Part shown: positions 1 through 35,148 of the stretch, in pieces
How the letters are laid out: each line of letters begins with the position of its first letter
How positions within the stretch are numbered: the stretch's first letter is position 1
IMG/VR virus record: IMGVR_UViG_3300025732_000133
Span: 1-35,148 of that record
Strand: one strand, 5' to 3'
Origin: a virus
DNA length: 35,148 nt
Program-made: the position numbers and the translations under genes
Notes under the pieces: generated by a model
What the model saw: only the letters and a program-made list of their open reading frames with translations
Told to the model about the DNA's origin: nothing
The model's database searches: none

Positions 1-1
1 A

Positions 2-466
2 CTCGAGCGTTCGATGACTGAATTGTCAGACGAGAGCGCCGAGCAGGTAGCACTAAGCACTGGTCAAGACCCAGAACTTCTTAAGCGAGTACAACGCTTC
101 GAGGTCAAGAGCACAATCAACGATTTCTTCGCTGAGAATCCTGACGCAAAGCAGTACGAACAAGAGATGATTTCGGAAATGACACAAAGCGGTCTTTATG
201 GCACACCTGAAGCTATGTTAAAAGCAGCATACGCTATGGCAGTTGCTAAGAATCCTGAAAAAGCTAAGTCTCAGGCACGCCGAGATACACTCGAAAGCCT
301 AGCCCAAAAGCAACAAGCCAGCGTTCCTACAGGTAATGCTACAAACGCAGGCGTTCAATCTACTAAGATTACCGCCGAGAATGTAGACCAACTTGTAGCA
401 AGAAATGATCTAGCGTGGTTCCAAAAGCACTACGACGAAATCAACAGAGCAATGTCTGGTTATTAA
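2..466 (+). CDS. Scaffolding protein, C-terminal part (5' end outside window)
   Basis: The frame is open from base 2 and ends at TAA 464-466. It matches the C-terminal 154 residues of the complete scaffold gene at 34203-34994 with four amino-acid changes (A to V, S to T, K to R, Y to I) and 15 nucleotide differences over 466 bases. It is therefore the same gene seen a second time because the contig runs past one genome unit, in a slightly different strain version. The visible part is helical and charged, as expected of an internal capsid-assembly scaffold. An in-frame ATG at 14 is not the true start. The homing endonuclease gene follows 24 bases later. Confidence 0.85.
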   Translation, partial: LERSMTELSDESAEQVALSTGQDPELLKRVQRFEVKSTINDFFAENPDAKQYEQEMISEMTQSGLYGTPEAMLKAAYAMAVAKNPEKAKSQARRDTLESLAQKQQASVPTGNATNAGVQSTKITAENVDQLVARNDLAWFQKHYDEINRAMSGY

Positions 467-490
467 CAACTAATGTAAAATATTACACAT

Positions 491-928
491 ATGGCGACAC
501 CCATTGACGGTAATAGAAGAAGCAATCCTATTTACAGGACTTGGCGACACTTGAAAGAACGTTGCGATAATCCTAATAGTAAGGATGCGGTTAACTATTA
601 CGAACGTGGTATAAGGTACTGTGATAATTGGAAAACCTTTGACGGCTTTTATGCTGACATGGGGAAGTCTTATAGGCCTGGCTTATCGCTAGACCGAATA
701 GACAATAACAAGGGTTACAGTCCTAATAACTGCAGATGGGCAACTAGAAAACAGCAGAACAATAATACTCGTCGTAATCGTTTTATTACGATAAACGGTG
801 TTACAAAGACTTTTAGACAATGGTGGGAAACTACCGACTTAAAGTACAGCACTGTGGCAATGAGATATTATCAGTACGGTTGGACTATAGAAGAATCGCT
901 CGGTATGTGTAGGAGGATAAAATTTTGA
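491..928 (+). CDS. Free-standing HNH homing endonuclease inserted before the coat gene
   Basis: This 145-residue protein has the layout of a common phage HNH family. An N-terminal segment with YRTWRHLKERC (residues 15-25) leads to the nuclease core SLDRIDNNKGYSPNNCRWAT (66-85), where Asp68, Asn79/80 and the WAT turn are the family hallmarks. The C-terminal module with INGVTKTFRQWW and GWTIEESL (about 101-137) resembles the helix-turn-helix DNA-binding part of these enzymes. No good Shine-Dalgarno precedes ATG 491. The gene is absent from the same junction at 34995-35020, so it is a recent mobile insertion. Its TGA stop overlaps the coat TTG start (TTGA, 925-928). Cleavage of variants lacking the gene is inferred, not shown. 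Confidence 0.88.
   Translation: MATPIDGNRRSNPIYRTWRHLKERCDNPNSKDAVNYYERGIRYCDNWKTFDGFYADMGKSYRPGLSLDRIDNNKGYSPNNCRWATRKQQNNNTRRNRFITINGVTKTFRQWWETTDLKYSTVAMRYYQYGWTIEESLGMCRRIKF
911..916 (+). promoter_or_regulatory. Shine-Dalgarno for the coat gene, encoded by the endonuclease C-terminus
   Basis: AGGAGG lies 8 nt before the coat TTG start and is at the same time the Arg-Arg codon pair near the end of the endonuclease (residues RRIKF). In the variant without the insertion the coat ribosome-binding site is AGAAGGAAAA in the 26-bp spacer. The insertion therefore removed the native site and supplies a replacement. Confidence 0.8.
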
Positions 929-1809
929 CAACTACAGGCGCATTTGGGTCTGGAAATGTTAACATCGGTGTAACCGCTGCTAATGTATTCCGTCCAAACA
1001 TCTGGAGCAAAGAAGTATTGATGTTCGTTAAGAGCAACCTTGTACTTCTTCCTCTAGTAAAACACTACGACGCTGATGTAAAATCAGGCGGTCAGACACT
1101 TGAAATCCCTAACGTTAGCACAATTTCTGCTAACCTAAAGGCTCAGAACACTGTTGTAACCCTAAACTACAACACTGAAACTAAGACAACACTTACACTA
1201 AACAAGCACTACGAAAGCTCATTCCTAGTAGAAGACATCGCTAAAGTACAGTCAGCTTATGACCTACGAAGCGACTACACAAAAGCTGCTGCATACGCAA
1301 TAGCTGAAAAAGTAGACTACACTCTTGCTAGCGAAATGACATCTGCTTGGAAGACTGCTTCACAGACTGTTGGAACTTACGGTTCTGCAATCACTGACGA
1401 CGAAATCCTAGCTGTAAACCGCTACCTAGATGACGCAAAAGCTCCTCAGACTGAGAGAAGCCTTGTTGTTACTCCTAAGGGTAAGGCTGAAATGCTTGCT
1501 ATCGACAAGTACATCCGTTACGACGCAATCGGTGTCGGCGGTACTGAAAACTCTATCCGCAACGGTCAAATCGGTGAAATCTACGGAGTTAAGGTTTACA
1601 TGAGCCAAAACTTAGTAGTTCTTGACACTGCTACTGACGAGCACAACCACTTGTTCTTCCACAAGGAAGCATTTGCTGTTGCTATGCAGATGGAACCACG
1701 TACTCAAGCTACTTACGAGCAGCAGTACCTAGGTTGGTTAGTCACAGTTGACGTACTATTCGGTACAGCAAACCTACGTGCTAACTTCGGTTGGGTTATC
1801 AAGGGTTAA
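925..1809 (+). CDS. Major capsid (coat) protein
   Basis: This 294-residue protein builds the icosahedral head. It resembles coat proteins of P22/T7-type podoviruses: an N-terminal AANVFRPNIWSKEVLMFVKSNLVLLPLV segment (split here around residues 18-45), a central beta-rich stretch with VKSGGQTLEIP, and a C-terminal QQYLGWLVTVDVLFGTANLRANF-like ending, in the HK97-fold size range. Position after the scaffold supports the call. The start here is TTG, set by the preceding AGGAGG; the second copy at 35021 starts with ATG and is otherwise identical over the 124 bases visible. Codon use favours C-ending codons, as in a highly expressed gene. A UUCG-loop terminator follows directly. Confidence 0.9.
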   Translation: MTTTGAFGSGNVNIGVTAANVFRPNIWSKEVLMFVKSNLVLLPLVKHYDADVKSGGQTLEIPNVSTISANLKAQNTVVTLNYNTETKTTLTLNKHYESSFLVEDIAKVQSAYDLRSDYTKAAAYAIAEKVDYTLASEMTSAWKTASQTVGTYGSAITDDEILAVNRYLDDAKAPQTERSLVVTPKGKAEMLAIDKYIRYDAIGVGGTENSIRNGQIGEIYGVKVYMSQNLVVLDTATDEHNHLFFHKEAFAVAMQMEPRTQATYEQQYLGWLVTVDVLFGTANLRANFGWVIKG

Positions 1810-1825
1810 TTACTCTTCCAATTAC

Positions 1826-1855
1826 AAGAGAGCTTGCTTCGGCAGGCTCTTTTTG
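1826..1855 (+). terminator. Intrinsic terminator with UUCG tetraloop
   Basis: AAGAGAGCTTGC pairs with GCAGGCTCTTTT across a TTCG loop (12-bp stem with two G-U pairs), followed by a T-run. It ends the capsid operon just after the coat gene stop. Confidence 0.9.
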
Positions 1856-1898
1856 TATACTAAGTGTTGAATAACATTAAGTTATTCTTCTTCGTTAG

Positions 1899-1925
1899 CC
1901 AGCTCAACCCCTTTGGGCTGGTTTT
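1899..1925 (+). terminator. Second intrinsic terminator downstream of coat gene
   Basis: CCAGCTC (1899-1905) pairs with GGGCTGG (1915-1921), followed by TTTT. A further small palindrome AATAAC/GTTATT sits at 1870-1886. Together with the first hairpin it isolates the capsid operon from the sugar cassette. Confidence 0.65.
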
Positions 1926-1940
1926 CATTTGTAATAAAAA

Positions 1941-1969
1941 TTAGTACATTTGGTATACTGTGATTGTAA
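1941..1969 (+). promoter_or_regulatory. Promoter of the sugar cassette (extended -10)
   Basis: TATACT at 1964-1969 carries the upstream TGG of an extended -10; TTAGTA lies 17 bp further upstream as a weak -35. It sits after two terminators and before the AAGGAGGG ribosome site of the gene starting at 1986. Confidence 0.6.
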
Positions 1970-1985
1970 ATTAAGGAGGGTAACA

Positions 1986-2279
1986 ATGGCACACTTAGAC
2001 ACATACAAACAGCTCGTAGAAGAGTTCAATATCACACCAGATATGGAGCTAGATGGCGAGTTCAGAACTATGTTCGTTAAGAACCAAGTAGAAGAGATTA
2101 AGAAGATCCTATGGCGTGAAGTAGTAGACTACATCATTGCACAGAACATGTCAGAAAGTGACGACGAGACTGTCGCTACAGCAGGAAATACAAAGAAAAC
2201 TGAGAAGCGCTCAAACATTAAGCAGTTTGCACGAGCGCTCAAGGCTTACAACGAGTTTATAGCAGAACTAGAGGCGTAG
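1986..2279 (+). CDS. Unknown acidic helical protein, first gene of sugar cassette
   Basis: The 97-residue protein is not recognised. It starts at ATG 1986 because AAGGAGGG lies 7 nt upstream; an in-frame GTG-type start at 1950 would place the promoter inside the gene. The sequence is mostly predicted helix, charged (ELDGEFRTMF, VEEIKKILWREVVDYI), with a Ser/Thr/Asp-rich linker in the middle (about residues 58-75) and a second helix at the C-terminus. It has no transmembrane segment or metal motif. It is transcribed with the four glycosyltransferase-like genes, two bases before the first. Confidence 0.75.
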   Translation: MAHLDTYKQLVEEFNITPDMELDGEFRTMFVKNQVEEIKKILWREVVDYIIAQNMSESDDETVATAGNTKKTEKRSNIKQFARALKAYNEFIAELEA

Positions 2280-2281
2280 TC

Positions 2282-3073
2282 ATGGACAAATTGGCGGTGG
2301 TCTTGCCAAGCCGAGGGCTGATGTTCTCGGAAACCTTTGAGGAGTTACTAAACGAACTTCAGGACTTTAGATATGAAATCTTCTGGGCACACGAGAGACC
2401 GTTGCCAGAATGCTTCAACGAACCAACAGAGAGAGCACTAGCAGACCCCGAGGTCTATGCGGTGCTCTTTTGTGAAGATGACATGGTTATCCCTAAGGGA
2501 ATCCTAAAGCAGATGTTTAACCAGCAGTACCCAGTAGTGGCGCTGGACTATCCTTTTAAGAACAATGGCGATTCCACAGTATTAAACGACCCTAATGGCT
2601 TTGCTTATTGGTCAGGCACAGGCTTCTTGCTTGCCGCTAGACAGGTACTCGAGGCTTTTCCTAAGCCAATATGGAGAACTGACACAGCCTACGACACTAT
2701 GATCAAGGGCAACGCTCTATTGTTCTGGCCTAGAAAGCTCAAGAAGATAGCTTATGGCCTGCACGATGTGCACTTCGGCATGGTTCTTTATTCACAGGGA
2801 ATGCCAGTCAAGATGATGGCACGCACCGCTGGTCAGAGAAAGCTAGTTCATTTAGGTAAAGCTGGAGTTAACAACGGCAGACACGAGATTAGAGTCATCG
2901 ACAAGGTGGGCAGGGACATGGTCATTAAGACCCTAGACGCTAAGAGTATTGAGATATTCAAGCGTGGGCTCAACCGAGTCAAGCAAGTCCAGATACTAGA
3001 AGAAATACCACCGTTTATTAAGTACGTAGATGGTCAAGCAACTTACACAGAGGGGAACGCACAGTATGTCTAA
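2282..3073 (+). CDS. Putative glycosyltransferase (paralogue 1)
   Basis: This 263-residue protein has a GT-A-like N-terminus. VVLPSRGLMFSETFEELL opens the nucleotide-binding half and FCEDDMVIPKG (about 67-77) provides the acidic metal-binding motif, followed by YWSGTGFLL and YGLHDVHFGMVL. The next gene shares all of these in the same order (SRGLMFS, EDDM, YSGTGFML, YGLHDITFGMKL, GQRKL-LGKAG), so the two are tandem paralogues. Donor and acceptor are unknown. Its end overlaps the next start by 8 nt, indicating coupled translation. Confidence 0.65.
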   Translation: MDKLAVVLPSRGLMFSETFEELLNELQDFRYEIFWAHERPLPECFNEPTERALADPEVYAVLFCEDDMVIPKGILKQMFNQQYPVVALDYPFKNNGDSTVLNDPNGFAYWSGTGFLLAARQVLEAFPKPIWRTDTAYDTMIKGNALLFWPRKLKKIAYGLHDVHFGMVLYSQGMPVKMMARTAGQRKLVHLGKAGVNNGRHEIRVIDKVGRDMVIKTLDAKSIEIFKRGLNRVKQVQILEEIPPFIKYVDGQATYTEGNAQYV

Positions 3074-3899
3074 GACGCAAATAGGAATCGTAATCCCGAG
3101 CAGAGGGCTGATGTTTAGCCGAACAGCAGAGGAGATAGAGAGGGAAACCAGAGGAATGAGGCGCAAGTTCTACTTCTCACATGGCAAGCCTATTCCTAAA
3201 TGCTTTGAGAGCCCCGTAAATCGTGCGCTATGCGACTTTGATAACACACATATCCTAATTATCGAGGACGATATGAAACTGCACGAGAACGCAATATGGG
3301 AGGCTCTGGACGCAGATAAGGACGTTGTGGTCTATGATTACCCAATTACCAAGAACGGGCGTGGTTCTGTCTTTATTGACGGCACAGGGCGTGTTATTTA
3401 TTCAGGAACTGGCTTCATGCTCATCAAGCGTGAGGTATTCGACAAGCTCAAGGCTCCTTACTTCCGCTCGGACATAGGTTGGAACGTCTATCGGGACAAC
3501 GAAAGTCTCAGATTTGTAGCTAGAAAGATGGTCAAGGGCGATGGTTATGGGCTACACGACATCACATTTGGTATGAAACTGCAAAAAGCTGGTATAACTA
3601 TCACCGTTTTAGATAAAACACTAGGTCAGCGCAAGCTAATCGCACTCGGAAAAGCAGGAACAAACGACGGAGCGCACAATATTGAGGACTGGACTAAGGT
3701 TCGCAAGGACTTTTCGCTCAAGGAGTACATGAAACTACCTGAATCACTAAGCAGTAAGAGCAATCTTGTCACTCTCGAGACGCTAGACGGGTTCATTAAC
3801 GTCAGCAAAGAGCACGCAGACAAGCTAATCGCAGCGGAGAAAGCCAAACCAATCCAGAGCAAGCAAACAGTAATAGAATTTGGTGATTTTAAGATATGA
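3066..3899 (+). CDS. Putative glycosyltransferase (paralogue 2)
   Basis: The 277-residue protein starts at ATG 3066 inside the end of the previous gene, with GAGGGG about 10 nt upstream; an upstream in-frame start at 3030 lacks a good site. IGIVIPSRGLMFSRTAEEI, the EDDM acidic motif (about residues 61-64), YSGTGFML and YGLHDITFGMKLQKAG align with paralogue 1, pointing to a local duplication followed by divergence. The C-terminal 70 residues (SLSSKSNLVTLETL onward) differ. It probably transfers a sugar to a second acceptor or position. No membrane anchor is visible, so it should act in the cytoplasm. Confidence 0.65.
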   Translation: MSKTQIGIVIPSRGLMFSRTAEEIERETRGMRRKFYFSHGKPIPKCFESPVNRALCDFDNTHILIIEDDMKLHENAIWEALDADKDVVVYDYPITKNGRGSVFIDGTGRVIYSGTGFMLIKREVFDKLKAPYFRSDIGWNVYRDNESLRFVARKMVKGDGYGLHDITFGMKLQKAGITITVLDKTLGQRKLIALGKAGTNDGAHNIEDWTKVRKDFSLKEYMKLPESLSSKSNLVTLETLDGFINVSKEHADKLIAAEKAKPIQSKQTVIEFGDFKI

Positions 3900-4615
3900 A
3901 ACTACTAATAGCGTTGATCACCTACAACCGATTGGACTACACCAAGCGCACGCTCAGGACTTTACTAGATACGATAGAAGTCCCGTTCTATTTGGTAGTC
4001 GCAGACAACAACAGCACTGACGGCACGAAAGAATACCTGAAGAACCTTAAGACTCGTGGCAGATGCGACAAAGTTATTTTTAATCCAGAGAACTATTACC
4101 CTGGCAAAGCAACTAACATAGCGTGGGCAGAGGGGCTCAAGGAGTACCCAGAAGCCACACACCTAATGCGTTGCGACAATGACATGCACTTTGAGAAAGG
4201 TTGGGACACTAAAGCAGAAGAATACTTCGAGAAGATAGACCGACTTGGACAACTAGGTTTGGATTACTGGGGAGGAGAAGAGAAGCCACCGATATATATC
4301 AACGGGATTGGCTTAAATGAGTTCCCTGGAGCAGTGGGCGGACCAAACATCATTAAGCGCTCCATCTGGAATGGTGGCGTGAGATATGACGAGAGTCGAT
4401 GGGAGGGAACGAGAGAGAAAGTACAGGAAGATTCGAGGCTTAGTAGAGATATAAAGAGCTACGGCTACTTAGTCGGGCACATGAGCGACAAGTTAAGCTG
4501 GACATTCGCAGACGAGAGCAACTGGAAAGACTACCCTGAGTACTACGAAAAGACAATGTATGACCGGGGATATGATGATAAAGTTGAGTTTATTAAGAAA
4601 CTAAAGGAGCAGTGA
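3896..4615 (+). CDS. GT2-like glycosyltransferase
   Basis: This 239-residue protein has a typical GT-A/family 2 start: LLIALITYNRLDYTKRTLRTL, then VVADNNSTDGTKEYL (about 34-48) and RCDNDMHFEKGWD (about 91-103) with the DxD metal and nucleotide-sugar motif. It overlaps the previous gene by ATGA (3896-3899). The family moves a sugar from a nucleotide donor to an acceptor. Here the likely products are glycans on the virion or host surface; that target is inference from the late-gene location. Confidence 0.8.
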   Translation: MKLLIALITYNRLDYTKRTLRTLLDTIEVPFYLVVADNNSTDGTKEYLKNLKTRGRCDKVIFNPENYYPGKATNIAWAEGLKEYPEATHLMRCDNDMHFEKGWDTKAEEYFEKIDRLGQLGLDYWGGEEKPPIYINGIGLNEFPGAVGGPNIIKRSIWNGGVRYDESRWEGTREKVQEDSRLSRDIKSYGYLVGHMSDKLSWTFADESNWKDYPEYYEKTMYDRGYDDKVEFIKKLKEQ

Positions 4616-5283
4616 TGATAAGTTTGTTGGTGCCTACAAGACAGCGACCTAAGAATGTGGAAAGGTTGTGGAAAAGTATAGCCGAAACAGCCACCGAACC
4701 GACGGAGATTGAGATGGTTCTGTATGTGGATAACGATGACGATAGCTACGAGAACCTGCACGTTCCTGTGACTATTGTGCATGGATCACGCATTGTACTC
4801 AGCGAGATGTGGAACAAGGCTGCTGAGAAAGCCACAGGGGACATTTTAATGTACGCAGCTGATGACATCATCTTCCGCACACGCAACTGGGACACGACTG
4901 TTAGGAACAAGTTCAGGGATATACCAGACGGCATAGCATTCGTGTTTGGCAACGATGGCTCTAAAGTGCACGATGGTAGATACGGCACGCATGGATTTGT
5001 CACACGCAAATGGTTTGAGGCTTTAGGATACATCTGCCCTCCACACTTCTCAGGAGATTACTCAGACACATGGATTAACGACATAGCCAAGATGGTTGGC
5101 AGGCATTTCCACATAGACATAATGACCGAGCACTTGCACCCAGACTTCGGCAAGACCGAGCTAGACGCAACCTACAAAGAGAAGTACGAGCGTATGAAAG
5201 AAGATAAGGTAGCCGAGAAGTACGCAAGCATGCACTTCGAACGCACACAGGACGCAGATAAATTAAGAAAGGTTATGCAATGA
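4612..5283 (+). CDS. GT2-like glycosyltransferase
   Basis: The 223-residue protein begins ISLLVPTRQRPKNVERLWKSI. It carries VLYVDNDDDSYENL (about 37-50) in place of the usual DNxSxDG, and MYAADDIIFRTRNWD (about 80-94) as the acidic binding motif. It is a GT-A-fold enzyme related in layout to the preceding gene but clearly divergent. It overlaps both neighbours by ATGA-type junctions, so the cassette reads as one translationally coupled unit ending in the epimerase. Confidence 0.78.
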   Translation: MMISLLVPTRQRPKNVERLWKSIAETATEPTEIEMVLYVDNDDDSYENLHVPVTIVHGSRIVLSEMWNKAAEKATGDILMYAADDIIFRTRNWDTTVRNKFRDIPDGIAFVFGNDGSKVHDGRYGTHGFVTRKWFEALGYICPPHFSGDYSDTWINDIAKMVGRHFHIDIMTEHLHPDFGKTELDATYKEKYERMKEDKVAEKYASMHFERTQDADKLRKVMQ

Positions 5284-6236
5284 AACGAGTAGCAGTGTTA
5301 GGCGGAGGAGGCTTTATAGGCTGTAATCTGGTCTCTTATCTTAAAGACAAAGGCTATTGGGTCAGAAGTGTAGACTTAGACTACCCAGAGTACCGAGAAG
5401 AAATGTGGGCTAAGGCTGACGAAGTCGTAGACGCTGATCTTAGGGAATACAAGAACGTTAACCGAGCAGTACAGGACGTTGATTGGGTGTTCCAGTTAGC
5501 AGCAGATATGGGTGGCGTAGGGTTCTTCCATGGTGGCCACGACTATTATCCTTACTTAAACAGCCATCAGATAAACCTCAATGTGCTAAAAGCCTGCGAG
5601 AAGAATGATGTAGAGCGCCTGTTCTTCTCTGCTTCAGCGTGTGTTTATCCTACTCACTTGAATATGACTAGCGACAGCCCAGCACTTACTGAGGATATGA
5701 TTTATCCAGCCAACTGCGATATGAGCTATGGTTGGGAGAAGTTAATGATGCTTAGACTATGTGAGAGGGCACCATTTGACGCAAGAGTGGGCATCTTTGA
5801 TACAATCTACGGCGTTTACCAAGAGAAAAGCGGTGAGCGCATGAAGTTCCCTACCTCGATTGCGACTAAGGTAATCAAAGCAAAGCGTGACGGCAAGCCT
5901 GTGGAAGTGTGGGGCGATGGCTCACAGCAGCGTGTATTCCTCTACATTGAGGACGCACTTGAGAAGATTTACTCAATAATGGCTAATGACGACTACCATG
6001 GACCAGTGAACGTAGCCTCTGATACGGAAGTCACTATAAAGGGTATAGCTGAGATGTGCTGCGACATTGTGGGCATCCCACAGAACATTGTCTACGACAC
6101 AACAAAGCCTGTAGGAGTTCTCAGCCGTAGGACATCTAATAACAAATGGAACGAGAAGTATGGGTTCCAGCCTAAAGTAAGCCCTGAAGAGGGATTTAAG
6201 AAGCTAATAACGTGGTTAAGTCAAGAAGTGATATAA
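5280..6236 (+). CDS. GDP-mannose 3,5-epimerase-like NAD-dependent epimerase
   Basis: This 318-residue short-chain dehydrogenase-type enzyme opens with VLGGGGFIGCNL, the NAD-binding GxxGxxG loop (about 8-14). It has Asp32/34 for the adenosine ribose, LAADMGGVGFF (about 73-83), SASACVYP (117-124) and the catalytic YGWEK (Tyr150, Lys154). AADMGG-GF together with SACVYP is characteristic of GDP-mannose 3,5-epimerases, which convert GDP-D-mannose to GDP-L-galactose or GDP-L-gulose. WGDGSQQRVFLYIED (about 213-227) is the usual substrate-side segment. It would feed an unusual donor to the four transferases upstream. Other GDP-sugar epimerases cannot be excluded. Its stop lies inside the next promoter. 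Confidence 0.82.
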   Translation: MKRVAVLGGGGFIGCNLVSYLKDKGYWVRSVDLDYPEYREEMWAKADEVVDADLREYKNVNRAVQDVDWVFQLAADMGGVGFFHGGHDYYPYLNSHQINLNVLKACEKNDVERLFFSASACVYPTHLNMTSDSPALTEDMIYPANCDMSYGWEKLMMLRLCERAPFDARVGIFDTIYGVYQEKSGERMKFPTSIATKVIKAKRDGKPVEVWGDGSQQRVFLYIEDALEKIYSIMANDDYHGPVNVASDTEVTIKGIAEMCCDIVGIPQNIVYDTTKPVGVLSRRTSNNKWNEKYGFQPKVSPEEGFKKLITWLSQEVI

Positions 6237-6253
6237 TATCGGTAAAGGCGGGG
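6228..6253 (+). promoter_or_regulatory. Late promoter copy A (GTGATATAAT ... AAGGCGGGG)
   Basis: GTGATATAAT at 6228-6237 is an extended -10 (TG-A-TATAAT) with no recognisable -35. AAGGCGGGG follows at 6245-6253, near the expected transcript start. The same pair precedes genes at 11220, 15448 and 32196. GGAGG (6252-6256) gives the ribosome site of the TTG-started fibre gene. Confidence 0.75.
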
Positions 6254-6264
6254 AGGATAACGAC

Positions 6265-8202
6265 TTGGATTATTTAGACTCCGTAAACGATAAGCGCAAG
6301 GGACTACAGGAGCGACAGCTTCAAGAGTTCTTGCACAAACAAAAACTTGCCGTCAGCAAGGAAACAGCTAAAGAGATTGTTGACGCTATAAACGAAGAGT
6401 CTAGCAAGACTCGTACTGTTAAGATTGCAAACGACATTGCAGGCAAAGAAGATATACAAGATATCATCGAACAGCTAAAAGAAGTTCAGCTTGCACAGCT
6501 TATGGGCAACCAGAAAGCTCAAGGCAAACCAGCAGTGATCCTAGCGAACGGCACAGACGTTGAAGATATTATGGCTCCATTGGCTTCTAAGATTGACGAA
6601 GCCCTAAAGACATTGGCTAACAACAATAAAGACGAAAAAGTAGCCAAAGCCCTTGATAAGTCATTCAAAGATTTCGCTAAGGCTATGTCTCTATACATGG
6701 TTAAGGGTACAGATGAGAGTCGTAAAACATCACAAGACATACAAGACGCTATTTCTAGCCTAGATTTACGACCAGTAGTCAATGTTCCCGCACCAAAAGT
6801 AAATGTTCAGGCTAATCCAGAAGTTGACCTCAGCCCACTCGAAACTAAACTAGACGCATTACGCAAGGCAATAGAAGCTATCCCATCCCCAGTGCTAGAT
6901 ACGACTGATATGACGCTTGCTGTAGAAGCAGTACGCAGCAGCATTGAGAATCTGCGCTTCCCAGTACCGAACTATGTACTGCCTTATAAAGACCACGATG
7001 GCGCTGCAACACAGGTTCAGCTCAACCCAGACGGTTCTATACCAATAACAATAGGCTCAGACGGTTTAGCTCCTGCAATCGACCTATTCGGTTCAGCAGT
7101 TACAGGTTCAAGGTATAACCAAGTAGAAATAGACTATGCTGGCGTTGACCCAGATGCTATTACTGATATTACAGTCACAAAGACTGGCACAGGTGACGCT
7201 ACAACAGCCAACGGCCAAGCAGTATTCTCTACCGGCTCAAGCACAACCGGTGGCATTAAGGCAGTTACAGTTCTGTCTATTAAATATCGCCCGCACACAG
7301 AAAGTTATGCAGCGTTCTCGACAATCTTCACAGCTGGCGTTGCTAACTCATACCAGAGAATCGGTATCTACGACACAAACAACGGCTTCTTTATTGGCTA
7401 CGAGGGCACTTCTTTTGGTATTACAGTAAGACAAAGCGCTGTGGACACAACAGTTCCTCGTGCTTCATTTAACCAAGACACACTCACAGGTGCTTCTAAC
7501 TCTGAATACACAAGAAACGGCGTACCAGAAGCTCTAGACCCAACTAAGGACAACCTATATCGAATCAGGTACGGCTGGTTAGGTGCTTCAGGAGTTTACT
7601 TCGAAGTGCTTTCTCCAGACCAAACTTGGGTTACATTCCACATTCACAGAACAGTTAACCAAGGAACTGTACCGTCAATTGCTAATCCAAACCTACCTGT
7701 TACACTTGATGCTCGCAAGACTTCAGGTGCTACTAACATTATTATGTACACAGCTTGCTGGGCAGCAGGTACGACTTCTAACTTCCAGAAGATTACAGAC
7801 ACTCTCACCGATAACACTTTAGCAACACTTGGCCGTTCAGTAATCGTTGGTAAGACTACAGGTGGCGGTGGTGGTTATGTAAATGTTAAGGTAAACCCAT
7901 CAGGCGCATTGGCTGTAGAAAACACTCCTGCAACTGCAACGACTGGTACAACAACTACAGCTTCAGTTACCAACTCAAATACGACAGTATTGGCTTCAAA
8001 CGATTCTCGCAGAGGCGCAACTATCTACAACGAAGGTTCAGTAGACTGCTATGTGAAGTTAGGATCAACAGCATCTGCCACTTCTTACACACTTAAAATG
8101 ATTACAGACGGCTATTATGAAGTTCCTTTTGGTTACACAGGCATCATAACTGGCATCACTGCATCAGGAACTGCTACACTAAGAGTAAGCGAACTAACAT
8201 AA
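6265..8202 (+). CDS. Large tail-fibre-like protein with helical base
   Basis: The 645-residue protein starts at TTG 6265, 8 nt after GGGGAGG. Residues 1-230 are helical and charged with several coiled-coil-like segments (QERQLQEFLHKQKLAV; LETKLDALRKAIEAI), suiting a trimeric stalk or virion-binding base. About 240-500 is beta-rich, with SYQRIGIYDTNNGFFIGYEG (about 366-385) resembling the jelly-roll heads of large phage fibres. The C-terminal 150 residues are Thr/Ser/Gly-rich with a Gly run (GGGGGY) and a small terminal beta domain. It is the first gene of a late transcript and probably a receptor-binding or neck/fibre component. The exact position in the virion is unknown. Confidence 0.65.
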   Translation: MDYLDSVNDKRKGLQERQLQEFLHKQKLAVSKETAKEIVDAINEESSKTRTVKIANDIAGKEDIQDIIEQLKEVQLAQLMGNQKAQGKPAVILANGTDVEDIMAPLASKIDEALKTLANNNKDEKVAKALDKSFKDFAKAMSLYMVKGTDESRKTSQDIQDAISSLDLRPVVNVPAPKVNVQANPEVDLSPLETKLDALRKAIEAIPSPVLDTTDMTLAVEAVRSSIENLRFPVPNYVLPYKDHDGAATQVQLNPDGSIPITIGSDGLAPAIDLFGSAVTGSRYNQVEIDYAGVDPDAITDITVTKTGTGDATTANGQAVFSTGSSTTGGIKAVTVLSIKYRPHTESYAAFSTIFTAGVANSYQRIGIYDTNNGFFIGYEGTSFGITVRQSAVDTTVPRASFNQDTLTGASNSEYTRNGVPEALDPTKDNLYRIRYGWLGASGVYFEVLSPDQTWVTFHIHRTVNQGTVPSIANPNLPVTLDARKTSGATNIIMYTACWAAGTTSNFQKITDTLTDNTLATLGRSVIVGKTTGGGGGYVNVKVNPSGALAVENTPATATTGTTTTASVTNSNTTVLASNDSRRGATIYNEGSVDCYVKLGSTASATSYTLKMITDGYYEVPFGYTGIITGITASGTATLRVSELT

Positions 8203-8214
8203 AAGGAGGACTAA

Positions 8215-8601
8215 ATGCCATACTACGCACCAGCATCATCCTCAACAATTAAGGTAAACGCAACGGCAGGGGAAAACCTTGTGGCTGGCGACTTAACCTA
8301 CCTAAAAAGCGATGGCAAGTATTGGAAAGCCTCTGTATCTTCATCAACTACTGGCACAGCAAAGCTTTTAATGGCTAACGCTACAATCAGCGCAAACGCT
8401 ATCGGTCAGTTCATAGCCTACGGCACAGTACCTATGGCTGGTCTTACTGCTGGTTCTGTGTACTTTATGTCAACTGGTGGAGGAATATCTACCGCAGCAC
8501 CGACAACTCAGGACTATGTTATTCGACCAGTAGGCACAGCATCAACAACAACAACATTGGAGTTCGACCCGAGCGTATCTTGGGCGACCTATAAGGCTTA
8601 A
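8215..8601 (+). CDS. Small beta-rich virion protein
   Basis: This 128-residue protein is preceded by AAGGAGG 7 nt before ATG. The sequence TAGENLVAGDLTYLKSDGKYW, then FIAYGTVPMAGL, VYFMSTGGGIST and RPVGTAST, alternates short strands and turns. It looks like the small fibre-head or head-decoration domains found in many phage structural modules. There are no cysteines and no transmembrane segment. It sits between the fibre and the tailspike, two bases before the next start. Assignment as decoration versus fibre accessory is undecided. Confidence 0.55.
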   Translation: MPYYAPASSSTIKVNATAGENLVAGDLTYLKSDGKYWKASVSSSTTGTAKLLMANATISANAIGQFIAYGTVPMAGLTAGSVYFMSTGGGISTAAPTTQDYVIRPVGTASTTTTLEFDPSVSWATYKA

Positions 8602-8603
8602 CG

Positions 8604-10763
8604 ATGGCTACATTTTATCTTGATTTAGTAAATGGAAATGACGCAAGTGCTGGTACATCTTGGGCAACAGCTTGGAAAACATTTACTAACGGCGCAACTG
8701 CAGCAAGAATAGCTCCTGGTGATGAAATACGAGTAGCTAAATCTTCTGACCCAGTATCTATTGGAAACGCTACTTGGACCAGTCAATCTGCTACGCTTAC
8801 ATTAGCAACTGCTAAAACTGCAACTATAGATAACTGCGAAACTGCATGGACAGCGGCAAATGGTTCTAATGTAACTAGAAGTACAGCAGGCGGACCAAAA
8901 CAGGGAACATATTATGCTGCAATAACTACTCCAGCTGCTACTACAACATCTACTAAATACGCATATTTTGCCGTAGGTGGAGCTAGTGGATTAGATTTAT
9001 CGGCGTACCAACAGATTACTTTTTGGATACAAAATATTGGAACAGCAATAGCAGATGCCAATTCTTATCAAATTAAACTTTGTTCAGATACGACTGGCGA
9101 TACGGCAGTAGATACTTTTAATGTTATTGCTATACCATCTATTGCTAACTGGGTTCCTTTAGTATTAACAAAAGTTGGAGGTGGAAACTTAGGAAGTGCA
9201 ATAAAATCTATTGCTTTATATACAGGAACAACTAGCCCTGGAAACACAAGGCTTATATATTTAGATAATTTTTCTGCTTGCACTACTAACGGATTAAATC
9301 TTCAAAGTCTTATAAGTAAAAACTCAACTGCTGATTTTACTATGAGCGAGGGTTGGTGGAATATACAAAGCATATCTGGAACTACATTGAGAATAAGCGG
9401 ACAGAACTCTTTTACTGAAGCATCATCCTATCGAGGTTATTATACAGATGGCACCAGTCCTGAGACTGTCACTACATATATTAGGTCTACAATAAAAACT
9501 TCTATGGCTGCTGCTTCTAATACATCTGTAGAAACTATACAAGATACTGGAACAGCAGGTAATTATATTACTTTTACTGGTGGCTGGGATACAGTAAGCA
9601 ATACAAGAACTTCAATGACTTTTATGGATGGTGTAAATAACTTAGGTTATTGTTTAGTAAATAATGGAAAAAATTATATAAAACTAGAGTATTTTGGTTT
9701 TGCTAGATATCAGGCAGGCATACAATCAAATGTTGCCACTACAGGAAGTATTTATCAAAAATTACATGGTGTTGTAGCTAACGACGCAATAATTAGGGAT
9801 ACTATTGCTTCAACTGCATCGAACATAAATAATATTTATAGTGTATCGGGGTCTGCATTGAACATTTCTGGATTAACATATTCTACTATAGATACCATAA
9901 CAGCTATCGGAAGTTTTAGTGCAGGAATAACTTGCGGTACTATTTACAGTAATTTATCTAATTTAATTAGTAATTACACATTTAACCAAGGCATTGTACT
10001 TATTACTTCTAACTATAATACATTTACAAATCTAACAGCAAAATATGGTGGAAACTACGGACTACAAATTACTGGTGGCAATAATATTTATTACAATATA
10101 ACAGCTAATAATAATGTAACTGCTGGTGTTAATATTGGTGGTACTAAAAATTATTATTACAACTTATCTACAACTGGCAACGCATCTAATAGTATTTTAG
10201 TTAGTGGTTATGCAAATATAATAAACAACTATACTTATGGAGAATCAGTACCTATATTGTGGCAAACTGGAGGTGTTGCATTAAAAGAGCAGGGTTTAGA
10301 TTTCATTAACGGTTCTCCAATAGGAGCTACATATTTAAATGCTACTGGTACTTCAACTAGTTCTTTTTCTGCTATACAACAAAGCGTAACTACTAAAACT
10401 GGTACAGGGTATGCTTGGCAATGCAATGTCCTAAGTACAATACATACTGCAACCGTACCAGCTAAACTAACTGTATCTAAAATAGCTGTTAACGCTAATA
10501 AATTAGTAACCGTAAAAGCGTGGGTAAAGCTATCTCACGCAAGTAACATCAGTGCAGCATTAGTGGCACCTAAATTAAATATACAAGGTGTATCTTCTGA
10601 TATTATTGCAAACAAAACTGCTGATACTAACTGGGAAGAATTGACTGTTACATTCACACCTACAGTAACTGGCGTAGCGACTATAGAACTTTGGACTTGG
10701 TCTACTACTGGAAGTACAACTAACTCGTCATACATAGATAGTATGACAATAACGCAGGCATAA
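8604..10763 (+). CDS. Tailspike, right-handed beta-helix with C-terminal jelly-roll
   Basis: In this 719-residue protein the N-terminal LVNGNDASAGTSWATAWKTF (7-26) followed by PGDEIRVAKS is the usual entry cap of phage beta-helix tailspikes. A long repetitive middle, about 300-530, has regular N/G turns (NNYTYG, GGNNIYYN, GGTKNYYYN) typical of parallel beta-helix rungs. The last 150 residues resemble a carbohydrate-binding jelly-roll (KAWVKLSHAS, WEELTVTFTP, SYIDSMTIT). The expected role is binding or cutting host surface polysaccharide; catalytic residues cannot be named. Third positions are much richer in A/T than in the capsid genes, which suggests acquisition from elsewhere. Confidence 0.7.
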   Translation: MATFYLDLVNGNDASAGTSWATAWKTFTNGATAARIAPGDEIRVAKSSDPVSIGNATWTSQSATLTLATAKTATIDNCETAWTAANGSNVTRSTAGGPKQGTYYAAITTPAATTTSTKYAYFAVGGASGLDLSAYQQITFWIQNIGTAIADANSYQIKLCSDTTGDTAVDTFNVIAIPSIANWVPLVLTKVGGGNLGSAIKSIALYTGTTSPGNTRLIYLDNFSACTTNGLNLQSLISKNSTADFTMSEGWWNIQSISGTTLRISGQNSFTEASSYRGYYTDGTSPETVTTYIRSTIKTSMAAASNTSVETIQDTGTAGNYITFTGGWDTVSNTRTSMTFMDGVNNLGYCLVNNGKNYIKLEYFGFARYQAGIQSNVATTGSIYQKLHGVVANDAIIRDTIASTASNINNIYSVSGSALNISGLTYSTIDTITAIGSFSAGITCGTIYSNLSNLISNYTFNQGIVLITSNYNTFTNLTAKYGGNYGLQITGGNNIYYNITANNNVTAGVNIGGTKNYYYNLSTTGNASNSILVSGYANIINNYTYGESVPILWQTGGVALKEQGLDFINGSPIGATYLNATGTSTSSFSAIQQSVTTKTGTGYAWQCNVLSTIHTATVPAKLTVSKIAVNANKLVTVKAWVKLSHASNISAALVAPKLNIQGVSSDIIANKTADTNWEELTVTFTPTVTGVATIELWTWSTTGSTTNSSYIDSMTITQA

Positions 10764-10764
10764 T

Positions 10765-10920
10765 ATGAGTATAATTTTGAGAAAAGAACTAATAAACGAA
10801 AAATGGGCAATCTGGGTTGAATATGACGAAAATAGCGCAGTAATATTAGAATTTAATACTGAACCTACTGAACAAGAAGTACAGACTGAATTAGATAAAT
10901 TAAAACAAATAGGAGCATAA
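10765..10920 (+). CDS. Small unknown protein, 51 residues
   Basis: The gene starts at ATG 10765 directly after the tailspike stop and ends at TAA 10918-10920, encoding MSIILRKELINEKWAIWVEY and then a Glu-rich helical tail ending KLKQIGA. It shares the AT-rich composition of the tailspike and leads into the next gene, whose ribosome site AGGAGC lies in its last codons. The tight packing argues it is real. A fibre chaperone or attachment adaptor is conceivable but there is no sequence support. Confidence 0.6.
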   Translation: MSIILRKELINEKWAIWVEYDENSAVILEFNTEPTEQEVQTELDKLKQIGA

Positions 10921-10923
10921 ATT

Positions 10924-11181
10924 ATGGCGCTTCCTACCAGTACAGAAACTGCGTCAATGGATTGGTACTATTCAGGTAAACCTTATGTAGATGTACCATC
11001 TAACTCAACAGTAGATACGACTACTACTGATTGGAGTTATGGAGGACAACCATTCGTAACTAACCCTAGCGTGTCTGGTCCTACTAATATCGGTGGCTGG
11101 GATGGTGTTGGTTCCGCCAACCTACAATCTCTAATGGGAACTCAATACACCAGCATAGAAACAATCTATGGTGTTACTTAG
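10924..11181 (+). CDS. Small virion-associated protein with internal repeat
   Basis: This 85-residue protein carries two copies of one motif, DWYYSGKPYVDVPSNS (about 13-28) and DWSYGGQPFVTNPSVS (about 37-52), followed by GPTNIGGWDGVG. Short proteins with repeated Y-x-G-x-P-[FY]-V units occur in phage tail and fibre modules, but I do not recognise this family. Its TAG stop shares base 11181 with the following late promoter. Confidence 0.55.
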   Translation: MALPTSTETASMDWYYSGKPYVDVPSNSTVDTTTTDWSYGGQPFVTNPSVSGPTNIGGWDGVGSANLQSLMGTQYTSIETIYGVT

Positions 11182-11207
11182 TGATATAATAAGGATAACA
11201 AGGCGGG
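11181..11207 (+). promoter_or_regulatory. Late promoter copy B
   Basis: GTGATATAAT at 11181-11190, then AAGGCGGG at 11200-11207. It precedes the adaptor gene, which uses a GTG start at 11220. No -35 hexamer is visible. Confidence 0.75.
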
Positions 11208-11219
11208 CGAGGGACTCTC

Positions 11220-11891
11220 GTGGCATACCAACTTAGCGATCTTATTACCAAAGTACAGAGAAGAGTTAGAGATACTGGTTACTCTACTTCTGAAATTACT
11301 GACTACTTAAACGACACACAAAACGACATTTATAACGAATACCGTCTGCCATTTATGCAGACTTATGTTGATTACGCACTGTTCGCTAACACAGCAGACA
11401 TTACAAACAGTTCTGGTTTGCTTCCAGACTATGTGCAGGCTGTTGATCTTCAAGTGACTACTACTGGCAAAGAAACTCAGCTAATCTACATGCCTTACGA
11501 GGAATTGTTTTCAACATACCCAGACCCAAGCGACCAGACAGCCTATCCATCAACTACTCCAATGTACTGGTACTTCTATAACGAAACTATCAACGTATTC
11601 CCAACATCAGCAGTAGACTTAACAGTTCGCCTTAGATACTGGAAGAAGCCAACAGACCTAGTGCAGGCCACTGATGTGCCAAGCATTCCATCTGAGTTTG
11701 CTGAACTGCTTGTAGTAGGCGCTGCTTACCGAGTGCTTCAGGTCAAAGACAACTATGATCAAGCTGGCATTCTCCAAAACAAATATGACGAACTATTACA
11801 AAAACTCGTTGTGAAGTACAGCGTGCCTCAGACAGGCAAAGCGCTTCGTATGAGAATTAACCGTCTTGCTGCTGGCAAGCTAAACTTCTAG
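11220..11891 (+). CDS. Head-tail adaptor (connector) protein
   Basis: This 223-residue protein, GTG start, has the typical opening LSDLITKVQRRVRDTGYSTSEITDYLNDTQNDIYNEY (shown here as residues about 5-41), a helical bundle that docks under the portal in podoviruses. A beta-rich middle follows (QLIYMPYEELFSTYPD; VRLRYWKKPTDL), then helices (IPSEFAELLVVGAAYRVLQ) and the C-terminal LRMRINRLAAGKLNF. Size and layout fit T7 gp11 / P22 gp4-type adaptors. The next gene, a nozzle-like protein, begins 11 bases later with a strong AGGAGG site, as in many short-tailed phages. Confidence 0.75.
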   Translation: MAYQLSDLITKVQRRVRDTGYSTSEITDYLNDTQNDIYNEYRLPFMQTYVDYALFANTADITNSSGLLPDYVQAVDLQVTTTGKETQLIYMPYEELFSTYPDPSDQTAYPSTTPMYWYFYNETINVFPTSAVDLTVRLRYWKKPTDLVQATDVPSIPSEFAELLVVGAAYRVLQVKDNYDQAGILQNKYDELLQKLVVKYSVPQTGKALRMRINRLAAGKLNF

Positions 11892-11902
11892 GAGGTTCAT
11901 AT

Positions 11903-13888
11903 ATGCCTTGGGCACGAAGAGTAACAAAGCGAATACCAGCACAGGGATCGCCAAGACAAACCCTAGAAATGAACGATTACTCTATGGGCTTCAACTCTTT
12001 TACAGGAAATGACTCATTCCCAGTCAAGAATGGCGGCGGAAACATGTGGCGTGTTGCTAAGAACGCTCGCATCACAACCCTCGGGGAGTATGGAACTAGA
12101 CAAGGCGTAGACTTCCACAGCGCAGCAGTTGGAGAAACTCAAGACCAAGCGCAAACCTCAACTACTGGCGCAAGCACAGTTAACTTTAATTACACAGCGA
12201 GGGTAGCTCAGAAGTTTACAGCTGCAGCAACAGGCCGTTTATCTAAGGTAGAAGTTAACATTAAGAACACTCTGAGTGGTACAGGTGCAGTAATGTGTGA
12301 GATATGGTCAGACACTGGCGGTTCTCCCGGCACTAAACTAGCCACATCTTCAATCTCAGCGTCATCTCCTAACGGTACATTTGCTTACAAAACCTTTTAT
12401 TACAATGAAGCACCAGCCGTAACAAGCGCATCTAGCTACTGGCTAGTCATTTATGCACAAGCAGACGCTACTGGTAACTACACTTTATCCACAACTACGA
12501 ACACAACTCTTGCTAAGACATCAGTAGACATTGGTACTACATGGACTGCACAAAGCTACTCAATCAACTTTCGTCAATACTACGCCACTAACGCAGGCGT
12601 AAAGGGTCTTTTCAGGGCATATAAGAGCGATGGAACAAAAGTAACACTCTTTGTGGCTGGAACTACGCTGTATTCAGTAAACAACTCTACAGGGGCTCTT
12701 ACGAGCGTCAAGACAGGACTCAATGCAAGCGCTACTGACTACCGATTTGCACTCGTGAACGACATTGTGTACTACGTTAACGGCTACGATGGCTACCGCA
12801 AGTGGGATTTCAGCTCAGAATCTCAGGTTTCTGCTACAAACTACACAACTTTGACTGAACACAAGGGCATAATGTTCCTTGCAGACAAGACTGACCCTAG
12901 CAAAGTAGTCTTTTCTAACTTTGCAGCTTACGAAACATTTACTTCTACTGACTTCTTGTACATACCAGCGCCTAAAACTGGCGATCCTGTGTCCGCATTG
13001 GTATCTTTGAACGGTTACCTGTTCGTTTACACTCTTAATAACAAGTACATCTTAGCTGGAGATGACCGAGATAGCTTCTCACTTGGCGAAGCACCAGACC
13101 AAAGGGGAACATTTACACAAGAATCAGTCACAAAAGACAAGAACTTTATGTATTACCTATCTAATGACGGCGTTTACCGCTCAAATGGTTCAGAAGCACA
13201 GCTACTCAGCGAGAATGTCTACCAAGAAGTGTTTAATCTAGCTGACAAGCCTGAGTGCACACTGCAAGTTAATGGTGGCCGACTCTATATGTGGTATCAG
13301 ACACTAGGTTCTTCAGTAAATGACGAATGTCTAGTCTGGAATCTTAACTATTCAAGCAAATCTGACACAGTCGAGAGCCGAGATACACAGAGTTACGGTG
13401 CTAGAGCATACGCAGCCTTTGATGATAACAACGCACTTCTAGTCGGTTCTAGCCTTGTAGGTCAAGTTTGGTGGCAAGAACTACCAACTAACGACTATAC
13501 AAACGGCGGAGGCATAATAGAGTTCGAGCTTTCTACACCTTACATGCCATTTACAAGCCCAGCAGTTCTAAAAGAGATACGCTACTGGAACGCACGATTC
13601 GGTGCACAGTCTGATGCTTACGATATAAGTTGTGAGTACGCTTATGACCTACGAGACAACTGGGCACTATATAACTCTCAAGATGTGCAGGGAGAGGGTA
13701 CTACTTACGGTGGTGGCTCTACATTCGGCTCAGGCGCAGCATACGGTACAACCTCCGAGCTACAGTCATACATGTATGTCCCTGGCGAATACCGAAGAAT
13801 CGCTCTCAGGTACAAGCACTACGCCACAAGACAACCTCATACTTTCCTGGGACACACTCTAGTAGTTCAAACCAGGAGAATTAGGTAA
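11903..13888 (+). CDS. Tail nozzle / stopper-like beta-propeller protein with inserted beta domain
   Basis: This 661-residue protein starts MPWARRVTKRIPAQGSPRQT, then GFNSFTGNDSFPVKNGG, as in podovirus nozzle or stabilisation proteins (T7 gp12, P22 gp10 type). Repeating propeller blades are visible from about 225 on: LFVAGTTLYSVNNSTG, ALVNDIVYYVNGYDG, MFLADKTDPSKVVFSNF, YLSNDGVYRSNGSEAQLL. Residues about 80-215 (VAQKFTAAATGRLSKVEV ... YSINFRQYY) look like a separate beta-sandwich inserted before the propeller, perhaps a sugar-binding outer domain. It closes the portal channel in the mature virion. The last bases overlap the next start (TAATG). Confidence 0.72.
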   Translation: MPWARRVTKRIPAQGSPRQTLEMNDYSMGFNSFTGNDSFPVKNGGGNMWRVAKNARITTLGEYGTRQGVDFHSAAVGETQDQAQTSTTGASTVNFNYTARVAQKFTAAATGRLSKVEVNIKNTLSGTGAVMCEIWSDTGGSPGTKLATSSISASSPNGTFAYKTFYYNEAPAVTSASSYWLVIYAQADATGNYTLSTTTNTTLAKTSVDIGTTWTAQSYSINFRQYYATNAGVKGLFRAYKSDGTKVTLFVAGTTLYSVNNSTGALTSVKTGLNASATDYRFALVNDIVYYVNGYDGYRKWDFSSESQVSATNYTTLTEHKGIMFLADKTDPSKVVFSNFAAYETFTSTDFLYIPAPKTGDPVSALVSLNGYLFVYTLNNKYILAGDDRDSFSLGEAPDQRGTFTQESVTKDKNFMYYLSNDGVYRSNGSEAQLLSENVYQEVFNLADKPECTLQVNGGRLYMWYQTLGSSVNDECLVWNLNYSSKSDTVESRDTQSYGARAYAAFDDNNALLVGSSLVGQVWWQELPTNDYTNGGGIIEFELSTPYMPFTSPAVLKEIRYWNARFGAQSDAYDISCEYAYDLRDNWALYNSQDVQGEGTTYGGGSTFGSGAAYGTTSELQSYMYVPGEYRRIALRYKHYATRQPHTFLGHTLVVQTRRIR

Positions 13889-15402
13889 TGGCATTTGTTC
13901 CACTTAACACCAACAACTCTGATTTAGCCAACTACAACTCTGTTAACAGCTTGATGCTGGATTATCAGGGCTTCAAGAAAACAGCCAACGGAAATTTTGC
14001 AGACGGCTGGATATCGGGAGTTTTGCCTAGCGTTTCATCAGTTACAGCAAACGGCAATAGAAGCTACGACATTACTTTTAGCGGTGATGTGAGCTCTTAT
14101 CTTAGCCCAGGCATGCGACTAAAGACTGTTAGGCAAGTTGCAGCACCTACGCAATGTACATCGCTTAATGGTTCTACTCAATACTGGTCAGATTCTACAG
14201 TTAGCGGTTTTACAGCTACAGATGATGTAACTTTTATGGCTTGGATATATCTAACAAGTTATTCTGCTAGCTCTCAAGATATTGTAGGTAGGGGAGCAAT
14301 AGTATCTAGCGGTTGTGGTATAAATCTCGCAGCTTCTTCAGGTCTATTACAAGTATTTGGTTTTGCTGCTGGACCAACATATAGAATATTTACTTCTTAT
14401 CAGACAATACCTCTTAATAAATGGGTTCATGTAGCTGGTACGCTCAATATGTCAGCAGGAGCTTATAAATTATATATAGACGGTACAGAAGTTCCAGGTA
14501 ACCTCGGAAGCTCAGGTACGCCAAGTGCATTTGTAAATACAGGAGACCTTTGGGTTGGTAGACGACAAAGCGGTACGACCTACTTCAATGGAAAGATAGC
14601 TCAAGCAGCAATATTCTCATCAGTATTAAGCGAAGCAACAATCAAGCAATACATGACTCAAGGTCTTACTGGAACAGAATCAACTTTAGTATCTGCCTAC
14701 TCATTTAATGGTACGGCTGACGACTTAAACACTACAAACGCCAATAACCTTACAGCAAGTGGTTCAGCAGTCGCTACTAATTCAGACTCACCTTTTTCTG
14801 TGAACGGCTCAGGAACACCTACTGGAACAGATGATTATGCAATAGTTCAAAAGGTATCCACTACAGTTGCAACAGTACAAGTCCCAACAGGATGCACCAT
14901 ACCTACATCTGGTGGAATAGCAGCCTCATACATATCCACAACTCAAAGTCCTTTTAACTGGATAACTGATAAAAGTAGATGGATACTTAATAACATATAT
15001 CGTGCACAATATATACAAAGCTCACCAGTACAAAACACTTGGTATAACTTGAGTACTACTTCTGGAACATCTGGAGGGATGGTCTTGTCTATACCAAAAG
15101 GAAACTGGGATGTTGGCTATTATGCAAATATGTACTGTAGCCGAGCATCAGGTAGCGCCGACATTTATTCCACATTATCTACGGCCAATAACACTGAATC
15201 TGATAGAAGCTGGACAACTAACGGGCAGTCTAACCCAGCAACCGATGTAACATCTTCTGTTACTATGCAAAAACCACTTTCTGTATCTGCACAAACTAGT
15301 TATTACTTAAATACAAAAACAGCAGCAGCTTCAGTAACTGCTCTGTATCAACTAGGTGATAGAGCTAATGTAGAAATATTCGCTCTACCATCAGGTCTCT
15401 GA
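13888..15402 (+). CDS. LamG-domain virion protein, probable receptor binding
   Basis: The 504-residue protein has at about residues 90-240 a concanavalin/LamG-like domain: CTSLNGSTQYWSDS, VTFMAWIYLTSY, KWVHVAGTLNMSAGAYKLYI, DLWVGRRQSG, YFNGKIAQAAIFSSVLSEA. This is the standard order of a LamG_3-type jelly-roll that binds sugars. The N-terminal 85 residues use the codons of the neighbouring structural genes. The LamG part and beyond is visibly richer in A/T, suggesting a swapped-in receptor module. The C-terminal 130 residues form another beta domain (WYNLSTTSGTSGGMVLSIPK). Confidence 0.7.
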   Translation: MAFVPLNTNNSDLANYNSVNSLMLDYQGFKKTANGNFADGWISGVLPSVSSVTANGNRSYDITFSGDVSSYLSPGMRLKTVRQVAAPTQCTSLNGSTQYWSDSTVSGFTATDDVTFMAWIYLTSYSASSQDIVGRGAIVSSGCGINLAASSGLLQVFGFAAGPTYRIFTSYQTIPLNKWVHVAGTLNMSAGAYKLYIDGTEVPGNLGSSGTPSAFVNTGDLWVGRRQSGTTYFNGKIAQAAIFSSVLSEATIKQYMTQGLTGTESTLVSAYSFNGTADDLNTTNANNLTASGSAVATNSDSPFSVNGSGTPTGTDDYAIVQKVSTTVATVQVPTGCTIPTSGGIAASYISTTQSPFNWITDKSRWILNNIYRAQYIQSSPVQNTWYNLSTTSGTSGGMVLSIPKGNWDVGYYANMYCSRASGSADIYSTLSTANNTESDRSWTTNGQSNPATDVTSSVTMQKPLSVSAQTSYYLNTKTAAASVTALYQLGDRANVEIFALPSGL

Positions 15403-15408
15403 TGAATT

Positions 15409-15435
15409 GTGATATAATGCAGATAACAAGGCGGG
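15409..15435 (+). promoter_or_regulatory. Late promoter copy C
   Basis: GTGATATAAT at 15409-15418 and AAGGCGGG at 15428-15435, with the same 9-nt spacing as copy B. It precedes the ejection-protein genes. Confidence 0.75.
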
Positions 15436-15447
15436 TCGAGTAAAAGC

Positions 15448-16161
15448 ATGCAACCCCGAACACTAGACCAAATATTAGCAGAATTACAACCTAGTTATCA
15501 GCCATCTATTGACTTTCTAAGACAACGCCAAACAGAGATACCAAAGACTGTTGAATCAGATATTGCAGCAGCCAATGCAGCACAAACTAAAGCATACGAA
15601 GATATCTTAACTGGGGCTAGACGACGTGGTCTAGGATTCGCAGGTATACCACTGGGAGAACAGGCTCAATACGCATCTACTGTTTATGCTCCAGCAGTAT
15701 TACAGGCTCGAACCCGTGGTACAGAAGCCGCTCGTGATCTTGAGGGTACAATACTCGGCCTACAAGCTGAAATGAGAAATGCAGCTATAGCACGCAGACA
15801 AAGAGAGCAGGACATAGCTACAGAGTTGGCAAACGCAAGCAGAGGCGGTGGTGGTTCTGCGGCAAGCGATACTAGCTCAGTGCTTAGTAACTTATTAGCA
15901 TATTTATCAGGTGGTAACACGGGAACTGGAACAAATAGACCATCTCTAAGCTCAATATTTGGCACTCCTCCTCAAGCAACACAACCACAAGTAAGAGTCA
16001 CAGCACCAACTCCACAAAATATAGTTCAGCCATCATCTAGCGTAAGACTACAACCAACAGTTTCAGCACCACTACAGGCTGGCAAAACTTCCCTACAATC
16101 TACTGGAGTCAGACTACAAGGTGGCATACCAGCTTCATTTACAGGATTGAGGGTTAGATAA
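15448..16161 (+). CDS. Internal virion protein candidate (coiled coil, Gly/Ser-rich)
   Basis: In this 237-residue protein residues 1-135 are helical and alanine-rich (QTEIPKTVESDIAAANAAQT; LQAEMRNAAIARRQREQDI). Residues about 137-145 form a Gly run (RGGGGSAAS), and the rest is low-complexity Pro/Gln/Ser with repeated RLQ elements. N-terminal LAELQPSYQPS recurs as LTQLQPSYTQA in the next protein (about residue 500). Proteins of this type lie upstream of the big ejection protein in several podoviruses. A role inside the capsid or in DNA ejection is inferred from order only. Confidence 0.55.
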   Translation: MQPRTLDQILAELQPSYQPSIDFLRQRQTEIPKTVESDIAAANAAQTKAYEDILTGARRRGLGFAGIPLGEQAQYASTVYAPAVLQARTRGTEAARDLEGTILGLQAEMRNAAIARRQREQDIATELANASRGGGGSAASDTSSVLSNLLAYLSGGNTGTGTNRPSLSSIFGTPPQATQPQVRVTAPTPQNIVQPSSSVRLQPTVSAPLQAGKTSLQSTGVRLQGGIPASFTGLRVR

Positions 16162-18356
16162 TGCAACCAAATCTTAATGACAAAATAGCTCAAGCAAAAG
16201 CAGCAGGTTACTCAGATACCGAAATCCAAGGCTATTTGCAAGGCGCAGGCTTTCAACCTCCAGCACCACAAGGCGGTGGTCTAAGAGTTTCTACTCCTAG
16301 AATGGCAACAGCTCCAACTACTACAACTACAACACCTACACAGATTCGTGGTCGTGGCGGGACGCTTACTTCCTTAATTTCTGAGGGCGGTGCATTGGGT
16401 GGAGCAGCATTAGGTGCTGCAGCTGGTTCTTTTGTTCCCGTAATAGGTACAGCCATAGGCGGTGTTATAGGCGCAGGACTCGGAGCTTTTGGTGGTAGGT
16501 TAGCCGAAAACAAAGTTCGTGATGACCGACTTGGAGTCACAGACGCTCTAAAAGAGGGAGCCATCTCAGCTGTATTATCGGGTCCATTAAAACTAGGTAA
16601 ATATGCGACAGTTGGCGCAAAAGGTTTAATTGCTGGTAAAGGTGCGCAACAAGCGTTTAAAACAGCTGCAAAAGAAGCTACTAAATTTACCATTAGAGGT
16701 GCATTGGGTGGCAAAGTAACTCAAGCATCCAAAGACTTGGCAATAAAACAGTTTAGAATTAACCCAACTCAATTAACTAATTTTGCTAAAAAACATGGCG
16801 AAGATGTAACAGAAGTTATATCTAGGTACAAAATAAACAATGCTGACGACATAGCATCCAAGGGTATTAACCCTTTAATGTCTGTGTTTGATGATATAAG
16901 CGATAATATTCCAGCTATACCTAAATCTAAATTCAAAGCTACTTTGCAAAAAGATATAGATACCTTAATCAAAAGTCCAGTTCTAGTAAATCAGCAGTTA
17001 GGCGCAAGATTACAAGAACAAGCAGATGCTTTATTAAAAACTCAAGGCAAAACAATATCTGGTACTGCGGCTAAAGTATTAAGACAAGCATTCGATGATG
17101 CTGTACCTTACACTACTTTTGGAAGCCCAGAGAGAAATGTAACCAAGAAAGCGGCAGATTCTATTCGCAAAGCTATACAAAACGCTGCTGATGACGCTGG
17201 TTTGAAAGGTCCTAGAGGCGAGAGCCTTAAAGATATTGGTAGAGAAGTTAGCAAACTATTTACACTAGACGATATTGTTGCTAGACAAGAAAACCTTGGG
17301 CGAGGTTCATTACCAATAGGAATAATATCTGGATTAGGTGGACTTGGTGGAGTTGTAACTGGTGCTGGTGCTGCTGGTGTAGGTGGCGCAGCTTTAGGTG
17401 GACCAGTAGGTGCAGCGTTAGGCTTCTTAGGTACAGAGTTTATTAACAGCCCAACTGGTAGAAGATTGTTAGCTCAAGCTGGCACTAAAACAGGCGAAGC
17501 TTTAACAAAATCTGGCACTAAGCTAGCTACTAATGTACCAAGACAAGTTCTAAATGCCGCTATTAGAGGTGGAAGGGGTGCTAACTTAGAAAGCATAGGG
17601 TCAATGTTATTTAATCAACCAACCACTCTCGAAGATACATTAACTCAATTGCAACCATCATATACCCAAGCTGGTCAGTTTACTCCAGAAGGAGCTTTCA
17701 TAAGCCAGCAACCAAATGTTGATACTGGAATTAGCGCTACTACAACAGGCAGTGTTGGAACAAGTGGCACGCAGTCTACAACTACAAAAGCAACAACGCC
17801 TAATATTACTGAGAATCCATTTACGCCAGAACTACTAATAATGGCTATAGCATCTGATCCTAAGAACGCAGCATTATACGAAAGAATTTACAAGATATAC
17901 CAAGATAAATATGCAACTGCACAACCTAAAACTCAAAAGTTAACAACCACAGCAATCAAGCAATTGTCAGATTACAATAAATCATTAGCCAACCTTGATG
18001 AAGTAGAAAACTTAGTCAGAACTTCATCAGGAGCTTTTGGTCCAGCCAGAGGTTTAATAAGAAGTGCTATACCTCAAGACGTAACAGCTAAAGCTATACA
18101 ACAAGCTACTTTAATTGCAGCACAAAACATAGGTCGTGCTTTAGAGGGTGGTAAGTTAACAGACGCCGACATAGCAAGATATCGTTCTGCATTACCTAGC
18201 ATTACAGATACACCTGATGTTGCTATAAATAAAATTAACCGCTTAAGAAAACTAATAACTCAGGAAGCGCAAACCTATGGACAACTAACAGCTGAACTAG
18301 GTGGAGCTGGCACATTAGAAGATGCAATATTAGCACAAACAGGAGGAGCACAATAA
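16161..18356 (+). CDS. Large internal / DNA-ejection protein
   Basis: The 731-residue protein starts IAQAKAAGYSDTEIQGYLQGAGF, a short UBA-like helical unit. Two long glycine/alanine hydrophobic stretches follow: about 74-111 (GGALGGAALGAAAG then VPVIGTAIGGVIGAGLGAFG) and about 382-427 (IISGLGGLGGVVTGAGAAG then LGGPVGAALGFLG). They could insert in the host membrane as podovirus ejection proteins do. Between and after them are helical segments (ITENPFTPELLIMAIASDPK; ITQEAQTYGQLTAELGG). It overlaps both neighbours by TAATG. No lytic transglycosylase signature was seen. Confidence 0.65.
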   Translation: MQPNLNDKIAQAKAAGYSDTEIQGYLQGAGFQPPAPQGGGLRVSTPRMATAPTTTTTTPTQIRGRGGTLTSLISEGGALGGAALGAAAGSFVPVIGTAIGGVIGAGLGAFGGRLAENKVRDDRLGVTDALKEGAISAVLSGPLKLGKYATVGAKGLIAGKGAQQAFKTAAKEATKFTIRGALGGKVTQASKDLAIKQFRINPTQLTNFAKKHGEDVTEVISRYKINNADDIASKGINPLMSVFDDISDNIPAIPKSKFKATLQKDIDTLIKSPVLVNQQLGARLQEQADALLKTQGKTISGTAAKVLRQAFDDAVPYTTFGSPERNVTKKAADSIRKAIQNAADDAGLKGPRGESLKDIGREVSKLFTLDDIVARQENLGRGSLPIGIISGLGGLGGVVTGAGAAGVGGAALGGPVGAALGFLGTEFINSPTGRRLLAQAGTKTGEALTKSGTKLATNVPRQVLNAAIRGGRGANLESIGSMLFNQPTTLEDTLTQLQPSYTQAGQFTPEGAFISQQPNVDTGISATTTGSVGTSGTQSTTTKATTPNITENPFTPELLIMAIASDPKNAALYERIYKIYQDKYATAQPKTQKLTTTAIKQLSDYNKSLANLDEVENLVRTSSGAFGPARGLIRSAIPQDVTAKAIQQATLIAAQNIGRALEGGKLTDADIARYRSALPSITDTPDVAINKINRLRKLITQEAQTYGQLTAELGGAGTLEDAILAQTGGAQ

Positions 18357-18841
18357 TGGGTACTATATCGGTTTCACTACCGTCAGATGGTCAGACTATA
18401 GATGCGGCAGATTACAACGTGCCAATCAACACTATTGTTAGCACTATCAACGGATCAATCAACGCAGATAACATTGCAGACAGTTCAATAACACCAGCCA
18501 AGGTAGACACAACACAGAAGTTTACTTTCTCTACAGTTGGCACAACAGCTTCAAACACTACAATCACTCCAGAAGCTACTAAGGACATGTACACAGTCAC
18601 AGCGCTTGCAGACAACACTACTATCGCTGCACCATCAGGAAGCCCTGTAGACGGTCAGAACCTTGTCATTCGCATTAAAGATGCTGGAGTAAGCAAAACT
18701 CTCGCTTGGAACGCTATATATCAGGTCATAGGTGTAACTCTCCCAACAGCTACAACAGCTGGTAAGTTAATCTATGTCGGATGCAAATATAACGCAGCAG
18801 CTACAAAGTGGGACGTGTTGGCTGTAGCTAGACAGGCTTAA
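18356..18841 (+). CDS. Small fibre-type protein
   Basis: This 161-residue protein has an N-terminal DGQTIDAADYNVPINTIVST and NADNIADSSITPAKVDT, the pattern of short registration repeats found at the start of many phage fibre proteins. A C-terminal beta domain follows: GQNLVIRIKDAGVSKTLAWN, then VIGVTLPTATTAGKLIYVGC, then WDVLAVARQA. The same C-terminal domain type is widespread in fibres of unrelated phages. It probably trimerises and caps or decorates a fibre. It is coupled to the ejection-protein gene by TAATG. Confidence 0.6.
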   Translation: MGTISVSLPSDGQTIDAADYNVPINTIVSTINGSINADNIADSSITPAKVDTTQKFTFSTVGTTASNTTITPEATKDMYTVTALADNTTIAAPSGSPVDGQNLVIRIKDAGVSKTLAWNAIYQVIGVTLPTATTAGKLIYVGCKYNAAATKWDVLAVARQA

Positions 18842-18844
18842 TAA

Positions 18845-19546
18845 ATGAACGGTGAGGCTGCATACGGCGGTACTTACGGCTTCGCCTACAAGTTAAGGCT
18901 GACTGTTTCTGTATTGTCTCAGGACACTATTAACAACCGCTCACTTGTTCGCTTGACTCCAGATATGCGTGAAACTACTTCTGGATACGAGGCTTATAAC
19001 TTCTCGACTACTTCAGGCACAGTTACTTATGACGGTTCTAGCTCAGGAATATCTCTAGGATCATACGACTTCAGAGGTTCATTAGCTGGTCCTTACTACT
19101 TCTCTCCTACAAACACAGACGTATACATAAACCACAACGCAGACGGGACAAAGACTGCTAACTTTCAGGCTTATCACAACGCAGGTAACAGCCCATACGT
19201 TACGACTGCTACAGTATCGTTTAACTACACGCTTCCAACTATTGCTCGCAACGCTACGCTAACTACATTTACAGCTACTCCAATTACAGATGAGGGCTGG
19301 ACATTTAATGTAGGTACTGACGTAACTTGCGATTTACTAGAATATTCACTGGACAATGGTTCTAACTGGACAACATCATTTTCTGGTGACTTTACTTCCA
19401 AGACTATAGTTATTACAAACAAGCCAAGTGATACAACATACCAGACACAGGTGCGAGTAAGGCGCAAAGACAGCGGTCTTAAGACTACTTCCTCAACACT
19501 AAACGTTACAACCTTAGCGCAAAACAACTTCATGGGGTTTATGTAA
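18845..19546 (+). CDS. Beta-sandwich virion protein (minor structural / Fn3-like)
   Basis: This 233-residue protein begins GTYGFAYKLRLTVSVLSQDT, resembling the first domain of minor tail proteins with strand-rich jelly-rolls (DUF859-like layout: LRL-V-SQD at the start and DGTKTANFQAY, about 98-108). Residues about 138-228 (NATLTTFTATPITDEGWTF ... YQTQVRVRRKDSGLKT) look like one Fn3/Ig-like domain. It is the last clear virion protein before the lysis genes and could serve host attachment. Family assignment is tentative. Confidence 0.5.
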   Translation: MNGEAAYGGTYGFAYKLRLTVSVLSQDTINNRSLVRLTPDMRETTSGYEAYNFSTTSGTVTYDGSSSGISLGSYDFRGSLAGPYYFSPTNTDVYINHNADGTKTANFQAYHNAGNSPYVTTATVSFNYTLPTIARNATLTTFTATPITDEGWTFNVGTDVTCDLLEYSLDNGSNWTTSFSGDFTSKTIVITNKPSDTTYQTQVRVRRKDSGLKTTSSTLNVTTLAQNNFMGFM

Positions 19547-19836
19547 TGCCTACTCGTTCTCAAAAGACTAAGGAAGAATTACTCGTAGAGAACGCAATTC
19601 TAAAAAACAATGACCATCTTCGTGCAGTTCTCAAAGAAGAGCTTGCTCCGTTTACCAAAGTTATTAAAGACCTCGATACTCGACTAGGAGTAGTTGAAAG
19701 AGAAGTAGACGAAATCAAAGATACAGTAGCTCCGTTTTCTATACTTAAAAAGAGGATTTGGTTTTTTGTTATATTCGCCAGTTTATTGATAGGTTTAGCT
19801 GGAAGTAAAATAAGTCAAATAATAGGAGCAAAATAA
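19546..19836 (+). CDS. Coiled-coil membrane protein, holin-like (XhlA layout)
   Basis: In this 96-residue protein residues 6-65 are a charged coiled coil (KEELLVENAILKNNDHLRAV; LDTRLGVVEREVDEIKDTV). One hydrophobic segment follows (WFFVIFASLLIGLAG, about 71-85) and then a short tail. The layout is that of XhlA-type lysis accessory proteins, which sit in the inner membrane next to a holin and endolysin. It lies directly before the CHAP endolysin with a TAATG overlap. A fibre or virion function is possible, but position and topology favour lysis. Confidence 0.6.
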   Translation: MPTRSQKTKEELLVENAILKNNDHLRAVLKEELAPFTKVIKDLDTRLGVVEREVDEIKDTVAPFSILKKRIWFFVIFASLLIGLAGSKISQIIGAK

Positions 19837-20582
19837 TGTTAGAAAATGCCCAGAGTTATCTCGGACAGAGCAACATTGGCACAAATAGTTCAGATACTGG
19901 TGAGTGCGTAGGTTTATACAACAAGGTGGTACTTAATGTTTCAGGTATCCTGTACCCTCTACAAGGCGCTCAGGGCGCTAAAGACCTTATTACCTGTACT
20001 AATACTCGTCCTGACCTGTTTCAGCAGATTAAGAACAATCCAAATGACCCAAACCAACTTCCTCAAGTTGGCGACTGGATTGTCTGGGGTTCTACTTGGG
20101 GCGGTGGTTATGGACACGTGGCTTGCGCTAAGACTGTCAGCAAAGACAGTTTCACTTCTATTGAGCAGAACTACGTTTATCACAAAGTAACTGAACAGTG
20201 GCACGATTGGAACGGCGTTATTGGATGGGTACGCTACACAGCGCCTGCACCAGTTGACCCTTGTGCAGATGTTAAAGCTCAACTCAACGCAGCTAACTCT
20301 CAAATCACTGCACTGAACGCACAGGTCACTAACCTAACTAACGAGTGCAACTCATACAAACTACAACTTACTACTAAGCAAGCAGAACTAGACCAAGCAA
20401 ACGCTCAGGTTGCTGATTTACAGGCAAAGAACGCAGACCTAGAAGCTCAGTTAGACGCAGCCAACAAGAAGATTAGAGAACTTGAAGCACAGATAGCTAA
20501 TGGTGGTAACATCGTCATTAACTTCAACTTCTTCGGACAGATACTATGGAACGTCATTAAAACTTTGGGGACAAAGAAATGA
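19836..20582 (+). CDS. CHAP-domain endolysin with C-terminal coiled coil
   Basis: The 248-residue protein has a CHAP amidase/peptidase domain at about 1-136: Cys24 in GECVGLYN, His94 in GYGHVACAK and Glu110 in SIEQNY form the expected catalytic set, with VGDWIVWGS before the histidine. These enzymes cut peptidoglycan peptides. Residues about 143-216 form a long coiled coil (QLNAANSQITALNAQV; LQAKNADLEAQLDAANKKI). The last residues NIVINFNFFGQILWNVIK are hydrophobic and amphipathic. That tail may drive oligomerisation or membrane contact instead of the usual wall-binding repeats. There is no signal peptide, so a holin is expected. Confidence 0.85.
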   Translation: MLENAQSYLGQSNIGTNSSDTGECVGLYNKVVLNVSGILYPLQGAQGAKDLITCTNTRPDLFQQIKNNPNDPNQLPQVGDWIVWGSTWGGGYGHVACAKTVSKDSFTSIEQNYVYHKVTEQWHDWNGVIGWVRYTAPAPVDPCADVKAQLNAANSQITALNAQVTNLTNECNSYKLQLTTKQAELDQANAQVADLQAKNADLEAQLDAANKKIRELEAQIANGGNIVINFNFFGQILWNVIKTLGTKK

Positions 20583-20698
20583 AAAAGTATTTGAAATTAG
20601 CTTACGAAATATATATGGTAGTTACATATACAGTAACGGCAGGTAGCTTACTTTACATAGCACATTGGCTTTACAAACTCAGTAACTGGGGTCGCTAG
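20579..20698 (+). CDS. Tiny membrane protein of the lysis cassette, 39 residues
   Basis: ATG 20579 overlaps the endolysin TGA (ATGA). The product has a basic start MKKYLKLAYEIYM, one hydrophobic span (VVTYTVTAGSLLYIAHWLY, about 14-32) and a short KLSNWGR end. Its size and topology suit a small holin, antiholin or membrane partner of the endolysin's hydrophobic tail. No family is recognised. Confidence 0.6.
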   Translation: MKKYLKLAYEIYMVVTYTVTAGSLLYIAHWLYKLSNWGR

Positions 20699-20733
20699 AT
20701 GTGAACCCAGCAATATTAAAATAAGGAGGATTT

Positions 20734-20919
20734 ATGAAGAATCTACCTAAAAAAATGTGGGGTATGCTCAATGGTCGCAAGACTTGGATTGGTGTACTTC
20801 TAGCAGTAATCTACTCAGGATTAGTTGCACAGGGCGTTATCGCTCGCAGCGAAGCCGCAGAGTGGGTCATTATGGCAGTAACAGGTGTTGGCGTAAGCCA
20901 CAAAATCGTAAAAAGCTGA
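20734..20919 (+). CDS. Small holin-like membrane protein
   Basis: This 61-residue protein is preceded by AAGGAGG, 7 nt before ATG. It has a basic N-terminus (MKNLPKKMWGMLNGRKTW), a hydrophobic span (IGVLLAVIYSGLVAQGVI, about 19-36), a short polar turn with ARSEAAEW, and a second weaker span (VIMAVTGVGVS). This matches small phage holins with two membrane segments. It ends four bases before the HNH-like gene. Confidence 0.65.
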   Translation: MKNLPKKMWGMLNGRKTWIGVLLAVIYSGLVAQGVIARSEAAEWVIMAVTGVGVSHKIVKS

Positions 20920-20923
20920 GACT

Positions 20924-21190
20924 ATGGAGGAGAGAGCTTGCAATCCGTCAGAAGACTGCAAGTTCTTTCCCAACTGTTTTACGGATATTCATCATATCTA
21001 TTATCCAAAGAGTTTGTACAAGACAGACGCAGAGAAGCGCTTTCGGACTCTTGCTGGAAATACTATGAGGATTTGCCGAGCACAGCACAACGATTTGCAC
21101 GCAAACGAACGACCTCCCGAAAAACCAAGTAGGGAGGTTATTTTTAATGCAATAAGGGAGGCACAAGGTGGGAACGGTAAACTGGCGTGA
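20924..21190 (+). CDS. HNH-like nuclease or zinc-binding protein, 88 residues
   Basis: The frame was chosen over two overlapping alternatives because it contains ordered Cys/His motifs: C6, C12 and C18 at the N-terminus, DIHHIYYPKSLY (about 20-31), RTLAGNTMRICRAQHNDLHANE (split around 41-62) and a Pro-rich tail. The His-His ... Asn ... His pattern fits a compact HNH/His-Me finger, a type seen in actinophages. No strong ribosome site precedes ATG 20924, so translation may be coupled to the previous gene. The last 23 bases overlap the next gene. A terminator-like hairpin lies inside the gene. Confidence 0.6.
   Translation: MEERACNPSEDCKFFPNCFTDIHHIYYPKSLYKTDAEKRFRTLAGNTMRICRAQHNDLHANERPPEKPSREVIFNAIREAQGGNGKLA
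21112..21138 (+). terminator. Hairpin with T-rich tail inside the HNH-like gene
   Basis: ACCTCCC (21112-21118) pairs with GGGAGGT (21132-21138) and is followed by TATTTTTA. It could end much of the lysis transcript within the coding region, or alternatively occlude the GGGAGG stretch. Confidence 0.55.
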
Positions 21191-22484
21191 GCCAGACAAC
21201 TTGAAAAGGCTATTGACAGCATCAGATGACGAGCTGAGACAATATTATTACTGGATTGACTGGGAAGCATTAAAGAGAACAAGGCGGAAATATCGACAGA
21301 AAATAAGGGAGATACAGATGGAAAAACCGAAGAATAGGCAGGAGCAAGAACCAACCGAGTTAGATAAGTTAGCGCAAATATTCCAAGATGCTGGCTTAAA
21401 CATTGAAGCTACTGACCTAGAGGGTGCAAGCCGAGCAGGTTTCCATGTGGGCTTCATACGCAACGCTGAGGGCGAGATAGAGTACACCAAGCCATTACCT
21501 AACGTCTCGTTCGGAAAACGCAAGCCAAAGGCTATAGAGGACTTTATAAGCCAAGCCGACCCAGTCGCTATCAAACCGAGCAAACGCAAAGCTCCAGTCA
21601 GAGATTATAAACAAATTGTGGTATTCGGCGATTCGCAAATCGAATACAGAAGCATTGGCGGCGAGATGGTACCTATCCACGATGAACGAGCTTTAGATAT
21701 TGTCAGGCAAGTGTGCAAGGACTTTCAACCTGATGTCATCGTTAATCTTGGGGATACTATTGACCTTGCAGCACTAAGCCGATTCGCACCAGACTCAGAC
21801 CATTTCCGACATTCACTTAACCCAGCTTTTAATCGTGTGCACAGAATGTACGCCGACCTGAGAGCAGAGTCACCTCACTCAGAGATTCACGAGGTGGATT
21901 CCAATCACAACACTAGACTAGGTAAATTTATATTAAATAAAGTTCCAGAACTCTATGGCATAAGGCAGGCAGGTAGCGATGATGCTAGTTACCCAGCTCT
22001 TACTTATCCATTCTTCGCTAACCTAGATGCGGTGGGAGTTAACTGGCACAGCGGATATGGAGCAGCAAATTATGTATATGGAGACAATTATCAAGCACCC
22101 CCTATTGTATTCAAGCATGGCAATACTGTTGTTAGTAACGGTAGTACAGCTAATAAGGAAAGCAAAGAAAACCCCGAAACACACATCGTTAGAGGTCACG
22201 GGCATAGGATGGAGACCCATTACCGAACTACTAGAGCTGGTCTTTATCTTGCTAGCATTATGGTGGGTTGTACTTGCCGCATCGACGGTTTTGTTCCATC
22301 TTACGGGTCGGCTGTAGACGACTACGGAATACCAGTTCCTAAGCAGGAAAACTGGCAGCAAGGTTTATTAATAATCACCGACTACCAAGACGGCCAATAT
22401 CAGTTTGACCATGTAGCAATTAACAATGGGATAGCTTACTATAATGGCAAGGAATTCGATGGAACGCTACAAGAAAAACATTGA
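21168..22484 (+). CDS. Calcineurin-like metallophosphoesterase
   Basis: This 438-residue protein uses GTG 21168 after AAGGGAGG. An N-terminal charged helical region (1-145) precedes the metal centre: VVFGDSQIEY (Asp155), VNLGDTIDL (Asp196), DSNHNTR (Asn246, His247), FKHGN (His317) and RGHGHRMETH (His344, His346). All five metallophosphoesterase motifs are present in order, in the style of phage DNA-processing enzymes (Mre11/SbcD-related). The substrate is unknown; nucleic acid is plausible beside an HNH-like protein and dNTP enzymes. The N-terminus overlaps the previous gene by 23 nt. Confidence 0.8.
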   Translation: MGTVNWREPDNLKRLLTASDDELRQYYYWIDWEALKRTRRKYRQKIREIQMEKPKNRQEQEPTELDKLAQIFQDAGLNIEATDLEGASRAGFHVGFIRNAEGEIEYTKPLPNVSFGKRKPKAIEDFISQADPVAIKPSKRKAPVRDYKQIVVFGDSQIEYRSIGGEMVPIHDERALDIVRQVCKDFQPDVIVNLGDTIDLAALSRFAPDSDHFRHSLNPAFNRVHRMYADLRAESPHSEIHEVDSNHNTRLGKFILNKVPELYGIRQAGSDDASYPALTYPFFANLDAVGVNWHSGYGAANYVYGDNYQAPPIVFKHGNTVVSNGSTANKESKENPETHIVRGHGHRMETHYRTTRAGLYLASIMVGCTCRIDGFVPSYGSAVDDYGIPVPKQENWQQGLLIITDYQDGQYQFDHVAINNGIAYYNGKEFDGTLQEKH

Positions 22485-22812
22485 AAAGACAGTAGCTAGA
22501 TGGCAAGCAGTAATGGATTTGGGATTTATTACTGTGAGCAATTACTTTAGTGACGAGGAAGTACCGCAAACAGCCGAAGTAGTCACTAATTGGGAATACC
22601 GAGAGGCTGCAATTGTCTGGTACACCAACAACTGCAAAGACCTCACGCAGGATGAACTAGACTCAGCAGCAGTGCATGAACTAGGTCACATAATAGTGGC
22701 ACCGATGAGCGACCACTTACCAAACAAGCATCACAAGTTAGAAGAGTTTGTAGTGGAATCAATAGCAAGAGCAATAATAGGAGTGAGAGATGGAATTCGA
22801 GACCAAAGATAG
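22459..22812 (+). CDS. Small zincin-like protein with HELGH motif
   Basis: The 117-residue protein starts at ATG 22459, with AAGGAA about 6-8 nt upstream; an in-frame ATG at 22444 is less well placed. SAAVHELGHIIVAPMSDHL (about 71-89) contains the HExxH zinc-binding motif of metallopeptidases, followed by conserved-looking acidic residues EEFVVES that could hold the third ligand. Small phage proteins of this kind are common and mostly uncharacterised. The gene overlaps the end of the phosphoesterase and the start of the next gene, so it lies in one translational unit. Confidence 0.65.
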   Translation: MERYKKNIEKTVARWQAVMDLGFITVSNYFSDEEVPQTAEVVTNWEYREAAIVWYTNNCKDLTQDELDSAAVHELGHIIVAPMSDHLPNKHHKLEEFVVESIARAIIGVRDGIRDQR

Positions 22813-23197
22813 TGGCAAACGAATAGACTTTCCTAGTGGCATGCGAAGAGATACAGACGAGGGCAAGCCACGTTATGATCTTATAGACGAGCCTTTCCTT
22901 ACAAGACTAGCCCAGCTCATGGCTAGGGGCGCAATTAAATATGGTGAGGAGAATTGGAGATTAGCTAATTCAGAAGCCGAGCTTAAGAGATTTCAAGCAT
23001 CAGGCTTTAGACACTTCATTCAGTGGTTAAGAGGCGATGATGACGAAGACCACATGGCGGCAGTAGCTTATAATCTAATGGCTTGCGAATATGTTAAAAG
23101 GAGAATCAATGAATCACGAACACCATCTAGCTCAAGCGATACGACTAGCGAAGTTCTCACCCGACCCGAACACACAAACCGCAGCGTTGATTTATAA
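22790..23197 (+). CDS. dATP/dGTP diphosphohydrolase-like (DUF5664-type) protein
   Basis: This 135-residue protein is preceded by AGGAG. Family motifs in order: GKPRYDLID (25-33), LMARGAIKYGEENW (43-56), RFQASGFRHF (67-76), DEDHMAAVAYN (85-95). These match the phage family annotated as dATP/dGTP diphosphohydrolase N-terminal domain, an all-alpha NTP-pyrophosphohydrolase relative. It would adjust nucleotide pools. The last 30 residues (RTPSSSSDTTSEV) are low complexity and encoded where the next gene begins. No PurZ homologue is present, so a diaminopurine genome is not supported. Confidence 0.7.
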   Translation: MEFETKDSGKRIDFPSGMRRDTDEGKPRYDLIDEPFLTRLAQLMARGAIKYGEENWRLANSEAELKRFQASGFRHFIQWLRGDDDEDHMAAVAYNLMACEYVKRRINESRTPSSSSDTTSEVLTRPEHTNRSVDL

Positions 23198-23576
23198 AGA
23201 CGATGAGCTACTTGCGGCAGACTACAACCGTTTCCCTAACGGTGTGAACGACTTTGAGCATCGCTGGCTGGACGACAAGTATATCTTTACCGAGCACGCA
23301 GAGCGCAACGCAATCTACAAAGCCACACGATTAGGACACGCCACTCTTGGGGCTACGATGTATGCTCCATATGCTTGCTGCCACGACTGCGCCAGAGGGA
23401 TTATCCAGTCGGGAATTAAGACTCTTGTACATTACCCATTCGAAATACCTGAGCGTTGGCAACGCAGCATCAAATTAGGCTCTATAATGCTCAGAGAGGC
23501 TCTTGTTGAAGTGATTGAGTTAAAACCCGATGTCGGTACTACAATTCGATTTAATGGCGTTATAATGGATATATGA
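23109..23576 (+). CDS. dCMP deaminase-like zinc enzyme
   Basis: The 155-residue protein starts at ATG 23109 after AAAAGGAGA, overlapping the previous gene by 89 nt. The cytidine/deoxycytidylate deaminase signature is clear: FTEHAERNAIY (His63, Glu65) and PYACCHDCARGI (zinc Cys91 and Cys94 in CxxC). The N-terminal half has TAALIYKDDELLAADYN and RFPNGVNDFEHRW, typical of dCMP deaminases. It supplies dUMP for dTTP synthesis. No thymidylate synthase is seen, so it works with the host pathway. Confidence 0.85.
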   Translation: MNHEHHLAQAIRLAKFSPDPNTQTAALIYKDDELLAADYNRFPNGVNDFEHRWLDDKYIFTEHAERNAIYKATRLGHATLGATMYAPYACCHDCARGIIQSGIKTLVHYPFEIPERWQRSIKLGSIMLREALVEVIELKPDVGTTIRFNGVIMDI

Positions 23577-23869
23577 GCGAAATACACAAATTTAGTGACA
23601 TGGGCGAGTACCATGATGACGAGATTAGGCTTGAGGCATACGGCGAAATAGCCGACCAGAACCTAGTAGAAACAGTGGTAGATAAAATTCAGTACGAAGT
23701 TGGTCAGCAAATTATGCACAATCCAAAGATGAGCGTGGCTGAGATTAAACTCGCAGCAATGCACAGGTTTATAGATTTAATTAACCGAGACTTACTGAGT
23801 GTTGACGAAGCCGACAAATGTTATAAAAGATTCTCAAGACAAGTGGATCATTACTATGGCGCATCCTGA
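23573..23869 (+). CDS. Unknown helical protein, 98 residues
   Basis: The gene overlaps the deaminase stop by ATGA. The protein is mostly helical (IADQNLVETVVDKIQYEVGQ; VAEIKLAAMHRFIDLINRDL) and has no cysteine cluster, membrane span or recognised motif. It is acidic at the N-terminus and ends VDHYYGAS. Its end overlaps the next start by 14 nt. It is probably part of the same early/middle operon as the nucleotide enzymes. Confidence 0.7.
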   Translation: MSEIHKFSDMGEYHDDEIRLEAYGEIADQNLVETVVDKIQYEVGQQIMHNPKMSVAEIKLAAMHRFIDLINRDLLSVDEADKCYKRFSRQVDHYYGAS

Positions 23870-24173
23870 TATTCGTAAAGATAAACTGTACGAGATACCA
23901 ATGTCAGATGGTTCAGACGAAGAGCACAGCTTTCTAGTTAACGCCAAGTACGATCGCATAGATCATTATGCACCTTTAGGCATTTGGATTATGAAGATGC
24001 TTGATGATGAGCAAGGCATGATACAGGCAGTTGTTAGCGAAGAAGTCGCACGCAAAGTAGCAGGATTTGCTTTACTTCCAATAGTCGAGCGTGAGTTCTT
24101 ATATGAGTCAGAACACGAGATGTATTTAGACGCAGTTGCAGAACGTCTTGACGATATATTCGGGGCAGATTAG
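23856..24173 (+). CDS. Unknown acidic protein, 105 residues
   Basis: ATG 23856 (MAHPDIRKDK) is preferred to a TTG start at 23799, which would lie deep within the previous gene. The ribosome site is weak (GTGGAT), so coupling is likely. The product mixes strands and helices: GIWIMKMLDDEQGMIQAVVS, then EEVARKVAGFALLPI, and a long acidic C-terminal helix (YESEHEMYLDAVAERLDDIF). No known family. It is the last rightward gene before the leftward ParB-like gene; no convincing terminator lies in the 37 bases between them. Confidence 0.65.
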   Translation: MAHPDIRKDKLYEIPMSDGSDEEHSFLVNAKYDRIDHYAPLGIWIMKMLDDEQGMIQAVVSEEVARKVAGFALLPIVEREFLYESEHEMYLDAVAERLDDIFGAD

Positions 24174-24210
24174 TAATCTATACGCAGCCTATCACCATTA
24201 AATTAAATTG

Positions 24211-24960
24211 TTATTTTGCGGCTCGGCTAAGATATTCAGCCGTTCCAAATATTATTTTCTTATCTTCAGCTAGACTAAAGTTGTAAATACGATTTATTTC
24301 TTCAAAATAATCTCGCTCTGTGGCTTTATCTTCTAACCTATGAATATGATTGGTGATTTGTTTAACCATTCTGTCGTGGTCGTATTGCTCATCTGTAGCA
24401 AATCTTAGAAATGCTAAAGCAAAGTTTCTAGTCTTAAATCTTGGATAACTAGCAAATGCATAAAGCATCTCTAGTAATTCCATAGTTCGCTGGAAGTTAT
24501 CTACTTTAAGCGCACCTAGTTTGAATGAAGAGTTAGTAACAGGGTTATCTAGTGATAGATACCTAATCAAACAGTCGTGGTTTACTTTGTAATCACTATC
24601 TTTTGCTTTGAGATAAAGCTGATAGTTTACATTTCCAGATTCAGCAAATGCGTATGCATAGTCAACAGGTTGCCATTGTTTGGCGCTGCTGTTCAATGCT
24701 CTTACATTAGAGATATCTAGACCTTTGTGTTTGATGTAATAGACTTCTAAGCCTAACTGCGATATAGCAGCAAGTCTATGCTGTCCGTCAATTACTTCCA
24801 TTCTCTCATTTACTAATATTGGTGAAAGCTTTATAGATTCAGGGTCTTGATCTATCAATACTCTCAGTTTGTTAACGTGCGCATCACGCACCTTACGGTT
24901 ACCTTTAATTGTCTTGAAAAGAGTATAGTCTCTTGTGGACAATATTTCTGGGCTAGCCAT
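24211..24960 (-). CDS. ParB-like / DGQHR-domain protein
   Basis: The 249-residue protein starts at the ATG complementary to 24958-24960, because AAGGAG lies 6-7 nt before it; an earlier in-frame ATG at 25008 has no such site. Residues about 15-75 form a ParB-N-like domain: KTIKGNRKVRDAHVNKL, LSPILVNERMEVIDGQHRLA with the DGQHR motif (58-62), then ISQLGLEVYY. The C-terminal half is helical. Such proteins bind or cut DNA or bind nucleotides; in phages they may be regulators or partition relatives, and no ParA is present. It is one of three leftward genes. Confidence 0.75.
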   Translation of the reverse strand: MASPEILSTRDYTLFKTIKGNRKVRDAHVNKLRVLIDQDPESIKLSPILVNERMEVIDGQHRLAAISQLGLEVYYIKHKGLDISNVRALNSSAKQWQPVDYAYAFAESGNVNYQLYLKAKDSDYKVNHDCLIRYLSLDNPVTNSSFKLGALKVDNFQRTMELLEMLYAFASYPRFKTRNFALAFLRFATDEQYDHDRMVKQITNHIHRLEDKATERDYFEEINRIYNFSLAEDKKIIFGTAEYLSRAAK

Positions 24961-25005
24961 ATTAAGCTCCTTTGAGTGATAGACTGCGTATAAATTATTA
25001 AAATA

Positions 25006-25038
25006 CAACTAATAGAGATTGCCCTTTCTTATTAGTTG
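25006..25038. repeat. Inverted repeat upstream of the ParB-like gene
   Basis: CAACTAATA (25006-25014) and TATTAGTTG (25030-25038) are perfect inverted 9-mers 15 nt apart. They lie between the ParB-like start and its probable promoter (leftward TTGCGT, 17 bp, TAGACT). An operator or a hairpin in the 5' leader is equally possible. The spacer contains, leftward, GAAAGGGC, like the early ribosome motif. Confidence 0.5.
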
Positions 25039-25085
25039 ACTAAGTCTACCAGTCTTATGTTAATAACGCAAGAGGTAGAACAGTA

Positions 25086-25115
25086 TTGACTAGCTAATTG
25101 TATTTAATACATAAT
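25086..25115 (+). promoter_or_regulatory. Promoter for a small RNA
   Basis: TTGACT at 25086-25091, then TACATA (25108-25113, 16-bp spacer) or CATAAT (25110-25115, 18-bp spacer). The expected start is near 25121. No gene begins before the terminator at 25174-25206, which indicates a non-coding transcript. Confidence 0.6.
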
Positions 25116-25120
25116 AGTAA

Positions 25121-25206
25121 TGACTATCAGTCAGGCTAACTCGCACTTGAGCCTAGAATCGTTGCGAGCAAAGACCACCTTAATAGCTAGTTATAGGTGG
25201 TTTTTT
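25121..25206 (+). ncRNA. Candidate small RNA with H-type pseudoknot and terminator
   Basis: Stem 1 is AGGCT 25133-25137 with AGCCT 25150-25154. Stem 2 is CTCGCA 25140-25145, lying in the loop of stem 1, with TGCGAG 25163-25168. The stems cross with loops of 2, 4 and 8 nt, the geometry of an H-type pseudoknot. A terminator hairpin follows. The RNA ends just upstream of the replication-initiator leader, as do copy-control RNAs of plasmids. Its TGCGAG could also pair with CTCGCA at 25329-25334 in that leader. Structure and expression are predictions by eye. Confidence 0.55.
25174..25206 (+). terminator. Intrinsic terminator of the pseudoknot small RNA
   Basis: ACCACCT (25174-25180) pairs with AGGTGGT (25195-25201), with an inner TAA/TTA extension, and is followed by six T (25201-25206). 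Confidence 0.8.
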
Positions 25207-25213
25207 GTTGGCA

Positions 25214-25222
25214 TGGTATAAT
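25214..25222 (+). promoter_or_regulatory. Extended -10 promoter of the initiator leader
   Basis: TGG-TATAAT at 25214-25222 puts transcription start near 25229-25230, immediately before the first leader hairpin. A second TG-C-TATAAT lies at 25297-25305 and could start a shorter leader. Confidence 0.6.
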
Positions 25223-25230
25223 GCTTGCAA

Positions 25231-25355
25231 GTATTGTCCTATAACCAAGCGGCAATACTCAAACTATAAAAGCGAGGGTATAGCAGTTATGCTGTGTGCT
25301 ATAATAGTACATGGTTATAGGGCAAGCCCTCGCATAAAAGCGGGGGTTTTTCTTT
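25231..25355 (+). promoter_or_regulatory. Structured leader of the replication initiator (pseudoknot plus terminator)
   Basis: Four perfect inverted pairs are interleaved. GTATTG/CAATAC (25231-25236, 25253-25258) makes a 5' hairpin whose loop holds CCTATAACCA (25238-25247). That loop matches TGGTTATAGG at 25312-25321. GCGAGGG (25272-25278) matches CCCTCGC (25327-25333), enclosing TATAGCA/TGCTATA (25279-25285, 25297-25303). CCCTCGC can instead pair with GCGGGGG (25340-25346), followed by TTTTT, forming a terminator that abuts the ATG at 25356 and buries its only G-rich ribosome site. The alternatives imply regulated initiator expression. Confidence 0.65.
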
Positions 25356-25826
25356 ATGGGTAAAGTGCCTATCTACGCAACGCTGCACTACGACATTAGG
25401 CAAGCGTTGGACATATCTTGGAACGAATACGTGTTCTTGGATATGGTTTATAAACTTAGTTATGAGGGCTGGTGCTACAAATCGCTAGAAACTACAGCTA
25501 CTGATCTTGGTTTAGCCAGGCGTTCAATAGTCAACATGCGCAATCGTTTGCTAGAAAAGGGTTTATTAAAGAAAAATGGGCGTGGATACCTACGAGTTAC
25601 CACCAAATATACAGAGGTAGCGGTGCAAAAAGTGCACCGATACAAGCCAAAAGACGACCAAACGGTGCAAAAAATTCCTATTTCGGTGCAAAAAGTGCAC
25701 TCAACTGGTGCAAAAAGTGCACCTAAGAATAACAATAGAATTACAGAGAATATAGAAAATGATGAAAAAGGAACAGGATACCTACGAGCATTTGAGGCAT
25801 ATAAGAGAATCAAGGGTATTGCATAG
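25356..25826 (+). CDS. Replication initiator (winged-helix, origin-containing)
   Basis: In this 156-residue protein residues 1-85 form a helix-turn-helix/winged-helix domain (WNEYVFLDMVYKLSYEGW; SLETTATDLGLARRSIVNMR; LLEKGLLKKNGRGYLRV), as in small phage replisome organisers. The middle repeats VQKVH/VQKIP peptides because the DNA there holds iterons. The C-terminus (KSAPKNNNRITENI, then YLRAFEAYKRIKGIA) matches the common tail of such proteins. It should bind the iterons inside its own gene and recruit host replication proteins, since the phage has no polymerase or helicase. A DnaA box follows the stop. Confidence 0.72.
   Translation: MGKVPIYATLHYDIRQALDISWNEYVFLDMVYKLSYEGWCYKSLETTATDLGLARRSIVNMRNRLLEKGLLKKNGRGYLRVTTKYTEVAVQKVHRYKPKDDQTVQKIPISVQKVHSTGAKSAPKNNNRITENIENDEKGTGYLRAFEAYKRIKGIA
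25622..25723 (+). repeat. Iterons / palindromes within the initiator gene, candidate origin
   Basis: GGTGCAAAAA occurs at 25622, 25663, 25685 and 25707. Copies 1, 3 and 4 continue as GGTGCAAAAAGTGCAC, so each is also a palindrome (GGTGCA/TGCACC in copies 1 and 4). The layout parallels the lambda origin inside gene O. The following sequence is A-rich (AATAACAATAGAATTACAGA), a possible melting region. Confidence 0.75.
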
Positions 25827-25835
25827 TTATCCACA
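25827..25835 (+). other. DnaA box next to the candidate origin
   Basis: TTATCCACA, the consensus DnaA box, begins at the base after the initiator stop codon and about 100 bp from the iterons. Two more perfect boxes occur at 27970-27978 and, inverted, at 28921-28929. Confidence 0.65.
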
Positions 25836-25853
25836 GGTATTAACAAAAGGGTA

Positions 25854-25891
25854 TTGACATTATCATGCTTATGGTGTACACTGTATACAGT
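25854..25891 (+). promoter_or_regulatory. Early promoter with overlapping palindromic operator
   Basis: TTGACA (25854-25859), 17 bp, TACACT (25877-25882). The 12-bp perfect palindrome ACTGTATACAGT (25880-25891) covers the -10 to +1 region, suggesting a repressor or activator site. The transcript would include GTAAGAAAGGACA (25895-25907), the recurrent early ribosome motif, although no start codon follows it here. Confidence 0.75.
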
Positions 25892-25929
25892 CAAGTAAGA
25901 AAGGACATTACCTGACAGCATATTAAACC

Positions 25930-26120
25930 ATTGTGGTACGCCAGTAGGGCATCAAAGATTATGGTTGAGCTCGTGCGAGACTTGCTTAACTTGCGGTGTA
26001 ACCCCGCTCCAGACAACTACTGAATATAGGCAACGGGTGTCGGCTAGGCATAATAGCAACCCATATAGCTTATAGACAGAAACTGTAGAATCTAAATGAG
26101 CCTTACCGATGTACCACAAT
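25930..26120 (+). ncRNA. Candidate structured RNA closed by a 10-bp helix
   Basis: ATTGTGGTAC (25930-25939) is perfectly complementary to GTACCACAAT (26111-26120), 171 nt later. Inside, ATGGTTG (25961-25967) can pair with CAACCCAT (26057-26064, one bulge), and small hairpins such as GCTA/TAGC lie near 26043-26056. No good ORF with a ribosome site runs through it. It lies between the strong promoter at 25854 and the gene at 26135, so it is either a long regulatory leader or a separate RNA. I recognise no known RNA class. Confidence 0.5.
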
Positions 26121-26134
26121 AAGAAAGGGCAAAT

Positions 26135-26296
26135 ATGAAGTTCAAGATAATAAGTTATAAACCTAATAAGCCTGAATACACAGTAGAGGCTTATGAAGAA
26201 CAAGATGCATGGGAGTATTTCTTAGACAACTTGCTTCCGATAGAAGATGAAGTTGACGATTGGACTATTCAAGAATTAAAAAAGTTAGGTAAATAA
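26135..26296 (+). CDS. Small acidic protein, 53 residues
   Basis: The ribosome site is the early motif TAAGAAAGGGCAAA (26120-26133), immediately before ATG 26135. The product MKFKIISYKPNKPEYTVEAY begins with two strands, continues with acidic EEQDAWEYFLDNLLPIEDEV and ends in a helix (TIQELKKLGK). It is unrecognised. The TAATG overlap with the next gene shows it is the first member of a small early operon. Confidence 0.7.
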   Translation: MKFKIISYKPNKPEYTVEAYEEQDAWEYFLDNLLPIEDEVDDWTIQELKKLGK

Positions 26297-26634
26297 TGAC
26301 ACTTACTACAAACTCACTACCTGCACAGATAGAACGCAAGCTACTTGCTACTATCGAGCTACAGAAACAACTAGAACAAGCTGAGGCTGATCTAAAAGCC
26401 GAGCTACTAGAAGCTATGAAAGAGCACAATGTCATCTCAATCAAGAATGATAACTACTCAATTAGCCTAGTTAAGCGTGCCAGCTATAAGGGTGACATCA
26501 ACAGCGTGCCTACTACTATGCTTAAAACTGCACTAGACACTACTAAGATAGGTCAGTATGAAAAACTTTACGGCGAGCTTCCTATGGGAGTTGAGAAGTC
26601 TGAGACTGAGTACATCTCTTGGAGAGCAAAGTAA
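26296..26634 (+). CDS. Early phage protein with coiled-coil start, 112 residues
   Basis: Residues 8-45 form a coiled coil (IERKLLATIELQKQLEQAEA then KAELLEAMKEHNV). A small beta segment SIKNDNYSISLVKRASYKGD follows, then a helix and a C-terminal ISWRAK. Many phages carry a protein of this layout near recombination genes, generally of unknown function. It is coupled to both neighbours by TAATG overlaps. A role near DNA is suggested only by context. Confidence 0.65.
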   Translation: MTLTTNSLPAQIERKLLATIELQKQLEQAEADLKAELLEAMKEHNVISIKNDNYSISLVKRASYKGDINSVPTTMLKTALDTTKIGQYEKLYGELPMGVEKSETEYISWRAK

Positions 26635-26840
26635 TGATTGTTGGAATAATTTGTATCGTATTAGTGCTTATTGCTGCATTAAGTGATTTATCTGAAGCTA
26701 AAGCCAATGGTAAAACCCTTAAAGAGCAGCACGATTGGGAGCAAGATTTTAAGCGCCAGTATTACCAAGAGAAGCGTGATAAATTCAACGAAGTAGCTAA
26801 TAAAGCGATTGCTAAGGCAATTAGAAAGGTAACAGAGTAA
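26634..26840 (+). CDS. Small membrane-anchored protein, 68 residues
   Basis: ATG 26634 (MIVGIICIVLVLIAALSDL) overlaps the previous stop and gives an N-terminal transmembrane anchor of about 18 residues. A TTG start at 26619 would lie inside the previous gene. The rest is a highly charged cytoplasmic helix (HDWEQDFKRQYYQEKRDKF, then NEVANKAIAKAIRKV). It is unrecognised. A membrane-tethered helical rod of this kind could serve host takeover or exclusion. Confidence 0.65.
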   Translation: MIVGIICIVLVLIAALSDLSEAKANGKTLKEQHDWEQDFKRQYYQEKRDKFNEVANKAIAKAIRKVTE

Positions 26841-26998
26841 TGCCAGAAGAAATAATTCGCAAATACGGTATAGAGCGTGAGCAGATAACGCTTGAGTATC
26901 TACTAGCAGTGACTGATTTATATAGTCACGATGTAGAGAAGATAAAAGAAATCATTCAGGAACGCATCGAGAAGAACAAGCAAGAATTAGTTAAGTAA
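26840..26998 (+). CDS. Small helical protein, 52 residues
   Basis: ATG 26840 overlaps the previous stop (TAATG) and the gene ends at TAA 26996-26998. MPEEIIRKYGIEREQITLEY, then LLAVTDLYSHDVEKIKEIIQ and a Lys/Glu-rich end are almost entirely helical, resembling small three-helix DNA-associated or inhibitor proteins. No family is recognised. It ends 18 bases before the annealing-protein gene. Confidence 0.65.
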   Translation: MPEEIIRKYGIEREQITLEYLLAVTDLYSHDVEKIKEIIQERIEKNKQELVK

Positions 26999-27016
26999 CA
27001 ACACAAGGAGGGTAAG

Positions 27017-27499
27017 ATGGAAATAGTAAAGCTCGGAACACTGAAAGACATTCAGGTCTTTTCAACTGAGGTTAAGAAGTTCATACACGAGAATAAGTTA
27101 TGGACTAGCGTGCAGGGCAAGCCATACGTAAACGTAGAGGGCTGGCAGTTTATGGGCGGCATGCTCGGAATCACAGCCAACGTCAAAGAACTAGAGAACC
27201 AGAGCACTGATAAAGAGGTAAAGTACCGAGCAGTCGTAGAACTGTATCGTGGCGATCAGTTAGTTAGTTCAGGTGTGGCTATTTGCTCCAACAAAGAAAA
27301 GGGCAAGCAATACTTTGATGAGTATGCCATAGCTTCTATGTGTCAAACTAGAGCCATTGGAAAAGCCTACAGAATCTATCTTGGGTGGATAATGAAGATG
27401 GCTGGCTTTGAATCAACACCATTAGAAGAAATGCAAGGAGGGGTAAATGTCACAGCAGAGGATACGAAGACGGAGATTGTCGACGCCTACAATTCATAA
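27017..27499 (+). CDS. Putative single-strand annealing recombinase
   Basis: This 160-residue protein has a strong AAGGAGGG site. Features: KPYVNVEGWQFMGGMLGITA (about 34-53), a beta sheet with VELYRGDQLVSSGVAIC, and DEYAIASMCQTRAIGKAYR (about 98-116) with LGWIMKMAGFESTPLEEM. The QTRAIGKA-R helix and the order resemble phage RecT/ERF/Sak-type or Rad52-like annealing proteins. The next gene is a YqaJ exonuclease, the usual partner. Annealing activity is therefore inferred from weak motif similarity plus synteny. The last 53 bases overlap the exonuclease gene. Confidence 0.6.
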   Translation: MEIVKLGTLKDIQVFSTEVKKFIHENKLWTSVQGKPYVNVEGWQFMGGMLGITANVKELENQSTDKEVKYRAVVELYRGDQLVSSGVAICSNKEKGKQYFDEYAIASMCQTRAIGKAYRIYLGWIMKMAGFESTPLEEMQGGVNVTAEDTKTEIVDAYNS

Positions 27500-28010
27500 T
27501 TGCGCTCAGAATTCGCCAGAATGGTTCGAACTACGCAAAGGGCGTGTTACTGCGTCCAACGCATGGAAGCTGCTTGAAAAGGGCTATAAAGAGGCTGTAG
27601 AGCAAAAGATAATCCCTACGACAGCAGCAATGCAGCGTGGCAAGGACTTAGAGCCTGAAGCTCTAGAGATTTACTCCAGAACGCACGATGATGTAGACAT
27701 ACTGACTGTCGGGTTTGTGACTAATCCTAAATACCCAAATGCTGGAGCGAGTCCAGACGGCGTGGTTGGAGATAAGCTAATCGAAGTCAAATGCTTTGGC
27801 GAAAAGAAACACATTGATGTCAGCAAAGGGAACATACCTTTCGAAGTAATGGCGCAGGTGCAAATGCAGATGATGATTTGTGAGCTAGAGTCCTGCGACT
27901 TAGTCCTATACAACCCAGACTTAGAGCCTAAGCTGGCTTTTAAGGTTATAAACATCCCAGCAGATGAAGTTATCCACAGAAATATACGCAAGCATCTTGA
28001 CTTAACATAA
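27447..28010 (+). CDS. YqaJ / lambda-exonuclease-type recombination nuclease
   Basis: The 187-residue protein has GGAGGGG before ATG 27447, inside the end of the annealing gene. The fold's signature order is clear: NSPEWFELRKGRVTASNAWK (22-41), MQRGKDLEPEALEIY (62-76), AGASPDGVVGD (99-109, Asp104), LIEVKCFGEKKH (111-122, Glu113 and Lys115), and MAQVQMQMMICE (135-146). These are the metal and catalytic residues of PD-(D/E)XK exonucleases. It would resect double-strand ends so that the upstream protein can anneal them. A promoter lies in its last codons. Confidence 0.88.
   Translation: MSQQRIRRRRLSTPTIHNCAQNSPEWFELRKGRVTASNAWKLLEKGYKEAVEQKIIPTTAAMQRGKDLEPEALEIYSRTHDDVDILTVGFVTNPKYPNAGASPDGVVGDKLIEVKCFGEKKHIDVSKGNIPFEVMAQVQMQMMICELESCDLVLYNPDLEPKLAFKVINIPADEVIHRNIRKHLDLT
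27970..27978 (+). other. DnaA box inside the exonuclease gene
   Basis: Perfect TTATCCACA, about 20 bases upstream of the promoter at 27997. It may be chance or part of DnaA-linked control. Confidence 0.4.
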
Positions 28011-28025
28011 GCTCTATGCTAGTAT
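27997..28025 (+). promoter_or_regulatory. Early promoter
   Basis: TTGACT (27997-28002), 17 bp, TAGTAT (28020-28025), overlapping the end of the exonuclease gene. The early ribosome motif AAGAAAGGACAAA (28039-28051) follows at the same distance as at 25895 and 28988. Confidence 0.7.
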
Positions 28026-28055
28026 GTGGGTACCATAAAAGAAAGGACAAAAATT

Positions 28056-28298
28056 ATGGACATACTAAACCCCAAAGAAATTGGGACAGCAACGAGAACT
28101 ATCAAAAGCACAAGAAGCCACCGCTTCTCTAACTGGGCAGACGACAATCTATTACCTTGGATGTCGCTGGTAATCCTAGGCTTTCTAGCAGCACAAGGAA
28201 TCATATCCTTTACGCCAATGCTAGTAGATGACTTTAGGACAGGTTTCGCTTTCGTAGTCGTGTTCTTCCTAATCATCAAGATTAGACGCATCCAATAG
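28056..28298 (+). CDS. Two-span membrane protein, 80 residues
   Basis: ATG 28056 follows AAGAAAGGACAAA by 4 bases; an upstream in-frame start at 28026 would fall in the promoter. A basic cytoplasmic start (MDILNPKEIGTATRTIKSTR) is followed by LPWMSLVILGFLAAQGIISF (about 42-61), a short loop and GFAFVVVFFLIIKI (about 66-79), then IRRIQ. It has its own promoter and terminator, so it is a single-gene unit. Possible roles are superinfection exclusion or early membrane takeover. No family is recognised. Confidence 0.7.
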   Translation: MDILNPKEIGTATRTIKSTRSHRFSNWADDNLLPWMSLVILGFLAAQGIISFTPMLVDDFRTGFAFVVVFFLIIKIRRIQ

Positions 28299-28328
28299 TT
28301 TGAGGTTGGGTAAAACGAGGTAACAAAA

Positions 28329-28358
28329 AAGAGGCTTCTCGCAAGAGCCTCTTCTTTT
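28329..28358. terminator. Bidirectional terminator between convergent genes
   Basis: AAGAGGCT (28329-28336) pairs with AGCCTCTT (28346-28353). It is followed by CTTTT on the plus strand and by TTTTTT on the minus strand, ending both the membrane-protein gene and the two leftward small genes. Confidence 0.88.
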
Positions 28359-28369
28359 ATTAGTAGAAC

Positions 28370-28549
28370 CTACTTCTTCTTCTTAGCTTTGCCAGTAACG
28401 CTGAGAGCTATTGCTATTGCTTGCTTGCGTGACTTAGCTAGTGGAGCTTTCTTTGGACCCTTAGGGTTGATACCTGAGTGAAGTGTACCAGCCTTAAACT
28501 CTCTCATGATCTTAGCGAACTTACCCTTAGATGCTGCTTTCTTCTTCAT
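28370..28549 (-). CDS. Small basic protein (DUF6496-like), 59 residues
   Basis: The ATG is complementary to 28547-28549 with AAAGGAAAG upstream; the stop is at 28370-28372. MKKKAASKGKFAKIMREFKA is followed by GTLHSGINPKGPKKAPLAKS, then RKQAIAIALSVTGKAKKKK. The order FAKIMREFKAGTLHSG ... SRKQAIAIALS matches a widespread family of tiny phage and bacterial basic proteins (DUF6496-type) of unknown function. Its charge suggests nucleic-acid binding. Its start overlaps the stop of the next leftward gene upstream (TAATG). Confidence 0.78.
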   Translation of the reverse strand: MKKKAASKGKFAKIMREFKAGTLHSGINPKGPKKAPLAKSRKQAIAIALSVTGKAKKKK

Positions 28550-28662
28550 TATTTCTTTCCTTTCTTGCGGGCAGCCATTTTCTTTGCTGCCATCTTCTTA
28601 CCGTATTCCTTAATCATCATCTTCTTAGATTCTTTCTTCTCGTGCATTTTACCAGCTGACAT
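28549..28662 (-). CDS. Tiny lysine-rich protein, 37 residues
   Basis: The ATG is complementary to 28660-28662 with AAAGGAG 5-6 nt upstream; the stop overlaps the next start. The product MSAGKMHEKKESKKMMIKEY continues GKKMAAKKMAARKKGKK, nearly half lysine/arginine and a single probable helix. It has the look of a nucleic-acid-binding or anti-host micro-protein. The strong ribosome site, the coupled downstream gene and the structured leader support a real gene. Confidence 0.7.
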   Translation of the reverse strand: MSAGKMHEKKESKKMMIKEYGKKMAAKKMAARKKGKK

Positions 28663-28684
28663 AGTGCTCCTTTAGTTAATTGGT

Positions 28685-28817
28685 GGGAGGGCTCTAGGGA
28701 AACCCTCCCGTAAGTGGATATTGTCTGTTTGTTTTCGAGCGTTACAAACTCACAAGTAACGCTAGGGTGTCTTAGGTTCTACTATCGCCTTGATCCTGAG
28801 CAAACAGGAACGATAGT
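28685..28817 (-). promoter_or_regulatory. Three-hairpin leader of the leftward small genes
   Basis: In leftward order: ACTATCG/CGATAGT (plus-strand 28781-28787, 28811-28817) with inner TCCTG/CAGGA; AGCGTTAC/GTAACGCT (28738-28745, 28756-28763); GGGAGGG/CCCTCCC (28685-28691, 28703-28709), the last about 20 nt before the ribosome site. This fills most of the 340 bases without a gene between 28663 and 29002. It is either a regulatory leader or a separate RNA; a promoter lies just upstream. Confidence 0.6.
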
Positions 28818-28824
28818 CTCTTTA

Positions 28825-28833
28825 ATTATACCA
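28825..28833 (-). promoter_or_regulatory. Leftward extended -10 promoter
   Basis: TGG-TATAAT on the minus strand (plus 28825-28833) with no good -35. The predicted start near 28818 begins exactly at the first leader hairpin. Confidence 0.6.
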
Positions 28834-28847
28834 ACTATTGCAAGCCA

Positions 28848-28901
28848 TAAAAAACAGCCCCGGAAGAGTGTAAGAAAGGACAAACTTTTTGGGGCTGCTA
28901 T
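28848..28901 (-). ncRNA. Candidate anti-Shine-Dalgarno small RNA
   Basis: Leftward promoter, then a start near 28901 and a terminator made of AGCAGCCCC (28899-28891) and GGGGCTGTT (28861-28853) with six T (28854-28849). The whole RNA is about 54 nt. Its 29-nt loop contains GTTTGTCCTTTCTTAC (28885-28870), the exact complement of the early ribosome motif GTAAGAAAGGACAAAC. It can pair 14 nt with the site of the gene at 29003, 13 nt with that at 28056, 13 nt at 25895-25907, and 14 nt with one G-U at 26120-26133. Function as a translational repressor is inference. Confidence 0.6.
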
Positions 28902-28907
28902 GCCGAG

Positions 28908-28936
28908 ATTATACCAAACCTGTGGATAAATCACAA
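28908..28936 (-). promoter_or_regulatory. Promoter of the anti-Shine-Dalgarno RNA
   Basis: Minus-strand TTGTGA (plus 28931-28936), 17 bp, TATAAT (plus 28908-28913) with an upstream TGG extended -10. The spacer contains a perfect DnaA box. It is divergent from, and nearly touches, the promoter of the gene at 29003. Confidence 0.72.
28921..28929 (-). other. DnaA box within promoter spacer
   Basis: TTATCCACA on the minus strand, between the -35 and -10 of the small-RNA promoter, where bound DnaA would be expected to block RNA polymerase. Confidence 0.5.
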
Positions 28937-28945
28937 CAAATACCC

Positions 28946-28973
28946 TTGATTGTATTTGCTTATGTAGTACAAT
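28946..28973 (+). promoter_or_regulatory. Early promoter
   Basis: TTGATT (28946-28951), 16 bp, TACAAT (28968-28973). The spacer contains TGCTTATG and the -10 is followed by TATACA, both also present around the promoter at 25854. The ribosome motif AAGAAAGGACAAAC follows at 28988-29001. Confidence 0.75.
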
Positions 28974-29002
28974 ATATACATCATCAAAAGAAAGGACAAA
29001 CG

Positions 29003-29212
29003 ATGACAATAGAAGTTAAGTACATAGACTCAAACAATGGGTCAATCACTGTGCAAACAGGGTTTTGGGACGAGAATCGCTTTGAGATGGAGTCCTGCAA
29101 CCACGCAGGTAAGACAGTAGAGGAATCATCTACATTCGATGGCTACTCAACTGGGTTTTATTATCAGTGCGATAAGTGCGAGGAAATAGAAATAATAGAG
29201 GAGAACGAATAA
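29003..29212 (+). CDS. Small protein with zinc-ribbon-like end, 69 residues
   Basis: ATG 29003 is 1 base after AAGAAAGGACAAAC, the best match to the early ribosome motif. The protein is a small beta sheet (MTIEVKYIDSNNGSITVQTG) with Cys/His positions in ESCNHAGKTVEE and YQCDKCEEIEI (CxxC), suggesting a single metal site, and a strongly acidic C-terminus. It is unrecognised. It heads an early operon that runs to WhiB and beyond, and its promoter is back-to-back with the candidate small RNA that could repress it. Confidence 0.72.
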   Translation: MTIEVKYIDSNNGSITVQTGFWDENRFEMESCNHAGKTVEESSTFDGYSTGFYYQCDKCEEIEIIEENE

Positions 29213-29430
29213 TGGCAGGTACAAGACAAGGTGGAGAAAAGACAAGGAACACTAACTATGAACGACACGGTGCAGATTTTTATAAGAATATCGGTTCTAT
29301 TGGTGGTAGGACTTCTAACAACATTGACCCTAAGACAGGTAAAGCGCTTAAAGGATTTGCGGTCAGTGGTAAAGCAAGCGAAGCAGGCAAAAAAGGTGGA
29401 GCGCTAAGTCGCAGAGGTAAGGCTAAGTAA
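29212..29430 (+). CDS. KGG-motif small basic protein, 72 residues
   Basis: The gene overlaps the previous stop (TAATG) and is preceded by GAGGAG. It contains DFYKNIGSIGGRTSNN (about 26-41), GFAVSGKASEAGKKGGALSR and a basic end. The repeated I/K-GG pattern with following S/R residues matches the KGG/con-10 stress-protein repeat family, small disordered proteins also carried by phages. The function in phages is unknown; chaperone-like or nucleic-acid-binding roles are discussed for the family. Confidence 0.72.
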   Translation: MAGTRQGGEKTRNTNYERHGADFYKNIGSIGGRTSNNIDPKTGKALKGFAVSGKASEAGKKGGALSRRGKAK

Positions 29431-29678
29431 TGAACATAGATAAAAGATTAGACAGTTTAGTCGATTGGATACTTCACGAACCTGCATATACAAAAGCTGA
29501 AATGAAAGATAAAATCAAACAACTATTCCAAGAGTTAATAGATGAAGTGATAGGCGCAGAACTTGTAAAAATAGTTAGAACAGACAATAAAAATTTAGCA
29601 GAAACTTATATGTCTGGATTTAATGATTGCATTGAGAAACAACGCCAAAAAGCTAAAGAACTATTGGAGAATATGTAA
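29430..29678 (+). CDS. Unknown helical protein, 82 residues
   Basis: The gene overlaps both neighbours at shared TAATG junctions. The sequence (IDKRLDSLVDWILHEPAYTK; MKDKIKQLFQELIDEVIGAE; then YMSGFNDCIEKQRQKAKELL) is all helix and charged. The NLAETYMSGFNDCIEKQ segment is common in short phage early proteins without known function. There is no motif that would assign a role. Confidence 0.68.
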   Translation: MNIDKRLDSLVDWILHEPAYTKAEMKDKIKQLFQELIDEVIGAELVKIVRTDNKNLAETYMSGFNDCIEKQRQKAKELLENM

Positions 29679-29950
29679 TGGATAAGTTTGAATCACAAGC
29701 ATACACAGACAGGTCTAACCTACCACTAGACTGGGCTAAGGAAGCCAACTGTCGTGGCCTAGAACCAAAGATGTTCCACACAGAGCGTGGCGAGAGCACA
29801 AGAGAAGCTATGGCAGTATGTGTCGGGTGTGTAGTAGTAAAGGAATGCTTGCACTATGCACTATCTAATGGCATCAAATACGGAATCTGGGGAGGCAAGT
29901 CTGAGAGGCAACGCCGAATCCTAAGAAGAGAATTAAGCACAAACGACTAA
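29678..29950 (+). CDS. WhiB-family [4Fe-4S] transcription factor
   Basis: The 90-residue protein has the four cluster cysteines, Cys25, Cys48, Cys51 and Cys57 (CVGCVVVKECL gives CxxCx5C), and the turn GIWGG at 69-73, followed by the basic SERQRRILRRE DNA-contact tail. WhiB proteins bind RNA polymerase sigma region 4 and occur in Actinobacteria and their phages, so this is the best host marker in the window. Here it probably redirects host sigma factor or switches between early and late promoters, which is of interest because late promoters lack a -35. It sits within an early operon. Confidence 0.9.
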   Translation: MDKFESQAYTDRSNLPLDWAKEANCRGLEPKMFHTERGESTREAMAVCVGCVVVKECLHYALSNGIKYGIWGGKSERQRRILRRELSTND

Positions 29951-29968
29951 GTGTGATATAAAGGAGAT

Positions 29969-30367
29969 ATGGCTAGTAGAACACTAGAAAAGAAACTAGA
30001 TTTATATTTCTCCAAGTATATCCGACTGAGAGACTCCTCAAACGGAGTCTTTTTTTGTTGTTCCTGTGGAGAGCGCAAGCCACTCAGTCAAGGAGATGCA
30101 GGCCACTTTATTAATAGACGCTGGAGAACAGTGCGCTGGCACGAACAGAATGTCCACATTCAATGCCGCTACTGCAATAGATTCAATGAGGGAAATGCTG
30201 CCGGCTACGCACTATTTATGATTAAGAAGTATGGACAAGAGAGAGTCGAGTATCTGCACTCCATATCCCGCAACGTAGCTAAATGGACAGATAGTGATTT
30301 AGACCTTATGATAAAGAAATACAAGGCACTGGTGAAGGAGATGTCTGATGGAAGAGCTGCTGAATAA
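29969..30367 (+). CDS. NinG-like nuclease (HNH/zinc fold)
   Basis: The 132-residue protein is preceded by AAGGAG. LDLYFSKYIRLRD (10-22) and the first zinc pair CCSCGERKP (30-38) lead to DAGHFINRRW (43-52), EQNVHIQCRYCNRFNEGN (59-76) with Asn61, His63, Cys66 and Cys69, and a helical C-terminus. This is the order seen in lambda NinG (Rap), a recombination endonuclease acting on branched DNA. It fits with the annealing protein and exonuclease encoded upstream. GTGATATAAA just before it may be a weak promoter. Confidence 0.82.
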   Translation: MASRTLEKKLDLYFSKYIRLRDSSNGVFFCCSCGERKPLSQGDAGHFINRRWRTVRWHEQNVHIQCRYCNRFNEGNAAGYALFMIKKYGQERVEYLHSISRNVAKWTDSDLDLMIKKYKALVKEMSDGRAAE

Positions 30368-30479
30368 AAGGTTCGAGGTTATTAGTAATCCTTGGTTAGA
30401 AGCCAACAACAAACAGTTTCCATTACTCCCTGAAGTGCCTGTGTTACAATTGAAACGAAAGAAGAGGGCAACCGCATGA
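30348..30479 (+). CDS. Small protein, 43 residues
   Basis: ATG 30348 lies inside the end of the NinG-like gene, with AAGGAG 7 nt upstream (30335-30340). The product MEELLNKRFEVISNPWLEAN continues NKQFPLLPEVPVLQLKRKKR and ends ATA. It has a Pro-rich middle and a basic end. Its stop overlaps the next gene by ATGA. The strong ribosome site and tight overlaps argue for a real gene; function is unknown. Confidence 0.6.
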   Translation: MEELLNKRFEVISNPWLEANNKQFPLLPEVPVLQLKRKKRATA

Positions 30480-30640
30480 ACTTCGATGCAGAAATCATAG
30501 AGGTCAAATCAAAGAAAACAGCCAGCTTAGATATAAGTTATAGAGTTGTGCTTCAGACCAGTGACCCAGCAGTCCTAGCTTTAGCGGCAATGAGCCCAGA
30601 GACTTTAGTTAGAGTGGAGGTAAAACCAACAAATGGGTAG
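30476..30640 (+). CDS. Small beta-type protein, 54 residues
   Basis: The gene runs from ATG 30476 to TAG 30638-30640. MNFDAEIIEVKSKKTASLDI, then SYRVVLQTSDPAVLALAAMS and PETLVRVEVKPTNG read as three strands and one helix. It is of a kind often found next to terminase genes in phages without a known role. It overlaps the previous gene by four bases and the terminase small subunit by eight. Confidence 0.65.
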   Translation: MNFDAEIIEVKSKKTASLDISYRVVLQTSDPAVLALAAMSPETLVRVEVKPTNG

Positions 30641-30998
30641 ACCAACTGTAATGACACCAGAAGTCATAGCTAAATTAGAAGAAGCCTTTGCATGGGGATG
30701 TACTGACAGAGAGGCTTGTTTATGGGCAGATATTGCTGTTTCAACGTTACATCTATATCAAGATAAGCACCCTGAGTTTATAGAACGAAAAGAGGCTTTG
30801 AAGGATACGCCTATTATGGATAGCCGAGCAACAGTGGCGAGAGCAGTGCGTAGAGACCCTGATATGGCTATGAAATTCCTAGAGAGAAAGAAGAAAGATG
30901 AGTTCAGTTTAAGGCAGGAAATGACTGGTAAGGACGGGCAACAACTTCCTACGCCAATCATTAAAGTAGATGTATCTCCAGACGACAGCAACCGATAA
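30633..30998 (+). CDS. Terminase small subunit
   Basis: The 121-residue protein opens GRPTVMTPEVIAKLEEAFAW (2-21) and GCTDREACLWADIAVSTLHL (22-41), the helix-turn-helix of many small terminases. YQDKHPEFIERKEALKD follows, then a helical MAMKFLERKKKDEF segment. It would recognise the packaging site and load the large subunit. It overlaps the large-subunit gene by 29 nt, the usual order. The likely packaging start site is within or near this gene, as in P22-like headful phages; that point is inferred. Confidence 0.82.
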   Translation: MGRPTVMTPEVIAKLEEAFAWGCTDREACLWADIAVSTLHLYQDKHPEFIERKEALKDTPIMDSRATVARAVRRDPDMAMKFLERKKKDEFSLRQEMTGKDGQQLPTPIIKVDVSPDDSNR

Positions 30999-32154
30999 GA
31001 TTATCGCAATGTCGAAGCGAATCCGGGCAGTAGCCGGGGGAACTTCTGCGTCTAAGACAATATCTATTCTGTTATACCTAATCGCTAGGGCTCAGTCAGA
31101 CAAACAACCAACACTTACTTCAGTTGTGAGTGAAAGTTTTCCACACCTCAGGCGTGGTGCTATGCGTGACTTCCTTAACATTATGCAAGAGCATGGCTAC
31201 TTTAAGGACAACCTTTGGAGCAAGACAGATTATACCTACACATTTGAAACAGGTAGCAAGCTAGAATTCTTTTCTGCAGATCAGCCAAGCAAAGTTCGTG
31301 GTCCAAGGCGTGACAGATTATTTGTAAACGAGGGCAACAACATACCTCAAGAAGCTTTTGAACAGCTACTAGTGCGTACTAAGGAGTTTGCTTATATAGA
31401 CTGGAACCCAGTAGCAGAGTTCTTTATGTACACAGACTACATAGGCAAGCGTGATGACGTGGAGTTTATTACTTTAACCTATAAGGACAACGAAGCCCTA
31501 GCACCTGAGATTGTTAGCGAAATAGAACACCGTAAATCCAACAAGAACTGGTGGCGAGTATATGGAGAGGGGCAACTCGGTGAAGTCGAGGGCAGAATCT
31601 ACACTGGCTGGAACATCATCGACTCAATACCGCACGAAGCCAGACTGATACGAAGAGGACTAGACTTCGGTTATTCGGTTGATCCTAGCGTTATAGTAGA
31701 TGTCTATGAGTACAACGGTGGCTACATCGTGGACGAGAGGCTTTATCAGAAGGGGCAAAGTAACAAGCAACTAGCAGACTTCATCCTTAACCTAGAAGAA
31801 GCAAGAACCTTAGTGATAGCCGATAGCGCAGAACCTAAGAGCATTGACGAACTGAAACTATATGGCGTGAATATCTTGCCAGCTGAGAAAGGCAAAGACT
31901 CAGTGAACTACGGCATCCAGATGATTCAGGACAAGCCGATGTCTATTACCAAGAACTCAATCAACGGCATCAAGGAATACCGCAGTTACCTGTGGAAAAC
32001 AGACAGAGATGGTAAGAATGTTGGAGTGCCTGAAGGTGGCTTAGATCACTTCCTAGACGCAATGAGATACGCAATCAGCAGCGACCAACCAAGCGAACAA
32101 CTGCACGCATACAAGCCTAAACTGATGGTGAGCAGGAAATACGGACGTGCTTAA
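30970..32154 (+). CDS. Terminase large subunit
   Basis: The 394-residue protein has an ATPase half with Walker A GGTSASKT (23-30), the motif SVVSESFPHLRRGA and Walker B RLFVNEG (116-122). The nuclease half carries GLDFGYSVDPS (Asp232), VIADSAEPK (Asp285) and GLDHFLDAMRYA (Asp359, Asp363), the three acidic metal sites of the RNase H-like fold. Start 30970 keeps a short N-terminal segment before Walker A; there is no better ribosome site. It is shorter than many large terminases but complete. It pumps DNA into the prohead and cuts it. Confidence 0.92.
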   Translation: MYLQTTATDKIIAMSKRIRAVAGGTSASKTISILLYLIARAQSDKQPTLTSVVSESFPHLRRGAMRDFLNIMQEHGYFKDNLWSKTDYTYTFETGSKLEFFSADQPSKVRGPRRDRLFVNEGNNIPQEAFEQLLVRTKEFAYIDWNPVAEFFMYTDYIGKRDDVEFITLTYKDNEALAPEIVSEIEHRKSNKNWWRVYGEGQLGEVEGRIYTGWNIIDSIPHEARLIRRGLDFGYSVDPSVIVDVYEYNGGYIVDERLYQKGQSNKQLADFILNLEEARTLVIADSAEPKSIDELKLYGVNILPAEKGKDSVNYGIQMIQDKPMSITKNSINGIKEYRSYLWKTDRDGKNVGVPEGGLDHFLDAMRYAISSDQPSEQLHAYKPKLMVSRKYGRA

Positions 32155-32156
32155 CT

Positions 32157-32181
32157 GTGATATAATGCAATCAAAGGCGGG
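32157..32181 (+). promoter_or_regulatory. Late promoter copy D
   Basis: GTGATATAAT at 32157-32166 and AAGGCGGG at 32174-32181, three bases after the terminase stop. The spacing equals copy A. The portal gene starts with GTG at 32196. Confidence 0.75.
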
Positions 32182-32195
32182 GTTCAGGGTATAAC

Positions 32196-33893
32196 GTGGC
32201 AAAACAGACTTCATTACAGAGAGTATTAGACGACTTCGACAAGTCTTGGGAATACTGCTCAGGCTCTTGGCACTCAAGGTGGAACGACAACTACTATCTT
32301 TATAACAACAACCGAGTTAAGGTTGGCTACAACGGTATCACCGATACATTTGTGCCGATGACTTTCTCTACTATTGAAACAATGACTTCTGCTTTATTCG
32401 GCAGCAAGCCACGATTCAACTACTCAGCGCCAGCAGATAAGTTTGGACAGAACACTGACATCCTGAACAACCTCGTTAACTACTATTGGGACAAAGACAA
32501 GTGGAGCATCAAGGTCATCAACTGGGGACGTGACATGCTTCGCTACGGAACTTCAGTTGTATACATGCACTGGGACGGAAACTGTCCTAAGATGATTAAC
32601 GTTCCTATCAGGGACTTTTTCATTGACCCAACTACAAACAGCTTAGAGAACGCAGCCTTTATGGGTCGCCGCTATCTAACTACTATGGAAGAGCTCAAGA
32701 GCTTCGAAATTGTAGACCTAGAGAAGTCTAACGATGTAGACGTAGTAATGAAGCCTAAGTACCAGAACCTAGACCAAGTGTCTAAGACTAAGAACGGTTC
32801 AGGCGAGAACACTGACAAAGAAGAAAAGGACATGTGGTACGGCTCTACTGTATCTGACGAAGATAGCCTAGTAGAAGTTATCGAATACTGGACAAAAGAC
32901 CGAGTCATCTCTATTGCCAACCGCTCTACAGTTATTGAGGACAGCGAGAACTATTACAAGCTCAAGGCAAAGCAAAACGGCGAGAAGTACGCTAAGGGAC
33001 TCATGCCTTTCTGTGTACTCCGAGACTACGTAGACGGCTCACTATTCTACGCTAAGGGTGAGATTGACTTCATTGCCGACCAGCAAGAACTACTCAACGA
33101 CCTTACCAACCAGAACATTGACTCAATTACATTCACATTGAACCAGATGTACACCCTCGACCCTCGCTACGCACACTTGCTAGAGGAAATTGAGAACATT
33201 CCTGGCGCTATCTACCCGGTAGAAGCAGGCGCACTACAGCCAATCGGTCAGCGACCAGTACCTCAGGACGCTTTCTTAGAGAGAAGCAACATCAAGAATG
33301 AGATGCGTGAGACGACCGCATCAAACGAAATCATCAAAGGTGTATCTCCAGCAGGTGGCGGCAGCACTACAGCTACCGAGATTCAGGCACAAATTGCTGG
33401 TTCAGGTCAGAGATTAGCTCTCAAGATCACACAGATAGAGGATGAGGGCTTCCATCAGTTAGCAACCCTAGTTTTAGCTATGATTCAGCTCTACGTTACA
33501 GAGCCAATGGTAGTCAGAGTAGTCGGCAAAGACGGCGTACGCTGGGAAGAATACAACCCATTAGACTTCGCTGGTACCTACGATGTAGAAGTACAGCTTG
33601 AAACTACTGTTAACTCTCAGAAGCAACAGCAGGCTAACCAAGCTAAGGAAATGTACGCAGCATTCATGAACGACCCTGAAATCAACCAGAATACTCTTAA
33701 GAAGCTAGTTCTACAGCGTGGCTTCGACCTAGACCCAGATGAAGTAGACGAGTTGATGTCTAACGATCAGCAAGGAATGCAAGGCATGGGCATGCAACCA
33801 GATATGATTAACCCTATGCCTATGATGCCAGAGGGTATGCCGCTTGAACCACCTCTAGAACTACCAACTGATATGCTTGGAGGCGGAATGTAA
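32196..33893 (+). CDS. Portal protein
   Basis: The 565-residue protein, GTG start after CAGGG, has size and order of a P22/T7-type portal. N-terminal features are WEYCSGSWHSRWNDNYYLY and VPMTFSTIETMTSALFGSKP. A stem/clip middle has RDFFIDPTTNSLENAAFMGR and YWTKDRVISIANRSTV, and a wing/crown region has EIDFIADQQELLNDLTNQNI and SPAGGGSTTATEIQAQIAGS. The C-terminus is Met/Pro-rich (GMGMQPDMINPMPMMPEGM), probably disordered inside the capsid. It forms the dodecameric vertex for packaging and adaptor docking. Confidence 0.88.
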   Translation: MAKQTSLQRVLDDFDKSWEYCSGSWHSRWNDNYYLYNNNRVKVGYNGITDTFVPMTFSTIETMTSALFGSKPRFNYSAPADKFGQNTDILNNLVNYYWDKDKWSIKVINWGRDMLRYGTSVVYMHWDGNCPKMINVPIRDFFIDPTTNSLENAAFMGRRYLTTMEELKSFEIVDLEKSNDVDVVMKPKYQNLDQVSKTKNGSGENTDKEEKDMWYGSTVSDEDSLVEVIEYWTKDRVISIANRSTVIEDSENYYKLKAKQNGEKYAKGLMPFCVLRDYVDGSLFYAKGEIDFIADQQELLNDLTNQNIDSITFTLNQMYTLDPRYAHLLEEIENIPGAIYPVEAGALQPIGQRPVPQDAFLERSNIKNEMRETTASNEIIKGVSPAGGGSTTATEIQAQIAGSGQRLALKITQIEDEGFHQLATLVLAMIQLYVTEPMVVRVVGKDGVRWEEYNPLDFAGTYDVEVQLETTVNSQKQQQANQAKEMYAAFMNDPEINQNTLKKLVLQRGFDLDPDEVDELMSNDQQGMQGMGMQPDMINPMPMMPEGMPLEPPLELPTDMLGGGM

Positions 33894-34102
33894 TGCAAGA
33901 AGAGATAAGGCAGTATCACTCTTTCTTTAAGGCAAAAGGCGGACAACACCTTATGAAGATAATCACCGAAATAATAGCAAGCAACCACCTCAAAGCTGAG
34001 GTCGAGCCTGAGTTAAGTCGGGATTATGTGCAGAGAGCCAAAGGGGCTCGAGAGGTTGTAGACCACATTCAGTCTGTACTGGGGGCAATAGACAAGCAGT
34101 AG
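33893..34102 (+). CDS. Small protein between portal and scaffold, 69 residues
   Basis: The gene overlaps the portal stop (TAATG). The product is helical and charged: EEIRQYHSFFKAKGGQHLMK, then ITEIIASNHLKAEVEPELSR, ending VDHIQSVLGAIDKQ. A short gene at this place is common in podoviruses, with unknown function. It may assist portal or prohead assembly. It is followed by a 100-base spacer containing strong hairpins. Confidence 0.68.
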   Translation: MQEEIRQYHSFFKAKGGQHLMKIITEIIASNHLKAEVEPELSRDYVQRAKGAREVVDHIQSVLGAIDKQ

Positions 34103-34110
34103 TCATTTGT

Positions 34111-34180
34111 CCGGAGGGATTGGCGAGATATTAAATTAACACCCTGCCTTGTGTTACTCGCCAGCCCCTCTGGGCAGGGG
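34111..34180 (+). promoter_or_regulatory. Structured spacer before the scaffold gene
   Basis: A 17-bp stem with one mismatch can form between 34111-34127 (CCGGAGGG ... GGCGAG) and 34157-34173 (CTCGCCAG ... CCTCTGG). An alternative pairs CCCTGCC (34142-34148) with GGCAGGG (34173-34179); the two cannot coexist fully. No T-run follows, so this is not an ordinary terminator. It may set the ratio of portal to scaffold and coat by processing or attenuation. The scaffold's own site AAGGAG lies beyond it. Confidence 0.6.
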
Positions 34181-34202
34181 ACATTAACAATAAGGAGATA
34201 CG

Positions 34203-34994
34203 ATGGACGACACCACAACCGAGGTCAGTTCCAATCAGGGCGTAGAATCTACACAACCCAACGATGGAAACTGGAAGCCAGAGGCGGTATTACGCACCAC
34301 CGAAGAGCAACCGCAACAGGAAGCCACAGAGCCGACACCAACTGAAGTAGCTGACGAACCAGCGCAGGAAACTGCACAGGCCACAGAAGCACCAAGTGAG
34401 GACGATACCTCTAAATGGCTAAGCGCTAAAGGCATAGACCCTAGCGACCCTGACGCAATTAACAAATTAGCTAAATCAGCCCGAGAAGCAGAACGTGCTA
34501 TGCACGCCAAAGCTCAGAAGGCTAAGGAACTTGAGCGTTCGATGACAGAATTGTCAGACGAGAGCGCCGAGCAGGTAGCACTAAGCACTGGTCAAGACCC
34601 AGAACTTCTTAAGCGAGTACAACGCTTCGAGGTCAAGAGCACAATCAACGATTTCTTCGTTGAGAATCCTGACGCAAAGCAGTACGAACAAGAGATGATC
34701 ACGGAAATGACACAAAGTGGTCTTTATGGCACACCTGAAGCTATGTTAAGAGCAGCATACGCTATGGCAGTTGCTAAGAATCCTGAGAAAGCTAAGTCCC
34801 AGGCACGCCGAGATACACTCGAAAGCCTAGCCCAAAAGCAACAAGCCAGCGTTCCTACAGGTAATGCTACTAACGCAGGCGTTCAATCTACCAAGATTAC
34901 CGCCGAGAATGTAGACCAACTTGTAGCAAGAAATGATCTAGCGTGGTTCCAAAAGCACTACGACGAAATCAATCGAGCAATGTCTGGTATTTAA
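34203..34994 (+). CDS. Scaffolding protein (complete copy)
   Basis: The 263-residue protein is preceded by AAGGAG. Residues 1-75 are acidic and low-complexity (EEQPQQEATEPTPTEVADEP). A conserved WLSAKGIDPSDPDAINKLAK block (about 78-97) and a coiled coil (ARAEAERAMHAK-like, about 98-117; AKELERSMTELS) follow, then a helical C-terminus that binds coat. This is the usual composition of podovirus scaffolds. The last 154 residues recur at the left end of the window with four changes. Downstream, a 26-bp spacer leads directly to the coat gene, without the homing endonuclease. Confidence 0.85.
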   Translation: MDDTTTEVSSNQGVESTQPNDGNWKPEAVLRTTEEQPQQEATEPTPTEVADEPAQETAQATEAPSEDDTSKWLSAKGIDPSDPDAINKLAKSAREAERAMHAKAQKAKELERSMTELSDESAEQVALSTGQDPELLKRVQRFEVKSTINDFFVENPDAKQYEQEMITEMTQSGLYGTPEAMLRAAYAMAVAKNPEKAKSQARRDTLESLAQKQQASVPTGNATNAGVQSTKITAENVDQLVARNDLAWFQKHYDEINRAMSGI

Positions 34995-35148
34995 CAATCA
35001 ATTAGAAGGAAAACTATACTATGACAACTACAGGCGCATTTGGGTCTGGAAATGTTAACATCGGTGTAACCGCTGCTAATGTATTCCGTCCAAACATCTG
35101 GAGCAAAGAAGTATTGATGTTCGTTAAGAGCAACCTTGTACTTCTTCC
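34529..35148. repeat. Overlap with the left end of the window (one genome unit apart)
   Basis: Bases 34529-34994 align with 1-466 (15 differences) and 35024-35148 align with 928-1052 (no differences). Between them the left end holds the 458-base endonuclease segment and the right end a 26-base spacer. The offset of 34528 gives the length of one unit carrying the insertion. This fits a circular or circularly permuted genome assembled from two variants. Confidence 0.85.
35021..35148 (+). CDS. Major capsid protein, start of second copy (3' end outside window)
   Basis: ATG 35021 follows AGAAGGAAAA in a 26-bp spacer after the scaffold stop. The 42 codons visible are identical to the gene at 925-1809 except for the start codon (ATG here, TTG there). 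This is the uninterrupted arrangement and thus shows the ancestral ribosome site and start. Confidence 0.9.
   Translation, partial: MTTTGAFGSGNVNIGVTAANVFRPNIWSKEVLMFVKSNLVLL

Follow-up and report, generated by a model that had tools for sequence, protein, structure and literature searches.

Pyrimidine-rich loops that pair with the Shine-Dalgarno regions of several mRNAs are characteristic of bacterial small RNAs such as the streptococcal csRNAs and the C-rich sRNAs of the RsaE type. Among the phage antisense RNAs, sar and OOP are antisense to one overlapping gene, OOP being very short and ended by a terminator, and the c4 RNA is cut out of the very transcript that it regulates. In phages P1 and P7, c4 prevents the translation of a phage mRNA through loops that pair around its ribosome-binding site; the sar RNA of P22 pairs at or near the translation start of a phage mRNA; and both sar and the lambda OOP RNA are short antisense RNAs directed at mRNAs of the phage (PMC12197685). 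The phage antisense RNAs in the sources consulted for comparison mostly have one phage target or act on host RNAs. A different kind of precedent is provided by the Start-Associated Sequences (SAS) of Cluster K mycobacteriophages, a phage-specific extended Shine-Dalgarno motif that stands before many early genes in 11-19 copies, carries conserved letters that 16S rRNA cannot pair with and, in some genomes, has one reverse copy (PMC3203893). The role of SAS was still given as "not known" in 2024 (PMC11373665).

The window, meaning the whole stretch of DNA analysed here, is an IMG/VR virus contig of 35,148 nucleotides with 41-46% G+C and mostly rightward genes, and none of the annotated phages matches its DNA. 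A short leftward locus within it probably encodes a base-pairing, anti-Shine-Dalgarno small RNA by which the phage lowers early translation (Table 1). The predicted RNA has two properties of a trans-acting anti-Shine-Dalgarno sRNA, namely its own (predicted) promoter with an intrinsic terminator and a loop whose complementarity to several Shine-Dalgarno regions exceeds chance. Like c4, it is predicted to pair at a phage ribosome-binding site, with computed complementarity and covariation at one such site (site B); unlike c4, it has several targets and is read from the opposite strand with its own promoter and terminator, and the c4 family has no Rfam match in the window, L092, or L109. It resembles sar and OOP in being a short phage antisense RNA directed at phage mRNAs, and OOP also in its terminator end, but its targets are several, lie 0.1-3.9 kb away, and are never opposite the RNA itself, the nearest being about 100 nt off. 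With the csRNAs and RsaE it shares a pyrimidine-rich loop set against several Shine-Dalgarno regions, although those RNAs are bacterial rather than phage-borne and the small RNA of the window has no Rfam sequence match. As in Cluster K, the phage has its own extended Shine-Dalgarno motif and one reverse copy of it; the motif is AGAAAGGACA as against the 13-bp GGGATAGGAGCCC of Cluster K. The first-pass annotation had called such a regulator unknown from phages. Given that c4, sar, and OOP are established phage antisense regulators, and that c4 and sar pair near translation starts (PMC12197685), the kind is known; what stands of the claim is the version with one loop and several ribosome sites, a variant in which the loop coevolves with them and which was not found in the literature searched (most subscription literature being outside its scope). 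If true, a small phage could silence its early genes jointly at the level of translation, with no protein needed.

Table 1. Features of the locus, its complementary sites, and neighbouring genes (window positions unless another record is named)
Feature	Position	Strand	Remarks
Replication-initiation-like gene	25356-25826	plus	
Promoter A of the leader transcript, TTGACA-17-TACACT	25854-25882	plus	promoter scan; orthologues in L006, L109
Site A: hairpin near transcript start, loop region AAGAAAGGACA complementary to small-RNA loop	25890-25916	plus	
Structured leader RNA: long rod, two or more hairpins	25930-26120	plus	shared pairs in three lineages
Site B: Shine-Dalgarno region of first gene after leader	26119-26133	plus	15-16 pairs with own loop in every lineage
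53-aa gene after site B	26135-26296	plus	missing from L006/L109, in which site B is followed directly by the Gp157-like gene
Gp157-like gene, start of recombination operon	26296-26634	plus	
Single-strand-annealing and YqaJ exonuclease genes	27017-28010	plus	same operon as Gp157-like gene
Site C: ribosome site AAAGAAAGGACAAAA of gene at 28056	28038-28052	plus	13, 11, 11 pairs in three lineages
Gene of site C, no assigned function	starts 28056	plus	
Predicted small RNA, about 53-54 nt: hairpin terminator, 29-nt loop, U-tract	28849-28901	minus	5' end (28901) predicted from promoter; orthologues in L005/L006, L108/L109
T6 of terminator	28854-28849	minus	
3' stem arm GGGGCTG	28861-28855	minus	
Loop	28890-28862	minus	
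Antisense core GTTTGTCCTTTCTTAC in loop	28870-28885	minus	TGTCCTTTCT invariant in three lineages, flanks variable
5' stem arm CAGCCCC	28897-28891	minus	
Extended -10 TATAAT (TG before -10), small-RNA promoter	28908-28913	minus	promoter scan
Perfect DnaA box TTATCCACA in small-RNA promoter spacer	28921-28929	minus	kept in three lineages
-35 hexamer TTGTGA, small-RNA promoter	28931-28936	minus	read in the sequence; promoter scan
Site D: ribosome site AAGAAAGGACAAAC of gene at 29003, divergent from small RNA	28988-29001	plus	
69-aa gene after site D, no assigned function	29003-29212	plus	homologues at same place in L006, L109
Site E (weaker), AGAAAGGGCAATC, before ParB-like gene	25017-25032	minus	13 pairs, one G-U
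Reverse-SAS hairpin	L203 (Anaya record position 59882); L204, L205 (Adephagia, CrimD, gap before gp93/gp94)		

The element itself is as it had been described from the letters: the two promoter hexamers, with a 17-nt spacer, and the terminator hairpin with its 29-nt loop are present on the minus strand, and a promoter scan agrees. The stem has 7 bp and is G+C-rich, and the hairpin has a minimum free energy of -18.2 (z = -4.5 against shuffles). In the predicted fold, CCUUUCU lies in an apical loop, an arrangement that would fit a loop-loop contact. The loop core contains UCCUUUCU, a copy of the usual 3' tail of 16S rRNA. The DnaA box in the promoter spacer suggests that host DnaA or replication may influence the switch.

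Three lineages were compared, the remaining contigs being near-duplicates. The phage of the window also occurs as L003/L069 (one contig) and L004 (another); the second lineage, L005/L006, has a terminase 91% identical, and the third, L108/L109, an annealing protein 86% identical. Both further lineages have the same divergent locus, with an identical -10 hexamer, -35 counterparts TTGTAA (L006) and TTGATT (L109), a DnaA box in the spacer, a stem of CAGCCCC or GCAGCCCC, a minus-side U-tract, and the loop core TGTCCTTTCT between differing flanks. L110, a fourth relative (75%), has neither the divergent genes nor the hairpin, and its Gp157-like gene is preceded by a plain ribosome site, GGAAAGGATTATTATG. 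A CA extension after AGAAAGGA is found at 8 of 10 ribosome sites in the three phages versus 2 of 19 in relatives without the small RNA, and none of the other hairpin loops scanned in 66 terminase relatives has several such matches. Several further candidates were rejected. Matches to the promoter pattern (L079-L106) have, beyond the phage family (L078, L092, L004, L069), the promoter words alone in common; the hairpins of L103, L104, and L037 are unrelated; and matches to a relaxed hairpin pattern (L115, L117, L118, L120-L123) come without promoter and targets.

Within the window, the loop 16-mer has six matches at up to three mismatches, itself included, versus 0.43 expected, and none of 100 shuffles reaches six. 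Chance matching was rejected on these counts and on the advantage of the real loop over shuffled flanks. The complement is exact over 13 nt at site A (25895-25907), 13 nt at site C (28039-28051), and 14 nt at site D, and at site B there are 15 pairs including two G-U, so that the lengths first reported for these four sites were correct to within one base. Two readings of the sites needed revision. Positions 25895-25907 had been taken for a ribosome site; no start codon is conserved after them in the three lineages, and they sit in the loop of a leader hairpin. The divergent neighbour had been ranked the best target, yet site D pairs over 14, 12, and 10 positions in the window, L006, and L109, versus 13-16 at A and B. 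Sites A and D are 80% alike over 42 nt, and part of this resemblance is owed to shared promoter-leader ancestry. Site E pairs over 14 positions with the L006 loop; the ParB-like gene downstream of it occupies 24211-25008 on the minus strand.

Because the core copies the usual 16S rRNA tail, sites of Shine-Dalgarno type would match it anyway, and only the flanks are informative. With the core octamer held fixed and the flanks shuffled, the observed total pairing was equalled with P = 5e-5, 0.0016, and 0.0036 in the three lineages, values that are not independent of how the sites were found. When every loop is assigned to its own phage, the total for sites A-D comes to 160 contiguous pairs and -250.5 kcal/mol, versus 127-143 pairs and -210 to -227 kcal/mol for the five mismatched assignments. 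At sites A and B the own loop forms 13 and 15 pairs in the window, 14 and 16 in L006, and 15 and 16 in L109, where pairing at B extends to the AUG; at C and D the figures are 13 and 14, 11 and 12, and 11 and 10. A and B are thus the targets maintained by evolution. Sites C and D are weaker and track the loop poorly, the L006 site C fitting the window loop better than its own. The letters that follow AGAAAGGAC make the correspondence specific: the window loop shares AAAC with its site D, and with their own site B the L006 loop shares AATCCAA and the L109 loop ACTAT. When pairing is ranked over the whole contig and both strands, leaving out the antisense of the small RNA itself, own targets come third, fourth, and sixth in the window, first (tied) and about seventh in L006, and first and third in L109; gapped duplex energies alone do not strongly single them out. 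Covariation in related phages had been named in advance as a check, and in the two lineages where the loop has changed the best targets have changed too, which argues for a stand-alone small RNA whose loop may pair with several early sites.

A simpler reading would make the hairpin merely a terminator or attenuator of leftward transcription, its match to the ribosome sites being a by-product of a pyrimidine-rich loop. It is indeed a good intrinsic terminator, with small lysine-rich genes leftward of it in the window and L006, but its promoter finishes only about 10 nt before the stem, the own-loop pairing exceeds that of shuffled flanks and swapped loops, and the loop core is kept while its flanks change. 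Further, L109 has no leftward gene of at least 45 aa downstream of the hairpin before the gene of site C, and the hairpin is thus no attenuator there. On balance this reading is unlikely.

The transcript from promoter A begins with a leader which, the site A hairpin included, spans 25885-26137 in the window, 4970-5160 in L006, and 6160-6342 in L109. Site A forms a hairpin loop in all three lineages with AAAGGAC exposed, on stems of differing sequence (GUCAAGUAA/UUACCUGAC in the window, GUCAAGU/ACUUGGC in L006, AUUGUUAG/CUGACAAU in L109). The rod that follows folds alike from each single sequence (z = -4.2, -3.9, and -5.0). Thirty-nine pairs are common to the three lineages, 12 of them with compensatory double changes; 99.4% of the alignment cells pair, and sliding the partners leaves 0-1 compensatory pairs. 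A conserved loop surrounds GUGCGAGACUU, the window copy carries a 66-nt insertion, and the end of the rod directly adjoins ribosome site B. The leader has no Rfam match even at E = 10, and among the loci searched its covariance model matches in these phages only; it is a candidate new RNA family. With site A in the starting hairpin and the rod ending at B, the leader would offer the small RNA a loop at its start and a Shine-Dalgarno target at its end. Matches to the leader motif in L197, L199-L201, and L112-L114 are due to chance and were not recovered by the covariance model, and a reading of the leader as a CGT..G zinc-finger gene fails on in-frame stops in L006 and L109 (by eye).

The likeliest course of events can be sketched as follows. 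An RNA of about 54 nt would start leftward at a promoter of its own and stop at its own terminator hairpin; its loop, the copy of the 16S rRNA 3' end extended by phage-specific letters, would pair over 10-16 bases with AGAAAGGACA plus extension, a motif placed just downstream of the rightward early promoters, in the leader hairpin loop (A) and in Shine-Dalgarno sequences (B, C, and D). Masking of the latter would lower translation of the early and recombination genes together, and a loop-loop contact at site A may serve as a first or reinforcing step. Transcription of the small RNA, pairing in cells, repression as the effect, and timing are what we infer; computation provides the promoter and the hairpin, the complementarity, the conservation across three lineages, the way loop and targets change jointly, and the covarying leader. 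The label "autogenous" that had been attached to this circuit was dropped, since nothing shows control of the small RNA by its target genes.

The pairing might be real and its effect the opposite, with hairpin A titrating the small RNA away as a sponge, or the early mRNAs being stabilized or activated by it. Site A is consistent with this in that it lacks a start codon, is displayed in a loop, the arrangement of loop-loop contacts, and ranks with the best-kept sites; site B, kept just as well, covers a Shine-Dalgarno sequence (to the AUG in L109), a position at which pairing normally blocks translation, and such an effect is improbable. The motif AGAAAGGACA might instead be a DNA operator for a phage protein, with one more, reversed, copy in the hairpin. 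Several copies do stand at similar distances after related early promoters, but they coincide either with Shine-Dalgarno positions or with the loop of an RNA hairpin that preserves its stem through compensatory changes, a conserved terminator stem encloses the reverse copy, and the extension letters match one particular target per phage, which makes an operator very improbable. It is also very unlikely that the main targets of the small RNA are host mRNAs with AGAAAGGA ribosome sites, many of which its rRNA-like core would fit, given that in each lineage the variable extensions have their matches at phage sites.

Repression by a coevolving anti-Shine-Dalgarno RNA also offers a concrete hypothesis for SAS, a puzzle since 2011, and one testable in laboratory mycobacteriophages with existing RNA-seq (GSE271014). 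A stable hairpin in a non-coding gap of Anaya, Adephagia, and CrimD carries the single reverse SAS copy in its apical loop of 10 nt. The region of this copy occurs in 172 records, the loop not being kept exactly in all: Adephagia, Anaya, CrimD, Validus, Peanam, Yunkel11, and LilPharaoh have its sequence intact or almost so, DarthP, Unicorn, and Cain have an imperfect copy, and none was found in Keshu, MacnCheese, Marshawn, SirPhilip, Oscar, and Yuna. In Validus, Peanam, and LilPharaoh, a short-window fold did not put the anti-SAS in an open loop. Since the loop is imperfect in DarthP and Unicorn although their SAS is unchanged, covariation is not evident in Cluster K, and its hairpin is a lead, not cluster-wide, rather than evidence for the small RNA of the window. 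It is nonetheless conceivable, as a tentative generalization, that some actinobacterial phages run a translational regulon in which a Shine-Dalgarno extension marks the early genes and one coevolving hairpin RNA silences them all and contacts the leader loop to loop, Cluster K SAS being a second, independent instance.

Several features of the neighbourhood deserve mention. Two small lysine-rich leftward proteins are encoded at 28370-28675 (minus strand), between the gene of site C and the small RNA; both are absent in L109, and one weakly matches phrog_2423. A WhiB-type regulator gene at 29678-29950 (plus strand) indicates an actinobacterial host despite the 41-46% G+C, and the host is probably actinobacterial. 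The annealing protein, ERF-like by our reading, has relatives of 51-57% identity in many Hymenobacter, Pontibacter, and Adhaeribacter genomes (L133-L196); as a host clue the Hymenobacter and Pontibacter relatives were rejected, as they do not identify the host. Perfect DnaA boxes (TTATCCACA) occur at 25827 (+), 27970 (+, inside the coding end of YqaJ), and 28929 (-), near early promoters A, C, and D/small RNA, and boxes lie near early promoters in L006 and L109 too. Finally, early promoters A and D (28946-28973) have a common spacer word, TGCTTATG, in three lineages, the window copy in D having a T in front, and promoter C has a related CATAAGC/ATGC word; the word is possibly a common operator of these promoters.
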